NCBI RefSeq assembly: GCF_002591915.1
Contig: NZ_NIHB01000001.1
Location: 1,369,590 to 1,433,589, forward strand
Direction: 5' to 3'
DNA from: Marinicella litoralis
GTDB lineage: Bacteria > Pseudomonadota > Gammaproteobacteria > Xanthomonadales > Marinicellaceae
DNA length: 64,000 nucleotides
How positions within the stretch are numbered: position 1 is the stretch's first letter; every line of letters begins with the position of its first letter. The position numbers and the translations under genes were made by a program. Of the stretch, positions 1-64,000 are shown one piece after another. The notes below the pieces were generated by a model. It saw only the letters and a list, made by a program, of their open reading frames with translations. It was not told the DNA's origin and did no database searches.

Positions 1-1
1 T

Positions 2-109
2 GTCACTTTCCGCACCTTGAAAAACATGCGAGAGATGCTCAATCAATCGCCATATATAGAACAAAAAGTGTTGCCTGAAAAGTATCAAAAGATGTCAACT
101 GAAGAATGA
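2..109 (+). CDS. C-terminal end of an unidentified gene (cut by window start)
   Basis: An open frame enters from the left edge and gives 35 residues before a TGA at 107-109. The visible tail is charged and soluble, with an SPYIEQKVLP stretch and an acidic end (STEE). There is no membrane segment or domain motif. The next gene lies on the opposite strand and converges on it about 30 bases away. Its reading is supported only by the open frame and by the position of its stop before the converging peptidase gene. I do not recognise the family. Confidence 0.5.
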   Translation, partial: VTFRTLKNMREMLNQSPYIEQKVLPEKYQKMSTEE

Positions 110-140
110 TTATCTACTGATTAGATTCATCTATTGAGGC

Positions 141-1934
141 TCATTTTTTACGCGGCACTAAATCCTGTCCTGCCCATGACTTGAACCTGGCTTTTTGTTG
201 GCGATCTGGTTTGTCTACCGGCTCAATGAAAAAATCAGGATTGGGGGTGTCAACAGGTGTAATGGTGGTGGTGCGCAAGCGTCCGGCACTGAAATAATGA
301 ATTTCATACGAGGTGCCAATGGTTAATTGTTTCAGACGAATTTTGACATTGTCTGGACTTAATTTAATGCCATTGATCGATAACAATTGGTCTCCCATGG
401 TTAAACCTGCATGCCAAGCAGGGCTGTCAGAATCTACAGTTTTGATGCCAACAAATTCACCTTCAATATTTAAATTCGCGCCTATCCAAGCAGCGTCTGC
501 TGACGGCTCCTTGGGTGTTTTTTGTAAGCCATAAAAAAACAGCAGCTGATCAAAATCTATGGCTTGAGTCCCTTCAACATAGGCCTGCCAGAATGCGTTC
601 ATATTGTGACCAGTTATTTCTTCCAGCAAATTCAGTACATCTTGTTTGTGATAACCTTGGTTGGTATTGTGATGGCGTTGATAAAGTAATTTTTGTAATT
701 GATCAAGGCCATATTGATTGTCAGTGAGTGAGCGAATTTCTTGATCCAGTCGCCACGCAACCATGTTGCCTTCGAGGTATATACTGACTGCTGCATTGTG
801 GCTTTGTTGGGCATCGTCTTTCAGCCAGGTATCGAAGCTGGATTGGGCCAATGATTCCACTTTTCGACCAGGATTGTCTAAGTGATTTTTCATGTGTTCT
901 GCCATTTGAGCGAAGTATTCTTTGGGTTTGAAAATACCGGCACGCAACAAAAACAAGTCATCGTAGTAACTGGTGATGCCTTCAGCCATCCAAAACAAGT
1001 CAGAATAGTTTTCTTTTGAATAATCATAGGGTGCTATGCCAGCTGGTCTGTAGGCTTTAACATTCCAAGTATGAATCAATTCATGTGCAGTCGTTGACAA
1101 TACTTTTAAATAGGGCTTTCGAGGTTTAAAGTTGAACCGATTTTGTTGGATGATGGTTGAATTGACGTGTTCAGTAGCCCCCCTTAATTGATCACCTGCA
1201 TGAAAGATATAGACATAACGTTTATATGGAAAAGTTTCCCATATCTTTTTGGCTTCGTGATGTAACAATGATACCTTTGTTTTGATATCGGCAATGTCGT
1301 GATTGCCTTCTCCCCAGATTACGATTTCATAGTTTTGCTGATCAAGTTGAAATGACAAAAATTCATGAACCCCAGTTTCAATCGGAGAATCCACCAATTG
1401 GTCATAGTTGTCAGCAACAAACTGGTGACTTGAGGATTTTTCCATACCGGATCTTGATTGCCAATGATTGGGTACATCTAATGACACTGTCAAAGGATGG
1501 TCACGGAAGGCTGGTGAGAACATAAATACACCACTGGCATCTAAAAAGGCATGGGTCGAGTCGATGTGTATCACCCGCTGTTTTAATGTATTCGCATAGA
1601 TTTGATAACCAATGGTGACAGGCCCTGGGTGATTCAAAAACAATTTCCAGCTGTTTTTGTCTGATTTTTCCCATTGAATGGCTTGGCCATGCAGGTCTTG
1701 CGCGTAGAAAGAGCTGACGGCTTTACTTAAATCTAAAATCTCATAACGACCAGAGCGCCAAACAGGCAACTTAACTTGAAAAGTTTTACTGGTTACGTTT
1801 GGAAAAGTTATCGACACATGGGCCAAGTGGTGTGCAGCATCGGTGGGAGTGAAATGGTATTGTATGGGTGTCGTGGTTGAAGCTATGGAAAGGTTGGTTG
1901 CTAATAATAACAGCCATAAAAGTAAAAATCGCAT
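141..1934 (-). CDS. M61 family (glycyl aminopeptidase-like) metallopeptidase with PDZ domain
   Basis: A secreted zinc peptidase of 597 residues, the usual length for the family. Residues 1-19 form a signal peptide with a long leucine core, so it should act in the periplasm or beyond. The catalytic motif is HELIH (residues 284-288), followed by TWNVK and a downstream WMAEG (E318) that supplies the third zinc ligand; this HE..HTWNVK arrangement is typical of M61. A beta-rich N-terminal domain precedes it. Residues about 485-560 look like a PDZ domain, with a SPAWHAGL-MGDQLLSING core. M61 enzymes cleave N-terminal Gly or Ala from peptides; the substrate here is unknown. It is a single gene, converging with the partial gene at the window start. 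The start is the ATG before the signal peptide. Confidence 0.9.
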   Translation of the reverse strand: MRFLLLWLLLLATNLSIASTTTPIQYHFTPTDAAHHLAHVSITFPNVTSKTFQVKLPVWRSGRYEILDLSKAVSSFYAQDLHGQAIQWEKSDKNSWKLFLNHPGPVTIGYQIYANTLKQRVIHIDSTHAFLDASGVFMFSPAFRDHPLTVSLDVPNHWQSRSGMEKSSSHQFVADNYDQLVDSPIETGVHEFLSFQLDQQNYEIVIWGEGNHDIADIKTKVSLLHHEAKKIWETFPYKRYVYIFHAGDQLRGATEHVNSTIIQQNRFNFKPRKPYLKVLSTTAHELIHTWNVKAYRPAGIAPYDYSKENYSDLFWMAEGITSYYDDLFLLRAGIFKPKEYFAQMAEHMKNHLDNPGRKVESLAQSSFDTWLKDDAQQSHNAAVSIYLEGNMVAWRLDQEIRSLTDNQYGLDQLQKLLYQRHHNTNQGYHKQDVLNLLEEITGHNMNAFWQAYVEGTQAIDFDQLLFFYGLQKTPKEPSADAAWIGANLNIEGEFVGIKTVDSDSPAWHAGLTMGDQLLSINGIKLSPDNVKIRLKQLTIGTSYEIHYFSAGRLRTTTITPVDTPNPDFFIEPVDKPDRQQKARFKSWAGQDLVPRKK

Positions 1935-2057
1935 GTGATGAAAGGATTAAAAAAAACTGATTCTAACCAATGAACCTTGGTTTGAATAGCGTTTTCGGCT
2001 TTTAGCTGGTGTACAAATTATTCTAAATACAAGCAAGCGCAGCTATAGTGTAACGCT

Positions 2058-2363
2058 TTATTTAAGGTCACATGAAGCAGCAGTACGCTTGTTGTAATGA
2101 ATTCTTGGGTCTTTGAAGTCCTTGGCTTCAAAGGAGAGAATGCCATTGGTCAGGAGTGCCAGTTTTAAGATGCCTCCCTGATTATCCGTGGTTAAAATGG
2201 TCAGTTTTTCTTCCCCGTTACTTGTGGTTATATCGATAGGCAATACCTTTTTATAGGTTGCCAATTCGCCTGCAATTTCTTGATGTGTAATGTTCAAGCG
2301 TCGACGTTGCACAATGGCCGCTTCTAACATGTCTTGGGCATCACAATTTAATGGTGTATTCAT
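2058..2363 (-). CDS. Rof/YaeO-like protein (possible Rho-binding antiterminator)
   Basis: A 101-residue cytoplasmic protein. The N-terminus reads MNTPLNCDAQDMLEAA, which closely follows the start of E. coli Rof (PINCD..D.LE.A). A later stretch ending in ILSFEAKDFKDPRI matches the Rof beta-barrel end (ITSF..PEI). Rof binds Rho and inhibits termination. Here the middle is longer than in E. coli Rof (about 84 residues) and carries an extra segment near residues 20-35. An in-frame ATG four codons upstream (2375) is possible; I chose 2363 because homology begins there. Neither start has a clear ribosome binding site, and the two ATGs lie in a short palindrome (ATGCTTTTAAGCAT). Assignment is by remembered motif only. 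Confidence 0.5.
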   Translation of the reverse strand: MNTPLNCDAQDMLEAAIVQRRRLNITHQEIAGELATYKKVLPIDITTSNGEEKLTILTTDNQGGILKLALLTNGILSFEAKDFKDPRIHYNKRTAASCDLK

Positions 2364-2503
2364 GCTTAAAAGCATATCATAGGCGAGTAGGTGGTTGTCA
2401 ATTAAGCCAGTATTGGATTGATGTTGTTTTTATACGATTAAATAGCTGAATTCTGCGTCAGGGACGTTTGGATAAGTGATCTTTGTTTACTGGATGTCTT
2501 GTG

Positions 2504-3130
2504 ATGACTGTGCTGAATAATGAATTGTTGATTGATGCCATTGGTGATGAAATTGCACTCAATGGTTTTGCAGTGATTGCTGATACATTTCCTGCTGATT
2601 TGACTGAAGCTTTATTGAATCAACTGATGGCGCTAGACCCAGATGGTTTTAAATTGGCAGGCATTGGTCGTGAAAATGATTTTCAGACTGACAAGTCCAT
2701 TCGCAGTGATCGCATCCTGTGGTTGGATGAAGACTTACTTGAAACTCAGCAGTATTTTACTTGGGTTGAACAGTTGCGCTTGGCTTTAAATAAACGCTTT
2801 TTTTTGGGTTTGTTTGAATATGAGTGTATGTTTGCTCATTACCCTGAAGGCGCCTTTTATCAGAAACACGTGGATGCTTTTAAAACGGGCAGTAATCGCA
2901 AAATAAGCAGCGTACTTTATTTAAACAAGGATTGGCAAAATGGAGACGGTGGTGAATTGTTGTTGTACCATGAGGGTGATGAAGCGCCGTTTATGAAGGT
3001 TTCGCCCAAGTATGGTACTTTGGTTGTTTTTCTCAGTGAAGATTTTCCGCATGAAGTTTTGCCCGCCAAGCGTTCAAGGTACAGCTTAACGGGTTGGTTC
3101 CGAGTCAATACCCCCGCAGATGTTTTATAA
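2504..3130 (+). CDS. 2OG-Fe(II) oxygenase family protein
   Basis: A 208-residue soluble protein with the double-stranded beta-helix signature of prolyl-hydroxylase-type Fe(II)/2-oxoglutarate dioxygenases. The iron ligands are H122 and D124 in a QKHVDAF motif and H183 in FPHEVLP, and R192 should bind 2-oxoglutarate. The segment NGDGGELLLY between them is typical of the family. Such enzymes hydroxylate a protein or small molecule; the substrate cannot be read from the sequence. A TTG start at 2483 would add seven residues without similarity, so the ATG at 2504 is preferred. The gene ends four bases before the end of the converging srkA gene. Confidence 0.85.
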   Translation: MTVLNNELLIDAIGDEIALNGFAVIADTFPADLTEALLNQLMALDPDGFKLAGIGRENDFQTDKSIRSDRILWLDEDLLETQQYFTWVEQLRLALNKRFFLGLFEYECMFAHYPEGAFYQKHVDAFKTGSNRKISSVLYLNKDWQNGDGGELLLYHEGDEAPFMKVSPKYGTLVVFLSEDFPHEVLPAKRSRYSLTGWFRVNTPADVL

Positions 3131-3134
3131 GTTG

Positions 3135-4097
3135 TTAACTTTGTAATGCCAATAATTGTTGATTGAGGTCTGCCACATGTTGTGCCCAAAATTGATGGGT
3201 ATCAAACCAAGGGAAAGCAGGTGCAAATGCGGGATCTTCCCAACGCCTGGCTAGCCAGGCTGTGTGGTGAATCATGCGCAATGTGCGCAATGATTCAATC
3301 ATCGATAATTCCTTGTGTGGAAAATCTCTGAATTGACTGTAGGCTTGAATGATTTTCTGCAATTGAATGTGTTGTTCATGAAGATCGCCTGATAACAGCA
3401 TCCAAATATCTTGGATTGCTGGGGCTGACCTTGAATCATCAAAATCAACCAGATTAGGAATGTCATCACGTAACAAGATGTTGCCAATGTGTAAGTCGCC
3501 ATGAACTCGTATATGGGTTGCATCATGTAATTTATCGGTAGCGATTTGTATGATGTTTTTCGTGACGGTTAAATAGGCGGACTTGTGCTCAAAAGGAATA
3601 AAGTGCTCGGCCACAAAATCTATGGAATCTTGCCCAAAAGTTTGCACATTCAGCGCGGGTCGAAATTTAAATGGGCGCTGAGCACCTACGTTGTGCAACC
3701 TGGCCAGTGTTCTGCCCATGATGGCTAAATTGTTTTCGTGGTCTAATTCGGGTGCATAACCGCCTTTGCGCGGGAACAATGCAAATTTGAATCCTTCATA
3801 ATCAAACAAACTGTTGCCATTGTCATTTTTTAAGGGTGTGACCACCGGAATGTCATGGTCTTCGATTTCAAAACAAAAGTCATGTTCTTCTTGGATTTGT
3901 GCTTCAGTCCATCTTTCGGGTCGATAAAATTTTGCAATGATCGGTTGGCTGTCTTCAATGCCCAATTGATAAACTCGGTTTTCAAAACTGTTCAAAGGGC
4001 TGACCCTGCCATCAATTAAATAACCCTGTGATTCAAGAGCGTCTAATATCTTTTCAGGTCTGAGGGTGTCAAAAGGGTGGGGGCTGGGTTGGTCCAT
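3135..4097 (-). CDS. srkA: stress response kinase A (SrkA/RdoA/YihE)
   Basis: A 320-residue serine/threonine kinase of the choline-kinase (APH) fold, close in length to E. coli SrkA (328). The N-terminal lobe has the IIAKFYRPERW segment with the ATP-binding lysine. The catalytic loop is VHGDLHIGNILL and the metal-binding motif is LVDFDDS. The PERWT..QI.EEH block is typical of SrkA. In E. coli the kinase protects stressed cells by opposing toxin-driven death and is part of the Cpx regulon next to dsbA; here dsbA is not adjacent. It has its own start, and its stop is almost back-to-back with the 2OG oxygenase gene. Confidence 0.9.
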   Translation of the reverse strand: MDQPSPHPFDTLRPEKILDALESQGYLIDGRVSPLNSFENRVYQLGIEDSQPIIAKFYRPERWTEAQIQEEHDFCFEIEDHDIPVVTPLKNDNGNSLFDYEGFKFALFPRKGGYAPELDHENNLAIMGRTLARLHNVGAQRPFKFRPALNVQTFGQDSIDFVAEHFIPFEHKSAYLTVTKNIIQIATDKLHDATHIRVHGDLHIGNILLRDDIPNLVDFDDSRSAPAIQDIWMLLSGDLHEQHIQLQKIIQAYSQFRDFPHKELSMIESLRTLRMIHHTAWLARRWEDPAFAPAFPWFDTHQFWAQHVADLNQQLLALQS

Positions 4098-4239
4098 TTT
4101 CGCATTGTATCAAAGTATGTCAAAGCAACATCAACTATTCGAGCCTAATGTAATGTCTCGGTAATTTTGAATACTGTCCACGAGAAATTCATTCTTAATC
4201 TATAATAATTAAGATTTATATTTATTGAGTTAAAACGGC

Positions 4240-5706
4240 ATGTCTATTACTTGGTTGTCTATTGTCTATTATGCCTATTGGGTCATATTGATTTACGTCA
4301 CCTTACAAATCATCCACCAATACACCATCAGCTCCAGGGCTTCGGCTTGGTTGTTCACGGTCTATATTTTTCCAGTAGTGGGTGTGATTTTGTATTTTAT
4401 CTTTGGCGTTAAACGCCGCAAACGAAAAATGTTCGAACAAAAGTTGTCGGCCAACCAAAAGTCATTAGAAGCCTACCAAGCCAAGTTTGCCACCGAATCA
4501 CGGGAGGTCATTCAGCAGCACAAGGATCAATTGAAACAATTTCATGGCCTTACAAAAATGGTTTACCGAGATGCCAGCAGTCGATTAACCATAAAAAATA
4601 AATTAACCTTGCTAGAAAATGGTGAACAAAAATTCCCTCAGTTATTTAAAGACATCAGCCAAGCCAAGCAAACCATTCATTTAGAGTATTATATTTTTAA
4701 ATTTGATGACATCGGAGGTCAATTGGTGAGTTTGCTCATCGAACGTGCCAAAGCCGGTGTTGAAGTGCGGTTTATTTATGATGATTACGGCTGCTTGGGT
4801 TTAAATAATTCGGTGTTACAACGGATGAGGTCATATGGCATTGAAGCGTGGCCGTTTGCTGAAATTAACTTATTTGCATTCACCGAAAGACTGAACTATA
4901 GGAATCATCGAAAAATCGTCATCATTGATGGTGAAATTGCTTATTTGGGAGGGATCAATGTCGGGGATGAGTATGTCAATAAGGAAGATGTAGAACCCAA
5001 TGGCTTGTTTTGGCGAGACTCGCATTTAAAGATTGAAGGTCAGGGTGTTTCATACTTACAAAATATATTCCTTAATGATTGGAATTTTTGTACCGGGCAA
5101 GACATCGAAATTGAGGAAGCATTGCTGCCACATTATAAAGATTTGCCAGCAGCAGACAATAAAATGTTGCAAGTGGTTTCCAGTGGCCCTGACTCTCCCC
5201 AGCCCACCATTTTATTTTCTATTTTACAGGCCATACATTCAGCAAAATCTGAAATACTTATTACAACCCCATATTTTATTCCCAACCCTTCATTGATCAA
5301 AGCGTTAAAGATTGCTGTGATCAGTGGCGTGTCGGTCAAAATTTTGGTCCCCCGTCAGTCTGATTCCTGGGTGGTGAATAAAGCCTCACAATCGTATTAT
5401 TTTGAATTGTTGCAAACAGGCATCGAATTTTACCAATACACCAAAGGCTTTGTTCATGTGAAGACCATGGTTGTCGATGGATTTTTAAGCATCATGGGAA
5501 CGGCCAATTTCGATGAGCGCAGTTTTGAATTGAATTTTGAAGTCAATGTGCTTATTTATGACAATGACTTTGCTGAACAACTGAGGAAATCATTTACTCA
5601 AGACATGAATGATTCGACTCAGCTTGACTACAAAACATGGAAAAAAAGGTCGGCATTCAAGATATTCACTGAAAAAGTAGCCAGGTTGATTTCACCTATT
5701 TTATGA
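4240..5706 (+). CDS. cls: cardiolipin synthase
   Basis: An inner-membrane phospholipase D superfamily enzyme of 488 residues that joins two phosphatidylglycerols into cardiolipin. Two N-terminal membrane helices (about residues 5-25 and 36-56) are followed by a KRRKRK stop-transfer stretch. The two HKD motifs are complete: H223-x-K225-x4-D230 in NHRKIVIIDG and H406-x-K408-x4-D413 in VHVKTMVVDG. The layout matches ClsA-type enzymes (E. coli ClsA 486 aa). The gene has its own upstream region of about 140 bases. Its last six bases overlap the end of the converging methyltransferase gene. Confidence 0.93.
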   Translation: MSITWLSIVYYAYWVILIYVTLQIIHQYTISSRASAWLFTVYIFPVVGVILYFIFGVKRRKRKMFEQKLSANQKSLEAYQAKFATESREVIQQHKDQLKQFHGLTKMVYRDASSRLTIKNKLTLLENGEQKFPQLFKDISQAKQTIHLEYYIFKFDDIGGQLVSLLIERAKAGVEVRFIYDDYGCLGLNNSVLQRMRSYGIEAWPFAEINLFAFTERLNYRNHRKIVIIDGEIAYLGGINVGDEYVNKEDVEPNGLFWRDSHLKIEGQGVSYLQNIFLNDWNFCTGQDIEIEEALLPHYKDLPAADNKMLQVVSSGPDSPQPTILFSILQAIHSAKSEILITTPYFIPNPSLIKALKIAVISGVSVKILVPRQSDSWVVNKASQSYYFELLQTGIEFYQYTKGFVHVKTMVVDGFLSIMGTANFDERSFELNFEVNVLIYDNDFAEQLRKSFTQDMNDSTQLDYKTWKKRSAFKIFTEKVARLISPIL

Positions 5707-6381
5707 CCTTACTTGCTCTGTTGAGATTGTGGAGTCTTGCAGCTTTTTTGCCAAAATAAAAACATCCTCTGTGCTTTGCTCATTGTGTCGGTGAATTAAG
5801 TTTTTGTGGCCTATTATCTGCAAGCCATGATGGGTTAAGCAGTTTAAGATGTCATCAAGGGCATGATAATGGACGTAGACAGCACCATTTGCTGAACTTG
5901 ATCCTTTGAACCCTTCTTCAGATTGCGAACCTATGGTGGTGCTTAGATAGAGTACACCTGATGGGTTGAGCATTGCCGCCATGTCTTGGATCAATGTTTG
6001 GTAATCATGTTCTGAAATATACGGAATACAAAATCCACACATGATGGCATCGAAAGTCTGATTCAATGACAGAATCTGCCGGCAATCCAATAGGCTGTAT
6101 TGGGCTTGAGGATTGTGTTTCTTTGCCAGAGCGACCATCTTAGGCGCTAAATCAATGCCACAAAGTTTTATGCTTGGATTTTTTTTCAATAAATAGTGAC
6201 TGACATTTCCAGGTCCACAAGCAATTTCCAATAAATCAACCTGGTTTTGGGGTGGGTGTTGTGGCAAATAATCACAAAACCAATCATAGCTAGGTTGATA
6301 AAGTTTAAAGTCTTTAAAGTTCTGCCAGTACTGTTCGGCCACAGCATCGAATGTTTCAATGGTTTGTTGGTATTTATCCAT
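5701..6381 (-). CDS. class I SAM-dependent methyltransferase
   Basis: A 226-residue soluble protein with a Rossmann-fold methyltransferase core. Motif I is LLEIACGPGNVS (about residues 50-61), the acidic loop is CGIDLAP, and the FDAIMCGFCIPYI segment is motif IV. This resembles small-molecule or ubiquinone-type methyltransferases (Methyltransf_11/25), but no substrate can be named. It lies between cls and the O-acetylation pair and overlaps the end of cls by six bases on the opposite strand. Confidence 0.85.
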   Translation of the reverse strand: MDKYQQTIETFDAVAEQYWQNFKDFKLYQPSYDWFCDYLPQHPPQNQVDLLEIACGPGNVSHYLLKKNPSIKLCGIDLAPKMVALAKKHNPQAQYSLLDCRQILSLNQTFDAIMCGFCIPYISEHDYQTLIQDMAAMLNPSGVLYLSTTIGSQSEEGFKGSSSANGAVYVHYHALDDILNCLTHHGLQIIGHKNLIHRHNEQSTEDVFILAKKLQDSTISTEQVRS

Positions 6382-6422
6382 CGGTTAATTAGGCTCAAAT
6401 GTCTAATAAATGTATCATTGAT

Positions 6423-7532
6423 TCATGGTTGCAGAATACCAGGTTTGCCGGCTTCGATTAATTTTTCATTGATGAGAGGAATCAATGCAGCGGTGAATTT
6501 GGGGGCATCCTCAGAGTGTAGATGTGACCATTCAGGGATGCGGAATCCTTGTAATGTTTCATGGTCTTCAAAATGAACTCCGATGGATTGTGTGTCTTTA
6601 AGTAAACGCTCCCAGTATTCTGCTCGTGGCTGCAAGCGATTTTCACGAGGGCGGTAATCACCACTGGATGGTAGGCGAATGAATATGACATCGCCGCCCC
6701 TCGCTCTGATCGAATCCACGTCCTTGATTACGCCAGCCAAGTATTGATCCAAGTCAAATTCACTTGGCCCTCTTTTGTCTCCCATTTCCATAAATCCGCG
6801 CCATGTCATTTGTGCTTTGTGTTGATATTCCATATCATCTTCTACTTTCCAAAACATTTTGGTGTTGCGATCTTTGGAAGTTTGAGATAACTCCCAAACG
6901 CCCATCCTCGGATCAAACACCCCCTCTCGATTGGGTAATTCAATGCGTTCGATTAAGGTGAACAGTGGCCAGTTTGCCAAGTCATAAAAAGCCAAATGGG
7001 GCTCAATTAACATACTGATTTGTTGGCTCATCCACTGTGTTGGGCTTTCTTTAGCATAATACTCAGGCGCTTCAGCTGATATGCCGCCACCATTCCTGAA
7101 AAAACTGCCTGGTGTGATACCCACATAGAGTAAACCTTTGAAGTCTTCATCCTTGGCCAAATCTGCCAATATGGGCCGCGGATTGGTTCCTGCCAATGCC
7201 AGTTGAATGGGCCTGGTTCCGGTCATTGACTCATAGGTGTCTAGGTCAAAATCAAACAAGATGCGACTGGCACCGATGATGGCCACCGTATTTTCATTGC
7301 CTTGATCAATGAGTCTTCTTTGGATGGCCCACAATCCGTTGTTATCTATATAGGCTTCAGGCTCATAACCCCAAATAACCCGGGCATTGTACTCCCAGGC
7401 AATCAATCCGAGGGTCATCAATAAAAATGCCAAAAACATGGCCGGCTTCCAATGAATATCAGGAATGGGTCTGTTCTCGTGGTAATAATAGTCTTTTGAT
7501 TCAATCTCAGAATTGGAAATAGATGAAGGCAT
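6423..7532 (-). CDS. membrane-anchored SGNH-hydrolase-like partner of an MBOAT O-acyltransferase
   Basis: A 369-residue protein with one N-terminal membrane helix (about residues 31-47) and a large domain predicted outside the inner membrane. IIGASR (GAS at 87-89) has the position and form of the nucleophile block of SGNH/DltD/AlgJ-like proteins. The C-terminal WSHLHSEDAP (about 335-344) could supply Asp and His, although the order is not the classic DxxH. The start codon lies inside the end of the upstream MBOAT gene (26-base overlap) with a GGGGAG ribosome binding site, so the two are co-translated. By analogy with AlgI-AlgJ/AlgX or DltB-DltD it would receive acyl groups from the MBOAT protein and place them on a surface polymer. 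The acceptor is unknown. Confidence 0.7.
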   Translation of the reverse strand: MPSSISNSEIESKDYYYHENRPIPDIHWKPAMFLAFLLMTLGLIAWEYNARVIWGYEPEAYIDNNGLWAIQRRLIDQGNENTVAIIGASRILFDFDLDTYESMTGTRPIQLALAGTNPRPILADLAKDEDFKGLLYVGITPGSFFRNGGGISAEAPEYYAKESPTQWMSQQISMLIEPHLAFYDLANWPLFTLIERIELPNREGVFDPRMGVWELSQTSKDRNTKMFWKVEDDMEYQHKAQMTWRGFMEMGDKRGPSEFDLDQYLAGVIKDVDSIRARGGDVIFIRLPSSGDYRPRENRLQPRAEYWERLLKDTQSIGVHFEDHETLQGFRIPEWSHLHSEDAPKFTAALIPLINEKLIEAGKPGILQP

Positions 7533-8928
7533 CGCCGCTCCCCTGTGTAATGATGATTAAAAACAGCATCAGTCCCCATAGGGTACCTAATACTGGCCAT
7601 GGCGTTTTTTCTACCACGGCTTCTAATGAAGTGCTTCGCATTCGCCAATGGACAATGACCATGCCCAAGGTGACCACACTGACTAAAATGATGTTGATGG
7701 TGGCCAAGACAGCCTTGCCTTCGGGGTTAAAACCCAGCATGGATTTAACCATACCAAAGGCTTGTGGGAATGATTGCGCGCGAAAGAACACCCAAGTGAT
7801 GTTAATCAAAAGATAAGTCAACAGTGCCAGCAGAATTTGTACCAGTCGCCTTTTAACCCAGTTGACATTGCCCCAAGTCCTTTTCATCAGCCTTTCAATC
7901 GACAAATACAAACCATGTAAACCACCCCAAACCACAAAAGTCCAACTGGCTCCATGCCAAAGGCCACCTATCAACATGGTCAGCATCAAGTTGATATATG
8001 TTCTGATGGCGCCTTTTTGGTTACCGCCCAAAGGTATATATAAATAGTCTCGCAACCAGGTTGATAAAGAGATATGCCACCTGCGCCAGAAGTCAGAAAA
8101 CCCAATGGCAGCATATGGGTAATTAAAGTTACTGGGTAAAGAAAACCCAAGGGTTAATGCCACCCCAATGGCTGTGGTTGAATAACCCGCAAAATCAGAA
8201 AATATTTGTCCCGCAAAAGCGAAAGTGCCTAACCAAGCATCGATGAAAGAAACAGCGCCTCTGGCTCCATAAACATCATCGGAAATACTTGCAAGAATAC
8301 CATCGGCAATGACAACCTTTTGAAACAAGCCCAAGGTGATTAGGCCCAAGCCCCATATCAACATGTTTCGAGAGGCTTTGCGCTCTTTTTCAAATTGAGG
8401 CAATAAATGAGTGGGACGGACAATTGGCCCGGCCACCAGTTGTGGGAAGAAGGTGACAAACAGGGCGAAATCCAGAAAGCTTTTACTGGGTTTCGCGCGC
8501 TTGAAATAGACATCCAATGAATAAGCCATGGTTTGGAAGGTATAAAAGGAGATACCAACTGGTAAGATGATGCTCCATTCTGGAACTTGGTAATCCACCC
8601 CAAAACTGGCCATCAAAGACTGCCAATTTTGCAGTAAAAAATCACCGTATTTAAAGTAAGCCAAAATACCCAGGTTGACTAAAATACTGATCAGTAACAG
8701 CATTTTTCGAGTGGTTTTATGTTCAGTTTGATGGATTTTATGAGCCACTTTCCAATCTATGATGGTTGAAATCCAAACCAATACAATGAAAGGCGGATTC
8801 CATGCAGCGTAGAATAAATAACTGGCAATCAGTAAGTTGGACTTTTTGACGCGCCAAGAAAAAGGTAAATGGTGTAAAAACAACACAATGGCAAAGAAGA
8901 CGATGAACGTCAAAGAATTAAATAACAT
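7507..8928 (-). CDS. MBOAT family O-acyltransferase (AlgI-like)
   Basis: A 473-residue polytopic inner-membrane protein with the AlgI/DltB signature. It starts MLFNSLTFIVFF, contains YFKYGDF and LPVGISFYTFQ..AY..D, then FPQLVAGPIVRP, FWRRWHISLSTWLRDYLYIPLGG and the LWHGASWTFVVWGGLHG block with the conserved histidines (about residues 322 and 336). These enzymes move acyl groups, usually acetyl, across the membrane onto exported polysaccharide. The partner SGNH-like gene overlaps its end. Its ribosome binding site is an uninterrupted run of nine G six bases before the ATG. No alginate or other polymer synthase gene is adjacent; the export cluster at 59-64 kb is a possible source of the acceptor. 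Confidence 0.93.
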   Translation of the reverse strand: MLFNSLTFIVFFAIVLFLHHLPFSWRVKKSNLLIASYLFYAAWNPPFIVLVWISTIIDWKVAHKIHQTEHKTTRKMLLLISILVNLGILAYFKYGDFLLQNWQSLMASFGVDYQVPEWSIILPVGISFYTFQTMAYSLDVYFKRAKPSKSFLDFALFVTFFPQLVAGPIVRPTHLLPQFEKERKASRNMLIWGLGLITLGLFQKVVIADGILASISDDVYGARGAVSFIDAWLGTFAFAGQIFSDFAGYSTTAIGVALTLGFSLPSNFNYPYAAIGFSDFWRRWHISLSTWLRDYLYIPLGGNQKGAIRTYINLMLTMLIGGLWHGASWTFVVWGGLHGLYLSIERLMKRTWGNVNWVKRRLVQILLALLTYLLINITWVFFRAQSFPQAFGMVKSMLGFNPEGKAVLATINIILVSVVTLGMVIVHWRMRSTSLEAVVEKTPWPVLGTLWGLMLFLIIITQGSGDAFIYFQF

Positions 8929-8934
8929 GGTGAT

Positions 8935-8943
8935 CCCCCCCCC
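8935..8943 (-). promoter_or_regulatory. homopolymeric G9 tract serving as ribosome binding site of the MBOAT gene
   Basis: On the minus strand nine consecutive G lie exactly where the Shine-Dalgarno should be, six bases (ATCACC) before the ATG at 8926-8928. No other purine-rich site is present nearby. A tract of this kind can slip during replication, and a length change would alter pairing and spacing to the start codon. See the finding on possible phase variation. Confidence 0.6.
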
Positions 8944-9019
8944 AATTGATACAACTTATTTTTTATTATTGTCAATAAATTATATCACAGGATTTTCACG
9001 GAAGATTGATTGCCCATCA

Positions 9020-9042
9020 TCTAATATGCGGCCATTATTAGA
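9020..9042. promoter_or_regulatory. perfect 7-9-7 inverted repeat upstream of the hemerythrin gene
   Basis: TCTAATA and TATTAGA flank a nine-base spacer (TGCGGCCAT), 22 bases before the hemerythrin start codon. The spacing suits a dimeric repressor site or a short leader hairpin. A possible promoter, TTGCCC (9010-9015) and CATTAT (9033-9038) with 17 bases between, overlaps the repeat. No known regulator consensus fits cleanly. Confidence 0.35.
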
Positions 9043-9063
9043 TTAATTAACAGGAGTTAATGT

Positions 9064-9504
9064 ATGAAAATTTTTAAATCGATTGAACAAGATCATCACA
9101 TCCAGCGACAATTGGTCGATCAGTTGCTGGCAACCAGTGGTGAATCGGACGAACGGAAACAAATTTTTGCAGATCTAAAAAAAGAGTTGAGCGCACATGC
9201 CGATGCAGAGGAAAGGTATTTTTATGTGCCACTGATTAAGTTGGACAGCACCCAAGAATCAGCCAGGCATGCAATTGCAGAACACCATGAAATAGATGAG
9301 TTGGTCAAGCAATTGGAACAAACCGAATACAGTTCTCCAACATGGTTGAAATATGCCAAAGATTTGGGACATAAAGTCAATCATCATTTGGCTGAAGAAG
9401 AACAGGACTATTTCCCCGTGGCGCAAAAAATATTAAGTGATGACCGCGCACAACAATTGGGTGATGAATACTTATCAGCCATGTTGCAGGCCAGAACAGG
9501 GTAA
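9064..9504 (+). CDS. hemerythrin HHE domain protein
   Basis: A 146-residue all-alpha protein of the bacterial HHE (hemerythrin-like) type. The histidine/glutamate pattern for a di-iron site is present along the helices: DHHIQRQ at the N-terminus, HADAEERYFY (about residues 51-60), AEHHEIDEL (about 76-84) and a final NHHLAEEEQDYFP. Such proteins bind oxygen, NO or iron and are often linked to nitrosative stress. The GGAG ribosome binding site is well placed before the ATG. The inverted repeat 22 bases upstream may control it. It is followed by the MgtC-like gene after about 55 bases. Confidence 0.88.
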   Translation: MKIFKSIEQDHHIQRQLVDQLLATSGESDERKQIFADLKKELSAHADAEERYFYVPLIKLDSTQESARHAIAEHHEIDELVKQLEQTEYSSPTWLKYAKDLGHKVNHHLAEEEQDYFPVAQKILSDDRAQQLGDEYLSAMLQARTG

Positions 9505-9559
9505 ATATTGACGAATTCACATATAATGTATGTATACTTTATTGATTTGCTGAACTTTT

Positions 9560-10042
9560 ATGACTGATATTTTTGGAATTGATCTTACTGAATACATCAA
9601 TCTATCTTTGGTGTTTAAGCATTTCAGTTTGATTTTGGTGGCCTTGTCATTAACATTGCCTATAGCTTACAACAGAGAGACCAAATCCAACAGTGCAGGT
9701 ATCAGGACTTATCCCTTGGTGGCTGTGGCCACTTGTTCATACACCTTATTGGCATTGGATGTTTTGGGTGGAACTGAGGGAATGGGAAAGTTTATGGCAG
9801 GTATTGTGACTGGCATAGGTTTCATAGGTGGTGGCGCCATTATTAAGGCCAAAGATGAATCAAAAGTAACTGGTTTGGCTAATGCCGCCAGTATTTGGAA
9901 CACAGGTGCCATTGGCATGGCCGTGGCCTGGCAAAGATTTGAAATTGCTTTGTTGATAGCGGCACTGAATTTTTTGATCCTCAGAATAGGTTATGAGGCA
10001 AAGAAAGTAGTGACGGATAACAAAGACGATCTTGAACGATGA
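9560..10042 (+). CDS. MgtC/SapB family membrane protein
   Basis: A 160-residue inner-membrane protein with four or five predicted helices. It contains the MgtC/SapB core: R39-E-T-K, AGIRTYPLVA (about 47-56) and the glycine-rich TGIGFIGGGAIIK (about 84-96). MgtC proteins of pathogens modulate F-type ATP synthase and help growth at low magnesium. This short form has no C-terminal ACT-like domain, as in the SapB subgroup, so the role is uncertain. It has no clear Shine-Dalgarno and may be read with the hemerythrin gene. Confidence 0.85.
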   Translation: MTDIFGIDLTEYINLSLVFKHFSLILVALSLTLPIAYNRETKSNSAGIRTYPLVAVATCSYTLLALDVLGGTEGMGKFMAGIVTGIGFIGGGAIIKAKDESKVTGLANAASIWNTGAIGMAVAWQRFEIALLIAALNFLILRIGYEAKKVVTDNKDDLER

Positions 10043-10105
10043 GCCTTTAATGGGCTCAGTATTTTTAACTGAAAATTTTTGATAATTGAAAGAGGAGAAG
10101 TGTTT

Positions 10106-10306
10106 ATGAAAACGAATAAAATTATTGGTATTGCATTGTTGGTTTTGGGTGGCGTTTTGGTTTATTTTGGAATCAATGCGACAGAAGCACCGATGGAGCA
10201 ACTGGCTGAGTCTGTCACTGGAAAATACAGTGATGAAACCATGTATTATTTAATAGGTGGTGGTATAGCAGCGGTATTGGGTCTGGTGATGCTATTAAAA
10301 AAATAG
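10106..10306 (+). CDS. DUF3185 family small membrane protein
   Basis: A 66-residue protein with two membrane helices (about residues 5-23 and 45-63) joined by a polar loop with a SVTGKYSDETMYYLIGGG segment. The pattern matches DUF3185, a family of unknown function. The ATG at 10106 has an AGGAG site nine bases upstream; an earlier TTG in the same frame is less likely. A strong terminator follows. Confidence 0.75.
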   Translation: MKTNKIIGIALLVLGGVLVYFGINATEAPMEQLAESVTGKYSDETMYYLIGGGIAAVLGLVMLLKK

Positions 10307-10331
10307 ACCGATCGTTTCATTGAGTATAAGG

Positions 10332-10361
10332 CCCTGTTTGTCTGACAAACAGGGTTTTTTT
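10332..10361 (+). terminator. Rho-independent terminator after the DUF3185 gene
   Basis: A ten-base perfect stem (CCCTGTTTGT with ACAAACAGGG) around a three-base loop is followed by seven T. It lies 26 bases after the stop codon. Confidence 0.9.
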
Positions 10362-10464
10362 GTGCCGTCACTACCAGCTGCAAAGAACTTGAAGATGACT
10401 GATAGGAAATACATTGCTTCAGCAATTGCAGGAAACAATTGACACTGTTTTCAGCTGAAAAGCA

Positions 10465-10491
10465 AAAAAGGCACATCAGATGTGCCTTTTT
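10465..10491. terminator. bidirectional terminator, mainly for htpG
   Basis: The GC-rich stem GGCACAT/ATGTGCC is flanked by A on the left and T on the right, so it can terminate in both directions. It lies about 25 bases beyond the htpG stop and is the expected end of that transcript. It also backs up the terminator of the gene entering from the left. Confidence 0.8.
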
Positions 10492-10512
10492 CATACCAGT
10501 TGTGGTGAAAAA

Positions 10513-12405
10513 TCATTTCAAGATATCGAGCATCAGTTTATTCATCTTTTGCACGTAATCTGCAGGATTTTTCAATTGTCCACCCTCTGCCAACAAGGCT
10601 TGTTCGAACAACAACTCTGACCATTGTTTAAAGTGCGCTTCATTGTCAATGTGTTCAATGTGTTGCACCAATGGGTGATCCAGGTTGATCTCCAATGCGG
10701 GTAATTGACCGGGCATCGCTTGGCCAGCCTGTTCCATCAATTTTTGCATGTGGATTGCCATGGCATGTTCGTCCATGACCAAACAACTGGCCGAATCAAC
10801 CAAACGAGTTGAAGCGGTGACTTCACTGACATGGTCTTTTAAGTGAGTTTGGATTTTTTCTAAAAATGATTTGTCGGCTTCAGAAGGCTCTTTTTCTTTT
10901 TTATCTTCTTGGCCCAAATCCAATTTACCTTTGGCCACTGATTGGAATTTTTTGCCTTCAAATTCTTGCACATGTCCCATCATCCATTCATCAATTCGAC
11001 TGTGCATCAATAAAACTTCTACACCTTCTTTTTTAAACAGCTCTAAGTGCGGAGAATTTTTAACGGCTTCATAAGACTCACCTGTGATGTAGTAAATCTT
11101 GTCCTGGCCATCTTTCATGCGACTGATGTAATCTTCTAAAGTGACATTTTCTGTGGCATCCTTGTTTTCTGTGGAAGCGAACCGCAATAATTTCAAAACC
11201 GCCTCGCGGTTAGCGAAATCTTCAACCACACCTTCTTTCAAAGTGTCGCCAAATTCCTTCCAGAATGTCGCATAAACATCGGTGTCTAAGGCTTTCTTTT
11301 TCAATAAGCCCAAAACACGTTTGACCAACCCAGATTTGATTTTTTGTAACAATGGGTTGTCTTGTAAGATTTCACGCGATACGTTCAATGGCAAATCATT
11401 TGAATCAACCACACCTTTTACAAATCGCAAGTAATTAGGTAATAATTCTTTGGCGGCATCCATAATGAATACTCGCTTGATGAACAATTTTAACCCTTCA
11501 CGATCTTCTGGGTTTTGATACATGGCAAAAGGTGATTTGCTGGGTACATACAATAAGTTGCTGTAACTTTGTGTACCTTCTATGTGATTGTGCGTCCAAA
11601 AAGCCGCGTCACTGAAGTCATTTGAAATTTGTTTGTAGAAAGCTTGGTAATCTTCGTCTTTGATGTCAGAGGGGGCTTTTTTCCACAAGGCTGTGGCATC
11701 ATTGACCACTTCGTATTCTGGTGTTTTGGCTGGTATTTCATTGCCATCGTCGTCTTTTTCAGGGTAGGTGACTTCCAACATTTTGATGGGGAAAGCCACA
11801 TGTTCTGAATATTTTTTGATTAAGCTGCGTAGCCTGAAGTTGTCTGCAAATTCGCTTTCTTCGTCACGCAAGTGCAAAATGATTTCAGTGCCTTGGGTGG
11901 TTTTGCCAATGCTTTCAAGCGTGTATGCACTTTTGCCATCGGATTTCCAGGAGATGGCTTGATCAGCCGGCTCACCCGCTTTTAGGGTTCTGATTTCAAC
12001 TTCGTCAGCCACAATGAAAGAGGCATAAAAGCCAACGCCGAATTGACCAATGAGGTTGGCGTCATCACGGTCTTTCTTGGCAATTGATTCAAGGTACTTT
12101 TTGGTGCCTGAGTTGGCGATGGTACCAATGTTAGCAATCACTTCATCACGGGTCATCCCAATGCCGTTGTCGGTGATGGTAACGGTTTTGGCTTCACTGT
12201 CAAAATCAACTTTTATGTTGAGGTCTTCGGCCAATAAGGCAGGATTTTTAATCGCTTCGAAACGCAATTTATCACAAGCGTCCGAGGCATTAGAGATCAA
12301 TTCTCTCAGAAAAATCTCTTTGTTGGAGTAAAGCGAGTGAATCACCAGGTCCAAAACCTGATTCACTTCTGCTTGAAATTCAAATTTTTCAGCTGTATTT
12401 GTCAT
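10513..12405 (-). CDS. htpG: molecular chaperone HtpG (Hsp90)
   Basis: A 630-residue cytosolic Hsp90 chaperone (E. coli HtpG 624). The N-terminal GHKL ATPase domain shows FLRELISNASDACDKLR, TITDNGIGMTRDE and GQFGVGFYASFIVAD. The middle domain has VKGVVDSNDLPLNVSREILQ with the catalytic arginine, and the C-terminal dimerisation domain completes it. The frame stays open upstream to an ATG at 12465, but residues before MTNTAEKFEFQ show no homology and 12465 lies within the -35 box of the heat-shock promoter, so the start is 12405. It stands alone, between a sigma-32 promoter and a strong terminator. Confidence 0.97.
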   Translation of the reverse strand: MTNTAEKFEFQAEVNQVLDLVIHSLYSNKEIFLRELISNASDACDKLRFEAIKNPALLAEDLNIKVDFDSEAKTVTITDNGIGMTRDEVIANIGTIANSGTKKYLESIAKKDRDDANLIGQFGVGFYASFIVADEVEIRTLKAGEPADQAISWKSDGKSAYTLESIGKTTQGTEIILHLRDEESEFADNFRLRSLIKKYSEHVAFPIKMLEVTYPEKDDDGNEIPAKTPEYEVVNDATALWKKAPSDIKDEDYQAFYKQISNDFSDAAFWTHNHIEGTQSYSNLLYVPSKSPFAMYQNPEDREGLKLFIKRVFIMDAAKELLPNYLRFVKGVVDSNDLPLNVSREILQDNPLLQKIKSGLVKRVLGLLKKKALDTDVYATFWKEFGDTLKEGVVEDFANREAVLKLLRFASTENKDATENVTLEDYISRMKDGQDKIYYITGESYEAVKNSPHLELFKKEGVEVLLMHSRIDEWMMGHVQEFEGKKFQSVAKGKLDLGQEDKKEKEPSEADKSFLEKIQTHLKDHVSEVTASTRLVDSASCLVMDEHAMAIHMQKLMEQAGQAMPGQLPALEINLDHPLVQHIEHIDNEAHFKQWSELLFEQALLAEGGQLKNPADYVQKMNKLMLDILK

Positions 12406-12439
12406 AATGAATAAATAGTGATAATTAAGATGACAGCAA

Positions 12440-12466
12440 AATAGGGGTGTTAACAGAGAATTCAAG
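12440..12466 (-). promoter_or_regulatory. sigma-32 (RpoH) heat-shock promoter of htpG
   Basis: On the minus strand CTTGAA (12461-12466) is followed after 13 bases by CCCCTATT (12440-12447). The RpoH consensus is CTTGAA, 13-15 bases, CCCCATNT. It ends about 35 bases upstream of the htpG ATG, a usual distance. This also rules out the longer htpG reading. Confidence 0.85.
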
Positions 12467-12520
12467 TTATTAAGGCCAATGTCAGTTAAAATAGGTCGGT
12501 TTTATGTCAAAGCTAATTAA

Positions 12521-13441
12521 ATGAGCATCAACTGGTTCCCTGGGCACATGCACAAAGCCCAAAAAGAAATTAAACAACTGTTGCCCGAAGTCGATTTGGT
12601 GATTGAAGTACTCGATGCGCGTTTACCTTACAGTTCGCAAAATCCCTTGTTACAAAAATTAAGGGGTCAAACACCCTGTATTAAACTGTTGAATAAATCT
12701 GATTTAGCCGATGAAAAGTTAAACCAAGATTGGGTGGATGAATTACAACAAGACCAAACAGTAAAAGCTTATGCGGTTAACACCTCAGATCATTCTTTGA
12801 TTAAACAAATACCTCAATGGTGCTTGAACTGGTTTCCGCAACGTGAAGTCAACAAGAAGCCCATACAAGTGATGATCATGGGCATCCCCAATGTGGGTAA
12901 GTCAACGATCATCAATATCATGGCTGATCGCACCATTGCCAAAACTGGCAACGAAGCGGCCGTTACCAAAAGGCAGCAAAGAATTAAATTGCCTGGGAAT
13001 GTGATTTTGCATGACACGCCTGGCGTTTTGTGGCCAAGATTTGATAATCAAAACAGTGCTTACCGACTGGCCGTCACCGGTGGTATCAAAGACAATATTG
13101 TTGAAGCTGAAGACAAAGCCTTCTTTTTGGCCGAATATGTACTTGCGGCCTACCAGCAAACCATTGCAGCAAGGTATGAGATTGATGAAATGCCTCAGGA
13201 GCCTTATGACTTGCTGGTTAAAATTGGTCAACAGCGTGGTGCCCTTAAGTCTGGAGGTCGTGTTGATTTAACGCGAATTTCCAGTTTGTTTTTGAATGAG
13301 TTCAGAACCGGTGTGCTGGGCCGAATCACTTTAGAAACACCAGAAATGATGCGAAGTGAACTTAAGGAAGTCGATCGTTTATTGGCAATTAAAGCCGCCA
13401 AAGATGCTGAAAGAAAGGCCCAGTTCAAAGGAAAAAGATGA
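12521..13441 (+). CDS. ylqF: ribosome biogenesis GTPase YlqF (RbgA)
   Basis: A 306-residue circularly permuted GTPase of the YlqF/RbgA family, which helps late assembly of the large ribosomal subunit. The permuted motif order is visible: the N-terminal INWFPGHM, G4 NKSD (about 58-61), then G1 GIPNVGKST (about 121-129) and G3 HDTPGVLWP. The C-terminal helical domain binds RNA. The gene is divergent from htpG. Its last four bases overlap the start of rluA (ATGA), so the two RNA-related genes are translated together. Confidence 0.9.
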   Translation: MSINWFPGHMHKAQKEIKQLLPEVDLVIEVLDARLPYSSQNPLLQKLRGQTPCIKLLNKSDLADEKLNQDWVDELQQDQTVKAYAVNTSDHSLIKQIPQWCLNWFPQREVNKKPIQVMIMGIPNVGKSTIINIMADRTIAKTGNEAAVTKRQQRIKLPGNVILHDTPGVLWPRFDNQNSAYRLAVTGGIKDNIVEAEDKAFFLAEYVLAAYQQTIAARYEIDEMPQEPYDLLVKIGQQRGALKSGGRVDLTRISSLFLNEFRTGVLGRITLETPEMMRSELKEVDRLLAIKAAKDAERKAQFKGKR

Positions 13442-14085
13442 ACTACCAGCCGCCGATGGATCCCTATTTAGATGTGGTGCATCAAGATGAAGATGTGTTG
13501 GTATTGAATAAACCCTCTGGATTGCTATCGGTGCCAGGTCGCCAAGCCATGCATAAGGATTCATTGCAAAGTCGAGCGCAGCAACAATTTCCAACGGCCA
13601 CCACGGTTCATCGATTAGACATGGAAACATCAGGTTTGATTGTGATGGCCTTGAATAAGCCCAGCCATGTGGCCATCAGCCGACAATTTGAACAACGCCA
13701 AATCGGCAAGCAATACATTGCCAGGGTTTCTGGTCATTTAGTTGATGACAGTGGTGAAATTGCAGCACCGCTGATCTGTGATTGGCCCAATCGTCCCAAG
13801 CAAATCGTTGACTTTGAGCATGGTAAGCAGGCTTTAACCCAATGGACAGTGATCAGCAGAGAAGCTCAAACCACTTTGGTTTCATTGAAACCAGTGACTG
13901 GCAGGTCTCACCAATTGCGGGTTCACATGTTACACATAGGACATGCGATAGTGGGTGATCAACTTTATGCCAGTGGCCATGCATTGTTTGACTATGACAG
14001 GTTGCATTTACACAGCCAAACACTTCAGTTTACCCATCCTGGAATCGGTAGTGTGATGTCCTTCAATGAACCTGCCACATTCTGA
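13438..14085 (+). CDS. rluA: RluA family pseudouridine synthase
   Basis: A 215-residue pseudouridine synthase close in size to E. coli RluA (219), which modifies U746 of 23S rRNA and U32 of some tRNAs. The catalytic motif HRLDMETSGLIVMAL has the nucleophilic aspartate D61. KPSGLLSVPGR and the C-terminal GRSHQLRVHM..IGHAIVGDQLY block are standard. There is no S4 domain, which favours RluA over RluC/D. It is translationally coupled to ylqF. It converges with the DUF3106 gene. Confidence 0.88.
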   Translation: MNYQPPMDPYLDVVHQDEDVLVLNKPSGLLSVPGRQAMHKDSLQSRAQQQFPTATTVHRLDMETSGLIVMALNKPSHVAISRQFEQRQIGKQYIARVSGHLVDDSGEIAAPLICDWPNRPKQIVDFEHGKQALTQWTVISREAQTTLVSLKPVTGRSHQLRVHMLHIGHAIVGDQLYASGHALFDYDRLHLHSQTLQFTHPGIGSVMSFNEPATF

Positions 14086-14117
14086 AGTAAAAATACACCT
14101 GATTGATGAATCCAAAG

Positions 14118-14570
14118 TCATCTTTGCCGATTTTTATTTCGATTGAGTTGACGTTGCTTAAATTTCCGTTTTTGTGCAGGAGTCAGTTGCTTGTATTTTT
14201 TGCGCAGCTTTTGCTTTTGTTCAGGTGACAGCTGCTTAAATCTTTGGTGTAGTTGCCACAATTTTTTTCTTTGCTGTGGATCCATTTTTTGAAAAGACTG
14301 GTACCTTTTGCGAACTTTTTTTCGTTCAGCTGGGCTCAATGCCTTCCATTGATTTAAACGGTTGAGAGCCAAGGCCCGCTGTTGCTTGTTAAGGTTTTGC
14401 CATCGTGAGGCCCCTTTGGCCAATTTTTCTTTCTGTTGTACGGATAGCTGAGGCCATTCTGCCTTGAAAGGGGCCAAGGTCTGTTGTTGTTGAGGATCCA
14501 ATGCATCCCATTCAATGGCGTGAACATGCCAGGTGCATAATAGATTAATGATTATCAGGATCTTTTTCAT
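14118..14570 (-). CDS. DUF3106 domain protein, exported
   Basis: A 150-residue, very basic protein with a signal peptide (residues 1-18). The rest is made of degenerate repeats of about a dozen residues built on LSP.Q+.KL..+Y..F..L, with sequential W-L and R-K-K units, predicted as helical. This is the DUF3106 pattern; the function is unknown. It is the last gene of the sigma factor operon, and its start overlaps the end of the preceding small gene. The same sigma, DUF3619 and DUF3106 association occurs in other gammaproteobacteria from my recollection. Confidence 0.75.
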   Translation of the reverse strand: MKKILIIINLLCTWHVHAIEWDALDPQQQQTLAPFKAEWPQLSVQQKEKLAKGASRWQNLNKQQRALALNRLNQWKALSPAERKKVRKRYQSFQKMDPQQRKKLWQLHQRFKQLSPEQKQKLRKKYKQLTPAQKRKFKQRQLNRNKNRQR

Positions 14571-14817
14571 TGTCAGTTGCCTTTATTTTATCCAGTTGTT
14601 GATTGAACTCATCGTCATGAGAAAACAGGTCAGGGTCGAGCCATTGTTCACCATCCTCAGCTTCCCATTCAGCCAGAAACATCAATAGTTCGATGTCGGG
14701 TGGAGTCACCTCCGTCTCAATACTGTGCTCAATATTGTTTGGTGTTGCAGTGGTTTCAGGTAAATCTAATTGTTCTTTTGTGTCAACCACCAGCAACAAT
14801 CCTATGAGCCAATTCAT
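14545..14817 (-). CDS. small acidic protein in sigma factor operon
   Basis: A 90-residue, strongly acidic protein starting MNWLIGLLLVVDTKEQ, a short hydrophobic start followed by a polar region. Near the middle and end it has LLMFLAEWEAEDGEQWLDPDLF, which resembles the FLSWLDENQWL tail of its neighbour. The start at 14817 overlaps the stop of the DUF3619-like gene by four bases and its end overlaps the DUF3106 start by 26 bases. This tight packing is the main evidence that it is real. No family recognised. An ATG at 14835 is less likely. Confidence 0.6.
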   Translation of the reverse strand: MNWLIGLLLVVDTKEQLDLPETTATPNNIEHSIETEVTPPDIELLMFLAEWEAEDGEQWLDPDLFSHDDEFNQQLDKIKATDNEKDPDNH

Positions 14818-15167
14818 ATGTCTGATTCCAACCATTGGTTTTCATCGAGCCAACTCAAAAAGTCAATGTCTTGATAAAAATCTGTGTCGGCTTCATTGGC
14901 CAGTAATTCCAAGTCTTCAAACATAAACGAATCGTCTATGTGGTCGGTTTGTTGTTTCGGCAGTATCAGCATGAGGCTGATAACCATCACCGTGGTGGCT
15001 GCGATGCCAACCAATGACCATTGAAATCTGTTGAATTGATTGGTCTGTGGATGCTTGATGGCAGCATGCCGCAGCTCATTGAGTTTGACTTGGGTTTGTC
15101 GGTCGATAGAATCGGCCTGAGCATCCAAAGATTGTTTGATTTGTTTGTTGATGGGGTCTTCAGTCAT
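14814..15167 (-). CDS. DUF3619-like membrane protein, probable anti-sigma factor
   Basis: A 117-residue protein with a soluble N-terminal part (about 1-47), one membrane helix (about 50-68) and an acidic C-terminal tail with FYQDIDFLSWLDE. The topology and position after an ECF sigma gene suit an anti-sigma factor, and the tail resembles DUF3619. The start overlaps the sigma gene end by eight bases. An anti-sigma role is inferred; no zinc-binding anti-sigma motif (HxxxCxxC) is present. Confidence 0.65.
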   Translation of the reverse strand: MTEDPINKQIKQSLDAQADSIDRQTQVKLNELRHAAIKHPQTNQFNRFQWSLVGIAATTVMVISLMLILPKQQTDHIDDSFMFEDLELLANEADTDFYQDIDFLSWLDENQWLESDI

Positions 15168-15789
15168 CAGGATTTCCTAGGGCTTGCTTGAGTTTTTTGG
15201 TGGCACGAAACAAATGGGTTTTGACACTGCCTGCACTGATTTGCATGATCGACGCCGTTTCTTCGACGGTCATTTGTTGCCAGTGGCGGTACAACACCAC
15301 TTGTTGCTGTTTTTCGGGTAATTTTTTTATGAGTGCAATCATTTCATGGCCTGTTTCTTGTGTCTTGATTACCGATAAAGGCGAAGGTTGTTGACTGGCA
15401 TGTTGTGCTGTCAGCGCTTCGCTGTCCTTGCTCGAAAAGAAGTGGCGCAGCCAACTTTTTTGTTTGCGGTGGTGGTCATTGATTTTGTTTTGCAAAATGC
15501 GATAAAACAAGGGTTTCCAATTGTTTTGTGGTTTGTGTTTGTAAGCATTAACAAAAGACATCATGGTTTCTTGAATAACATCCATGGCATCAGATTCTTG
15601 CCGCACGCTCATCAATGCAATGGTATAAGCTTGATTTTGTTGCGTACGCAGAAAGGCATCTAATTGGTTGTTAAGGGATTGAGTCGTCATTTCAGCTGCT
15701 TGTTTATCGAGCCCCTCACGATGATAGCTTTGGTTGAAATTGATGTTTAATGCGATATCCATTGGTTTTCTTTCTGTTGCTTTAATCAT
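15160..15789 (-). CDS. RNA polymerase sigma factor, ECF-type sigma-70 family
   Basis: A 209-residue sigma factor. Region 2 covers about residues 45-105, with the DVIQETMMSFVNAY core and a YRILQNKINDHHRKQK segment for -10 recognition. Region 4 covers about 150-205, with LPEKQQQVVLYRHWQQMTVEETASIMQ and the helix-turn-helix ISAGSVKTHLFRATKKL. The linker is without region 3. Starts are possible at 15789, 15762 or 15690 (MTTQSLNNQLDAF); homology begins at the last, but no start has a good ribosome binding site. It heads an operon with a DUF3619-like probable anti-sigma factor, a small acidic protein and DUF3106. Confidence 0.88.
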   Translation of the reverse strand: MIKATERKPMDIALNINFNQSYHREGLDKQAAEMTTQSLNNQLDAFLRTQQNQAYTIALMSVRQESDAMDVIQETMMSFVNAYKHKPQNNWKPLFYRILQNKINDHHRKQKSWLRHFFSSKDSEALTAQHASQQPSPLSVIKTQETGHEMIALIKKLPEKQQQVVLYRHWQQMTVEETASIMQISAGSVKTHLFRATKKLKQALGNPDD

Positions 15790-15810
15790 ACAACGGTTTA
15801 ATAAACAGAT

Positions 15811-15845
15811 GGTTGACAGTCACCCATATTTTTTTTATGTCAACC
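15811..15845. promoter_or_regulatory. perfect inverted repeat GGTTGACA/TGTCAACC in the sigma factor promoter region
   Basis: Eight-base arms at 15811-15818 and 15838-15845 are separated by 19 bases, between the sigma gene and the divergent secreted protein gene. Each arm contains TTGACA, the -35 consensus, one on each strand. On the plus strand TTGACA is followed after 17 bases by TATGTC. The arms may be an operator, a pair of -35 boxes, or a hairpin in the sigma factor leader. Confidence 0.4.
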
Positions 15846-15930
15846 GAATGGCTGATTGTTCGTTGGAATGGGTATCTGCACTGTTTGCAGTCAAATTAAT
15901 TTACAGAAACAACAATTATTGGAGATACTT

Positions 15931-16419
15931 ATGAAATTTAAAATTCCACCCTACGTGTCAAACATTGGCTTATTGGTCACATTCTTTATCGCTTCGTCAG
16001 CCATGGCTGGTTTTGATATCACTCGGATGACTACTGTTGTTGATGATTTCAGCGGTTCATACACTGTGACCAAAAGTGGCCGCATAGATGATGGTGTATT
16101 TACGGGCACCTCGTTGACTGAATTCAATCAATTTCATCCTGGTATAGCTGACAGTGATCCTACATTAACGGGTGTCATTGCCACGTCGGTGACTCGCAGC
16201 GAAGGTCTGTTAACAACCATTTCTGATGGTGAATTCAATTTACAAAGGGCTGAATCCACTTTGAGGGTGTCTTTTGAGAATCTGGTGGTTTCAATCAGTG
16301 AAGGAGAGGTCTCATTGGTTGGAACCGTCTCGGTCAATGATGAAACCATTGATGCCAACGAGCTGCCTGACTTGTTGGCAGCAGTATTACGCCGAGTGTT
16401 TTGGTTAACCAGAAGATGA
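15931..16419 (+). CDS. exported protein of unknown function
   Basis: A 162-residue protein with a signal peptide (about residues 1-27, ending SSAMA). The mature part is Ser/Thr/Val-rich and predicted to be all beta strands, for instance DDFSGSYTVTKSGRID and repeated SEG.LTTISDGEF units. It ends in a basic stretch (RRVFWLTRR). The GGAG site before the ATG at 15931 fixes the start. It is divergent from the sigma factor operon and could be a target of it. I recognise no family. Confidence 0.7.
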   Translation: MKFKIPPYVSNIGLLVTFFIASSAMAGFDITRMTTVVDDFSGSYTVTKSGRIDDGVFTGTSLTEFNQFHPGIADSDPTLTGVIATSVTRSEGLLTTISDGEFNLQRAESTLRVSFENLVVSISEGEVSLVGTVSVNDETIDANELPDLLAAVLRRVFWLTRR

Positions 16420-16449
16420 TGATTTTAAATCAATAAGAGATTGCTCATC

Positions 16450-16492
16450 AAAAAAAACCAAGCACATGTTGATCATGTGGTTGGTTTTTTTT
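16450..16492. terminator. bidirectional terminator between the exported protein and peroxidase genes
   Basis: A 13-base stem with one mismatch (arms 16456-16468 and 16474-16486) is flanked by eight A on the left and eight T on the right. It lies between two converging genes and can serve both. Confidence 0.9.
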
Positions 16493-16505
16493 ATTTTGAG
16501 TAAAA

Positions 16506-18257
16506 TTACAGTGCTTGAACGGCAAAGAAAACGTTGTCTTGAATTTCGAAGCCAATGTCAGTATTGCGCCTAATGATGTCGGACAATCGTGTCCTGCGGA
16601 TTTGATCAACTTGTTGACGAGTCATTTGATTTTCAAAATAAAACCTGTCTCCATCTCTCAATGCGGAGAACTGTTCAATCAAGACCGTTCTGATTAATTG
16701 GCCGACCAGTGCACCAGGCTCAATGTTTTCTGATAGTCCACCAACCCACAAATCTATATCATCTACTGATGGATAAACGCTGGCCAGGGCATTTTGTTTA
16801 TCGACATCGGAGGTGATTTCAGCAAAGGACTTTTTAAGGGGTAAGCCATATGCGGCTCGAACTTCATTGTAGCTAGGTAAGCCATGGTCTCTGCCTCGCT
16901 GGATATTGATTGAAGCCAGGTCGAATCCACCGGCACCTGGAGCGCCAAATAGAAAATTCCGTACATCATCAATAATAAAATTATCGACCGACTGACAAAC
17001 TTGGGTCGCTAAACCACGAAGCAAAGGCTCAATACCACCTTCAGTGGCCAATCGATAAGGCGAGAAGAAGGCATTGCGTAACGGTAAGCTGCCTTGTTCT
17101 ATGGATTTCCCATTGGCATTAAGTCTTAACAATTGTGGACTCAAGGCGCTGTGACCATATCGAAACACTGCGCCTGAAAATAGGTTGGAAATGCCTGCAT
17201 GCACCCGGTCGTCATAGCCACGATAGGGTGGTAAAGCATTGCGACCCAGCAGGGCAGGTAAGTATTCGAAATAGGTAATGGCTTGCATTTCAGCGCCGAC
17301 TATGGCTCTGGCTTCTTCATACACTTGATCTCCTGATAGATTGGGACTTTGGTTTTTAATTCTTCTGGCCTGCCAGTTGTGTTCACGCATAAACAAAGTA
17401 TGTAAAGTGGTTAAACCAATTTGTTCATTGACGCGGACATCACCAGCCAAGAATAGGGCTTCACTGTCACCACCGGCATTGGGAAAGCCATTGACATTGA
17501 ATGGCAGGAAGCCGCCTGCAGAGGTTTTTAATTGACCTGACCCATCGAGGGTTCGCAATTCATTGGCGCGTGCCGAGTCAGAGCCATATACGTTGGATGC
17601 ATCAATCCAAGCTGATATTTCATTGATTTGTTGACGAGGGTTGCTGATATCTGTGCCGGATGCAGGGTCATAAATGGATCGATTTACCGACATGATTGCA
17701 TGACCAGAACTTGATGGATCGAAATAGGCATCGCCTGTGGGGATTTGAATGTCAATGGGCTCAGCGGGATCGACGCCATCTGTTAAATCAATGTCATGAT
17801 CTAAAAATTGACCCCATTGCCATACGAAATCTGTGGCGTTTCGGTTGTTAGGCATGAGTTCTGCTTGAGCGCTGATGGCGTTGCTGATTGTTCGTGCGTT
17901 GGCTCGTAATGTGCCAGACAACTGGGAAATGCCATCGGTGTAATCGTTGTCAACCAATCTGATTAGTTGGGTGTGGGCTTGGCCCATGTCATCAATAACA
18001 TGGTGATTTCCACTGCCGTCGATTGATCGGTATCGTTCGCTGCTTGGTGGATTGTTTTGTGGCGGCTTGGGTCCTCGAATAATGCGTCGAGCCGGTGAAA
18101 TGCTATTCTGCGTTTGTTGAATCGGGCCATTACCATTGGAATTGCCACTCAGTCCTCCGTCGTTTTGCCCATCTCCATTTTGTGGTGGGTTTTGTGCCAA
18201 GACGTTGTGACTGCTGGTAAAAATAGAAAGGTAACAAGCCATTTTAATTAATGTCAT
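16506..18257 (-). CDS. secreted animal-type heme peroxidase (peroxidase-cyclooxygenase superfamily)
   Basis: A 583-residue protein with a signal peptide (about residues 1-21) and a Gln/Asn/Gly-rich linker to about residue 75, followed by a complete animal-type peroxidase domain. The distal site is WGQFLDHD with H154, D153 (the residue esterified to heme in myeloperoxidase) and D155 (calcium ligand). R275 and E278 in GDVRVNEQ match the catalytic arginine and the second ester-forming glutamate. HTLFMREHN follows, and the proximal histidine is H369 in FRYGHS. INIQRGRDHGLPSYNEVR is also diagnostic. Such enzymes oxidise halides or organic substrates with peroxide. It is a single gene with its own terminator. 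Confidence 0.93.
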   Translation of the reverse strand: MTLIKMACYLSIFTSSHNVLAQNPPQNGDGQNDGGLSGNSNGNGPIQQTQNSISPARRIIRGPKPPQNNPPSSERYRSIDGSGNHHVIDDMGQAHTQLIRLVDNDYTDGISQLSGTLRANARTISNAISAQAELMPNNRNATDFVWQWGQFLDHDIDLTDGVDPAEPIDIQIPTGDAYFDPSSSGHAIMSVNRSIYDPASGTDISNPRQQINEISAWIDASNVYGSDSARANELRTLDGSGQLKTSAGGFLPFNVNGFPNAGGDSEALFLAGDVRVNEQIGLTTLHTLFMREHNWQARRIKNQSPNLSGDQVYEEARAIVGAEMQAITYFEYLPALLGRNALPPYRGYDDRVHAGISNLFSGAVFRYGHSALSPQLLRLNANGKSIEQGSLPLRNAFFSPYRLATEGGIEPLLRGLATQVCQSVDNFIIDDVRNFLFGAPGAGGFDLASINIQRGRDHGLPSYNEVRAAYGLPLKKSFAEITSDVDKQNALASVYPSVDDIDLWVGGLSENIEPGALVGQLIRTVLIEQFSALRDGDRFYFENQMTRQQVDQIRRTRLSDIIRRNTDIGFEIQDNVFFAVQAL

Positions 18258-18527
18258 ATAAAGACTCCTGTGTATAGTGAAAGTAAGTGAAAACTTTATG
18301 TTTTGAATCTGCTTTGTGTTTTCACCCTTTCAATTTAGAAGGGAATTGTGGATGAAATAAGGAGTAAGTGAGCAAACAAAGTTAAATGTCAGTTAAGTCT
18401 GATTGGATTAACGAAACCGTAATGATTGAGGCATCAAATGTTCAGAAGCAAATATAAATGGCTGTCATATTTTGGCAATAAATTCACATGAATTGTCTAT
18501 AATTCAGTTTTAGTCAAAGGAGTTATC

Positions 18528-19073
18528 ATGAAAATAGTCGGAATATCCGGAAGCCTCAGAAAAAATTCAACCCATGCAGGCATTTTGCGAACAGTGGCAG
18601 CTCATTTGAAGGAAAAAGGGATAGAATTCACAGTCGTTGATATTGGTGGTTTTCCACTGTATGACCAAGACATCAATGACCAAGGTTTACCAGTAAATGT
18701 TCAACAAGCTCATGAACATTTGGCCCAAGCCGATGCGATTGTATTGGCATCACCAGAATATAATTATTCGGTGACTGGGGTGTTAAAAAATGCCCTAGAC
18801 TGGTTTTCACGAGTCGAAAATCAAGCATTCAATGGTAAAGCAGTTTCAATCATGGGTGCCAGTCCAGGTATGGGCACAGCCCGCAGTCAATACCATTTGC
18901 GGCAAATTTTAGTTTTTCTGAATGCTTTTGTGGTCAATAAACCCGAAGTGATGATCGCCCAAGCTGGTGGAAAATTCGATGATTCAGGTGATTTAACCGA
19001 TGAGGGGACCATAGCATTTATTGGTAAAGCCCTCACGTCACTGATTAAGCTAGCGGATCAATTAAAAAAATGA
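18528..19073 (+). CDS. NADPH-dependent FMN reductase (flavodoxin-like quinone/azo reductase)
   Basis: A 181-residue flavoprotein of the FMN_red family (ChrR/YieF/SsuE-like). The N-terminal phosphate-binding loop is GISGSLRKNSTHAG, the flavin-contact motif is SPEYNYSVTGVLKNALDWFSR (about residues 77-97), and a GASPGMGTARSQ loop follows. These enzymes reduce quinones, chromate or free flavin using NAD(P)H. A good AAAGGAG site and a TATAAT (18498-18503) precede it. The stop overlaps the next gene start by four bases, so it shares a transcript with the old-yellow-enzyme. Confidence 0.88.
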   Translation: MKIVGISGSLRKNSTHAGILRTVAAHLKEKGIEFTVVDIGGFPLYDQDINDQGLPVNVQQAHEHLAQADAIVLASPEYNYSVTGVLKNALDWFSRVENQAFNGKAVSIMGASPGMGTARSQYHLRQILVFLNAFVVNKPEVMIAQAGGKFDDSGDLTDEGTIAFIGKALTSLIKLADQLKK

Positions 19074-20179
19074 ATCAAGCCATTTTTGAACCATTTGAAT
19101 ATGGAGCGTTGCAGTTGAAAAATCGCATTGTTTTGGCACCAATGACTCGAAGCTTTTCACCAGGTCATGTACCCAATCAACAGAATGTAGCGTATTATCA
19201 AAGGCGTGCGGCCAACGGGGTCGGTTTGATCGTTACCGAAGGAACTTGTGTTGGGCATAAGGCCGCCAATGGTTACCCTGATGTCCCTTTCTTTTTTGGT
19301 GATGAGGCGCTAGCTGGTTGGAGAAAAGTGGTTGATGCCGTGCATGAAGCAGGTGGAAAAATCATGCCGCAACTTTGGCATGTCGGTGGTGTTCGAAAAG
19401 ATTGTTTGCAACCCGATGAAAGTGTGCCCGCTTTCAGTCCATCTGGCTTGTTGTCACCGAATAAACCGAATGGCGTTGCTATGACACAGGATGACATCGA
19501 CGAGGTCATAGCGGCCTTTATTGAGGCAGCTGTTCAAGCACAGAAGCTGGGATTTGATGGTGTTGAAATACATGGTGCTCATGGTTATTTATTGGATCAA
19601 TTCTTTTGGGAAAAGACCAATCTTAGAAACGATGAATATGGAGGCAATTTAGCGCAAAGAACACGGTTTGCCACAGAGATGATCAGCCAAATGCGCCAAG
19701 CCGTTGGACCAGAATTCCCCATAGTGCTGCGATTTTCACAATGGAAATTACAAAATTATGCTTTGAAGTTGGCAGAGACTCCTGAAGACTTGAAAGCATT
19801 TTTGGATCCTTTGGTGGCAGCAGGTGTTGATATGTTTCACTGCTCTACACGACGATTTTGGGAGCCTGAATTTACCGGTTCTGATTTGAATTTGGCTGGT
19901 TGGACGAAAAAACTCACTGGCAAACCCTGTATTACCGTGGGCAGTGTTGGCTTGGCTGGTGGCTTTGTTGATGAAGACAAAAAAGGCATGAGCGCACAAT
20001 CAGAAGTTTCGACTGAACAATTTGAGTTGATTGAAAAGTCACTGATCGCCAATGAATATGACTTGGTTGCGGTTGGCAGGTGTTTGCTACAAGATCCTGC
20101 TTGGGTGCACAAGTTGAAGGCGGGTCAATATACTGAAATGAAGCCTTATACTGCTGAATCATTGAAAAACTTGTATTGA
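19070..20179 (+). CDS. NADH:flavin oxidoreductase, old yellow enzyme family
   Basis: A 369-residue TIM-barrel flavoenzyme. The FMN-binding start KNRIVLAPMTRSFS, the substrate-binding HGAHGYLLDQFFW (about residues 166-178) with a His-His pair, and the TNLRNDEYGG block are typical of the OYE/NemA group that reduces activated alkenes and nitro compounds. A final GRCLLQDPAWVHKL binds the FMN phosphate. It is coupled by a four-base overlap to the FMN reductase. The two may form an electrophile or quinone detoxification pair; that is inferred from context. Confidence 0.9.
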   Translation: MNQAIFEPFEYGALQLKNRIVLAPMTRSFSPGHVPNQQNVAYYQRRAANGVGLIVTEGTCVGHKAANGYPDVPFFFGDEALAGWRKVVDAVHEAGGKIMPQLWHVGGVRKDCLQPDESVPAFSPSGLLSPNKPNGVAMTQDDIDEVIAAFIEAAVQAQKLGFDGVEIHGAHGYLLDQFFWEKTNLRNDEYGGNLAQRTRFATEMISQMRQAVGPEFPIVLRFSQWKLQNYALKLAETPEDLKAFLDPLVAAGVDMFHCSTRRFWEPEFTGSDLNLAGWTKKLTGKPCITVGSVGLAGGFVDEDKKGMSAQSEVSTEQFELIEKSLIANEYDLVAVGRCLLQDPAWVHKLKAGQYTEMKPYTAESLKNLY

Positions 20180-20210
20180 AGCCACTTGTATGTACCGCTA
20201 GAATGATTAC

Positions 20211-20906
20211 ATGATGACTCGATTAAAACGGCTGGCTGACTATTTGACTTCTGACTTTTTAGGAGGACCCAAACCCTGGAAGTTGTCTTGGGTCATTAAC
20301 TTTCAAAAAGCAGGGACCTTTTTCTTTGTGGCCTGGTTGATGTGGTTTTACCAAAACACCAGTGTGGCAGCCTATATCTACCTGGCTTTACATGGCAGTT
20401 ATGGTTTCGTTTGGTTGATAAAAGACTTTAATTTTCCTGACAAGGGTTGGCAGAAAAAAGTCACCATTGTTGGCGGTTTAGTGGCTTTTTTTGGTGTGTT
20501 GTTATGGTATTGGGTGATTGCCTGGTTGTTGATCAGTCAGCCACAAACCCCGGATTATCCATTGGCAGATAACATCTGGTTTGCTGGTTGTATTGCTTTG
20601 TGCCTTTTAGGCTGTGTGATCATGATTGCGGCAGATGCACAAAAACACTACACTTTAAAATTCCATAATGGCTTGATTGATGACGGCATCCATAAATACA
20701 TCAGGCACCCTAATTATTTGGGAGAAATCATGATTTATGCTGCTTTTGGATTAATGGCTTGGCATTGGGCAGCCGCTGTTATCTTATTGTCGGTTTGGCT
20801 GTTGGTGTTTTTACCCAATATGATGGCCAAAGAACGCAGCCTTGCTCGTTACCCAGAATGGAAAAGTTATCGGCAAAGGAGTGGTTGGCTGTTGCCATTT
20901 TTATAA
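20211..20906 (+). CDS. membrane protein of the steroid 5-alpha-reductase/ICMT-like family (DUF1295-like)
   Basis: A 231-residue polytopic membrane protein with about five or six helices. The C-terminal half has the family signature: DGIHKYIRHPNYLGEIMIYAAFG (HPNYLGE at about 166-172) followed by KERSLARYPEWKSYRQRSG. This block binds NADPH or S-adenosylmethionine in ICMT, PEMT and DUF1295 proteins, so it is either a reductase or a methyltransferase of lipid-like substrates. It follows the OYE gene after 31 bases, possibly in the same operon. Confidence 0.75.
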   Translation: MMTRLKRLADYLTSDFLGGPKPWKLSWVINFQKAGTFFFVAWLMWFYQNTSVAAYIYLALHGSYGFVWLIKDFNFPDKGWQKKVTIVGGLVAFFGVLLWYWVIAWLLISQPQTPDYPLADNIWFAGCIALCLLGCVIMIAADAQKHYTLKFHNGLIDDGIHKYIRHPNYLGEIMIYAAFGLMAWHWAAAVILLSVWLLVFLPNMMAKERSLARYPEWKSYRQRSGWLLPFL

Positions 20907-20910
20907 AGCA

Positions 20911-21468
20911 TTAATCGCCAATTGGCACCAAAATACCAATGGTGAATTGACCATCACCAAAACCATCCTGCCCAGGCAGGTCTGAATTGTTGGTGTCCAA
21001 GCGCAAGCGCGCTTCAGCCCTTATCCTGACGCCATTACCCGTAAAATACCAAGAACCGCCAACGGCAAAATTCACAATTAAGTCGGTGTCTTGAGTTTCT
21101 GGAAACCTGGAATCAGCGTAGATACCACCGACGCCAGCCAAAAAGTAAGGCTTCCATAAGGGGTCGTGGTTGGTATACATGACGTTGAATGCCGCGGAAT
21201 AATGTTTGAGGTCAAAGTCGATGTCAAAATCATATTCATCCCGCATCACCTCAAATTCCATGCCCCAATTCTCATTGAAATGTTTGCCTACTCTGAGGTC
21301 TATTACGTTGGCTTCGTTCAATCGAATGTCGTCATCAGGAACCACTATGCCTAGGTTGCTGTTCCAGTACCAACGATAATCAACGCCATCATAAATGTGC
21401 TCATCTTCCTGGCAAAATGCCAGGGTGGCCATAGTGGTTAGCATCAAGACCGCTGACAGGGTTTTCAT
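20911..21468 (-). CDS. outer-membrane beta-barrel protein, small OmpA/OmpW-like
   Basis: A 185-residue protein with a signal peptide (about residues 1-19, cut near FCQ) and alternating strands that end in an aromatic/glycine pattern typical of eight-stranded barrels (WKPYFLAGVGGIYAD, FAVGGSWYFT, GVRIRAEARLR). The last residues (FTIGILVPIGD) lack the usual terminal aromatic, which weakens the outer-membrane call. Its start overlaps the upstream HolD-like gene by four bases, so it is the last gene of the MCE transport operon. A role as an outer-membrane partner of that system is inference only. Confidence 0.6.
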   Translation of the reverse strand: MKTLSAVLMLTTMATLAFCQEDEHIYDGVDYRWYWNSNLGIVVPDDDIRLNEANVIDLRVGKHFNENWGMEFEVMRDEYDFDIDFDLKHYSAAFNVMYTNHDPLWKPYFLAGVGGIYADSRFPETQDTDLIVNFAVGGSWYFTGNGVRIRAEARLRLDTNNSDLPGQDGFGDGQFTIGILVPIGD

Positions 21469-21911
21469 GAATGGTCTGGTTCAGCTTTCAATGTTTTGAG
21501 TTTTTCCCAGACCGGTCTTTTAAGTTCAGGTTGGGACAGGATGTCTTTTAAACTGCTCAGATTCATGGTGCTGTGGTCATCAGCTTGGTTGATGTCAGCA
21601 AACACCAAGGTCATTGAGGGTAGTTTGTATTTGACTGACTGACCATCGTATTCAATGAAATCATATTGACAGTCATGTTCTATGGCTTTCAACATGTTCA
21701 CCAACAATCGAAACTCATTTTTATCAAGTTTTTCATGAATGGGTTCATGGTGTGTTTCCAGTTCAACTTTATCAGTGTGGCTTGCTTTTTCTGCAGAACC
21801 GGTTTCAACTTCAACCACCACATCAATGGTTTGTTGGCTAACTTCATGCTGGTTATTTTTAACAACGAGCTTGAGTAATCCCAACTCTTCTATCAATTGA
21901 TTACTGAACAT
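21465..21911 (-). CDS. HolD-like protein (possible DNA polymerase III psi subunit)
   Basis: A 148-residue soluble protein. The N-terminus MFSNQLIEELGLLKLVVKN resembles the chi-binding LGI..W peptide of psi. A central block (LDKNEFRLLVNMLKAI) and a C-terminal SSLKDILSQPELKRPVWEKLK match the end of HolD (L.DL..~P..K...W..L). Between them is a variable linker rich in Glu and His. The ATG at 21911 comes one base after the stop of the preceding lipoprotein gene, so an upstream ATG at 21950 is unlikely. Psi links the clamp loader to chi and SSB. Similarity is from memory and modest, and the genomic setting within an envelope operon is odd. Confidence 0.45.
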   Translation of the reverse strand: MFSNQLIEELGLLKLVVKNNQHEVSQQTIDVVVEVETGSAEKASHTDKVELETHHEPIHEKLDKNEFRLLVNMLKAIEHDCQYDFIEYDGQSVKYKLPSMTLVFADINQADDHSTMNLSSLKDILSQPELKRPVWEKLKTLKAEPDHS

Positions 21912-21912
21912 A

Positions 21913-22473
21913 TCAAAGGTCTGATGCAAGTTGGTTAAGTATGGAATCAACTGAACGACCTACGGCCTTGGCAAATGCCCTGTATCCTTCACCATCTATT
22001 GGTTCAGCGTGTTCGTAATTTTGATTAAAAATCAATGCGTTTTCTTGGTCATACAGTGAAAACTCTAAAGCGACATTGGTACTATTTTGATTTTTTTCAA
22101 AGGCCAAAATCCGAGTGTATAAAACTTGATGGTCTTGTCGATGTGGGGTTTGAATGCTGACTGATTCCCAATGCTCACCTGCCCAGTTTTTAATGATGTA
22201 ATGTAACAGCACCTTGGGTGATTCCAGCCAATAATTGTTATTCAGTTGAATCAATGATTGATCGTCTTTGGTAGCAACCATGGGACGACCTCCCAAAATA
22301 CTTAAAGCGGTCGGTTTTTTTACCACCAATGTATTTGGTTTTCGCAGTTCCGTATTGGTGGTGATATTTGACGTTATCCTGAAATACTTTTTGGTTTGTG
22401 ATTGCTTGCTTGAGCAGGCATATACGCTAATTATGAGCAGAATCAACAGGCTTACTTTGAGGTTACTTTTCAT
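21913..22473 (-). CDS. ABC-type transport auxiliary lipoprotein (PqiC/MCE-associated)
   Basis: A 186-residue lipoprotein with lipobox VYAC (C20). It contains the beta-strand pattern of ABC_trans_aux proteins, including YFRITS, the YWLESPKVLLHYIIKNW segment and a C-terminal YRAFAKAVGRSVDSILNQL helix. PqiC-like proteins sit in the outer membrane and complete an MCE lipid conduit. The gene overlaps the MlaD-like gene by four bases, consistent with a complex of permease, ATPase, MCE protein and this lipoprotein. Confidence 0.82.
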   Translation of the reverse strand: MKSNLKVSLLILLIISVYACSSKQSQTKKYFRITSNITTNTELRKPNTLVVKKPTALSILGGRPMVATKDDQSLIQLNNNYWLESPKVLLHYIIKNWAGEHWESVSIQTPHRQDHQVLYTRILAFEKNQNSTNVALEFSLYDQENALIFNQNYEHAEPIDGEGYRAFAKAVGRSVDSILNQLASDL

Positions 22474-23414
22474 AGGTCGTCATCCGCTATTTCTGGATTT
22501 GAAGAAAATATCAAAGAAGAAGGGTTTTTTCGGATTAAATTGGTGGCTTCATTTAAATTCATTGATGCGCTTTCGATTTCATTGGAAATTGAATCCAGTT
22601 TATTGGACAAAGACAGCATGCTCTTGGATGCGGTTTTTAGCAGTTGAGCCATGTCTGAATCATCCGAGGAGATCAGTCCCCTTGCATCAGTGACCAAGCC
22701 ATTGATGTTTTCAAGCCCGTCATCCAACGCCTTGACCGATAGTTGCATTTGGTTGCTTAACTTGGCCAAATTAGCCACAAAAGCTTCCAGGTTTTTGGTG
22801 TTTTCATCACTCAATACTTGATTGGCCGAATTCATTAATTGGTCTAATTGTGCTGTTGAGTTGTTGATGTTGTTCATGATTTCAGGCAAGCCGTTGTCAA
22901 TCTGTAATGTGATGCTGTCCAGCCTGTCATACAACATGTCTAGCATGGGTTTGATTTTTTCTTCAGTGATGTCAGTGATGTTGTCGGACACCCCACCCAA
23001 TTGGGCAAATAGATCTGCCGGTGGTAAGCCTGGGATGGTGTCATTTTCAGAGAAAAAGTCTTTGGCCTCTCCACCTTTGATGTTGATTGACATATCGGCC
23101 AACAGGCCCGCTGAATTGATTTGAGCTTTTGAGTCGGTGGGGATTTTCCACTCTTTGAGTACCGAGTATGTCACTTTGAAATCTAATTTGGTTTGTTTGA
23201 ACTCTGGTTTGATGGATTCGATTTGTCCAATGCGATACCCTTCAAAAAAAACTGGGGTACCATAACCTAAGCCCGTGACGTTGTGATAATAGCTGTTGTA
23301 TTCAACGGCGTCGGATTCCTTCCCTGTCATTTTAATTAACAACCAAAGGGTGAGTATGGAGATTGTCAAAGTGAACAACCCAACCCAGAAATAATTGCTG
23401 ATGTGTCTTTTCAT
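22470..23414 (-). CDS. MlaD family (MCE domain) protein
   Basis: A 314-residue protein anchored by an N-terminal helix (about residues 8-27). A single MCE domain follows (about 38-118), with the YHNVTGLGYGTPVFFEGYRIGQI core. The rest is a long polar helical region (about 140-290) with repeated Asn/Leu heptads, longer than E. coli MlaD (183). MCE proteins form hexameric rings or needles that carry phospholipid between the membranes; the helical part may form a periplasm-spanning tube. It overlaps both neighbours by four bases. Confidence 0.9.
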   Translation of the reverse strand: MKRHISNYFWVGLFTLTISILTLWLLIKMTGKESDAVEYNSYYHNVTGLGYGTPVFFEGYRIGQIESIKPEFKQTKLDFKVTYSVLKEWKIPTDSKAQINSAGLLADMSINIKGGEAKDFFSENDTIPGLPPADLFAQLGGVSDNITDITEEKIKPMLDMLYDRLDSITLQIDNGLPEIMNNINNSTAQLDQLMNSANQVLSDENTKNLEAFVANLAKLSNQMQLSVKALDDGLENINGLVTDARGLISSDDSDMAQLLKTASKSMLSLSNKLDSISNEIESASMNLNEATNLIRKNPSSLIFSSNPEIADDDL

Positions 23415-24226
23415 GTTAGTGTATAGTTTTCCTGTGTAAGCCTTTTCAGGTAATCTTTTGGATTTAATTTATCATGTCTTGAGCGGCGTTGTAATAAATC
23501 CATGACTCTTTTGTTTTCTGATTTTTTGATTTCTTCAACGGTTCCTGTGATGAGGTTTTTACCATTGTCTAAAACCGTGATTTTATCGGCAATTTTGAAA
23601 GCACTGTCTAATTCATGGGTCACAACCACCATGCTCATGCCCATGGTGTCTCGTAAAGACAGAATCAAATCATCAATTTCAGAAGCAACCACTGGATCTA
23701 GACCGGCTGAGGGCTCGTCAAAAAACAATAGTTTAGGGTCCATCACAATCGAACGTGCCAGGGCCGCTCGTTTGACCATGCCACCAGATAATTGAGAGGG
23801 CATCAATTTGTGAAACCCACCAAGGTTAACCACCTCCAGCTTCATTCGAGAAATGATTCGAATGGTGTTCTCATCCAACTCAGTGAATTCTCTGAGTGGT
23901 AATGCCACATTCTCGCCAACAGTCATTGAAGAAAATAGGGCGCCACTTTGGAATGAAACGCCAATGTCCTGTTTCAATTGTAGCTGTTCATTGAAACTGA
24001 TGCGGTGAATGTCTTTGCCCAGTAATTTAATCTGTCCTTCGGTGGGTTGGTACAAACCCAAAATATGCCAAAGCAGGGTGGATTTGCCTGAGCCACTGCC
24101 ACCCATAATGACTCGAATCTCACCTTTTTTAACATCCAAATCAACGCCGTCAAGAATTTTTCGTTGCCCATAATGGGTAACCAAATCTTTAACTTCTATG
24201 ACGGTTTCGTTGTTGTTTGTTTCCAT
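23411..24226 (-). CDS. MlaF-like ABC transporter ATP-binding protein
   Basis: A 271-residue ATPase. Walker A is GGSGSGKST (about residues 42-50), the signature is SQLSGGMVKRAALARS, Walker B is LLFFDEPSAGLDP, and the switch histidine is in VVVTHELDSAF. The SGGMxKR form and the VVTHELDS block are typical of MlaF-type ATPases. It energises phospholipid transport through the neighbouring permease and MCE protein. The C-terminus (KRVMDLLQRRSRHDK..) may contact the STAS protein. It lies 9 bases after the permease gene. Confidence 0.93.
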   Translation of the reverse strand: METNNNETVIEVKDLVTHYGQRKILDGVDLDVKKGEIRVIMGGSGSGKSTLLWHILGLYQPTEGQIKLLGKDIHRISFNEQLQLKQDIGVSFQSGALFSSMTVGENVALPLREFTELDENTIRIISRMKLEVVNLGGFHKLMPSQLSGGMVKRAALARSIVMDPKLLFFDEPSAGLDPVVASEIDDLILSLRDTMGMSMVVVTHELDSAFKIADKITVLDNGKNLITGTVEEIKKSENKRVMDLLQRRSRHDKLNPKDYLKRLTQENYTLT

Positions 24227-24235
24227 ATCAGTTGA

Positions 24236-25036
24236 TTATTGGGTTAGAAAATAACTGGCTATCATGTCAGCCAGAACAATGAATGAAATTGAAATAACCA
24301 CAGCACTGGTGGTGGCTTTACCAACACCTTCGGCACCACCAGTCACATAAAATCCTGTGGTGGCTCCAACCAATACAATGATGATTCCAAAGACCACGCT
24401 TTTTATCAAGCCTTGTAACACATCACCCACAATGAGTACATTGAATGATTCAAGCATATAGGCATTGATACTCATGTTTAATTCATGTGCGCTGAAAATT
24501 GCGCCACCAAAAATGGCCATAAAATCAGCGCAGATGACCAACAGCGGCATCGATACCATCAAGCCCAACAAGGGAGGTAACACCAAATACCGCACTGGCA
24601 CTATACCAATGACTTTGAGTGCATCGATTTCTTGTGACACCACTTGTGATCCAATCCTTGCTGCAATTGCTGCCCCAGATCGGCCTGCCACAATCACGCC
24701 GGTGATTAAGGGTGAAAACTCACGGGTCACAGATTTAGCAATGGCAAGTAGTACTTGAGATTCTGCACCAAAGTCTGACAGTGCATACAGTAATTGAATT
24801 GAAAGCATCATCCCAACCACAAAACACAAAGCCATAACGATGGGCAGGGCATCAAACCCATTAACCCTGATCTGCTCGACCACTTGTCGCAATCGCACTT
24901 TTTGTTTGTACCTGCGACCAATAATCAGCCAATAGAAGCTGTCCCAAAATAATCGCATGGCAAACCCCAAGCGTTCAACGGCTTGGAATGTAGAAATGCC
25001 AATGCTTTCTACTTTTTTAATCAGCACATTAATCAA
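24236..25036 (-). CDS. MlaE-like ABC transporter permease
   Basis: A 266-residue inner-membrane permease with an amphipathic N-terminal helix and about five membrane segments. VIVAGRSGAAIAARIGSQVVSQEIDALKVIGIVPVRYLVLP is the hallmark of the MlaE family, with the coupling helix in EIDAL. It forms the lipid-binding core with MlaF and MlaD. Its start overlaps the STAS gene end by eight bases. Confidence 0.93.
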   Translation of the reverse strand: MINVLIKKVESIGISTFQAVERLGFAMRLFWDSFYWLIIGRRYKQKVRLRQVVEQIRVNGFDALPIVMALCFVVGMMLSIQLLYALSDFGAESQVLLAIAKSVTREFSPLITGVIVAGRSGAAIAARIGSQVVSQEIDALKVIGIVPVRYLVLPPLLGLMVSMPLLVICADFMAIFGGAIFSAHELNMSINAYMLESFNVLIVGDVLQGLIKSVVFGIIIVLVGATTGFYVTGGAEGVGKATTSAVVISISFIVLADMIASYFLTQ

Positions 25037-25337
25037 TGCGGAACACCTGGTCCAAGCGAGCCAGTTCCAGAATGGATCGTACTTGTTTACTGGGTTTGCT
25101 CAGGCCAAAGGTTTTTCCATGGCTGTTAGCAAATTGTAGGCCCTCGACCATGGCTGCAATGCCAGAAGAGTCTATGTATTCAACATGGGCTAAATTAACC
25201 ACAACTTCAGGCGTTGTTTTCAATGCACTCAATATGGTTTTTCTGACTTCTGCAGAATTAGATAAATCGACCTCGCCTGATACATAAATAATACACAGCT
25301 CATCGTTTTTATCGAAGTGAATGAAATCTTCAGTCAT
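25029..25337 (-). CDS. STAS domain protein (MlaB-like)
   Basis: A 102-residue single STAS domain. The conserved DSSGI motif (residues 56-60, Ser57/58) is intact, as in SpoIIAA-type anti-anti-sigma factors, and VNLAHVEYIDSSG is in the usual place. Next to MlaE/MlaF genes it most likely acts as MlaB, which binds and stabilises the ATPase, rather than in a sigma circuit. Its ATG shares one base with the stop of the cyclophilin gene (TAATG). Confidence 0.88.
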   Translation of the reverse strand: MTEDFIHFDKNDELCIIYVSGEVDLSNSAEVRKTILSALKTTPEVVVNLAHVEYIDSSGIAAMVEGLQFANSHGKTFGLSKPSKQVRSILELARLDQVFRID

Positions 25338-25921
25338 TAATTTAACCTCACTGAAATAATTAGTATGGGATTGACCGGCACATCTTGTGCGTCCAATTCT
25401 TTATTGTAACTGGTTTTTGTTTGGGCCATTTTATCAATCACCTCCATGCCGGAAACCACGTGACCAAAAACAGTATAACCCCATGATTTTTCATTGGGGT
25501 TTAGGTTGGTGTTATCCGCTACATTAAAATAGTAGCTGCTGCTGGCAGAATGTGGGTCATCGTACCTGGCCATGGCAATGGTGCCTCGTTTGTTCAGCAA
25601 TCCATTGCCAGACTCATTGATCACCTTGCCACAAGCGTTTATTTCAGTTAACTCACTGAGAAAGGCACCTGTTTGGACCACATAGTCTTTGACCACCCGG
25701 TGAACCAGATTGTTATCGTATGTTTTGGATGCTACATGGTGTAGAAAATGGTTAACGGTTTTGGGTGCCCGGTTTCTGTCTAATTCAATGACCACTTCAC
25801 CCAAGCTGGTGGTGATTGTTAACTCAGGAAATGTGGAGTTTGGAAATACTGTTTCTTCAGGACAAGCTGATAAACACAGTTGTGTGACCAAACAAAGAAT
25901 TGTGAATGATTTGATTTTCAT
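25337..25921 (-). CDS. cyclophilin-type peptidyl-prolyl isomerase, lipoprotein
   Basis: A 194-residue cyclophilin with a lipoprotein signal (LCLSAC, C20), so it is expected to be membrane-anchored in the periplasm. Core blocks are TSLGEVVIELDRNRAPKTVNHFL, NLVHRVVKDYVVQTGAF (the FHR..F..Q.G active-site block, with V for the usual F), GTIAMARYDDPHSASSSYYFNVADN and WGYTVFGHVVSGMEVID. It begins the MCE operon and is coupled to the STAS gene. It may help fold exported partners of that operon; this is inference. Confidence 0.9.
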   Translation of the reverse strand: MKIKSFTILCLVTQLCLSACPEETVFPNSTFPELTITTSLGEVVIELDRNRAPKTVNHFLHHVASKTYDNNLVHRVVKDYVVQTGAFLSELTEINACGKVINESGNGLLNKRGTIAMARYDDPHSASSSYYFNVADNTNLNPNEKSWGYTVFGHVVSGMEVIDKMAQTKTSYNKELDAQDVPVNPILIISVRLN

Positions 25922-26034
25922 TTGATGTTATTTATTGACGCTTGCAATTATTCTACCCAAGGCGATAAGATTTTGATATAGCTACGGGTGAATTATATGT
26001 GCTGAAAAGAACCTTATTTATGAAATCAATATCA

Positions 26035-26063
26035 AAAGCGGTCAAATGACTTATGACCGCTTT
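26035..26063 (-). terminator. terminator of valS
   Basis: A ten-base perfect stem (AAAGCGGTCA with TGACCGCTTT) and nine-base loop begin right after the valS stop. Read on the minus strand it ends in a short run of four T. Confidence 0.65.
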
Positions 26064-26067
26064 GGTT

Positions 26068-28851
26068 TCACAGTTTGTCTAGTTTTTCCAGTTGTTCATT
26101 CAATTCTTGTAAAGCCACTTGGTTGCTTTCTAATTTTGCTTTTTCAGCCGCAACCAAATGATCGGGCGCTTTATTGACAAATTTTTCGTTATTCAACTTG
26201 CCTTCAGCACGTTTGATTTCCTGGTTGATTTTATCAATTTGTTTATTGATTCGTTTACTTTCTTCTGTTTTATCAATCAACCCAGCCAAGGGTATTAAGA
26301 TTTTCATTTCACCCATTAATGCCGTTGCAGCTGGTGGTTCTTCTTGGTCATTTTGAATCAATGACAAAGCTTCTAAACGGGCCATGGTTTTCAGCAGTGG
26401 CAGGTTTGATTGCATGAAGCTTTGATCTTGTTCACTGGCTTGAGACAACAGTACAGTCAATTTCTTTGATGGCGGAATATTCATTTCACCACGAATTTGT
26501 CTGACGGCCAGAGTCAATGTTTTGATCCATTTGATTTCAGCTTCTGCTTGGTCATCAATCAATGACTTATTGACGATTGGAAAAGAACTGATCATGATTG
26601 AATCTGGCTTAAGCTGAAACTTGGCTTTTACTTCTTGCCATATTTCCTCTGTTACGTATGGCATGATTGGGTGTAACAGCCTCAATGCCTGATCCAAAAC
26701 ATACAATAAAGTGCCTTGCACCTGGGCTTTTTGTTCGGTTTTTAACAAGGGTTTTGAAAGCTCTAAAAACCAATCACAGTATTCATTCCAGAAGAAATCA
26801 TAAATGGCTTGGCTGGCCAGGTCTAAGCGATATCTGTCCATGTGTCTGCGGTATTCAATGATGCAATTTTGCAGTCTGGAAACAATCCACTTTTCAACGG
26901 TTGAGGCATTTTCAAGATTGAATTCACCTGCGACATGGTCTTCTGTATTCATGAACACAAAGCGCGAGGCGTTGAAGATTTTGTTACAAAAATTTCGATA
27001 CCCTTCAACTCGACCCATGTCAAAGTTGATGTCTCGACCGGTACTGGCTAAAGAGGCGAAGGTGAATCGCATGGCATCGCAACCATAAGGCTTAATTCCT
27101 TCAGGGAATTCGGCCATGGTGGCTTGTTTAATCTGCTCAATTTTTTTCGGTTGGTCTTGCATCAAACCTTGGGTTCTCTTTTGTAACAAGGCTTCTAAAC
27201 TGATGCCATCTATCAAATCGATTGGATCCAACACATTGCCTTTTGATTTTGACATTTTTTGGCCATTTGAATCGCGTACCAAGCCATGGATATAAACTTC
27301 TTTAAAGGGAATGTTATCCATGAACTTCATTCCCATCATGATCATTCTGGCGACCCAGAAAAAGATGATGTCGAAACCGGTAACCAAGACATTGGTGGGG
27401 TAATAAGTTTGTAGTTCTTTTGAATTTTCTGGCCAATCCAGTGTAGCAAAAGGCCACAAGGCCGAGGAGAACCATGTATCCAAAACATCATTGTCTTGGC
27501 GTAATTTCACCTCATCAGTTAAATTGTGGCGGGCGCGAGCATCGGCTTCATCCATACCGACGTATATATTGTCTTGTTCGTCATACCATGCAGGAATGCG
27601 GTGACCCCACCACAATTGCCGAGAAATACACCAGTCTTGAATGTCATTCATCCATGCGTAATAGGTGTTCTTCCAGTTGTCAGGAACAAATTTGATGTCA
27701 CCATTGTCCACGGCTTCGATGGCTGGTTTGGCCAAAGTCTTGGCATCAACATACCATTGGTTGGTTAGCATGGGTTCAATCACATCCCCAGAGCGGTCAC
27801 CGCGTGGCACCATCAAAGTATGGGGTTTGGTTTCAACCAATAAACCCAAACGATCCATCTCGGCCACCACAGCTTTGCGGGCATCGTATCGTGGAAGTCC
27901 TTGGTAGGCTTCAGGTGCGTTTTTATTGATGGTGGCATCGAAGTTCAGTACGTTCAATAAAGGCAGGTCATGGCGTTGGCCCACCTGATAATCATTAAAG
28001 TCATGGGCTGGAGTGATTTTGACACATCCAGTGCCTTTTTCTGGATCCGCATGTTGATCGCCAACAATGGGTATCAGGCGATTACAAATCGGCAACAACA
28101 CTTGTTGGCCAATTAAATGTTTGAACCGATCATCATCAGGGTTAACTGCAACGGCAGTATCGCCTAACAGGGTTTCAGGCCGAGTGGTGGCAATGGTTAA
28201 AAACACGTCTGAGGCGTCGCCATTGTCGTCTGCCACTGGGTAATTGAAATGCCACATAAAGCCATTTTCTTCAACCGACTCAACTTCTAAATCACTCAAA
28301 GCGGTGTTGAGGGTGGGGTCCCAATTCACCAGGCGTTGGCCACGATAAATCAATCCTTCTTCATGTAAGTCAACAAATACCTTCATCACGGCTGCCGACA
28401 TGCCATCATCCATGGTGAATCGCTGTCTCGACCAGTCTGGTGATGCACCCATGCGACGCAATTGATTGGTAATGGTGTTGCCAGATTGCTCTTTCCATTG
28501 CCACACTTGGTCCACAAAGGCTTCACGTCCCAATTCTACTCGAGAGCTGCCTTGTGCATTCAATTGTCGTTCAACCACCATTTGGGTGGCAATGCCAGCA
28601 TGATCAGTACCTGGCTGCCACAAGGTGTTCTTCCCTTGCATGCGGTGGTATCGGATTAAGGTGTCCATAATGGTGTCTTGAAATGCATGACCCATATGCA
28701 GGGTGCCAGTAACATTGGGTGGTGGAATCATGATGCAATAAGTTTCATCACTGTCCGTATTGCCGGTGGCCCCAGCTTTAAAGTATCCGTTCTTTTCCCA
28801 GTTTTGGTACCATTTGGTTTCAATTTGGGTTGGGTCGTATTTTTCTATCAT
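26068..28851 (-). CDS. valS: valyl-tRNA synthetase
   Basis: A 927-residue class I aminoacyl-tRNA synthetase charging tRNA-Val (E. coli ValRS 951). The HIGH-type motif is TLHMGHAF (HMGH at 52-55) and the KMSKS loop is at 532-536. The editing domain (about residues 200-345, TTRPETLLGDTAVAV) and anticodon-binding domain are complete. The C-terminal coiled coil (about 865-925), typical of ValRS, is present. It lies downstream of pepA after 85 bases; in many gammaproteobacteria holC lies between these two but it is absent here. Confidence 0.97.
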   Translation of the reverse strand: MIEKYDPTQIETKWYQNWEKNGYFKAGATGNTDSDETYCIMIPPPNVTGTLHMGHAFQDTIMDTLIRYHRMQGKNTLWQPGTDHAGIATQMVVERQLNAQGSSRVELGREAFVDQVWQWKEQSGNTITNQLRRMGASPDWSRQRFTMDDGMSAAVMKVFVDLHEEGLIYRGQRLVNWDPTLNTALSDLEVESVEENGFMWHFNYPVADDNGDASDVFLTIATTRPETLLGDTAVAVNPDDDRFKHLIGQQVLLPICNRLIPIVGDQHADPEKGTGCVKITPAHDFNDYQVGQRHDLPLLNVLNFDATINKNAPEAYQGLPRYDARKAVVAEMDRLGLLVETKPHTLMVPRGDRSGDVIEPMLTNQWYVDAKTLAKPAIEAVDNGDIKFVPDNWKNTYYAWMNDIQDWCISRQLWWGHRIPAWYDEQDNIYVGMDEADARARHNLTDEVKLRQDNDVLDTWFSSALWPFATLDWPENSKELQTYYPTNVLVTGFDIIFFWVARMIMMGMKFMDNIPFKEVYIHGLVRDSNGQKMSKSKGNVLDPIDLIDGISLEALLQKRTQGLMQDQPKKIEQIKQATMAEFPEGIKPYGCDAMRFTFASLASTGRDINFDMGRVEGYRNFCNKIFNASRFVFMNTEDHVAGEFNLENASTVEKWIVSRLQNCIIEYRRHMDRYRLDLASQAIYDFFWNEYCDWFLELSKPLLKTEQKAQVQGTLLYVLDQALRLLHPIMPYVTEEIWQEVKAKFQLKPDSIMISSFPIVNKSLIDDQAEAEIKWIKTLTLAVRQIRGEMNIPPSKKLTVLLSQASEQDQSFMQSNLPLLKTMARLEALSLIQNDQEEPPAATALMGEMKILIPLAGLIDKTEESKRINKQIDKINQEIKRAEGKLNNEKFVNKAPDHLVAAEKAKLESNQVALQELNEQLEKLDKL

Positions 28852-28936
28852 GGTTGCTGTTTGTAATTCAAGACTGTGTGGTTATTCAAAAATCAAGTCA
28901 CTCCTGACAATGCAGCAATGACTTGTCTGTGTTGCT

Positions 28937-30403
28937 TTATTTTTGACTTTCGTTGATTAAATATTGTACCAACATGGCAACTGGGCGGCCGGTGGCACCT
29001 TCTTTTTTATTGTTCCAAGCAGTTCCTGCGATGTCAACATGTGCCCATTTTTGGCCTTCGGTAAAACGCGATAAGAAACAACCAGCTGTGATTGTTCCAG
29101 CTGGGAAGCCGCCAATGTTTTGCATGTCAGCAAAAGAGGTGTCAATTTGCTTTTGGTATTCATCCCACAACGGTAATTCCCAAACTCGATCGTGTGATTG
29201 TAGGCCAGCTGTTTTTAATTCATCAAATAAACCATCTGTCTTGGTCATCACTGCCGAGGCTTGGTGACCCAAAGCAACCACACATGCGCCGGTTAAAGTG
29301 GCAAAATCAAGAATCACTGAGGGCTTGAACTCTTGGGCATAAGTCAGGGTGTCACACAAAATCATGCGACCTTCTGCGTCGGTGTTAAGCACTTCAATGG
29401 TTTTGCCCGAGTATGAAGTGATGACATCACCTGGTCGGTATGCTTTGCCATCAGGCATGTTTTCCACTGCAGGTACAAATGTCAGTAGGTTGATGGGAAG
29501 CCCAAGTTCAACAGCGGCAACAAAACCACCAATGACTGTCGCTGCGCCGCACATGTCGTACTTCATTTCATCCATGTTAGGACCTGGTTTCAATGAAATA
29601 CCACCGGTGTCAAATGTAATGCCTTTACCAACCAAGGCGATGGGCGCTTGGTCTTTGTCTGCGCCATTGTATTTTAACACCACCATTTTAGGCTTATTGG
29701 CACTGCCTTGGCCTACTGCCATCAATGCACCCATGCCCATTTTTTTCATTTGTTTGTGGTTTAAAACCGTGATTTCACAATTTTTGTTTTTTTCGGCAAT
29801 CTTGGTGGCATAGCTGGCAATATATTTTGGATTACAAATATTGGGCGGATTGTTGCCCAGGTGGCGTGCAGCAGCAACACCTGATGCCATGGCTTTGGCC
29901 TGATTGAATGCGTCTAATTGTGACTCTTGGGTAGCCACTTCTAAAGATTTGATTTTATGCTTGTTGTCTTTTTTGAAAGATTTGGTGTCTTCGTAGCGGT
30001 ATTCGGCATGTGAGGATGCCAAGGTAACCAATTTTACCGCCAATTGTGAGTCAAAGTTTTTGGTTTCAACAACTGACAAATGGTTGCTGATGGATTGGGT
30101 CCTGGTTTTGGCGGCAGCTTGAATGACATTGTGAGTGGCTTCATACAATGCTGTGGCGGTTAATTTGTCACACTCGCCCAAGCCTACAAGTGTTATTACT
30201 TGACCTTTTTCATTGTAGAGGTTCAGCATTTGGCCAGATTTTCCTGTGAAATCTTCATGGTCAACACGTGATTGAAATTGTTGTTGTACGTCAGAGTCCA
30301 GTTGTTTGATCAGTGCATTGTCTTTTTGGTCTGCAAAATGACCAATGATAATTTGATCGGCTTGTGACTCATTCACTGCTTGTGAGGTTGCTTTTATTTT
30401 CAT
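28937..30403 (-). CDS. pepA: leucyl aminopeptidase (PepA)
   Basis: A 488-residue M17 cytosol aminopeptidase (E. coli PepA 503). The signature NTDAEGR is at residues 340-346. GKGITFDTGGISLKP supplies K260 and D265 of the two-metal site, with D283 in YDMCGAA. It removes N-terminal residues from peptides and in E. coli also binds DNA at xer sites. The N-terminal domain (1-150) is divergent, as is common. It is divergent from lptF, a conserved arrangement in this class. Confidence 0.95.
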   Translation of the reverse strand: MKIKATSQAVNESQADQIIIGHFADQKDNALIKQLDSDVQQQFQSRVDHEDFTGKSGQMLNLYNEKGQVITLVGLGECDKLTATALYEATHNVIQAAAKTRTQSISNHLSVVETKNFDSQLAVKLVTLASSHAEYRYEDTKSFKKDNKHKIKSLEVATQESQLDAFNQAKAMASGVAAARHLGNNPPNICNPKYIASYATKIAEKNKNCEITVLNHKQMKKMGMGALMAVGQGSANKPKMVVLKYNGADKDQAPIALVGKGITFDTGGISLKPGPNMDEMKYDMCGAATVIGGFVAAVELGLPINLLTFVPAVENMPDGKAYRPGDVITSYSGKTIEVLNTDAEGRMILCDTLTYAQEFKPSVILDFATLTGACVVALGHQASAVMTKTDGLFDELKTAGLQSHDRVWELPLWDEYQKQIDTSFADMQNIGGFPAGTITAGCFLSRFTEGQKWAHVDIAGTAWNNKKEGATGRPVAMLVQYLINESQK

Positions 30404-30519
30404 GGGTGGGAACTCCGAAATTGAACGAACTGGGCATTTTAATCAACCTGATGGCTATTAACCAGTGATAAATGAATTAGTGTTGGGAAAAACAGTGGCA
30501 TTCATGGACTGATTGATTG

Positions 30520-30543
30520 AGTTGTTAAATATACTGAACAACT
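30520..30543. promoter_or_regulatory. inverted repeat AGTTGTT/AACAACT between pepA and lptF
   Basis: Seven-base perfect arms are separated by ten bases in the intergenic region shared by the divergent pepA and lptF genes. A TATACT (30530-30535 region) lies in the spacer. It may be an operator; no regulator can be named. Confidence 0.3.
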
Positions 30544-30594
30544 TAGTTCATTTCATCTGTTAAAATGCAGGCCCAATAACCCATACTAAACTGA

Positions 30595-31683
30595 ATGAAT
30601 ATATTATCCAATTACCTCAGAAAACAAGCCATCAAGACCACTTTGGTTGTATTGATGTTGTTGTTTTTGTTGATGGTTGGTACTTTATTCACCTCGACGC
30701 TCAGGGCCATCGCGCGGGGTGTGTTGCCGCCTGAGTTGTTGTTTATTGAACTCAGTTTGCGATCGGTTGATGTATTGGCCATCTTGATTCCGCTTTCGTT
30801 TTATTTGGGTTTGTTGACATCATTGAGTCAGCTGTATCGCAACCAAGAAGCGATCATGTTACATGCCTTTGGTTGGTCAACCAAGGACATTGTCAGGGCC
30901 ATGGCACCATTGGTGGTTGTGGTTTTTGTTTTGATGTTGTTTATTTCATTGGTGGTTTCTCCTCATGCTGCGAAGCTGTCAAAAGAGTTGACCACACAAG
31001 CCAATGAAAAGATTTCTTTGATGGGCTTAACCGAAGGGAAGTTCCAAAAGTTTTTTTCCAATGAAGGGGTGATCTTTGTCGAGAAAATTGATCCTGAAAG
31101 CAAACGAGTTGAAAATGTTTTTGCCAATATTTATCATCCCGATCGCATTGACACCGTGACTGCTGAATACGGCTATCAATTCGAAGAAAAAAATCAAAAG
31201 TACATTGCGTTGTTCAATGGATTCCGCAATGAAGGTAAACCAGGGACCAATGCGTACCAAATGATGCAGTTTGATCGTAATGACATTAAGCTGCCTGATT
31301 TGGATCAACAAATAGCTCAGTTGGATGAAAGTTCGAAACCCACTTGGGAGTTGATACAATCAACAGATCAAGTAGAAAAGGCGCAGTTGCATTGGCGCTT
31401 GTCTCCTGCTTTTTCCGTTTTGGCCTTGTTTTTATTGGCGATGTCATTAGCCAAAACTTCACATCGAGAAGCCAAGTTCATTAATTTGGTCGTTGGCATA
31501 ATGGCCTATGTGGTGATGATTAATTTATTAACCATCGGTCATTCATTGTTGGAACAAGGCGAAATTCCCAATGTGTTAGGTTTGTGGTGGGTTTATGTGA
31601 TCATCGCCACCTATGCCCTATTACGCATTCGGAAGTTAGATGGTCCCAAATATGAGCAAACGCCACAGGTGCTTTCGACCTAA
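30595..31683 (+). CDS. lptF: LPS export permease LptF
   Basis: A 362-residue inner-membrane permease of the LptB2FGC exporter that lifts lipopolysaccharide out of the inner membrane. It has three N-terminal helices, a periplasmic beta-jellyroll domain (about residues 130-260, with EGKFQKFFSNEGVIFVEKID and the YQFEEKNQKYIALFNG block), and three C-terminal helices. LRAIARGVLPPELLFIEL is characteristic of LptF. It overlaps lptG by one base (TAATG). Confidence 0.93.
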   Translation: MNILSNYLRKQAIKTTLVVLMLLFLLMVGTLFTSTLRAIARGVLPPELLFIELSLRSVDVLAILIPLSFYLGLLTSLSQLYRNQEAIMLHAFGWSTKDIVRAMAPLVVVVFVLMLFISLVVSPHAAKLSKELTTQANEKISLMGLTEGKFQKFFSNEGVIFVEKIDPESKRVENVFANIYHPDRIDTVTAEYGYQFEEKNQKYIALFNGFRNEGKPGTNAYQMMQFDRNDIKLPDLDQQIAQLDESSKPTWELIQSTDQVEKAQLHWRLSPAFSVLALFLLAMSLAKTSHREAKFINLVVGIMAYVVMINLLTIGHSLLEQGEIPNVLGLWWVYVIIATYALLRIRKLDGPKYEQTPQVLST

Positions 31684-32762
31684 TGTCTATATTAAGCAAA
31701 TACATTTTTAAAACGTTGTCATTTGGTTTAATGGTCGCTGTTTTTTTGTTGTTATCAATTGATGTGTTGTTCAATTTGATCAAAGAGTTGAATGACATCA
31801 ACAGTGTGTACACCTTAGGCGATGTATTCTTCTTTGTGATGTTAACCATTCCCAGTAAGATTTATGAAATGTTTCCAGTCAGCGTGGTGGTGGCTGTGGT
31901 AGTGAGTTTGGGCGCTTTGGCCAACGGGTCCGAGCTGGTGGTAATGCTGGCATCGGGCGTCAGTAAGCTTAGGATTGCTGTGACAGTGCTATTCAGTGTT
32001 GGCTTTTGGTTGGTGCTGGTTGTGCTGATGGGTGAATACATAGCATCGACCGGTGATCAAATGGCACAACAATTCCGCAATGAACAAGTCTCTAAGGGAA
32101 AGGCCACCTCCGCAGCACATGCCATATGGTTGCGCGACGGCGATGTGATATTCCGTACCAACCGCATGACTGAACAAGAACAAAAAGGTGTTTATGAGTT
32201 GCATGAAGTTACTGTGTTCGAATTGGAAAATAAAAAATTGAAACAGGTTTCTGAGGCCAAGAGTGCGGTGTTTGAAAATCAACAGTGGACTCTTAAAGAC
32301 TTGAAGGTTTCAACTTTTACTGACGATGGAGTAAGTACCAATCAACATGCTGAACAAAGCTGGGACTCGCGAATACAGCCTGAAATTTTAAACATCAGTA
32401 CAACCAGGCCTAAGTACCTCAGTATCAGAGACATTAACAAGTTTCAAAATTTCAATGCCAGCACTGGGGCCCTGCAATCTGCTTACCATATAGCATGGTG
32501 GTCAAAACTCTCATTCCCATTGCTGGTATTTGCCACTGCATTGTGTGGTGTGATTATGTTGTTTGGTCAAGTCAGGTCAGGTGGATTTGCACAAAGACTG
32601 GTGGTGGGCATTGTTATAGGTGTGGTGGTCTATTTATTGAATAAAACCCTGCTGAATTTTGGAGAGGTCTATCATGTCCATCCATTTTGGGTCGCCATGT
32701 TACCTGCCTTGTTGTTGTTTGTGTTTTTAATTTTGTGGCTTGCTGGCAGGTTCAGGGCTTGA
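31683..32762 (+). CDS. lptG: LPS export permease LptG
   Basis: A 359-residue partner of LptF with the same six-helix and jellyroll layout. Diagnostic parts are MSILSKYIFKT at the start, the ALANGSELVVMLASGVSKLRIA coupling segment and a C-terminal FGEVYHVHPFWVAMLPALL. Together with LptB and LptC it energises the LPS bridge. The last 36 bases overlap the end of the RDD protein gene on the opposite strand. Confidence 0.93.
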   Translation: MSILSKYIFKTLSFGLMVAVFLLLSIDVLFNLIKELNDINSVYTLGDVFFFVMLTIPSKIYEMFPVSVVVAVVVSLGALANGSELVVMLASGVSKLRIAVTVLFSVGFWLVLVVLMGEYIASTGDQMAQQFRNEQVSKGKATSAAHAIWLRDGDVIFRTNRMTEQEQKGVYELHEVTVFELENKKLKQVSEAKSAVFENQQWTLKDLKVSTFTDDGVSTNQHAEQSWDSRIQPEILNISTTRPKYLSIRDINKFQNFNASTGALQSAYHIAWWSKLSFPLLVFATALCGVIMLFGQVRSGGFAQRLVVGIVIGVVVYLLNKTLLNFGEVYHVHPFWVAMLPALLLFVFLILWLAGRFRA

Positions 32763-33185
32763 GTCATCGGTAGATTTCGTCAAATCAATGACAGGTTGAC
32801 CACATGCCATATCCATCCAAGTTAAATTTTTACTGTTTGAAATTCTAAGCCACAAGCCTGCTCCCAACAACAAGGTGGAAAAGATGCCCGTAATAAACCT
32901 CAGTGTCACTGCTTGCCATGTCAGTTTGTGGTGATTTAATATACCAATCTTCCAAGCCTTCATGCCAATGGTCTGTCCACCTTTTTTCCATGAGTATGTA
33001 AAATATAAATAGACTTCAAAGAACAACAATAGTTGAAACCAAAGTGTTTCGGGTTCGACTTCTTTTCCAGTCCGAAGTAAAACGAAAATGAGTGACGTAA
33101 CCAAGAAAATTCCCAAAATAGGAAAAATGTCGTAGATTAAAGCGGCCACGTGTTTCCAAAGTTTACTTTTGTGGATATTTGTCAT
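32727..33185 (-). CDS. RDD family membrane protein
   Basis: A 152-residue protein with three membrane helices (about residues 10-30, 47-63 and 98-118). It carries the RDD pattern in variant form: the first helix has ALIYDIFPILG, where Asp is kept, and the loop has KKGGQTIGMKAWKIGIL, a strong RDD hallmark. Functions in the family vary (some are ion transporters). The C-terminus is a polar tail (DDSSPEPASKPQN). It converges on lptG with a 36-base overlap. Confidence 0.85.
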   Translation of the reverse strand: MTNIHKSKLWKHVAALIYDIFPILGIFLVTSLIFVLLRTGKEVEPETLWFQLLLFFEVYLYFTYSWKKGGQTIGMKAWKIGILNHHKLTWQAVTLRFITGIFSTLLLGAGLWLRISNSKNLTWMDMACGQPVIDLTKSTDDSSPEPASKPQN

Positions 33186-33418
33186 TTGATCTCTAAAGCA
33201 TTGAGGTGGTTGGATTTTAAAGAAATTAGTTGACGATTGGTAACAAAAAAAAAGATAAATTTATGTAATTATTACTTTAATTTTTCAAAAAAGGCAGTTA
33301 TTCTTGTTCCCCACTAAGTCGAGTGCGGACTTAATTTTGATGTTTTTATTGGGCCTTACGGGTCTGATGGCATCTCGGTTCTCACATTTTCTTAATTAAT
33401 AATTATGGAAGGGAAGGT

Positions 33419-34192
33419 ATGTTGATATCTCAAATTTCTAAAGGTGGTTTAATCAAAGGTTTGGTTATTTTGTCTTTATTGGTAACTTCAGCAGCAAGTT
33501 TTGCTCAGTTACAAACAGCAGTACAAGTGGTGTCTAACACCAATAGTTCAGCGGCTAATTCACAAAACAGTATTGATCGTTTAAGTGATCAAACTGAAGA
33601 ATTATTGGTCCAATATAGAACCGTGTTATCAGAAATCGAAAGTTTAACTGTATACAACCAACAGTTAGAGGCTGTCGTGAATGATCAAAATGCAGCCATT
33701 GTTTCATACAATGAGCAAATGACTGAGTTGGAGTCAACCAATCGTGCGATTGTTCCTATGGTCATTGAAATGGTTGATATGTTGAGGAAAATTATAGAAG
33801 CTGATATTCCTTTCAGATTGAATGACAGAATTCAACGAGTGACACAACTGGAAAATATGTTGGATGCTTCAAATGTAACCACTTCTGAGAAATACAGAAA
33901 AGTGACTGAAGCTTACCAAATTGAGCTTGATCATGGTCGTTCAGTTTCGACTTACCAAGCCGATATTGATGGTGGTGTAAAAGTTAATTTCTTGCAAATT
34001 GGGCGTACGGCTTTGTTGTACCAAACATTGGATGAGAAAAAATCTGGTTGGTGGAATGCCCAAGCGAAAAGATTTGAGGAATTACCCGATCAATACAATT
34101 CATCAATTAAAGAAGGCATCAGAATTGCAGCTAAACAAGCAGCGCCTAACTTAGTTGGTTTGCCAATCTTGTTTCAAGTTTCAGGGGAATAA
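33419..34192 (+). CDS. DUF3450 protein, first gene of TtpC/TonB-type operon
   Basis: A 257-residue periplasmic protein with a signal peptide (about residues 1-30). Residues about 35-110 are coiled coil, followed by a globular half with ADIPFRLNDRI and the WWNAQAKRFEELPDQY block. This matches DUF3450, nearly always encoded before TtpC and ExbB in TonB2-type clusters of vibrios and relatives. It probably forms part of the periplasmic complex. A strong GGAAGGGAAGG site precedes the ATG. It is followed by the TtpC-like gene after three bases. Confidence 0.88.
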   Translation: MLISQISKGGLIKGLVILSLLVTSAASFAQLQTAVQVVSNTNSSAANSQNSIDRLSDQTEELLVQYRTVLSEIESLTVYNQQLEAVVNDQNAAIVSYNEQMTELESTNRAIVPMVIEMVDMLRKIIEADIPFRLNDRIQRVTQLENMLDASNVTTSEKYRKVTEAYQIELDHGRSVSTYQADIDGGVKVNFLQIGRTALLYQTLDEKKSGWWNAQAKRFEELPDQYNSSIKEGIRIAAKQAAPNLVGLPILFQVSGE

Positions 34193-34195
34193 ATA

Positions 34196-35554
34196 ATGAA
34201 AAAACAAATCATCACTTTATTGGCTCTGGGCTTGTTAACAGTTTCTGTACAAGCTCAAGACATGTCATTGGATGAACTGCTGAATGTTGTACGTAAAGCA
34301 GCGACAGAAAGTTCACAAGCCAATCAACAGCGTGAAGCTGAGTTCAAGCGTCAAAGAGATCAACAAAGCACTTTGTTATCTAATGCCAGAAATCAATTGG
34401 CTGCTTTGGAAAGAAGAACTGAAGAGTTAAAAACTGCTTTTGATGACAATGAAGTCATGTTAGCGGACTTAGAAACTACGCTGGCTGAAAGGTCTGGTAA
34501 CTTAGGCGAAATGGCTGGTACTGTTAAGATTCTTTCTGGCGATTTAAGAAGTGCCATTGAGGAATCAATGACATCAGCTGAAATCGATGGCAGAATTGAG
34601 TTTTTGACCCAGTTGGCCTCTCAGTCTAAACTTCCAAACATCCAAGAGCTCAGACAGTTGTGGGTTGAAGTCCAGCGTGAAATCATTGAAGAAGGTAAAA
34701 TTTCTCGATTCACTACCAGCATCCGTGATGAGCGTGGTGAAATTGAAAACAATGTAGAGGTCACCAGAATTGGTACTTTCAATGCATTTGATTCTGACGG
34801 TAATTTCTTGATTTGGAAATCAGCAGCTGATGCTGGTGCTGGAAAAGGCGAGTTACAAAGACTACAAAAGCAGCCTTCTGCTCAGTTTACCGGTATGTCA
34901 AAAAGCTTTGTTAATTCAGCCCCTGGCGAATTGGCTCAGGTGCCAGTCGATTATACCCGCGGCACCATTCTACAATTGGTTGTACAAACGCCAAGTATCC
35001 AAGATAAAGTCAAACAAGGTGGCCCAGTGGGTTACGTGATTATCGGTCTGGGTGCCTTTGGTTTAATCATTGCATTGATTAAATTCTTCATGTTATTTGC
35101 TTCAGGCAGCAAAATGAAAGCTCAATTGAAGAAAAAACAGCCTAACCAAAACAATGCTTTGGGCCGAATTATGTCAGTTTATACTGAAAACCCAGATTCA
35201 GACATTGAGACCATGGAGTTGAAGATGGATGAAGCCATTTTGCGTGAAACCGGTCCTTTGGAGTCAGGTTTGTCATTCATTAAAGTCTTGTATGTAATTG
35301 CACCTTTGATGGGTCTTTTGGGTACGGTTGTTGGTATGATTCAAACGTTCCAAATGATTACATTAATGGGTACTGGTGATCCAAGTACAATGGCTGGCGG
35401 TATTTCAATGGCCTTGGTAACCACTGTATTGGGTCTGGTTGTCGCCATTCCATTAACAGTGCTTCACTCTCTATTGCAATCTATGGCACGTAAACAGACT
35501 CAAGTTCTTGAAGAGCAGAGTGCTGGTATTGTTGCCAAGATGGCGGAGAAATAA
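34196..35554 (+). CDS. TtpC-like MotA/TolQ/ExbB proton channel protein
   Basis: A 452-residue protein with a signal peptide (about residues 1-20), a long periplasmic part with coiled coil (about 25-130), then an ExbB-type channel domain (about 275-445). The latter has the LYVIAPLMGLLGTVVGMIQTF and GGISMALVTTVLGLVVAIPLTVLHSLL helices. This two-part design is that of TtpC, which in Vibrio is needed for TonB2-dependent uptake. It sits directly before a shorter ExbB, so the operon has two channel-type subunits. Confidence 0.9.
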   Translation: MKKQIITLLALGLLTVSVQAQDMSLDELLNVVRKAATESSQANQQREAEFKRQRDQQSTLLSNARNQLAALERRTEELKTAFDDNEVMLADLETTLAERSGNLGEMAGTVKILSGDLRSAIEESMTSAEIDGRIEFLTQLASQSKLPNIQELRQLWVEVQREIIEEGKISRFTTSIRDERGEIENNVEVTRIGTFNAFDSDGNFLIWKSAADAGAGKGELQRLQKQPSAQFTGMSKSFVNSAPGELAQVPVDYTRGTILQLVVQTPSIQDKVKQGGPVGYVIIGLGAFGLIIALIKFFMLFASGSKMKAQLKKKQPNQNNALGRIMSVYTENPDSDIETMELKMDEAILRETGPLESGLSFIKVLYVIAPLMGLLGTVVGMIQTFQMITLMGTGDPSTMAGGISMALVTTVLGLVVAIPLTVLHSLLQSMARKQTQVLEEQSAGIVAKMAEK

Positions 35555-35556
35555 AG

Positions 35557-36081
35557 ATGTATTGGCTCAGAGAGCGATGGTATGACATTTTGGCATTTAT
35601 CGACATGGGTGGCCCAGTGCTTTGGGCCATCTTGTTGTTGCTGTTTGTTATGTGGTTAATGATTCTTGAGCGTTCTTGGTTTTACTTCATTACTTATCCA
35701 AAGTTGAGAAATAAAATTATTTCTGAGTGGGATGCAAGGGATGACACGACAACGTGGTATGCAAAACGCATCAAAGAGGCCAAAGTTTCTGAGGCTTCTA
35801 TTGAGTTACGTTCTGGCTTAGGCTTTTTAGAAGCACTGGTGGCTATCAGTCCATTGTTTGGATTGTTTGGTACCGTTTACGGTATGTTGCAAGTGTTTGA
35901 CATTATGGCCATTGCTGGAACCAGTAATGCCAGAGCCATGGCAGGTGGTGTTTCTAAAGCAACCATTCCTACGATGGCAGGCATGGTGGCAGCATTGTCA
36001 GGTGTATTTTTTACGACCTACTTCAAGCACAAAGCCGTGGTGGAATCTGATAAGTTAGAAGACCGCATGCAATCACATTAA
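35557..36081 (+). CDS. exbB: ExbB proton channel subunit
   Basis: A 174-residue inner-membrane protein with three helices (about 17-36, 85-110, 130-155). The ExbB blocks are FLEALVAISPLFGLFGTVYGMLQVF and GGVSKATIPTMAGMVAALSGVFFTTYF. With ExbD it uses the proton gradient to drive TonB. It begins two bases after the TtpC-like gene. Confidence 0.92.
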   Translation: MYWLRERWYDILAFIDMGGPVLWAILLLLFVMWLMILERSWFYFITYPKLRNKIISEWDARDDTTTWYAKRIKEAKVSEASIELRSGLGFLEALVAISPLFGLFGTVYGMLQVFDIMAIAGTSNARAMAGGVSKATIPTMAGMVAALSGVFFTTYFKHKAVVESDKLEDRMQSH

Positions 36082-36135
36082 TTTGAACCATTTGAATTTC
36101 AATGGGTCAGATTTATTAATTGAGAGAAAATAGTT

Positions 36136-36543
36136 ATGAAAAAAAGACATTTTCATGAAGACGAAGCTGAAATCAACATCACACCCATGCTGGATGTGGT
36201 ATTTATTATGTTGATTTTCTTCATCGTAACAACTTCATTCGTAAAAGAGACTGGTGTCGAAATATCCAGACCTTCAAGTTCACAAGCCAAACAAGTCAAG
36301 AAAGGTAATATCTTGGTAGCCATCAAAGAAGACGGCATGATTTGGATTAACAAGCAAGAAGTTGACTTAAGAGCGGTTCGTTCTAGGGTTGAAAAAATGC
36401 ACGCAGAAAATCCAGAGGCCAGCGCAGTCATTATTGCTGATCGCGGCTCAAGGACAGGTGACTTGGTGGAAGTTATGGATCAGATTAAATCTGCTGGCGT
36501 TACAAGCATTTCTATAGCAGCAGAAAAAGGCCAGGGGTCATAA
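36136..36543 (+). CDS. exbD: ExbD biopolymer transport protein
   Basis: A 135-residue protein with a cytoplasmic start, one membrane helix (about residues 18-40, NITPMLDVVFIMLIFFIV, containing the proton-path aspartate) and a periplasmic domain ending SISIAAEKGQ. This is the standard ExbD/TolR layout. It works with the ExbB just upstream. It precedes tonB by three bases. Confidence 0.93.
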   Translation: MKKRHFHEDEAEINITPMLDVVFIMLIFFIVTTSFVKETGVEISRPSSSQAKQVKKGNILVAIKEDGMIWINKQEVDLRAVRSRVEKMHAENPEASAVIIADRGSRTGDLVEVMDQIKSAGVTSISIAAEKGQGS

Positions 36544-36546
36544 ATC

Positions 36547-37179
36547 ATGAGTTTGCCACGTTATTTAGTTGTTAGTTTTATTGCTGCTGTCATTACTGTG
36601 GTGTTGTATTTGGTGATGCATGCAATGGTCAGTCAAGCTGCTGACAACCCAGGGAATGATGGTGCCCTCTCTAACATTGATTTTACCAAAGTCAAGTTGG
36701 AAGATGAGGTCAGGGAGCGTTCTAGACGCATTCCGAAAAAGCCTCCTCCACCAAAAGAGCCACCACCTCCGCCAAAAATGAATGTGCAACAAAACCAACA
36801 AGTAGTCAACAACATGCCTACTCCAAACATTCCTAATTTGGATTTGGGTGTTGGTGGAAACGGTCCATTTTTAGGCGCTATTGGCCAAGTCAACATGTCT
36901 GAAGAAGGTGGTGTGATTCCTATTGTTAGGATTGCCCCTCAATATCCAAGAAAAGCATTGATGGCAAAAATTGAAGGTTGGGTGAAAGTTAAGTTTACCA
37001 TTACGGCAACTGGTACGGTTTCAAATCCTGAAGTGGTTGATGCAAAACCTCGCAGAATTTTTGATCGGGAAGCCATACGCGCGATTTTGAAATTTAAGTT
37101 CAAGCCTAAGGTTGTCAATGGTGTTGGTGTTGAGCAAGTTGCCACTCAAACGATTGAGTTTGATTTGCCAGATGATTAA
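36547..37179 (+). CDS. tonB: TonB energy transducer
   Basis: A 210-residue TonB2-type protein: an N-terminal helix (about residues 5-28), a short proline-rich spacer (KKPPPPKEPPPPPK, about residues 63-76), and a C-terminal TonB domain (about 120-208) with the APQYPRKALMAKIEGWVKVKFTI motif and the FKFKPKVVNGVGV strand. The short spacer is typical for TonB2, which needs TtpC. It transmits energy to outer-membrane receptors; no TonB-dependent receptor gene lies in the window. Confidence 0.93.
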   Translation: MSLPRYLVVSFIAAVITVVLYLVMHAMVSQAADNPGNDGALSNIDFTKVKLEDEVRERSRRIPKKPPPPKEPPPPPKMNVQQNQQVVNNMPTPNIPNLDLGVGGNGPFLGAIGQVNMSEEGGVIPIVRIAPQYPRKALMAKIEGWVKVKFTITATGTVSNPEVVDAKPRRIFDREAIRAILKFKFKPKVVNGVGVEQVATQTIEFDLPDD

Positions 37180-37191
37180 CGGAGTGAAATT

Positions 37192-38466
37192 ATGATGAAA
37201 ATAATAAATGTTTTATTGTTGTGTTTATTCGCTGGCGTTTTATCTGCGGGTGCATTGAAAACTGACAATCCGGTTCGTAAACCTGCTGGTCAAGTTGGAC
37301 TGATGAGTGAGCCTCAGAGTAAAAAGATCACTCGTTACAGCGAAATGCTGGCGGATGAAAAATATGCTGAAGCCAAGTCAGGATTAACTGCCATGTTGGC
37401 TAAACTGAATGAACGAGATGCATATGTCCAAGGTATTATTTACCAATTACTCGGTCATATTGATTCTTTGTCAGGTAACTATGCTGGTGCAGCATCTAAC
37501 TTCAAAAAAGCCATTGATTTTGATTCATTGCCGAACACCACTCATTTTCAAATGATGTTGCAGCATGCTCAATTATTGATGTTGAATGATGATCATCGCG
37601 GTGGATTGAAGTCCTTACAAGCTTATATGAATATTGTTGATGAGATTCCTGATTCAGCATTTGCGATTAAGGCCAATGCACATGTTCAGTTGGAACAATA
37701 CAGAGAAGCTAAGGATGCCATCAAACAAGCGATTCAATTGTCAGATAAGCCCAAGGAAACTTGGTATCAGTTGTTATTGGCCATTCACTCAGAATTGTCT
37801 GAATACACGGATATGGCTGATGTTTTGCGAATTTTGATTTCCTTGTCTCCAAATAAGAAAGTCTATTGGATGCAACTGCATTCAGTTTTGTTTACATTAA
37901 AAGAAGATAAGCAGTCTTTGGCAGTTTGGGAATTGGCATATCGCAAAAATCTTTTTGACAAAGAAAGCGATTATTTACAGTTATTTAAGTTGTACTCATA
38001 CAATGACGTTCCCTATAAAGCAGCTGAGACCTTACAAAAAGCTTTGGATGACAAAAAAGTTGAATCAAACTTTAAACATTGGAAGCAAGTGGGTGCTGTT
38101 TGGTATGAGGCCAGAGAATTAAGAAAAGCTTTGGCGGCATACGAAAAAGCCAGTTCATTTGCATCTGATGGTGATATGGACCTAACACGTTCTTATCTGT
38201 ATCTTGATTTAGAAGAATGGAACAATGCTGTAGACTCTCTGAACAATGCTTTGCAAAAAGGCGGTTTAGATGACACCAAAACAGGCAATGCATGGTTGAT
38301 GCTCGGGATGAGTCAAGCCAGTTTGAAAAATTATGCAAGGGCAAGAACTGCTTTTCAAAATGCGATTAAGTATGAAAAGTCCAGAAACAATGCACAACAA
38401 TGGCTTTCTCACTTGACCACACTTGAGAAAAAAGCTGAAGTGGCTCAAGAAACTTCTTCGCCTTAA
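37192..38466 (+). CDS. TPR protein at the end of the TonB operon
   Basis: A 424-residue exported protein with a signal peptide (about residues 1-20) and at least six tetratricopeptide-like repeats from about residue 45 to 415, e.g. GNYAGAASNFKKAIDF and KNYARARTAFQNAIKYE. A TPR protein follows TonB in the known DUF3450/TtpC clusters; its job there is unclear, perhaps as scaffold for outer-membrane partners. It starts 12 bases after tonB with a GGAG site. Confidence 0.85.
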   Translation: MMKIINVLLLCLFAGVLSAGALKTDNPVRKPAGQVGLMSEPQSKKITRYSEMLADEKYAEAKSGLTAMLAKLNERDAYVQGIIYQLLGHIDSLSGNYAGAASNFKKAIDFDSLPNTTHFQMMLQHAQLLMLNDDHRGGLKSLQAYMNIVDEIPDSAFAIKANAHVQLEQYREAKDAIKQAIQLSDKPKETWYQLLLAIHSELSEYTDMADVLRILISLSPNKKVYWMQLHSVLFTLKEDKQSLAVWELAYRKNLFDKESDYLQLFKLYSYNDVPYKAAETLQKALDDKKVESNFKHWKQVGAVWYEARELRKALAAYEKASSFASDGDMDLTRSYLYLDLEEWNNAVDSLNNALQKGGLDDTKTGNAWLMLGMSQASLKNYARARTAFQNAIKYEKSRNNAQQWLSHLTTLEKKAEVAQETSSP

Positions 38467-38894
38467 GTTGATTACATTGATGAGTTGATTGAGACATCAA
38501 TCAAATTTGCAGCTGGGAAAAGGATTTTCCAGTTGATCAATCGTGATTCCAGGGCAGTTAACAAATCCTAGTTGTTAAAATCACCTTTCCATATATTAAT
38601 AATATTTTGAATCATTTGGTCTGTGATTGGTCTATTAGCCATTCAAAGCCTATTTTAATTCTTAGACATTGATCTCAAGCTAAATAACTGGTGTTTGCTG
38701 TGTTTTTATCGTGCCAATAATGCTTCAAAGATTGTTGTTATGAGTTTCCCGAAAAGGGTGGTTAAGGTGTTGAAATCAGGAATTATCACAAATTTCAATG
38801 GATAATTATTATTTGTTGGATAGAATGTGGTGTAAATTTTAAGAACCAATATTAAATATATAGCTATATTCAATATAATTACAAAGGAAAACCC
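38467..38894. other. 428-base intergenic region with three short hairpins, no gene seen
   Basis: AT-rich region between the TPR gene and dsbC. I see no open frame with a ribosome binding site. It holds three small inverted repeats near its start: TTGATTG/CAATCAA (38485-38504), CTGGGAAA/TTTTCCAG (about 38513-38532) and TTAACAA/TTGTTAA (38558-38578). None has a T run, so these are not clear terminators. The part just before dsbC is nearly pure A/T with an AAAGGAAA ribosome binding site. An sRNA is possible but unsupported. Confidence 0.4.
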
Positions 38895-39623
38895 ATGAAA
38901 TTTAAAACAGCAGTTATGTTATTGGCATTTTTTCAATTTGCAAATGCATCAGATGAAAAGGCCATGTATGAAACAGCATTGAAGAAAATTGCTTCAGCTA
39001 ATATCAAAGTCCTTGAAGTGAATCCCACACCTATTGCCAGTGTCAAAGAAGTTTTGGTTGATGGTGGTAGAGGCAGTGAAATCCTTTATATCAGTGATGA
39101 TGGTAAATACATCATCAATGGTTCCATTTTTGACATTGAAAATAAAGTAGATATCACAGATCAAAAAAAATCAGTGATTCGTAAAGACTTGATGTCTTCT
39201 TTTGGTGCCTCTCAGCGAATTGATTTTCTACCGGAGAAAATGGAATATCACGTGACTGTATTCACTGACATCGATTGTGGCTATTGTCGTAAGTTGCATG
39301 CTGAAATGGCTCAATACAATGAATTAGGTATCGGCATCTCTTACCTGTTCTTCCCTCGTGCTGGCCTGCAATCAGGTTCATTTGATAAAGCCGTTAATGT
39401 TTGGTGTGCAGCAGATCAACAACAAGCCATGACTTTGGCTAAAGCCGGTGAGCCGGTTGATCCTAAAAAATGCGACAATCCAATTGCGGAACACTACAAA
39501 GCGGGAGTTACTGCAGGTGTTTCAGGGACTCCAGCATTGGTGTTAGAAAATGGTATGTTGATGCCAGGTTATTTACCACCACTTCAATTAAAACAAAGGC
39601 TTGATTCTATCAAGATCAATTAA
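38895..39623 (+). CDS. dsbC: thiol:disulfide interchange protein DsbC
   Basis: A 242-residue periplasmic disulfide isomerase (E. coli DsbC 236). It has a signal peptide (about residues 1-18), a dimerisation domain (about 20-80), and a thioredoxin domain with active site C128-G-Y-C131. The second disulfide pair (VWCAAD and DPKKCDN) and the cis-proline loop GVSGTPAL are present. It repairs wrong disulfides in exported proteins, relevant to the type II secretion genes downstream. Its own terminator follows. Confidence 0.94.
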   Translation: MKFKTAVMLLAFFQFANASDEKAMYETALKKIASANIKVLEVNPTPIASVKEVLVDGGRGSEILYISDDGKYIINGSIFDIENKVDITDQKKSVIRKDLMSSFGASQRIDFLPEKMEYHVTVFTDIDCGYCRKLHAEMAQYNELGIGISYLFFPRAGLQSGSFDKAVNVWCAADQQQAMTLAKAGEPVDPKKCDNPIAEHYKAGVTAGVSGTPALVLENGMLMPGYLPPLQLKQRLDSIKIN

Positions 39624-39640
39624 ATGAAGTTCTGATCATA

Positions 39641-39669
39641 AAAAGCCGATTATTTAATCGGCTTTTTTT
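39641..39669 (+). terminator. Rho-independent terminator after dsbC
   Basis: An 11-base perfect stem (AAAAGCCGATT with AATCGGCTTTT), a four-base loop and a run of seven T begin 17 bases after the dsbC stop. Confidence 0.92.
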
Positions 39670-39755
39670 GTTTTTAAACCAAAGCTTTTTGTATCCCAGT
39701 TGAGCGCACATGCCTAACTTCATGTAAAATACCCTTTTTTTTATCAACTGAAATC

Positions 39756-42700
39756 ATGACGTTTCACTTGCACACATTCATCGGTTCCGATGTCTACTCT
39801 GCCTTTAGGGTTGAAAAACTAAACCATTCATTAACCCTTGGCGGTGGTACCACACAAATTATTAAGGCCAAGCACTTTTATGTGGTAGAAGCTGCTGAAC
39901 AACTGAATGATTTGCAAATTATTCAAATCGAAAAGTTATTGTCTGCTGCAAATTATAATAGCAGCTTGTCACAGGTCGAACATTTAATCATGCCGAGACC
40001 TGGAACCATTTCTCCTTGGTCAACCAAGGCCACAGATATTTTTCATCACTCTGGTCTGACTGCAGTTAACAGGGTTGAAACTGGTCGATTGCTTTCAATG
40101 AACAATACAGATGCTTTTGAACACAATCTTTTGTTGGACAGGATGACGGAATCATTGTATGGAAGCACCGATGAATTGAATCAACTGTTCGATCACCAGA
40201 ATCCGGGCTCGCTTACCCATGTTGCAATCAATAAAGAAGGAAAAGCAAAGTTACAAGCATTGAATTTATCAATGGGCTTGGCATTGTCCGAAGAAGAAAT
40301 TGATTACTTGTATACAAGTTACCAAAAATTAGGCAAATCACCAACTGATGTTGAACTGATGATGTTTGCACAAGCCAATTCTGAACATTGTCGCCATAAA
40401 ATATTCAATGCTGATTGGCGTATTGATGATGTAAAACAAGACTTGTCCTTATTTAAAATGATTAAAAATACTGAAAAGGTAACAACCGCACCTGCCTTAT
40501 CAGCTTATAAGGACAATGCCGCTGTGTTCAGCGGCGGAAGTGGTAAACGTATGACCACAAATAAAGCCCATCAATACCAAGAAGTTGCGCAAGAAATTGA
40601 TGTATTGATTAAAGTTGAAACACATAATCACCCAACTGGCATTGAACCATTTGCTGGTGCAGCCACCGGATCTGGAGGTGAGATCAGAGATGAGGCCGCT
40701 ACTGGTCAAGGTGCTAAGCCAAAAGCAGGCTTGTGTGGATTTTCAGTGAGTCATTTACACATACCTAACCACCAGCAACGTTGGGAAACACAATCGCCTG
40801 GTACGCCTGGTAGGATGGCCACTTCATTTGAGATCATGCAAAAAGGCCCGATTGGAGCGGCCGCTTTTAATAATGAATTTGGTCGCCCAAATATTTGTGG
40901 TTATTTCAGGAATTTTGAATATAAAACCACTGAGTTGAACCAGTGGCGAGGATACCACAAACCCATCATGCTGGCAGGGGGAATGGGGCATGTTAACCAC
41001 ATACATACAACCAAACAAGACACACTGCCTGGGGATTATGTGGTGGTGCTCGGTGGGCCAGCGATGTTGATTGGTTTGGGAGGTGGCGCTGCCAGTTCCA
41101 TCAGCAGTGCAGACGGACAAGAAGATTTAGACTTTGCTTCTGTGCAACGTGGAAACCCTGAAATGCAAAGACGTTGTCAGGAGGTCATAGACCGTTGCTG
41201 GTTCAGAGAACAAGAAAGTCCAATCAGGTCAATACATGATGTGGGCGCGGGTGGTTTGTCCAATGCCATACCAGAGATTTTAGATGACGCAGGCTTGGGT
41301 GGTGAAATAGAATTGAGACGCCTACAGATAGACCATGTGTCAATGACACCCATGGAAATTTGGTGTAATGAATCACAGGAACGCTATGTACTTTCTATCA
41401 AACCAGAAAAGTTGGCTGAATTTGAATTAATCTGTGCTCGCGAACGATGTCCATTTGCGCTTATGGGTACGGCGACCAAGGACCAAAAATTAATATTGAA
41501 TGATGAGTTGTTCAACAATAAACCGGTGGATATTCCAATGGACTTATTGTTTGGTAACACACCAAAGACTGAAATCAACATTCAATCCAATGTACCGACA
41601 ACACAACCTTTTAAAGCTGAAATAGAATCACTCAAGGAGCAAGTGGAGCAGGTACTTTCTTTTCCAGCAGTTGCCAGTAAAAAATATTTAATCACCATTG
41701 GCGATCGCACTGTATCTGGATTAATTCATCGTGATCAAATGGTTGGTCCTTGGCAAGTACCAGTAGCTGATTGTGCCATTACTTTAAGGGATTACCAGTC
41801 ATATGCAGGAGAAGCCATGGCTGTGGGTGAGCGCACGCCACTGGCTTTGTTGAATCCTGCAGCTTCTGCCAGAATCGCAGTGACCGAAGCCATTACTAAC
41901 CTGATGGGCTTGGGCTTGTCATCAATGAATGAAATTAAATTGTCGGCCAACTGGATGGCAGCCAGTTCTCATAAAGGTGAGTACCAAGCCTTGTATGAAG
42001 CCGTGAAAGCCATCGGTATGGAGTTATGTCCTGAGTTATCGATCGGCATACCTGTTGGGAAAGACTCCATGTCCATGCAAACCCAATGGAATGAAGGACA
42101 AGTCAATAAGCAAGTCACCTCACCGATGTCTTTGATCATCTCTGCATTTACTGCTGTAAAAGATGTAAGAAAGCATCTGACACCTCAGTTATCGGGTCAA
42201 GTTGGCAATGAGTTGCTGTTAATTGACCTGGGAAATGGAAAAAGGCGCATGGGAGGTTCGATTCTTTATCAAGTACAAAATCAAATGGGTGTTGAATCAC
42301 CTGATTTAGATGAGGCAAAACAACTGCTTAATTTGTTTGACTTTATGCATGAAGCCATTGAGGCTCAATTAATTCAAGCTTGTCATGACAGGTCTGATGG
42401 TGGTTTGTTGACAACGATGGCTGAGATGTCATTTGCCGGACATTGTGGGGTTCAATTAACGGTTGAAGAAACAGGTGTTGATGTAGAGTACTTTATTTTT
42501 AATGAAGAGCCCGGTTTGGTGATTGAAGTCGTGGACTCTGATTCAACGCAGTTACAAGCCATGTTGAAAAAATATGGCCTGAACGATTTGGTACATGGTG
42601 TCGGTGTGATTACTGCCGCCGATTGTTTTGAGATTCAGACTAAAGACAACCAAGTGATTTGGGACCGGTCTGAGCTTGAGGCCATTTGGTCGAAGCCAAG

Positions 42701-43601
42701 TTATCTGATGGCTTTAAATCGAGACAACCCTGAGGAAGTCAAACAAGAATTTCAATCGGTGACTAAAGAAAATCCAGGGATCAAGCCTCGTGTTGATTTT
42801 GATTTTTCTGAGGCCATTATGGCACCGTATATAAATTCAGTAAAACCAAAGGTGGCGATTCTCAGAGAGCAAGGGGTTAATGGCCAGAATGAAATGGCGG
42901 CGGCTTTTATGCGAGCAGGCTTTGATTGTGTTGATGTCCACATGCATGACTTAATCAGCGGTCAAATTAAGCTGGATTCTTTCAGTGGTATGGCTGTTTG
43001 TGGTGGTTTTTCATATGGAGACGTGTTGGGTGCTGGTCTCGGATGGGCCAAAACCATTTTACATAATGAAGGTTTAAGGTCTCAATTCGAGGGGTTCTTC
43101 GCCGATGAAAGCAAGTTCACATTGGGTGTTTGCAATGGATGCCAAATGCTTTCAGGTGTCAGAAGCATCATTCCAGGAACTGAAAATTGGCCTGATTTTT
43201 TAAGAAATAAAAGCGAGCAATTTGAGGCCAGGTATTCTCAGCTAGAAATTAAAGAAACCAATAATTTGTTCTTCAAAGGTATGCAAGGCGCTCACATTCC
43301 GGTTGCCATTGCGCATGGAGAAGGGCGTGCTGACTTTGCAGAAAATACATTCAACCAGGAAGTGGTTGCGGCCAATTATATTGATAATTTTGGGCAGCAA
43401 TCGATGACTTATCCATTCAACCCGAATGGTTCCGCTGAAGCCGTTGCTGCTGTCAGTAACACCCAAGGAAATGTGCTGGTGATGATGCCTCACCCTGAGC
43501 GGGTGTTTCGAACGGTTCAAATGTCTTGGGCTCCAGATCAATGGGGTGAAAATTCGCCTTGGATGAGAATGTTTTATAATGCCAGATTGTTTGTAAATTG
43601 A
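39756..43601 (+). CDS. purL: phosphoribosylformylglycinamidine synthase
   Basis: A 1281-residue single-chain FGAR amidotransferase (E. coli PurL 1295), fourth step of purine synthesis. The N-terminal domain is followed by the synthetase half with [45 protein letters not shown] and [14 protein letters not shown]. The C-terminal glutaminase domain has GVCNGCQML with the nucleophile C1126, and H1246 in PHPERVFR. All blocks are complete. It has its own promoter region behind the dsbC terminator. Confidence 0.97.
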
Positions 43602-43607
43602 ATTAAG

Positions 43608-44225
43608 ATGAAATCACCTATTAAAGAATTGTTAGTGAGCGCGGTTCTGTATTTACCGCTTTGCTTTTTTGTTTGGTTTTATTCGGCTGCTTTGTTAGTG
43701 GTTCCAGCTAAATGGATTGCGGAACAGGCACTGATGATGTGGCAGAATGATTTATTTAATGGCATCAATCAACAGTATTATTTGTTTACTGTTGAAACTT
43801 TGATTTTCCCTAAAGATCAAATGGGGGCTGTGGGTTCTCAGTTGGCTGTTTTGGATGTTGTGGTAAATCCCATGAAATACGGTTATGGTTTAGCGGTGTT
43901 TTCTGGTTTGGTCATTTCATTGCCGAACACATCTGTTAAATTTAAATTTATACAGATCTTAATTGGTTATGTACTGATCAGCTTTATCCAGGCCAATGGC
44001 GTGTTCTGGGAAACTTGTAAATCATTGTTGATGAACGCTGGACCAGATGCATTCAATGCGATAAATCAAACTGGCATCAGCCATAATCTAGTGGCTGGTA
44101 TGTATCAATTGTCGTATTTGATATTGCCGGCAGTATTGCCCATTATGGTTTGGGTGCTGTTGAATAGAAAATTTGTTGAAGACATTACTCATTTCACTAC
44201 AAATGAAGCTGGTAATGATTCCTAA
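43608..44225 (+). CDS. membrane protein, resembles exosortase-associated membrane proteins
   Basis: A 205-residue protein with four predicted membrane helices (about residues 10-33, 93-108, 118-132 and 165-190) and a periplasmic loop after the first. The opening LYLPLCFFVWFYSAALLVVPAKWIAEQAL and the following NGINQQ..LFTVETL pattern remind me of the membrane proteins encoded beside exosortase H. No exosortase or CTERM-tagged protein is found in the window. It starts six bases after purL and ends 56 bases before gspE. The call is tentative. Confidence 0.45.
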   Translation: MKSPIKELLVSAVLYLPLCFFVWFYSAALLVVPAKWIAEQALMMWQNDLFNGINQQYYLFTVETLIFPKDQMGAVGSQLAVLDVVVNPMKYGYGLAVFSGLVISLPNTSVKFKFIQILIGYVLISFIQANGVFWETCKSLLMNAGPDAFNAINQTGISHNLVAGMYQLSYLILPAVLPIMVWVLLNRKFVEDITHFTTNEAGNDS

Positions 44226-44281
44226 GAAACTTTGTTTGATCAGCACTGTCTGAGTCATACAATAAGATGTTATAGAGTAAT

Positions 44282-46030
44282 ATGTCAGAAAATCCTGCCA
44301 AAGAAAAAGTAACCACTGAAAATGAAGGTGTACTTACAGCACCTGAACTGAATTTTGAACAAAAGCTGTGTCAATATTTGGTTGATCAAGCGCGAATAAA
44401 AGACGAGGATTTACAGCGTGGCTTAAGGTTGAACAAAGAAAGCTTTGGTGTTTCCTTGGTTCCTCTTTTAGTTAGGTTGGGCCTGGCATCAGAGAGGGAT
44501 GTGGCTCAATCATTGCATGAGCTGTTAGGGTATCCGCTTATTAATGACAAGGATTTTCCGGAAACATCATCTGTCGATGTCGAATTCCCTATCAGATACA
44601 TGAGAGAAAGCCAGTTTGTTCCAATCAGTGAAAGTGATGAAGCGCTGACGGTTGTGATGGTTTATCCATATGAAGATTATTTAATTAAAGCCATCAAGAT
44701 GGTGGCTCAAAAAGAATTGAAGATCCACATTGGCTTGCCATCAGATGTAGAAAATGCCATTGAAAGATATTATGGCGGCGGAAAGTCCGCCATGGGTCAA
44801 TTGGTTGAAGGATTGTCCAATGAAGGTGGTGAGATTGAAGATGTGGAACATCTGAAGGATTTGGCCAGTGAAGCACCAGTCATCAGGTTGGTCAACATGA
44901 TCATGCAACGGGCGGTTGAATCTCGAGCCTCTGATATACACATTGAACCTTTTGAGAACCGCTTGAAAGTAAGGTATCGTCTAGACGGTGTCTTACATGA
45001 AGTGGAATCTCCACCGGCAAGGTCAACAGCTGCTGTGATCAGTCGGATCAAAATTATGTCGAAACTGAACATTGCAGAAAGGCGATTGCCGCAAGATGGA
45101 CGCATTCAACTGCGAGTTCAAGGTAAAGAATTGGATTTACGGGTTTCAACCGTGCCAACCTCTTATGGCGAGAGTGTGGTGATGCGGATTTTGGATCGCG
45201 AAAGCATTGTGTTTGACTTCAATCAACTTGGCTTCAGAAAGCACACTTTGGATCCATTTTTAAAAGTGCTGGAAATGCCGCACGGTATTTTATTGGTAAC
45301 TGGTCCAACCGGTAGTGGTAAAACCACCACTTTGTATACGGCATTGCAGCGACTAAACACCGAAGACAGGAAGATCATTACAGTCGAAGATCCGGTTGAG
45401 TATCAATTAACGGGTATCAATCAAATCCAAGCCAAAGCATCCATTGGATTGGATTTTTCATCGGCATTGCGTGCCATTGTTCGTCAAGATCCAGACATCA
45501 TTATGATTGGAGAAATGCGTGATTTGGAAACTGCAAAAATTGCCATCCAATCGGCATTGACGGGTCACTTGGTGTTGTCCACCATTCACACCAATTCAGC
45601 GGCTGGCGGTATCACTCGGATGATAGACATGGGCGTGGAAGACTACTTGCTGACATCGACAGTCAATGGGTTGTTGGCTCAAAGGTTGGTCAGGAAGCTG
45701 GATCAAACCAGCATGGAAAAATACCAGGTGATGCCAGAAATGATCGAAGAACTAAAATTAAATAAACTGTCAGATGCCAAGGAATTTCATTTCTACCGAC
45801 CACGGCCTTCTGAAGAGAATCCAACTGGCTACAAAGGACGGATGTCGATCTTAGAATGCTTGACCATGACAGAAGAACTCAGACGCATGGTGATGAAAGG
45901 GGCCACGGCAGGTGACCTACAGAAACAAGCAGAGGCTGAAGGCATGTTGAACATGTATCAAGATGGCTTAATGAAATGTATAGCTGGCGAAACCAGCTTC
46001 GAAGAAGTTATAAGGGTGTCACACGAATAA
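44282..46030 (+). CDS. gspE: type II secretion ATPase GspE
   Basis: A 582-residue secretion ATPase. The N-terminal MshEN/T2SSE_N domain (about 20-160) should contact GspL. The ATPase domain has Walker A GPTGSGKTT (about 341-349), the Asp box IIMIGEMRDLETA and the His box GHLVLSTIHTNSA. The usual zinc-binding tetracysteine region is present in length but its four cysteines are gone (about residues 470-515). It is the first gene of the operon, which has the E-F-G-H-I-J-K-L-M-N-D order. Its stop overlaps gspF by one base. Confidence 0.94.
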   Translation: MSENPAKEKVTTENEGVLTAPELNFEQKLCQYLVDQARIKDEDLQRGLRLNKESFGVSLVPLLVRLGLASERDVAQSLHELLGYPLINDKDFPETSSVDVEFPIRYMRESQFVPISESDEALTVVMVYPYEDYLIKAIKMVAQKELKIHIGLPSDVENAIERYYGGGKSAMGQLVEGLSNEGGEIEDVEHLKDLASEAPVIRLVNMIMQRAVESRASDIHIEPFENRLKVRYRLDGVLHEVESPPARSTAAVISRIKIMSKLNIAERRLPQDGRIQLRVQGKELDLRVSTVPTSYGESVVMRILDRESIVFDFNQLGFRKHTLDPFLKVLEMPHGILLVTGPTGSGKTTTLYTALQRLNTEDRKIITVEDPVEYQLTGINQIQAKASIGLDFSSALRAIVRQDPDIIMIGEMRDLETAKIAIQSALTGHLVLSTIHTNSAAGGITRMIDMGVEDYLLTSTVNGLLAQRLVRKLDQTSMEKYQVMPEMIEELKLNKLSDAKEFHFYRPRPSEENPTGYKGRMSILECLTMTEELRRMVMKGATAGDLQKQAEAEGMLNMYQDGLMKCIAGETSFEEVIRVSHE

Positions 46031-47241
46031 TGGCACAGTTTATATACAAGGCCATCACGCCAACTGGTGAACAACTTGAAGGTCAACTTGAAGCGACCTC
46101 TCAAGCCGAAGTCATTGCCAAAATTCAAGAAGCTGGCAATATGCCGGTTTCGGCAAAAGAATTGAAGCCTGGGTTTTCTTTCGAAAACCTGATGGCCAAG
46201 CGAAGTAAGATTTCCCAAAAACAAGTGGGCTTTTTTACCGAGCAGTTATCAACGTTGTTAAATTCAGGCATGCCTTTGGATCGGTCTTTATCGGTCATGA
46301 TTGATTTGAGTGATGATGAGCGTATCAAAATCATGGTTGAACAAGTGCGCGATAAAGTGCGAGGTGGTGGAACATTGTCAGATGCTTTAGAAGAGCAGCA
46401 TGGTGTGTTTTCTACCATGTATACCAACATGGTCAGGGCCGGTGAGATGGGCGGTACATTGGAATTGTCATTGCAACGATTGAGTGATTATTTGAAAAGT
46501 TCCAAAGAACTGAAAGACTCGGTGGTATCAGCCATGATTTATCCTGCCATCTTGATGGTTTTGGCAGTAGGCTCTTTGTTTATTTTGTTGGCCAAAGTGG
46601 TGCCAAAATTCAAGCCATTGTTTGAGGATGCGAATATAGAGCTGCCTTTGATCACCCAAGTGGTTTTTGCGGCGGCCGCTCTGGTGCAAAGTTTTTGGTG
46701 GGTATTGATGTTGTTGGTTATTGTGGTCGTGGTGTTATTCAAACAAAAATTAAAAGACCCCGAGTTTAAATACAATTGGGATCAGCGGATGTTGAATTTA
46801 CCTTTGTTTGGTCAATTAATCACCCGTGTAGAAACCGCCAAATTCACCCGCACGCTTGGTACATTGGCAGACAGTGGCGTGCCGCTACTTTCAGGCTTAG
46901 CCGTGGCGAAAAAAGTGATTAACAATACAGTTATATCAAAAGCGATTGGAGACGCCACAGAAAAAGTCAAGCATGGGGCGCCTTTGTCAGATGCGCTGTC
47001 AAAAGAGCCGGCTTTCCCAAAGTTGGCGCAACAGCTGTTAAGTGTAGGTGAGGAGACAGGCAGTTTAGATGAGATGCTGGTCAGGGCATCAGATACTTAT
47101 GATGGTGAAGTGAAAAACACCATTGAACGCATGCTGTCAGTATTGGTGCCGGTTTTGGTACTGATTTTGGCAGGTTTTATTTTTACCATTGTGTTTGCCA
47201 TCCTGATGCCGATGATGAACATGAGTGAATTAGTAGGATAA
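46030..47241 (+). CDS. gspF: type II secretion inner membrane platform protein GspF
   Basis: A 403-residue polytopic platform protein. It has two homologous cytoplasmic helical domains, each with the GT.SDAL pattern (GGGTLSDALEE, KHGAPLSDALSKE) and a GE..G.L..ML sequence, and three membrane helices (about 170-190, 218-240, 370-395). It couples GspE action to pseudopilus assembly. The start is the ATG overlapping gspE by one base; a longer reading has no support. Confidence 0.95.
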   Translation: MAQFIYKAITPTGEQLEGQLEATSQAEVIAKIQEAGNMPVSAKELKPGFSFENLMAKRSKISQKQVGFFTEQLSTLLNSGMPLDRSLSVMIDLSDDERIKIMVEQVRDKVRGGGTLSDALEEQHGVFSTMYTNMVRAGEMGGTLELSLQRLSDYLKSSKELKDSVVSAMIYPAILMVLAVGSLFILLAKVVPKFKPLFEDANIELPLITQVVFAAAALVQSFWWVLMLLVIVVVVLFKQKLKDPEFKYNWDQRMLNLPLFGQLITRVETAKFTRTLGTLADSGVPLLSGLAVAKKVINNTVISKAIGDATEKVKHGAPLSDALSKEPAFPKLAQQLLSVGEETGSLDEMLVRASDTYDGEVKNTIERMLSVLVPVLVLILAGFIFTIVFAILMPMMNMSELVG

Positions 47242-47657
47242 TGAATATGAATATGAGAAGAAAACAACAAGGTTTTAGTTTGATTGAGGTGCTGGTGGTG
47301 ATGACCATTTTGGCCGTTATTTTTGGATTGGTGGTTTCTAATGTGACCGGTGGTCAAGACAAAGCCAAATACAAAGAAGCGCAAATTATGGTGCAAAAAT
47401 TGTCACAAGCAGTGGCTGAATTTAATTTAGACACTGGCAATTACCCAGACAACCTGTCTGAATTGGTTAATGACAATGGTGACTCGATGTGGATGGGTAA
47501 ATACGCTAAGGAAAAAGATTTGATTGATCCTTGGGGTGAACCTTACCATTTTTCACCCAGCAGCCAACATGGCCAAAGTTTTGATATTTATTCATATGGT
47601 GCAGATAAAAGTCCTGGTGGCGATAAATTGGCTGCAGACATAGGTAATTGGCAGTAA
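47241..47657 (+). CDS. gspG: major pseudopilin GspG
   Basis: A 138-residue type IV pilin-like protein. The prepilin peptidase site is G/FSLIEVLVV with E5, preceded by the short basic MNMNMRRKQQ leader. TGNYPDNLSELV and the C-terminal DPWGEPYHF and SYGADKSPGGD, a calcium-binding loop, are typical of GspG. It polymerises into the pseudopilus. It overlaps gspF by one base. Confidence 0.95.
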   Translation: MNMNMRRKQQGFSLIEVLVVMTILAVIFGLVVSNVTGGQDKAKYKEAQIMVQKLSQAVAEFNLDTGNYPDNLSELVNDNGDSMWMGKYAKEKDLIDPWGEPYHFSPSSQHGQSFDIYSYGADKSPGGDKLAADIGNWQ

Positions 47658-47661
47658 TCCA

Positions 47662-48111
47662 ATGAAGAAACCCTCTGGTTTTACATTGATTGAAGTGCTC
47701 GTGGTATTGGTTATGCTGGCCGTGCTTGCGGGTACAGTGGCATTCAACATGTCAGGATCAATGAAATCAGCAAAGATCAGGGGGGCCAGCAAAGATTTGG
47801 TTGCGGCATTGCGTTACACCCGTTCTCAAGCTGTGATTAAACACAGTGAACAAAGTTTAACGCTTGATGTCACTGAAAAATCATACCAACCGCCAGGTAA
47901 ACCCAAAGTGATTTTGCCTGAGGGCATGGAGTTAAAAGTGTTTGCTGCGGAATCGGAAATACCTTCTGAGGACAAAGCAGGTTTTCGCTTTTTTTCTGAT
48001 GGCAGTTCAACCGGTGGCCGGGTTACTTTGATATATGAAGACCGTTTTTGGCGCATCAACATTGCTTGGCTGACTGGAGAGATCAGGCTGTTTAAGGACA
48101 CTGAAGTTTGA
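47662..48111 (+). CDS. gspH: minor pseudopilin GspH
   Basis: A 149-residue pseudopilin with leader MKKPSG/FTLIEVLVV, then a beta-rich domain with RYTRSQAVIKHSEQSLTLDV and a final RFFSDGSSTGGRVTL, as in GspH/FimT. It is a minor tip component. It starts four bases after gspG. Confidence 0.92.
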   Translation: MKKPSGFTLIEVLVVLVMLAVLAGTVAFNMSGSMKSAKIRGASKDLVAALRYTRSQAVIKHSEQSLTLDVTEKSYQPPGKPKVILPEGMELKVFAAESEIPSEDKAGFRFFSDGSSTGGRVTLIYEDRFWRINIAWLTGEIRLFKDTEV

Positions 48112-48554
48112 TGCAAAGGCGCAACCCTCAAAGTTTAAGGCAGTCTTCGGGCTTTACCTTGATTGAAGTGATTGCTTCATTCACCATACTTGCCATGACC
48201 TTTATGGTGGTGCTGGAAATATTGTCCAACTCTTCTGCCAACACCATCAAATCATCCGAACGCACTCAGATATCATTGATGGCACAAAGTAAGATGGATG
48301 AAGTGGGTATCATCATTCCGGTAGAAGAGGGAACGGTTTCAGGTGATTTTGACGACAAACATTCGTGGTACATCTCTATTGAACCCTTTGAGGTCCCTTA
48401 TGAGGGAAATGTGGAGATGAGTTTTGCGCCCGTCGAATTATTTAAAGTGAGCTTGAATATCGTTTGGTTTGATAATCGGGGTGAACATAGGTCTGCTGTT
48501 TTTACAACATTGAAAGCCATGACGCCTGATTTTGAAGCAGGAGGTTTGGGCTGA
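48111..48554 (+). CDS. gspI: minor pseudopilin GspI
   Basis: A 147-residue pseudopilin with leader ending SSG/FTLIEVIASF and the GspI-type VVLEILSNSSANTIKSSERTQISLMAQSKMDEVG stretch. The ATG at 48111 overlaps the gspH stop by one base. It forms the pseudopilus tip with GspJ and GspK. Confidence 0.93.
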   Translation: MQRRNPQSLRQSSGFTLIEVIASFTILAMTFMVVLEILSNSSANTIKSSERTQISLMAQSKMDEVGIIIPVEEGTVSGDFDDKHSWYISIEPFEVPYEGNVEMSFAPVELFKVSLNIVWFDNRGEHRSAVFTTLKAMTPDFEAGGLG

Positions 48555-49246
48555 TGCGAAAACAACAAGGATTCACTTTGATTGAAGTGATTGTGGTTTT
48601 CACCTTGTTGGCCATGATCATGGCGATGATATTTTCTGGGATTGATTCAGGAAGAAGGACCGCGGAGAAGGGCGAGAAAAGAATCACTGCCATCAATGAA
48701 ATCAGGGTGATTCAAAACATCATCAGGAGCCAAGTTTCCAAAGCCATGGCGCTTGGAGTGGCTGAATCTGATGAAGGCGAGTTGTTAAAATTTATAGGTG
48801 AAGAGCAATCAATCACTTTTGTTTCACAAATGCCAGGTTATTTGGGCAAAGGTGGACCGCACATTCAAAAGCTTGAACTGATCAATGGACGAAATGGTAA
48901 GGAATTGCTCTATACACATGGTTTGATCAGTAATTATGACGACGAAGATGAAATGTCTGAGTTTGATGATGCAGAACCCATGGTGTTATTAGAGAACATC
49001 AGGAACGGTTCATTTGCATTTATCGAACTTGATGAGGAGGGTTTGCCTACAGACTGGATTGCTGAACTGGAAAACCCAGCTGCGATGCCGTTGATGGTAC
49101 AACTGGACTTAGAGATGAATCGACAAGCCAAGGAACATTGGCCTTTATTGCAAATTGCATTACAAGTGGATGGGGCGTCATCTTCCAGAAGGACCAGCAC
49201 CATGAATTTATTGCAAAACCGCAGCAATACGGAGACCAAAGAATGA
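48554..49246 (+). CDS. gspJ: minor pseudopilin GspJ
   Basis: A 230-residue pseudopilin with leader MRKQQG/FTLIEVIVVF, then the domain with RVIQNIIRSQVSKA and a C-terminal LPLMVQLDLEM segment. The position between gspI and gspK and the size suit GspJ. It overlaps gspI by one base. Confidence 0.92.
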   Translation: MRKQQGFTLIEVIVVFTLLAMIMAMIFSGIDSGRRTAEKGEKRITAINEIRVIQNIIRSQVSKAMALGVAESDEGELLKFIGEEQSITFVSQMPGYLGKGGPHIQKLELINGRNGKELLYTHGLISNYDDEDEMSEFDDAEPMVLLENIRNGSFAFIELDEEGLPTDWIAELENPAAMPLMVQLDLEMNRQAKEHWPLLQIALQVDGASSSRRTSTMNLLQNRSNTETKE

Positions 49247-50124
49247 AGCGGCAAAAAGGCATTGCTTTGGTTTTGGTGTTATGGGTGACTTTGTTGATGA
49301 GTGTCATTGCAGGCAGCTTCGCCTTATCGGCGAGAACTGAAAGCATACAATCTAAAATTTTGTTCAATGAGACCCAAGCCAGGTTTATGGCGGAAGCGGG
49401 TTTGAACAGAGCGGTCTTTGAATTAAGAAACCCAGACCCTGAATCCAGGTGGATTGCCGATGGTCGTCCTTATAAAATGGAGCTTGATGGGGTTGAGATT
49501 GAAATAAAAATTACTGATGAATCTGGAAAAATTGATTTGAATCAAGCCAGTGAGGAACTTTTGATTGGCTTATTTGCCTCAGTAGGCATGGATTTAGATG
49601 AGGCCATTGAATTGGTTGATAAAGTATTGGATTGGAAGGATGCTGATGAAGAAGTCAGGTTGTCTGGAGCAGAAGATGGTGATTATTTTGCTGCTGGATA
49701 CAGACATGGAGCCAAAGATGCACCGTTTGATACAGTTCCTGAGTTGATACAGGTGATGGGTGTAAGCTATGACATGTACCGCAAGATCGAACCCGCACTC
49801 ACCGTCTATTCGGGAAGAAGAAATGTTAATTTGGCATTTGCGCCAAGAGAAGTGTTGCTGGCTATTGATGGCATCACTGGGGAAATGGCTGATGAGTTTA
49901 TTGTTCAACGCCATGAAATAGATGATGTGAATTTGCCATTACCTATTTTGGCAGAAGGTTATTCTGGACAATTGCGTGGCGGTGGCACTGCGTTCAGTAT
50001 CATCAGTAAAGCCACATTGCCAAACAAGCAATTTACAGAAATTGATGCCACCATTAGGATGGGTGGTACATTACAAGGGCGACCATTTAGGGTGGTGCGC
50101 TGGAGAGACAACGAGCACAAATGA
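49243..50124 (+). CDS. gspK: minor pseudopilin GspK
   Basis: A 293-residue pseudopilin with leader MKRQKG/IALVLVLWV. It lacks the +5 glutamate, as is usual for GspK, which caps the tip. The domain has SGKIDLNQASEELL and PLPILAEGYSGQLRGGGTAF. The ATG at 49243 overlaps the gspJ stop by four bases; the longer frame upstream is not used. Confidence 0.93.
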   Translation: MKRQKGIALVLVLWVTLLMSVIAGSFALSARTESIQSKILFNETQARFMAEAGLNRAVFELRNPDPESRWIADGRPYKMELDGVEIEIKITDESGKIDLNQASEELLIGLFASVGMDLDEAIELVDKVLDWKDADEEVRLSGAEDGDYFAAGYRHGAKDAPFDTVPELIQVMGVSYDMYRKIEPALTVYSGRRNVNLAFAPREVLLAIDGITGEMADEFIVQRHEIDDVNLPLPILAEGYSGQLRGGGTAFSIISKATLPNKQFTEIDATIRMGGTLQGRPFRVVRWRDNEHK

Positions 50125-51272
50125 CAAATTATTTAGAAAAAGTAATTGAACCAGTGAATCAATGGTATCAGACGTCGAGTATTCATGCGTTTTTTGAATG
50201 GTGGACCTCAGAGCTTAAATCTTTGATTCCGAAAAGTTACAGAGAAAATTTATTCCCAGATTCAAAGCAAATATTGATTAAGCAAGTTGACGGTGATGAT
50301 GAGGTCCAAATTTGGCAACAACATAACAATGAAATAGATTTGGTTGAGTTTGATGATTCGGTCAAAGGAAAGGAGTGGTGGCATCAACTGAATCATTATG
50401 TGGCTGGCTCAGATCAAGAGACCAAAGTGACTTTTCTGCTCAAGGAGTCAGATGTGTTGAGCCGTGAAGTTGCTATGCCCATAGTGGTCATCAATGACAT
50501 AGATTCGGTTTTGAGTTTTGAATTGGATAAGTATTTGCCTTTCACTGCTGCTGATGTGGCTTATGATTTTCGCAAAGGTCAGGTCGAAGAAGGCAGTGAA
50601 AAATTTCCAGTTTTATTGACAGCGGTTAAAAAAGAAAAATTAAAAGAAATCGTTGAGCAAACAGAAAGCAAAGGATTGAAACTATCAGCCATCGATGTCA
50701 ATGTGGGTGTTGGTGAGCAGCCAGAGGCCATGGGTGTTAATTTGATGCCAAAATCATTGCGCATGAAAAAGGATTGGACCAGTTTAAAATGGCATGCTGG
50801 ATTGGCCGCTGTGACATTGTTGATGTTAAGTTTTGTGATGTACACTTCCTTAAACAACAAGCGAGCCAAAATTCAATCACTGGAGGTTCAAGTGGATGAG
50901 TTGAAGAAAGATGCCAGGCGCGCCAAAATGATTGAAACACAATTAAATGAATCTATTCAGGCAGCCAACTTTTTAGGCAACCTGAAACAAAACATACCCA
51001 GTCGAGTTGTGATGATTGGGGAACTTACCAAAAAAATTCCAGTTAATACCTACTTAACACGCATTGTGATTGATGACGAGAAATTAGAAATTGTGGGTGA
51101 ATCGGACAACGCCAATGCATTGGTGCCAATCCTGAATCAATCTGATTTGTGGTATGAACCGCAGATCATTGGTAATGTGACCCAAGGCAGAACAGGAAAG
51201 GAAAAATTCACCATCAAATCTGATTTGAAGCCGATGGATGTAGACATTGAGGAGAATGCAAATGGATCTTGA
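50121..51272 (+). CDS. gspL: type II secretion protein GspL
   Basis: A 383-residue bitopic protein. The cytoplasmic N-terminal domain has an actin-like fold (about 60-210, with VLSFELDKYLPFTAADVAYDF), a membrane helix spans about 224-243, and a periplasmic domain follows. It links GspE to GspM. It overlaps gspK by four bases and gspM by 11. Confidence 0.9.
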   Translation: MTNYLEKVIEPVNQWYQTSSIHAFFEWWTSELKSLIPKSYRENLFPDSKQILIKQVDGDDEVQIWQQHNNEIDLVEFDDSVKGKEWWHQLNHYVAGSDQETKVTFLLKESDVLSREVAMPIVVINDIDSVLSFELDKYLPFTAADVAYDFRKGQVEEGSEKFPVLLTAVKKEKLKEIVEQTESKGLKLSAIDVNVGVGEQPEAMGVNLMPKSLRMKKDWTSLKWHAGLAAVTLLMLSFVMYTSLNNKRAKIQSLEVQVDELKKDARRAKMIETQLNESIQAANFLGNLKQNIPSRVVMIGELTKKIPVNTYLTRIVIDDEKLEIVGESDNANALVPILNQSDLWYEPQIIGNVTQGRTGKEKFTIKSDLKPMDVDIEENANGS

Positions 51273-51876
51273 TTCTAGAGTCAGTAAGTGGTCGGCCATT
51301 ATGGTGCTGCTGTTTCTGTTGGTTATAGTTTATTTCTTGTTCTTTCATTGGTTCTTTGTGGCGCATGCAAGTTTGAATGAAGAAGTTGATTCATTGAATG
51401 AATCTCGTCAAAAATTCATCAACGAAGCAGCAAAAACACCCAAGTTAACTGAGATGCTACAGGATGTAAAATCAAAGGTGGGGTCTAACAACGAGTTTCT
51501 ACAGGCTGATTCAAAGAACTTGGGCAACGCTGAAATCACTTCAATTTTTAAAAACATTGTCAATCAACAATCAGAAACTGCCTCTGACTGTCAGATTATC
51601 AGTCAATCACCCACGCAAGACAGAGAGCCTGAGCAATTTGAAAAAATAATCTTGCGTGTTAGAATGCGTTGCCAATATGAAGTATTGATTAATGTTTTAG
51701 ATTTAATTGAGGCCAACACCCCTTCTTTGTTTGTCAATGATTTACGAATAGAGTCCAGAAATCAAAACCGATACAGGAAGAACGTGAATGAAACACCTGC
51801 CCCGGAAAATTTAGAGGTGCGTTTTGATTTGTATGCTTACTTAAAAATCCCAGTAGAAAAAGATGATGAAAAATAG
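51262..51876 (+). CDS. gspM: type II secretion protein GspM
   Basis: A 204-residue protein with one membrane helix (about residues 12-32), coiled coil and a periplasmic ferredoxin-like domain, as for XpsM/GspM. The chosen ATG has GAGGAG about seven bases before it and lies within the end of gspL. Sequence similarity in this family is low, so position and topology carry the call. Confidence 0.88.
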   Translation: MDLDSRVSKWSAIMVLLFLLVIVYFLFFHWFFVAHASLNEEVDSLNESRQKFINEAAKTPKLTEMLQDVKSKVGSNNEFLQADSKNLGNAEITSIFKNIVNQQSETASDCQIISQSPTQDREPEQFEKIILRVRMRCQYEVLINVLDLIEANTPSLFVNDLRIESRNQNRYRKNVNETPAPENLEVRFDLYAYLKIPVEKDDEK

Positions 51877-52567
51877 TTTATTTGCTAATGGATTGATTGT
51901 AGTGATTGGGGTGCTGATGTTACTGGCTGCCTTGCAATTGTTCGGTTGGGGGAAAGGCACATCGTCATTAGAACCCGAAGGTTTCGATGCTTCGGCGTTG
52001 ACTCAACTGGAAGTGCTGTCAGAGGATCTCAATAAAAAAGTCGGTCCAGAGCTTGTGTCACAAATTAACACGATGCCTTTGTTTAATTTAGATCGAAAGC
52101 GCTATGAAGGCGTTATGGGGGGTGAGGATGACGAGCCGCCACCTGTTGTGATTGAATCAAAACCCTTAAAAGCCAAAGTGACCAGTATCATCATGATAGG
52201 TGATGACAGATATGCCATGATGGTTGACCAGGTGACCAATGAGAAAATAACATTGGAACAAGGCATGCCATTGCCTGGTGAACAGGGTTTGTGGGTGGTT
52301 GACCAAATAGAAGCCAGACAAGTGACTTTTGTTGCAGAAGGTGAAGAGCCAGTGAGCTTGGAGCTTGAAGTGTTTGATGGCACCTTGAATGGCAAGTCCA
52401 GGTCAACAACCAATACCAAGAATAACAGGAACAAAACAAACACCGAACAGATTGAAAAAGTTGATGCGTCAGTTGCTAAGAAAAACAGTGCTGAGGAAAT
52501 CCGTAAAAAAATTGCCGAAAGAAGAGCTCAAATGAGGGCCAATGCTGCTAAAGGAAAAAAAGAATGA
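51863..52567 (+). CDS. gspN: type II secretion protein N (XpsN-type, GspC-like role)
   Basis: A 234-residue protein with an N-terminal membrane helix (about residues 8-28), a Pro/Glu linker (DDEPPPVVIE, about 92-101), an HR-like beta domain (about 105-175: KAKVTSIIMIGDDRYAMMVDQVTNEKITLEQGMPLPG) and a basic, Asn/Lys-rich tail. Xps systems have this protein, linking XpsL/M to the secretin, and no GspC; none is found here. It lies between gspM and gspD with overlaps on both sides. Confidence 0.85.
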   Translation: MMKNSLFANGLIVVIGVLMLLAALQLFGWGKGTSSLEPEGFDASALTQLEVLSEDLNKKVGPELVSQINTMPLFNLDRKRYEGVMGGEDDEPPPVVIESKPLKAKVTSIIMIGDDRYAMMVDQVTNEKITLEQGMPLPGEQGLWVVDQIEARQVTFVAEGEEPVSLELEVFDGTLNGKSRSTTNTKNNRNKTNTEQIEKVDASVAKKNSAEEIRKKIAERRAQMRANAAKGKKE

Positions 52568-54696
52568 TAAATAAGATTAGTAAGAATTTACTTTTGAGTC
52601 TCGGAATACTGAGCTTAGCTGGTTGTGTTTCTCAGCCAAAAGACTTAAGTGATGAATTGAATAACTCAAATTACTTGAAAGATGTTGAGTCTACCATTTA
52701 TTCAGGTGAGGTTTACAACAGTGGCGGCATCAAGCCCACTGACAGAGATGATGCCGAGTACTATCCAGGCACTGGAGAATTCATTAATTATGAAGCGGCT
52801 GCCAAAGAAGATAAACCGGTATCTGAACAAGGTGAAATCACATTTAATTTTGAAGGTGAATCCTTACAAGCTGTGGTGCACTTTATTTTGGGTCAGGTGT
52901 TGAAAGAAAACTATGTGTTGGCTCCTGGGGTCAGCGGTAAAGTGACCTTTGCCACAGCCAAGCCAATATCCAAAGCCCAATTGGTGCCAATATTAGAAAT
53001 GATGTTGGGTTGGAACAATGCAGCATTGGTGATGGTCGATGATCGTTATCATGTTTTACCAGAAAAACAAGCCATCAAAGGATTGTTAACACCCAAATTC
53101 AATCCTGACAATGAAGGCAATGGGTTTCAGGTTTTGGCTGTTCCTTTGTCTTATGTGTCGCCAACAGAAATGGAAAAAATTCTTGAACCCTATGCCAAAG
53201 ATGGGGCCATCGTAAAGGCTGACAATGCAAGGAACATCTTGTTTTTATCGGGTAACCCAAGTGAGTTAAGCAATTATTTGCAAACCATAGAAATATTTGA
53301 TGTCGATTGGTTGGCAGGTATGTCTACCGGTATCTTCTACTTGAAACGAGTGGAGTCCAATGACATCATCACTGAACTCGAAGCCTTATTTGGTGAAGGT
53401 GCAGATAACCCATTGGCAGGTATGTTCAGATTTTTACCTTTGGAAAGGTTGAATGCGGTGATGGTAATTACGCCACAAGAAGATTATTTGCATAAAGCCA
53501 AAGAATGGGTCGATCGACTTGATCGTGCCGATTCTGATGGTGCTTCAAATTTATATGTTTATAGCGTTAAGAACATCAAAGCAGATGACTTGGCCGGTTA
53601 TTTGAATGACGTGTTTGGTGGAACGGGTGGGTCAGGCTCATCTGCTAAGTCCAGTGGCGGTAGCGTGGTACCAGGGCAAAGTGGTCGTGAAGTCAGTTCA
53701 ACCAACGCCAAGAAAACCAATACAAGCAGGAGAAAGACAAGCAACAGTGGTGGTTCTGGCATCAATGACATTCATATTTCTGCCATTGAAGACTCCAATC
53801 AATTGTTGATCAAAGCAGGCGTCAGTGATTACGAGAAAATTTTGTCTGCCATTGAAAGGTTGGATATAGAGCCTTTACAAGTTTTGGTCGAGCTTAAGAT
53901 CATTGAAGTGACATTGACTGACTCGATAGCCCATGGCATGGAATTGTTGTTTGGTGATGAAACCACTTCAGTCGATACTGGAGATGGAAAATCAACCATC
54001 CGCCCCTATAATTTCAGCACCACGGGTGCCAGCATTTCTGGTTCAGGAGTGGCATACAACTTTTTGGGAACCGATGCCCAAGCACGTTTGACTGCTCTGG
54101 AAAAAGAAGGGCGTGTGGCACTGCTGTCTTCTCCATCGATGATGGTGTTGAACAATAAAAATGCCACCATCAATGTAGGTGATCAGATTCCTATTACCAA
54201 TGTAGGTTCAATTGGCACCGGCGGCAGTGTTAACAATGGCACCATATCGTCGACTCGATTTATTCAAACAGGTGTCCAAGTTGACATCACCCCTCGGGTT
54301 AATCCAGGCGGGCTGGTTTATATGGAAGTCAGTCAAGACGTCAGTGCACCTGGCACACCAGATGTTGCCGGTGGCACGCCGCCGATTTCAACCCGACAGT
54401 TAAATACAGAAATTGCGGTACAAAGTGGCAACACCATTGTAATGGGTGGGTTGATCAGTGAGAGTGATACGGTGTCAAGATCAGGCTTTCCATTGTTAAG
54501 CAAAATACCATTGATTGGTAATGCCTTTGGTTCAAAAAGTAAATCAGCCAATCGCACAGAGCTGATGTTGCTGATTACTCCAACAGTCATAGAAAATCCT
54601 GAACAAGCACGTTTGGTAACGAAAGAATATGCGAAGAAATTTAAAGGCTTGAAGCCAATTAAAACAACCCTAGAAGATACGGAGAACAAAGAATGA
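52564..54696 (+). CDS. gspD: type II secretion secretin GspD
   Basis: A 710-residue outer-membrane secretin. It has a lipoprotein signal (LAGC, C21), unusual as most GspD are not lipidated but as in XpsD. N0 to N3 domains cover about residues 90-455 and the C-terminal secretin gate follows, with VALLSSPSMMVLNNKNATINVGDQIPI and the QTGVQVDITPRVNPGG block. A Gly/Ser/Lys-rich insert (about 353-398) splits the N3 region. It forms the pore through which folded proteins leave. It overlaps the next gene by four bases. Confidence 0.95.
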   Translation: MINKISKNLLLSLGILSLAGCVSQPKDLSDELNNSNYLKDVESTIYSGEVYNSGGIKPTDRDDAEYYPGTGEFINYEAAAKEDKPVSEQGEITFNFEGESLQAVVHFILGQVLKENYVLAPGVSGKVTFATAKPISKAQLVPILEMMLGWNNAALVMVDDRYHVLPEKQAIKGLLTPKFNPDNEGNGFQVLAVPLSYVSPTEMEKILEPYAKDGAIVKADNARNILFLSGNPSELSNYLQTIEIFDVDWLAGMSTGIFYLKRVESNDIITELEALFGEGADNPLAGMFRFLPLERLNAVMVITPQEDYLHKAKEWVDRLDRADSDGASNLYVYSVKNIKADDLAGYLNDVFGGTGGSGSSAKSSGGSVVPGQSGREVSSTNAKKTNTSRRKTSNSGGSGINDIHISAIEDSNQLLIKAGVSDYEKILSAIERLDIEPLQVLVELKIIEVTLTDSIAHGMELLFGDETTSVDTGDGKSTIRPYNFSTTGASISGSGVAYNFLGTDAQARLTALEKEGRVALLSSPSMMVLNNKNATINVGDQIPITNVGSIGTGGSVNNGTISSTRFIQTGVQVDITPRVNPGGLVYMEVSQDVSAPGTPDVAGGTPPISTRQLNTEIAVQSGNTIVMGGLISESDTVSRSGFPLLSKIPLIGNAFGSKSKSANRTELMLLITPTVIENPEQARLVTKEYAKKFKGLKPIKTTLEDTENKE

Positions 54697-55103
54697 AATT
54701 GAATTTATATATAATGATTGGAATATTGATGCTGACTGGATGTAAAGACAGTATTGAGGACATCGATACCAAATCAGTCAAACGATGGGAAGCGATCATA
54801 GCCTCTGACTATGATGAAGCTTACTCGTATTTCACACCTGGTTATAAGAAAACCGAAACTGTTGAGTCATTTGCCAACAAATTAACCAATGCCAAACTGA
54901 GGGTTGAGTGGAAAGCAGTTAAATTCGTTGAAAAATCTTGTGAGTCAGAAGAGATCTGTGACGTTAAGTTAGAATTAACATATAAGTACAAATTTCCAAG
55001 GAAAGCAATGGGCGAAATTGAATTGCCATCAGTCATTACTGAAAAATGGATGCTTAAAGATGGAAAGTGGAGTTTTCTGCCTAAGTTAGATTATGGTGTT
55101 TAG
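54693..55103 (+). CDS. small lipoprotein coupled to gspD
   Basis: A 136-residue protein with a lipobox (LTGC, C17) and a mature part of about 120 residues with helices followed by strands, like an NTF2 or cystatin-type fold (YSYFTPGYKKTET, KYKFPRKAMGEIELP, DGKWSFLPKLDYGV). Two further cysteines (C83 and C89) could pair. Its ATG overlaps the gspD stop by four bases, so it belongs to the T2SS operon. It has the location expected of a pilotin that guides the secretin, but I see no specific GspS/AspS similarity. Confidence 0.7.
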   Translation: MKLNLYIMIGILMLTGCKDSIEDIDTKSVKRWEAIIASDYDEAYSYFTPGYKKTETVESFANKLTNAKLRVEWKAVKFVEKSCESEEICDVKLELTYKYKFPRKAMGEIELPSVITEKWMLKDGKWSFLPKLDYGV

Positions 55104-55171
55104 AGCAATGTCACAAAAATGAGCCATGGATTGAATATTTTGGTAATTAATACTTGTGGTTTTATGGCTCT

Positions 55172-55177
55172 TATAAT
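55172..55177 (+). promoter_or_regulatory. TATAAT -10 box before the exported protein gene
   Basis: A perfect TATAAT lies about 95 bases before the ATG, in the only long gap after the T2SS operon. No good -35 box is found at 16-18 bases, so the site is uncertain. A separate promoter here fits the very different codon use of the following gene. Confidence 0.35.
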
Positions 55178-55271
55178 ATCATTGCATACGCTATCAAGTA
55201 TAGCTTCGTTCATATGAGCGGGGATGTTTTAAATAGCCCTGATATTAATTTTAAAAAATTTGGAGTTAGAA

Positions 55272-56711
55272 ATGAAAAAAAATAAACTAACTACTGCTGT
55301 TGTTGCTGGTTTAGCTGGCGTTGCTGGCATTGCCGGTGTATCTAATGCAGTACATCTTAACCCTGAAGGACTTGGTCAAACTTTGATCTATCCTTACTAC
55401 ACGGTTAACAATGGTTTGAACACTACATTTTCAGTAGTTAACACTACTGAATACACAAAAGCTGTTAAAGTACGTTTTATGGAAGGCGACAACTCAATTG
55501 AGGTTCTCGATTTCAACTTGTACTTATCTCCATACGACGTATGGGTAGCAGGTTTAGTACCTACAGATTCTTCAAGTGCTGGTCACGTAGGTGAGCCTAC
55601 TGGTGCCATCGTTTTTGGTGACACTTCTTGTGTTCCATTCTTGAACTCTGGTCAACAATTCTTGCCATTTGCTATCGACGCATCGCAAGCACCTTTCGGT
55701 GGAATCAACCAAAACTTAGAGCGTTCTAGAGACGGTCACTTCGAAATGATTGAAATGGGTACATTAGACCCTTCTTTCGGTTACGGTGCTGACGCAGTTC
55801 ACGTTGCTGGTGTTCCTTCTGATTGTGGCCAGTTACAAGCTAACTGGGACGGCGGCGGAGCTTGGGACGTGCCTAGTGGCGGCGATCCAACTGTTGAATT
55901 AATGCCTGTTACAGGTGGTTTATTCGGTTCTGCTTCTATCATTGACGTTGCTGAAGGTACTGACGTAACTTACAATGCTGAAGCTTTAGAAAACTTCTGG
56001 GTTGCTGGTACTATCCAGCATACAGCTCCAGGTAGTTTATTGCCTTCATTGGCTGCTGGTGACGTGACTTCTACTGTTTTCGCAAACGGTGGTTTGGCTA
56101 CTTCAACTTGGGCAACTGGTGCTGAAGCAGTAACTGCAGTTTTCATGCAAGATCAGTTATACAATGAGTATTCATTGGATGCTAACGTTGCTGGTAAAAC
56201 TGAGTGGGTTATTACTTTCCCAACTAAACGTTTCCACGTAAACGCAGCTGTTGCTGTTCCTCCATTCACTCAAGTTTGGGATGGTGAAGAAGCATGTGAG
56301 CCATACGGTATCTTAGTATGGGATCGTGAAGAGAACGATAACTTCTGTACTGTTAACCCTGCAGATCCAATCTGTCAAGGTGGTGGTATTTCTCCAGTTT
56401 CTCCTAATGACCCAACAATTCCATTGTTGTGTTGGGAAGCAAACGTTGTTGAATTCTTAAACGGTGGTGCATCTTCAGGTTCATCTGCTGTATTGGGTTC
56501 AACTAACTTGGCTTCAATCCCAGCATTTACTGATGGTTGGGCTCGTATGAACTTCGCACAATCAGCTAGTCCGTTGATTGGTGCAGGTTTTGACGGCTTA
56601 CCAGCTACTGGTTTCTCAGTACAAAAATTGACCAACGCTTTCGCAGCTGAAGGTTTATTGGCTCAATATGCTGGTTTGTTCAAGCATAAAGGCCGCATTA
56701 CTTCTAACTAA
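55272..56711 (+). CDS. exported protein of unknown function, probably abundant
   Basis: A 479-residue protein with a clear signal peptide (about residues 1-26, MKKNKLTTAVVAGLAGV..SNA). The mature part begins VHLNPEGLGQTLIYPYYTVNNG and contains VVNTTEYTKAVKVRFMEG and LDFNLYLSPYDVWVAGL, which I associate with an uncharacterised family of exported gammaproteobacterial proteins. It has six cysteines in pairs and a low-complexity Ser/Gly/Ala part near the end. Codons are strongly T-ended (GGT, GCT, ACT, GTT), unlike neighbours, as in highly expressed genes. GGAG precedes the ATG. It follows the T2SS operon and could be a substrate. Confidence 0.75.
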   Translation: MKKNKLTTAVVAGLAGVAGIAGVSNAVHLNPEGLGQTLIYPYYTVNNGLNTTFSVVNTTEYTKAVKVRFMEGDNSIEVLDFNLYLSPYDVWVAGLVPTDSSSAGHVGEPTGAIVFGDTSCVPFLNSGQQFLPFAIDASQAPFGGINQNLERSRDGHFEMIEMGTLDPSFGYGADAVHVAGVPSDCGQLQANWDGGGAWDVPSGGDPTVELMPVTGGLFGSASIIDVAEGTDVTYNAEALENFWVAGTIQHTAPGSLLPSLAAGDVTSTVFANGGLATSTWATGAEAVTAVFMQDQLYNEYSLDANVAGKTEWVITFPTKRFHVNAAVAVPPFTQVWDGEEACEPYGILVWDREENDNFCTVNPADPICQGGGISPVSPNDPTIPLLCWEANVVEFLNGGASSGSSAVLGSTNLASIPAFTDGWARMNFAQSASPLIGAGFDGLPATGFSVQKLTNAFAAEGLLAQYAGLFKHKGRITSN

Positions 56712-56738
56712 TAGTTAGCTGTAATACAAAGTATAGAA

Positions 56739-56767
56739 GGGCAAGTATTTATTACTTGCCCTTTTTT
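56739..56767 (+). terminator. Rho-independent terminator after the exported protein
   Basis: A nine-base perfect stem (GGGCAAGTA with TACTTGCCC), five-base loop and six T follow the stop by about 27 bases. Confidence 0.92.
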
Positions 56768-56795
56768 CGTTTGTGGGATTTTTATAAGGAAAATT

Positions 56796-56812
56796 TAACA
56801 ACACAGTTGTTA
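56796..56812. promoter_or_regulatory. perfect 17-base palindrome at the promoter of the Ig-like exported protein
   Basis: TAACAAC and GTTGTTA surround ACA. The right arm overlaps a perfect TATAAT at 56811-56816, about 30 bases before the start codon. A dimeric repressor bound here would cover the -10 box. Confidence 0.5.
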
Positions 56813-56844
56813 TAATAGCCCCATCTTTAAGATGTGAAATGATT

Positions 56845-58098
56845 ATGAAAAAAACAACCTTATTACTGCTGGCTTTCAGTCTAAATGCCTATTCAGCAAA
56901 AGTAATTTTTACCAACAATAATGAAGAGGCCGATATTACCGGTAATGCTTCAATTGACATTCAAACAGGTGATGTGTTGGTAGAGACTTCTGCTCCCAAA
57001 TTGATTGTAGGTGGTAATGCCATTCTTTCTGTGTTTCCAAATACTTATCAAGCCAATGATAACCAAATTATATCTATGAGTTATACCGTTGCTCACGGTG
57101 AAAACTGTGTAGGTACAACCAACCGTGGTTCGGTGTCAAATTGGACCATGCCACTCAATAGTAGCGATGGAACTCATTCCAACAGTGTCAATGTGGGATC
57201 TACATTTCCAATTGATTTTACGGTCACTTGTGACAACAAACTAGGTGCGGGAACGGTAACTGACACGGCAAGAATTGTCGAGACATCAGGCTCTCCAGCG
57301 GTGGCACCATCTGTTACATTAAGAGTTAATGGCAGTGCCAGCAACACATCTGTAACAGCAGGGTCATCTGTGGCATTGACTTATTCCATCACCAACAATG
57401 ATTTGCCTTGTACATTCACAAGTACACCAGTTAATTCATCTTGGAATGCATTAAATTCAAGCAGCAGTTCTACTGTTAACTTTAATACGGTCATTAGTAC
57501 CAGCAGTACATTTGGTATCAGTTGTACCAATTCTGATGGTTTAACGGACAGTGATAGCAGAATAATATCAATTACCAGCAGTGCGGCTTGTCAAAGTCAC
57601 CCACCACCAGCTGGTACTTCAGAACAATTTGGCCAAACCTATGTTGGCGTAACAGGACAACAGTTCGGTGATGCAACCAGTTCATCTGCTAATTTCAGTA
57701 TTGATAAAAATAAATATGTTGCACTGCAAGTAACCGCACCAACATCTTTGTATTTGAGAAAGAATTCATTTGAGCAACCCACAGCCAACTTTACTCCAGC
57801 ATCTTACACAGTTTCTTTGAGTAAATGTCCTGGTGATTTTAATGTGAGCTCTAATGATGTTGGTCGAGGTCGATGTGTTGTTGGTGGACAGCAAGCGGGT
57901 GGTTCTACTACACCAGTATTGCGTTGGACCACTAAAACCAATCCTACTTCAACCGATTTGGCATTGAAATGTGTGTTAGATCCAGGTGATACTTACTACT
58001 TGAATATCATTCATGCTACTACACCTCCTTACAGTCAAACGGTATGTTCTGACAGTACCAAATGTGGTGTTTTATTTACTGAATTAATTGATAATTAA
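56845..58098 (+). CDS. exported Ser/Thr-rich protein with Ig-like region
   Basis: A 417-residue protein with a signal peptide (about residues 1-17, ending AYSA). The mature part is rich in Ser, Thr, Asn and Val, with two Ig-like stretches (about 60-145 and 150-245, the second with SVTAGSSVALTYSITNNDLPCTF) and paired cysteines. The last third has blocks typical of surface adhesins, e.g. YVALQVTAPTSLYLRKNSF. A start at 56839, two codons upstream, is possible. No known domain is certain. It may be a secretion substrate or a surface protein. The PpiC-like gene follows after 11 bases. Confidence 0.7.
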   Translation: MKKTTLLLLAFSLNAYSAKVIFTNNNEEADITGNASIDIQTGDVLVETSAPKLIVGGNAILSVFPNTYQANDNQIISMSYTVAHGENCVGTTNRGSVSNWTMPLNSSDGTHSNSVNVGSTFPIDFTVTCDNKLGAGTVTDTARIVETSGSPAVAPSVTLRVNGSASNTSVTAGSSVALTYSITNNDLPCTFTSTPVNSSWNALNSSSSSTVNFNTVISTSSTFGISCTNSDGLTDSDSRIISITSSAACQSHPPPAGTSEQFGQTYVGVTGQQFGDATSSSANFSIDKNKYVALQVTAPTSLYLRKNSFEQPTANFTPASYTVSLSKCPGDFNVSSNDVGRGRCVVGGQQAGGSTTPVLRWTTKTNPTSTDLALKCVLDPGDTYYLNIIHATTPPYSQTVCSDSTKCGVLFTELIDN

Positions 58099-58109
58099 AA
58101 TAAGTAATT

Positions 58110-59066
58110 ATGATATTTAAATTAATAACAATGATGTTGGTGTCTGGCTTTGATGGTTTTCTATTAAAGCAAGACACCACGACCATAGAGCTGTCTGAGG
58201 TTGATGCTTTTGTGCACAGCATTCCCAGCGAGTTTCGTGAAGGGTATATCGCAAAAGCTTCACAATTTGAAAAAGACATTTATACCGTCTTGAACGTTAA
58301 TCTGGTTTTTGACTATTTAGAAAAATCTGATTTATTAACACAGGTTGCTGCTGATCAGTCAATCGTTGAAAATGATTTTAAGGATAAAATTGATCAAAAT
58401 TTTATAGATAAATTAGGTTATACGGTTGATGAGTTCAATCAGATATTGAAGGCGTTTGATCGCAAGAAGCAATATGTGGTGGGATTCCAACATTATATTT
58501 ACAATCAAATAGATGATGCTGCAGCCGATGAATTGGCTGAAGAGTATTACAAAGTAAATAGAGTGAAATACATCAAACCAAAATCAATGGATTTATCACA
58601 AATTTCTTTTTCTAAAGAAAAATTTAGCAAAGAAAAGGTGACTGAAATATTGAATTATATAGGTACAGATTCTAAAGAGCGTTTTACTGAAATGGCAGTA
58701 GCCCATTCATCAGATCCTTCGGTTAAGTCAAACAAAGGTGAGCTTGGAACTTACAAAGAAAACTTATATAAAGGCCATGTTGGTAAAGAAATTTTTATGA
58801 TTGATGAACTTGGCATGCACAGCCACATATTACAGGATAAAGAAAATTACTATTTAGTTTATATCAATGGCATTAACCCACAAGATACCATACCATTTGA
58901 TGATGTGAAGGTGGAGTTAAGAGACTCGATAAAGCAAAACATGGCGGATAAAAAGTTTAATAATATAATGTCTTCAATTTCTAACAAAGAAATTGAAGTC
59001 AATATTGAACAATTAGCAACTATAACAGAAAGATATTTAGACAATACAATCAATGACACCCAATAA
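58110..59066 (+). CDS. parvulin-type peptidyl-prolyl isomerase (PpiC/SurA-like)
   Basis: A 318-residue protein with a short hydrophobic start (about residues 1-17) and a SurA-like helical N-terminal part (about 30-150). The parvulin domain spans about 160-265, with MAVAHSSDPSVKSNKGELGTYKENLYK and a closing YYLVYINGINPQ. It should assist folding of exported proteins. The signal peptide is weak, and a membrane anchor is possible. It lies between an exported protein gene and polysaccharide export genes, so its client is uncertain. Confidence 0.8.
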   Translation: MIFKLITMMLVSGFDGFLLKQDTTTIELSEVDAFVHSIPSEFREGYIAKASQFEKDIYTVLNVNLVFDYLEKSDLLTQVAADQSIVENDFKDKIDQNFIDKLGYTVDEFNQILKAFDRKKQYVVGFQHYIYNQIDDAAADELAEEYYKVNRVKYIKPKSMDLSQISFSKEKFSKEKVTEILNYIGTDSKERFTEMAVAHSSDPSVKSNKGELGTYKENLYKGHVGKEIFMIDELGMHSHILQDKENYYLVYINGINPQDTIPFDDVKVELRDSIKQNMADKKFNNIMSSISNKEIEVNIEQLATITERYLDNTINDTQ

Positions 59067-59114
59067 ACTGTCAGAAGTTTGTTGTTGAAACTAATATTGG
59101 ACTTGATATAGTTT

Positions 59115-59870
59115 ATGTTTTTATATTTCTTACAGCGCGAAGTAAAAAACAAATACAACAGTACATGGTCAACATTGTTTTGGTTGGTGATTCAACCCAT
59201 GTTGACCTTGTCTGTTTATTATTTTGTATTTACCCATATTTTCAATGCTCGACTGGGTGATGATGAACACATCAGTTTTATTGCCTATTTAGCCATCGGA
59301 CTATGGCCTTGGATGGCGTTTTCTGAAGCACTCGCCCGATCAGTTACTTCTGTTTCTGAAAGAAAAGATTTAATCGGTAAAGTTAAAATTGACCTGAGGG
59401 TTGTTCTTTTAGCCAACATCTCAGCGATTTACATCTTTCATTTGATTGGTTTTCTGATTGTCGTAACTGTATTAATGATTTTTTCTGAAATTCAATTTTC
59501 AGCTCATTACTTCCTTTTTATCATTCCGTTTTTGATACTCTATTTCGTGTCATATTCAATCGGCTTATTGGTGGCATCTGTTCATGTATTTTATAAGGAC
59601 ATCTTACAGATAATTAATGCGCTGTTACCCTTGATGTTTTTTACCGTGCCAATTATATATTCGATTAATATAATTCCGGTTGAATACCACAACATCATGT
59701 CATTCAATCCACTTTTCGAAATAATTAATTCATTTCATCATATTTTCTTTTATTTTGATAAATTCAGTGCACTGTCATTACTTAAGTACTGTATGGTGAT
59801 TGTTCCTATCTACTTTTTTACCAATTGGTTCTATAAAAAATTGGCACCAGAATTTGATGATTACATATGA
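59115..59870 (+). CDS. wzm: polysaccharide ABC exporter permease (Wzm/TagG-like)
   Basis: A 251-residue ABC-2 type permease with six membrane helices. The N-terminal REVKNKYNSTWSTLFWLVIQPMLTLSVYYFVFT motif is characteristic of Wzm/KpsM-type O-antigen and capsule exporters, and GLWPWMAFSEALARS is the coupling block. It pairs with the ATPase gene that overlaps it by four bases. It moves a lipid-linked polysaccharide across the inner membrane. Confidence 0.9.
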   Translation: MFLYFLQREVKNKYNSTWSTLFWLVIQPMLTLSVYYFVFTHIFNARLGDDEHISFIAYLAIGLWPWMAFSEALARSVTSVSERKDLIGKVKIDLRVVLLANISAIYIFHLIGFLIVVTVLMIFSEIQFSAHYFLFIIPFLILYFVSYSIGLLVASVHVFYKDILQIINALLPLMFFTVPIIYSINIIPVEYHNIMSFNPLFEIINSFHHIFFYFDKFSALSLLKYCMVIVPIYFFTNWFYKKLAPEFDDYI

Positions 59871-61036
59871 ATGAACTGGTTAAATTAACTGATATTTCTA
59901 AGTCATATCCAACATCATCTTCAAGTAAGTCCCACCTAAAGAATATGATGCGGATACTGTTGAGTCATAAAAATGTGGCTGCTGTAGAAGTATTAAAAAA
60001 CATTAATTTAAAAATTGATGAAGGTCAATCATTGGCAATCATAGGTGAAAATGGAGCCGGTAAAAGTACATTGCTGAAAATCATATCAGGGGTGGCAAAA
60101 GCAAGCTCTGGGACATTAGAAGTCAATTGTTCTATTGGTGCCTTGTTGGAATTAGGTTCTGGTTTTGACCCTGAATATACAGGCCTGGAAAACCTAAAAA
60201 TGTCCGCAACTCTGGCCGGTATTAAAGATGACTTTGATTTTAAAATTCAAAAAATGATTGAATTTGCTGATATTGGTGATTACATCAATCAACCAGTCAG
60301 CACCTACTCTTCTGGAATGGTGGTTAGGTTGGGTTTTGCAGTGATCACACAAACCAAACCACAATTGTTGATTACTGATGAAATTTTGGCTGTGGGTGAT
60401 GAGAACTTTCAATTAAAGTGTTTAGAATGGGTTAAAAATTATGTCACCAGTGGTGGAACCATACTGCTTGTCTCTCACAGTACATACCATGTAACTCAGA
60501 TTTGTAAGCAAGCCATTTGGTTGGAACACGGACAAATCAAAATGTCAGGTTCATCATGGGATGTTGCCAATGCGTATAAAAGCAGTATCAACAATAAATT
60601 AGAAGAAATTCAATGTCATAAGGTCGATGACACCCTGTTAGGGATCAAAGATGTGACATTAATGAATCTAAATGGCGAGGCCATTAAAACCATCCGTATG
60701 GGCGAGACATTGAGAACCAGGGTTATACTCAATTCGCCAGATGGCAAGCCTCCAGGGTTATGTATGGGGATTGTAGGTTATGACAATCGTCCTATATATG
60801 GCACCTATTCTGATTTTACCAAAGCACAACCTAAACACATTGGCAACAACACTTATCAATTCACTGTAGATATACCCAATTTACCATTGTTGCCAGGGCA
60901 ATATCGAATCAAGACCCACACCATGACACCAGATCAACTGCAATTGGTGGATACATGGGAGTCTGAAATTACTGTAACAGGCGATTCTGATGAAAATGGT
61001 GTCTGTCGGATTGATTTTGATTGGAATCAAGTATGA
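59867..61036 (+). CDS. wzt: polysaccharide ABC exporter ATPase (Wzt, with C-terminal carbohydrate-binding domain)
   Basis: A 389-residue ATPase. Walker A is GENGAGKST (60-68), the signature is YSSGMVVRL (about 148-154), and Walker B is LLITDEILAVGD (about 167-178). A C-terminal domain of about 140 residues (from about 250) has the Wzt_C beta-sandwich, which reads the end of the O-antigen chain before export. This domain suggests a capped polymer; the methyltransferase downstream could supply the cap. The start overlaps wzm by four bases and the end overlaps the next gene by four. Confidence 0.92.
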   Translation: MNELVKLTDISKSYPTSSSSKSHLKNMMRILLSHKNVAAVEVLKNINLKIDEGQSLAIIGENGAGKSTLLKIISGVAKASSGTLEVNCSIGALLELGSGFDPEYTGLENLKMSATLAGIKDDFDFKIQKMIEFADIGDYINQPVSTYSSGMVVRLGFAVITQTKPQLLITDEILAVGDENFQLKCLEWVKNYVTSGGTILLVSHSTYHVTQICKQAIWLEHGQIKMSGSSWDVANAYKSSINNKLEEIQCHKVDDTLLGIKDVTLMNLNGEAIKTIRMGETLRTRVILNSPDGKPPGLCMGIVGYDNRPIYGTYSDFTKAQPKHIGNNTYQFTVDIPNLPLLPGQYRIKTHTMTPDQLQLVDTWESEITVTGDSDENGVCRIDFDWNQV

Positions 61037-61827
61037 TTCAAATTGTTGTCCCAATCTTCAATGCTTTTGAAGTGACTCATAAAAACCTTCAATCATTGAT
61101 AAAACATAATTATGATGATGATATTTTATTCATCAATGATGGATCGACAGACCAAAGAATTGTCAATCTGTTGGAAAACTTACCAGCACATTGGGAGGTT
61201 TTACACAATGCCGATAATATAGGATTTGTCAAAACAGCGAATATTGGATTGAAACATTCAGTAGGGCACAGTGTGTTGTTAAATTCTGATACTGTGGTTT
61301 CATCGCATTGGCTCGATCGATTCAAACTAGCCATCAATACCATAGAACGTTTAGGGACAGCCACACCGTGGTCTAACAATGCTGAAATATGTTCGTTGCC
61401 AAAGACTTTGTCACAAAACCCAATTCCTACTGACATTGACCAATTGTCATCAGAACTCATGAATCACCTTCCTCAATACCCTGAACTACCAACAGCCGTT
61501 GGTTTTTGTATGCTGGTAACACAACAAGCCAAAGAGCAAGTTGGTTATTTTGATGAAACCACTTTTGGCATGGGATATGGGGAAGAAAATGATTATTCTT
61601 TGCGGGTAGCAAAGCATGGGTTGAGAAATGTATTGGTCGACAATTGTTATGTTGCACATGTCGGCAATCAGTCTTTTAAAGAAAAGTCATCAAAACCAGA
61701 CCAAGGAACCATGCAACGGCTGTTAGATAAACACCCTGAATATTTAAATCTCATTCAAAAATTCATAGAAAATGACCCATTAAGTGAATTAAGAGAATCA
61801 ATCATTGGTAAAATAAGCGCTTTTTGA
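61033..61827 (+). CDS. glycosyltransferase family 2
   Basis: A 264-residue GT-A enzyme. It opens MIQIVVPIFNAFEVTHKNLQSL, has FINDGSTD (about 33-40), the NSDT metal-binding motif (84-87), and the GYGEENDYSLRVAKHG block late in the sequence. The architecture is that of rhamnosyl- or similar transferases in O-antigen clusters. The ATG is the one overlapping wzt by four bases. Confidence 0.88.
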   Translation: MIQIVVPIFNAFEVTHKNLQSLIKHNYDDDILFINDGSTDQRIVNLLENLPAHWEVLHNADNIGFVKTANIGLKHSVGHSVLLNSDTVVSSHWLDRFKLAINTIERLGTATPWSNNAEICSLPKTLSQNPIPTDIDQLSSELMNHLPQYPELPTAVGFCMLVTQQAKEQVGYFDETTFGMGYGEENDYSLRVAKHGLRNVLVDNCYVAHVGNQSFKEKSSKPDQGTMQRLLDKHPEYLNLIQKFIENDPLSELRESIIGKISAF

Positions 61828-61842
61828 ACTGTTGAGAAATTA

Positions 61843-62715
61843 ATGTCAGTTAGTGACTTACCTTTTACTGGTGAACGGTTCATACCAACTTGTGAAAGAG
61901 AAATATGGTATGAGCATTACCATCGATACACCATGGCTTTGAATTGGACAAAAGGCCTTGATGTGCTTGATGCTGCTTGTGGCGAAGGTTATGGCAGTCA
62001 CTTGTTGGCTTCAAATGCCAAATCAGTGACGGGAGTTGATATTTCTGATTCAGCGATTAATCATGCACAAAAGACTTATACAGCAGACAACTTAACATAC
62101 ATCAAGTCGAACGTTCTGAATATGGGTTTCAAGGATGGAAGTTTTGATGTGGTTGTTTCATTTGAAACATTAGAACATTTAGCAGAACACAAGGAATTGA
62201 TTCAAGAATTCAAAAGGGTTTTGAAGCCTGACGGTGTATTAATCATTTCTACGCCAGATAAAAAAGAGTATTCTGACAAGACCGGTTTTGACAATGAGTT
62301 CCATGTAAAAGAATTGTACCGAGAGGACTTTGCAAACTTGGTTGAACCTGAGTTCAATCACTGTCAATGGTTTGGTCAGAAATTGTTGTTTTCATCAACA
62401 ATATGGGATTTAAACAATGACTTAAAAACCATTCAATATGATTGTATGGATAAAAACAATCAAGTGGTAAACCAACCGTTATTTGCACCTGTCTATTTTA
62501 TTTTGGTCGCAAGTCATGAAAAATTAGATGCTAAAAACGTCAGTAATTTTTACAGTTTCAGTGAGCAAGCTGAAAGTGTTTACGGGCATTATAACGCGGT
62601 CATAAGGGCACACATCAAAGCCGAAAAAGATTGTCAAAAATTGCAAGCACAGCACAGTCAATGGAAAAATCATCCCATCATTGGGCGCTGTATTAAATGG
62701 TTTGGAAAGGAGTAA
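61843..62715 (+). CDS. class I SAM-dependent methyltransferase in polysaccharide cluster
   Basis: A 290-residue protein. Motif I is VLDAACGEGYGS (41-52), followed by VTGVDISDSAI and DVVVSFETLEHL. The C-terminal portion is longer than a minimal enzyme. In Wzt_C-type clusters such proteins often methylate sugars at the chain end, a plausible role here that the sequence does not prove. It follows the GT2 gene by 15 bases. Confidence 0.85.
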   Translation: MSVSDLPFTGERFIPTCEREIWYEHYHRYTMALNWTKGLDVLDAACGEGYGSHLLASNAKSVTGVDISDSAINHAQKTYTADNLTYIKSNVLNMGFKDGSFDVVVSFETLEHLAEHKELIQEFKRVLKPDGVLIISTPDKKEYSDKTGFDNEFHVKELYREDFANLVEPEFNHCQWFGQKLLFSSTIWDLNNDLKTIQYDCMDKNNQVVNQPLFAPVYFILVASHEKLDAKNVSNFYSFSEQAESVYGHYNAVIRAHIKAEKDCQKLQAQHSQWKNHPIIGRCIKWFGKE

Positions 62716-62717
62716 TT

Positions 62718-64000
62718 ATGGAATTTGAATTTAATTTTGGTGAACAAAAAATAGTAACAGCACCTAAACTCGATTCAACTTTGTATGCCTCAGTTGCAGG
62801 CATGGTTCAACAATTGTCAAAAGACGAATTGGTTTTCATGGACAAGCAAGAAGGCATTAACCATGTAATGACTTTACAGGTCTTACAAGCCATGGGATTA
62901 ACGCAGCAGTTTAAACCAATGCACGAACACATCAGTGTCATTGAACAAAACATACCTGAATTGAATGGTCAGACGGCAGCCATTGAAAAAGTGCTTGGCT
63001 TCTTAAAAAGTAAACAATTGATCATCAGCGAACAGCAGTGGCTAGAACGCGTAAAAACAAAACATGCAGAGGACAGACATGTTCCTTATGCTGGAATGGT
63101 TATCAGAACGTGTCAACGGCCAGATAATTTACAAAGGTTATTGGAATCTTTGGCTCAATACCATCAGCACCATGGTGGTCACGATGTGGTGTATGTTTTT
63201 GATGATTCCAGTGACAATAAGTCACAAGAAGCCAATCAGAAAGTGTGCCAATCTGCAAAAATAAATGTGACTTACCATGGACAATCTTGGCAGCACCAAT
63301 TCATATCAATGCTGAAGCAAGAGTTTTCTGATGATGCTGCTAAAATCGATTGGCTGTTAAGTGAAAGCAACGGCTTTACCGGAGGTCGTGTATGGAATTT
63401 GGCCTTATTGGCCTTGGCGGGCAAGAAATTCACTTTCTTTGATGATGATTATTTGATGCAACCAAGAAAGCCGAAACATCAAGCTGAGGTTGATGTGAAT
63501 TTAGCTGACTATGTTGATTTGAATGTCGGTTTTGGTTTAAACATCAGATCAATCAAAGCGCTCAGTGAGCAAGTTGATGAAGATGTAATTAAACAAATGA
63601 CAGAAGCCTGTGGAAGCTATTTTGGCCAATGGATGAATAGCAATGATGATAAATCACATTCTTCATTGTATGGATGGCGGTTGATGGACTTAGATCGGTT
63701 CAATAGCCAATCAATTATCAAAACCACTGGCAATGGCACCTGGGGCAGTCCTCGAGCGGAAAGCAATTATTGGTTGTATCTACTCAAAGGAGAAGAGCGA
63801 GAATCCTTTTGGCAAGACAGGGAAACCTATTTAGATAACATTGAGGCTTCTCATTTGTTACATTATTCTCCTAATTACCAAGCATTGTCATGTTCAAACT
63901 TTGCGCCTTCAGCGATTGATAACAGTACATTCACACCCTTCGTAATGCCCATCAATAAAAATGAGGACCATTTTTTTAATTGTATGATGATGGGTTGTTA
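62718..64000 (+). CDS. glycosyltransferase with N-terminal extension (cut by window end)
   Basis: An open frame of 427 codons from the ATG at 62718 (GGAAAGGAG site upstream) to the window edge without a stop. Residues 1-115 are a helical, polar region of no recognised family. From about residue 122 a GT-A domain begins, with GMVIRTCQRPDNLQRLLESL (RTC.RP), VVYVFDDSS, and a FFDDDYLM metal-binding motif (D242-D244). The later part has Trp-rich blocks (YGWRLMDLDRF, SNYWLYLLKG). It lies two bases after the methyltransferase and continues the cluster. The C-terminus is missing. Confidence 0.8.
   Translation, partial: MEFEFNFGEQKIVTAPKLDSTLYASVAGMVQQLSKDELVFMDKQEGINHVMTLQVLQAMGLTQQFKPMHEHISVIEQNIPELNGQTAAIEKVLGFLKSKQLIISEQQWLERVKTKHAEDRHVPYAGMVIRTCQRPDNLQRLLESLAQYHQHHGGHDVVYVFDDSSDNKSQEANQKVCQSAKINVTYHGQSWQHQFISMLKQEFSDDAAKIDWLLSESNGFTGGRVWNLALLALAGKKFTFFDDDYLMQPRKPKHQAEVDVNLADYVDLNVGFGLNIRSIKALSEQVDEDVIKQMTEACGSYFGQWMNSNDDKSHSSLYGWRLMDLDRFNSQSIIKTTGNGTWGSPRAESNYWLYLLKGEERESFWQDRETYLDNIEASHLLHYSPNYQALSCSNFAPSAIDNSTFTPFVMPINKNEDHFFNCMMMGC

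Follow-up and report, generated by a model that had tools for sequence, protein, structure and literature searches.

A run of nine G residues on the minus strand (positions 8935-8943), lying just before the start codon of a gene for an MBOAT (AlgI/DltB-type) O-acyltransferase, probably serves as the Shine-Dalgarno sequence of this gene and of the SGNH-fold partner gene that overlaps it. On this reading the tract is a long-used G-rich site that has been lengthened repeatedly, and a change in its length would have a graded effect on translation at most. Positions are given in the window, which is the whole 64-kb stretch of DNA that was analyzed.

Results

The G9 tract lies in the leader of an MBOAT-SGNH gene pair

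The G9 run is separated from the MBOAT start codon (ATG, 8926-8928, minus strand) by a 6-nt spacer, ATCACC (8929-8934), and the interval 8929-8943 is accounted for by tract plus spacer. The minus strand reads ...GTATCAATT GGGGGGGGG ATCACC ATG TTA TTT..., in agreement with the preliminary description, which had placed nine minus-strand G six bases before the ATG of an AlgI-like gene. It had also reported no other ribosome binding site, and the motifs GGAG, GAGG, and AGGA are indeed absent from the 22 bases 5′ of the ATG. No in-frame ATG, GTG, or TTG occurs between the upstream TAA codon and the MBOAT ATG, and the MBOAT start is aligned with the starts of its orthologues, which places the tract in the leader and outside the coding sequence. 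Translation through the tract from an upstream start was rejected, as ATT is the sole in-frame candidate. The G9 run is most likely transcribed leader preceding a spacer of fixed length. The last two Gs together with the spacer (GGATCACC, 8929-8936) form a sense match to the segment just before the 16S anti-Shine-Dalgarno, when compared with the 16S 3′ end as known from E. coli; this likeness is probably due to chance, and pairing with that segment would be impossible.

The gene downstream of the tract (7507-8928, minus strand) encodes a protein of 473 aa, which is assigned to the MBOAT family by a match to PF03062 (E 5.5e-32) and the conserved histidine motif GGLWH325G, and which also contains an RRWH285 motif. 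By sequence its closest solved structures are those of DltB (E about 1e-24), and it scores 150.5 bits against the DltB equivalog (NCBIfam TIGR04091), far under the 375-bit cut-off. The adjacent gene (6423-7532, minus strand) encodes a protein of 369 aa with one predicted N-terminal helix, likely a membrane anchor, and returned no sequence match in Pfam, NCBIfam, or the PDB. Its orthologues share two invariant motifs, G87-x-S89-R (GxSR) and E334-x-S336-H337 (ExSH). Its predicted structure, a model of low confidence (pLDDT 62), matches SGNH entries at Z 10-12.5, with PatB as the top Foldseek match (E 5.8e-3), and the predicted core matches the peptidoglycan O-acetyltransferases PatB and OatA at Z 10.7-10.9. 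The serine block (GxS), the C-terminal His block, and the predicted fold together assign the partner to the SGNH hydrolase/transferase fold.

The SGNH and MBOAT genes share 26 nt (7507-7532), the start of the former overlapping the stop of the latter, and the N-terminus of the partner (MPSSTSSS...) therefore reads the MBOAT C-terminus (DAFIYFQF) in another frame. This overlap is exact in most orthologues, including homologues in Planctomycetota and Verrucomicrobiota. Combined with the predicted SGNH fold, it makes tandem expression of the two genes, and acyl transfer by their products, reasonable, which upholds the earlier view that the MBOAT gene is coupled with an SGNH gene. Going by their families, the two proteins likely act together in acyl transfer, as AlgI-AlgX and PatA-PatB do (PMC9558356). 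As in AlgI-AlgX, PatA-PatB, and DltB-DltD, an MBOAT membrane protein is encoded beside an SGNH-fold protein, and acyl transfer across the membrane is predicted. Unlike in those systems, no alginate, peptidoglycan, or teichoic-acid gene set is evident in the surroundings; the present pair also differs in the low DltB equivalog score and in a 369-aa partner with no sequence match in the three databases searched. O-acetylation of a surface polymer by the pair is a plausible, family-based guess.

A G-rich site is retained in front of the gene across orthologues

We collected 68 MBOAT orthologues, mostly of the same order, by searching the family, the order and additional families within it, and named genomes; in the class sample, none was found outside the order at the threshold. 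Upstream of the start codon, these orthologues show a G peak at -7 to -11, and the G9 tract falls at the same position. G makes up 65-69% of bases at -8 to -11 and drops on either side, with T at 1-6%. Within the Shine-Dalgarno zone, G runs reach a maximum length of two in 18 orthologues, three in 7, four in 25, five in 10, and six in 5, while maxima of seven, eight, and nine occur once each. Runs of at least four G are therefore present in 43 of 68 orthologues (63%), compared with 12 of 255 genes (4.7%) in the own-genome background, a sample of 464 kb. In genes of high-GC relatives the figure is 16 of 164 (9.8%), or 17.7% with a generous choice of start, and the orthologues exceed even this most generous value (Fisher 3e-11); a small low-GC sample of 45 genes gave 13-24% (Fisher 6e-5 against the most generous value), all of these comparisons being between orthologues that are mutually related rather than independent and background genes whose starts were set by a crude rule. 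Among more distant homologues, mostly from Bacteroidota, Verrucomicrobiota, and Planctomycetota, 2 of 18 carry a run of at least four G.

A site made purely of G is not essential, since runs of at least four G are missing from 25 of the 68 orthologues, and 24 of the other 43 contain a canonical GGAG, GAGG, or AGGA motif in addition. The proposal that the tract acts as a Shine-Dalgarno sequence nonetheless holds up well: it is in the right place, no alternative motif is present, and the orthologues keep a G-rich site there. Retention of a G-rich site at this position is shown by the comparison of orthologues, which also gives good support to the Shine-Dalgarno role. A literature search found no report of an MBOAT gene with a poly-G Shine-Dalgarno.

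Nine G is an outlier in this genome and the tract has lengthened repeatedly among relatives

The G9 tract is the sole G or C run of at least seven in the window and the longest G/C run in the 3.35-Mb genome. Genome-wide there are 12 runs of at least seven and 2 of at least eight, vs. 114-214 and 25-52 expected from base and dinucleotide composition. The genome therefore avoids long G/C runs, which makes a G9 in front of a start codon an outlier. None of the other 11 runs of at least seven lies at a start codon, being found instead in coding or intergenic DNA, and a genome-wide set of G-tract switches was rejected on this basis. One of them, a G7 run at L213 (G000:C1:176125-176131), is formed by the GGLWHG motif codons of another MBOAT paralogue, an ordinary coding constraint; a search recovered seven MBOAT matches in this genome. 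The one other run of eight (L225; G000:C17:133818-133825) is intergenic, with no 80-aa reading frame at the run. With nine G, the tract has the length at which contingency repeats are considered able to slip (about eight or more G/C).

Tract length differs between species, with nine G here (G000), four in G017, five in G023, six in G370, seven in G025, and eight in G046. The nearest relative, whose protein is 84% identical, has a G4 run followed by a different spacer, the next relative has G5, and another family member has G7. In the 3.6 Mb of G025, only four exact 7-G matches occur, its G7 tract among them. The eight orthologues with G6 or longer appear as eight separate expansions on a quick maximum-likelihood tree. 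Closely related species with G4-5, in contrast, share the same length (G856, G858, G860, and G862; G833 and G834). Length thus differs between species, mostly from four to nine G, and is constant among these sister species. The repeated lengthening of a G-rich site is probably due to slippage, judging from the sequences compared. Separate expansions along with constant G4-5 tracts in sister species fit slippage on a conserved G-rich site, and are not proof of switching within populations.

Modeling is consistent with a graded effect of tract length at most

Pairing with an assumed E. coli-type 16S tail was modeled at -5.5 kcal/mol for G4, -8.4 for G5, -10.5 for G7, and -11.0 from G8 on. In the leader of this genome, modeled exposure of the start codon falls from 0.54 with G6 to 0.38 with G8, 0.19 with G9, and 0.04 with G10, as the tract pairs in the model with the opening codons of the membrane protein, which are rich in pyrimidines. 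When the folding model was applied to 13 orthologues, the fall in exposure with tract length was not consistently repeated, and burying of the start codon, although seen in this genome, was not adopted as a shared mechanism. In E. coli, an 18-base poly-G leader performed poorly as a ribosome-binding site (PMC3310771), which cautions against equating a longer G run with a stronger site.

The preliminary description had suggested on/off switching by tract length, and this part of it was not supported. The tract lies outside the reading frame, 3′ of either candidate -10 (described below), and 5′ of the fixed 6-nt spacer, so that it does not switch expression through reading frame or promoter spacing. 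Insertions and deletions in it leave the frame and the final spacing unaffected, and modeled 16S pairing is flat beyond G7-8. In addition, there is no wider set of long G tracts at start codons, and the G4-5 sister species are constant. An on/off switch is thus unlikely, a graded effect on translation is possible in light of the modeling, and a quantitative effect is the most that the evidence supports.

In the explanation we favor, a G-rich site of GGGG or longer would pair with CCUCC of the 16S rRNA with one G-U wobble. The G run would slip in replication and would have lengthened independently in several lineages, reaching nine G here. Since the distance to the ATG is set by the 3′-most G, the added Gs would mainly provide extra pairing registers and would be tolerated. 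Changes in length would then have no more than a graded effect on translation of the MBOAT gene and of the SGNH gene that overlaps it, and in this genome a tract of ten or more G may bury the start codon through the modeled pairing with the first codons.

A true contingency locus, in which frequent length change within populations would render the MBOAT-SGNH pair phase variable, most plausibly in a graded manner, is rather unlikely. It would account for the longest G run occurring in a genome that avoids such runs, for the wide variation among relatives, in which the run has separately expanded to 6-9 G, and for the modeled drop in start-codon exposure from G8 to G10 in this genome. Mycobacterium tuberculosis offers a precedent in the 5′ leader of espR, where single-base G-tract indels alter translation (PMC11898584). 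The features that speak against an on/off switch weigh here as well: a leader tract leaves the frame and final spacing intact, no second gene start in the genome has a tract of this kind, and sister species with G4-5 are constant in length. Shine-Dalgarno repeats in Campylobacter were, moreover, treated as quantitative rather than ON/OFF (PMC13317227). We consider it unlikely, too, that G-run Shine-Dalgarno sequences lengthening independently across the order act on a two-gene acyl-transfer system as a slippery rheostat that would produce graded cell-to-cell differences in surface acylation.

Quite unlikely as well is a neutral by-product, in which slippage lengthened a G-rich Shine-Dalgarno with expression unaffected. 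The flat modeled 16S pairing from G7-8 up, the lack of a consistent link between length and structure in relatives, and length differences with no obvious tree pattern would all be compatible with neutrality, but a run of nine kept at a start codon, in a genome that elsewhere eliminates long G runs, is not obviously neutral.

Two candidate promoters were read from the sequence upstream of the tract. The first (P1; 8979-8987, minus strand) is a putative extended -10, TGATATAAT, in which a perfect TATAAT is preceded, one base before it, by TG; it has no -35 match, and its start site would be at about 8972, for a leader of about 43 nt. The second (P2; 8946-8975, minus strand), downstream of P1, would consist of TTGACA (8975-8970), 18 nt, and TATCAA (8951-8946). 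Scans of the region for consensus promoters and terminators returned nothing; the promoter scan, which requires T at position 6 of the -10, did not report P2. No Rfam match was found in the region, and an inverted-repeat scan of the leader found none at its thresholds. RNA folding predicts a 14-pair, AU-rich stem with G-U pairs directly 5′ of the tract. An AT-rich imperfect inverted repeat (TGATATAATTTATT ... AATAAGTTGTATCA, 8946-8986) adjoins the tract upstream and overlaps the candidate -10; it was not found in relatives, which show no common leader structure.

P2 would place +1 within 8943-8935, raising the idea that transcription starts inside the tract and RNA polymerase adds extra G by reiterative initiation, with nucleotide pools or the choice of start site controlling the operon. 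This is very improbable, given that P2 is not reported by the promoter scan, that the perfect TATAAT with its TG lies upstream, and that the leader of a transcript initiated inside the tract would be extremely short. Least probable is that the exact length of nine reflects a homopolymer sequencing or assembly error: homopolymers of at least eight are common error sites and the assembly is in 21 contigs, but runs of seven and eight occur at the same place in other genomes, and an error of one would leave the conclusions unchanged.

Discussion

The proposed G9 Shine-Dalgarno resembles the poly-G/C contingency loci of Campylobacter and Neisseria in that a G tract of outlier length for the genome is found at the gene of a membrane enzyme, in this case an MBOAT protein that likely modifies cell-surface material. 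Those loci switch via frameshifts in coding sequence or via promoter spacing, whereas the tract here sits in a Shine-Dalgarno sequence, and they vary measurably within strains, whereas our comparison covers one genome per species. Contingency tracts also occur as a set per genome, as in C. jejuni 81-176, which has 18 poly-G/C tracts, 15 of them in reading frames (PMC13317227), while the tract described here is single. The espR gene likewise has a G homopolymer in its 5′ leader, the length of which has been proposed to alter mRNA folding and translation, with frequent indels across 26,903 clinical isolates (PMC11898584). In espR, however, the tract lies 144 bp upstream of the gene, where the leader begins, and is not the Shine-Dalgarno, whereas the tract reported here is probably the Shine-Dalgarno itself.

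The case is ordinary in kind, and the comparative pattern is modestly interesting. If tract length does not affect translation, the gene offers a useful caution that long G tracts beside surface-related genes may be retained G-rich Shine-Dalgarno sequences and not switches. If length does tune translation, this would be a simple case of the ribosome-binding site itself being a mutable repeat, and an example from outside the host-adapted pathogens that are the usual subjects of such studies, for which relatives with four to nine G would provide ready-made natural variants.
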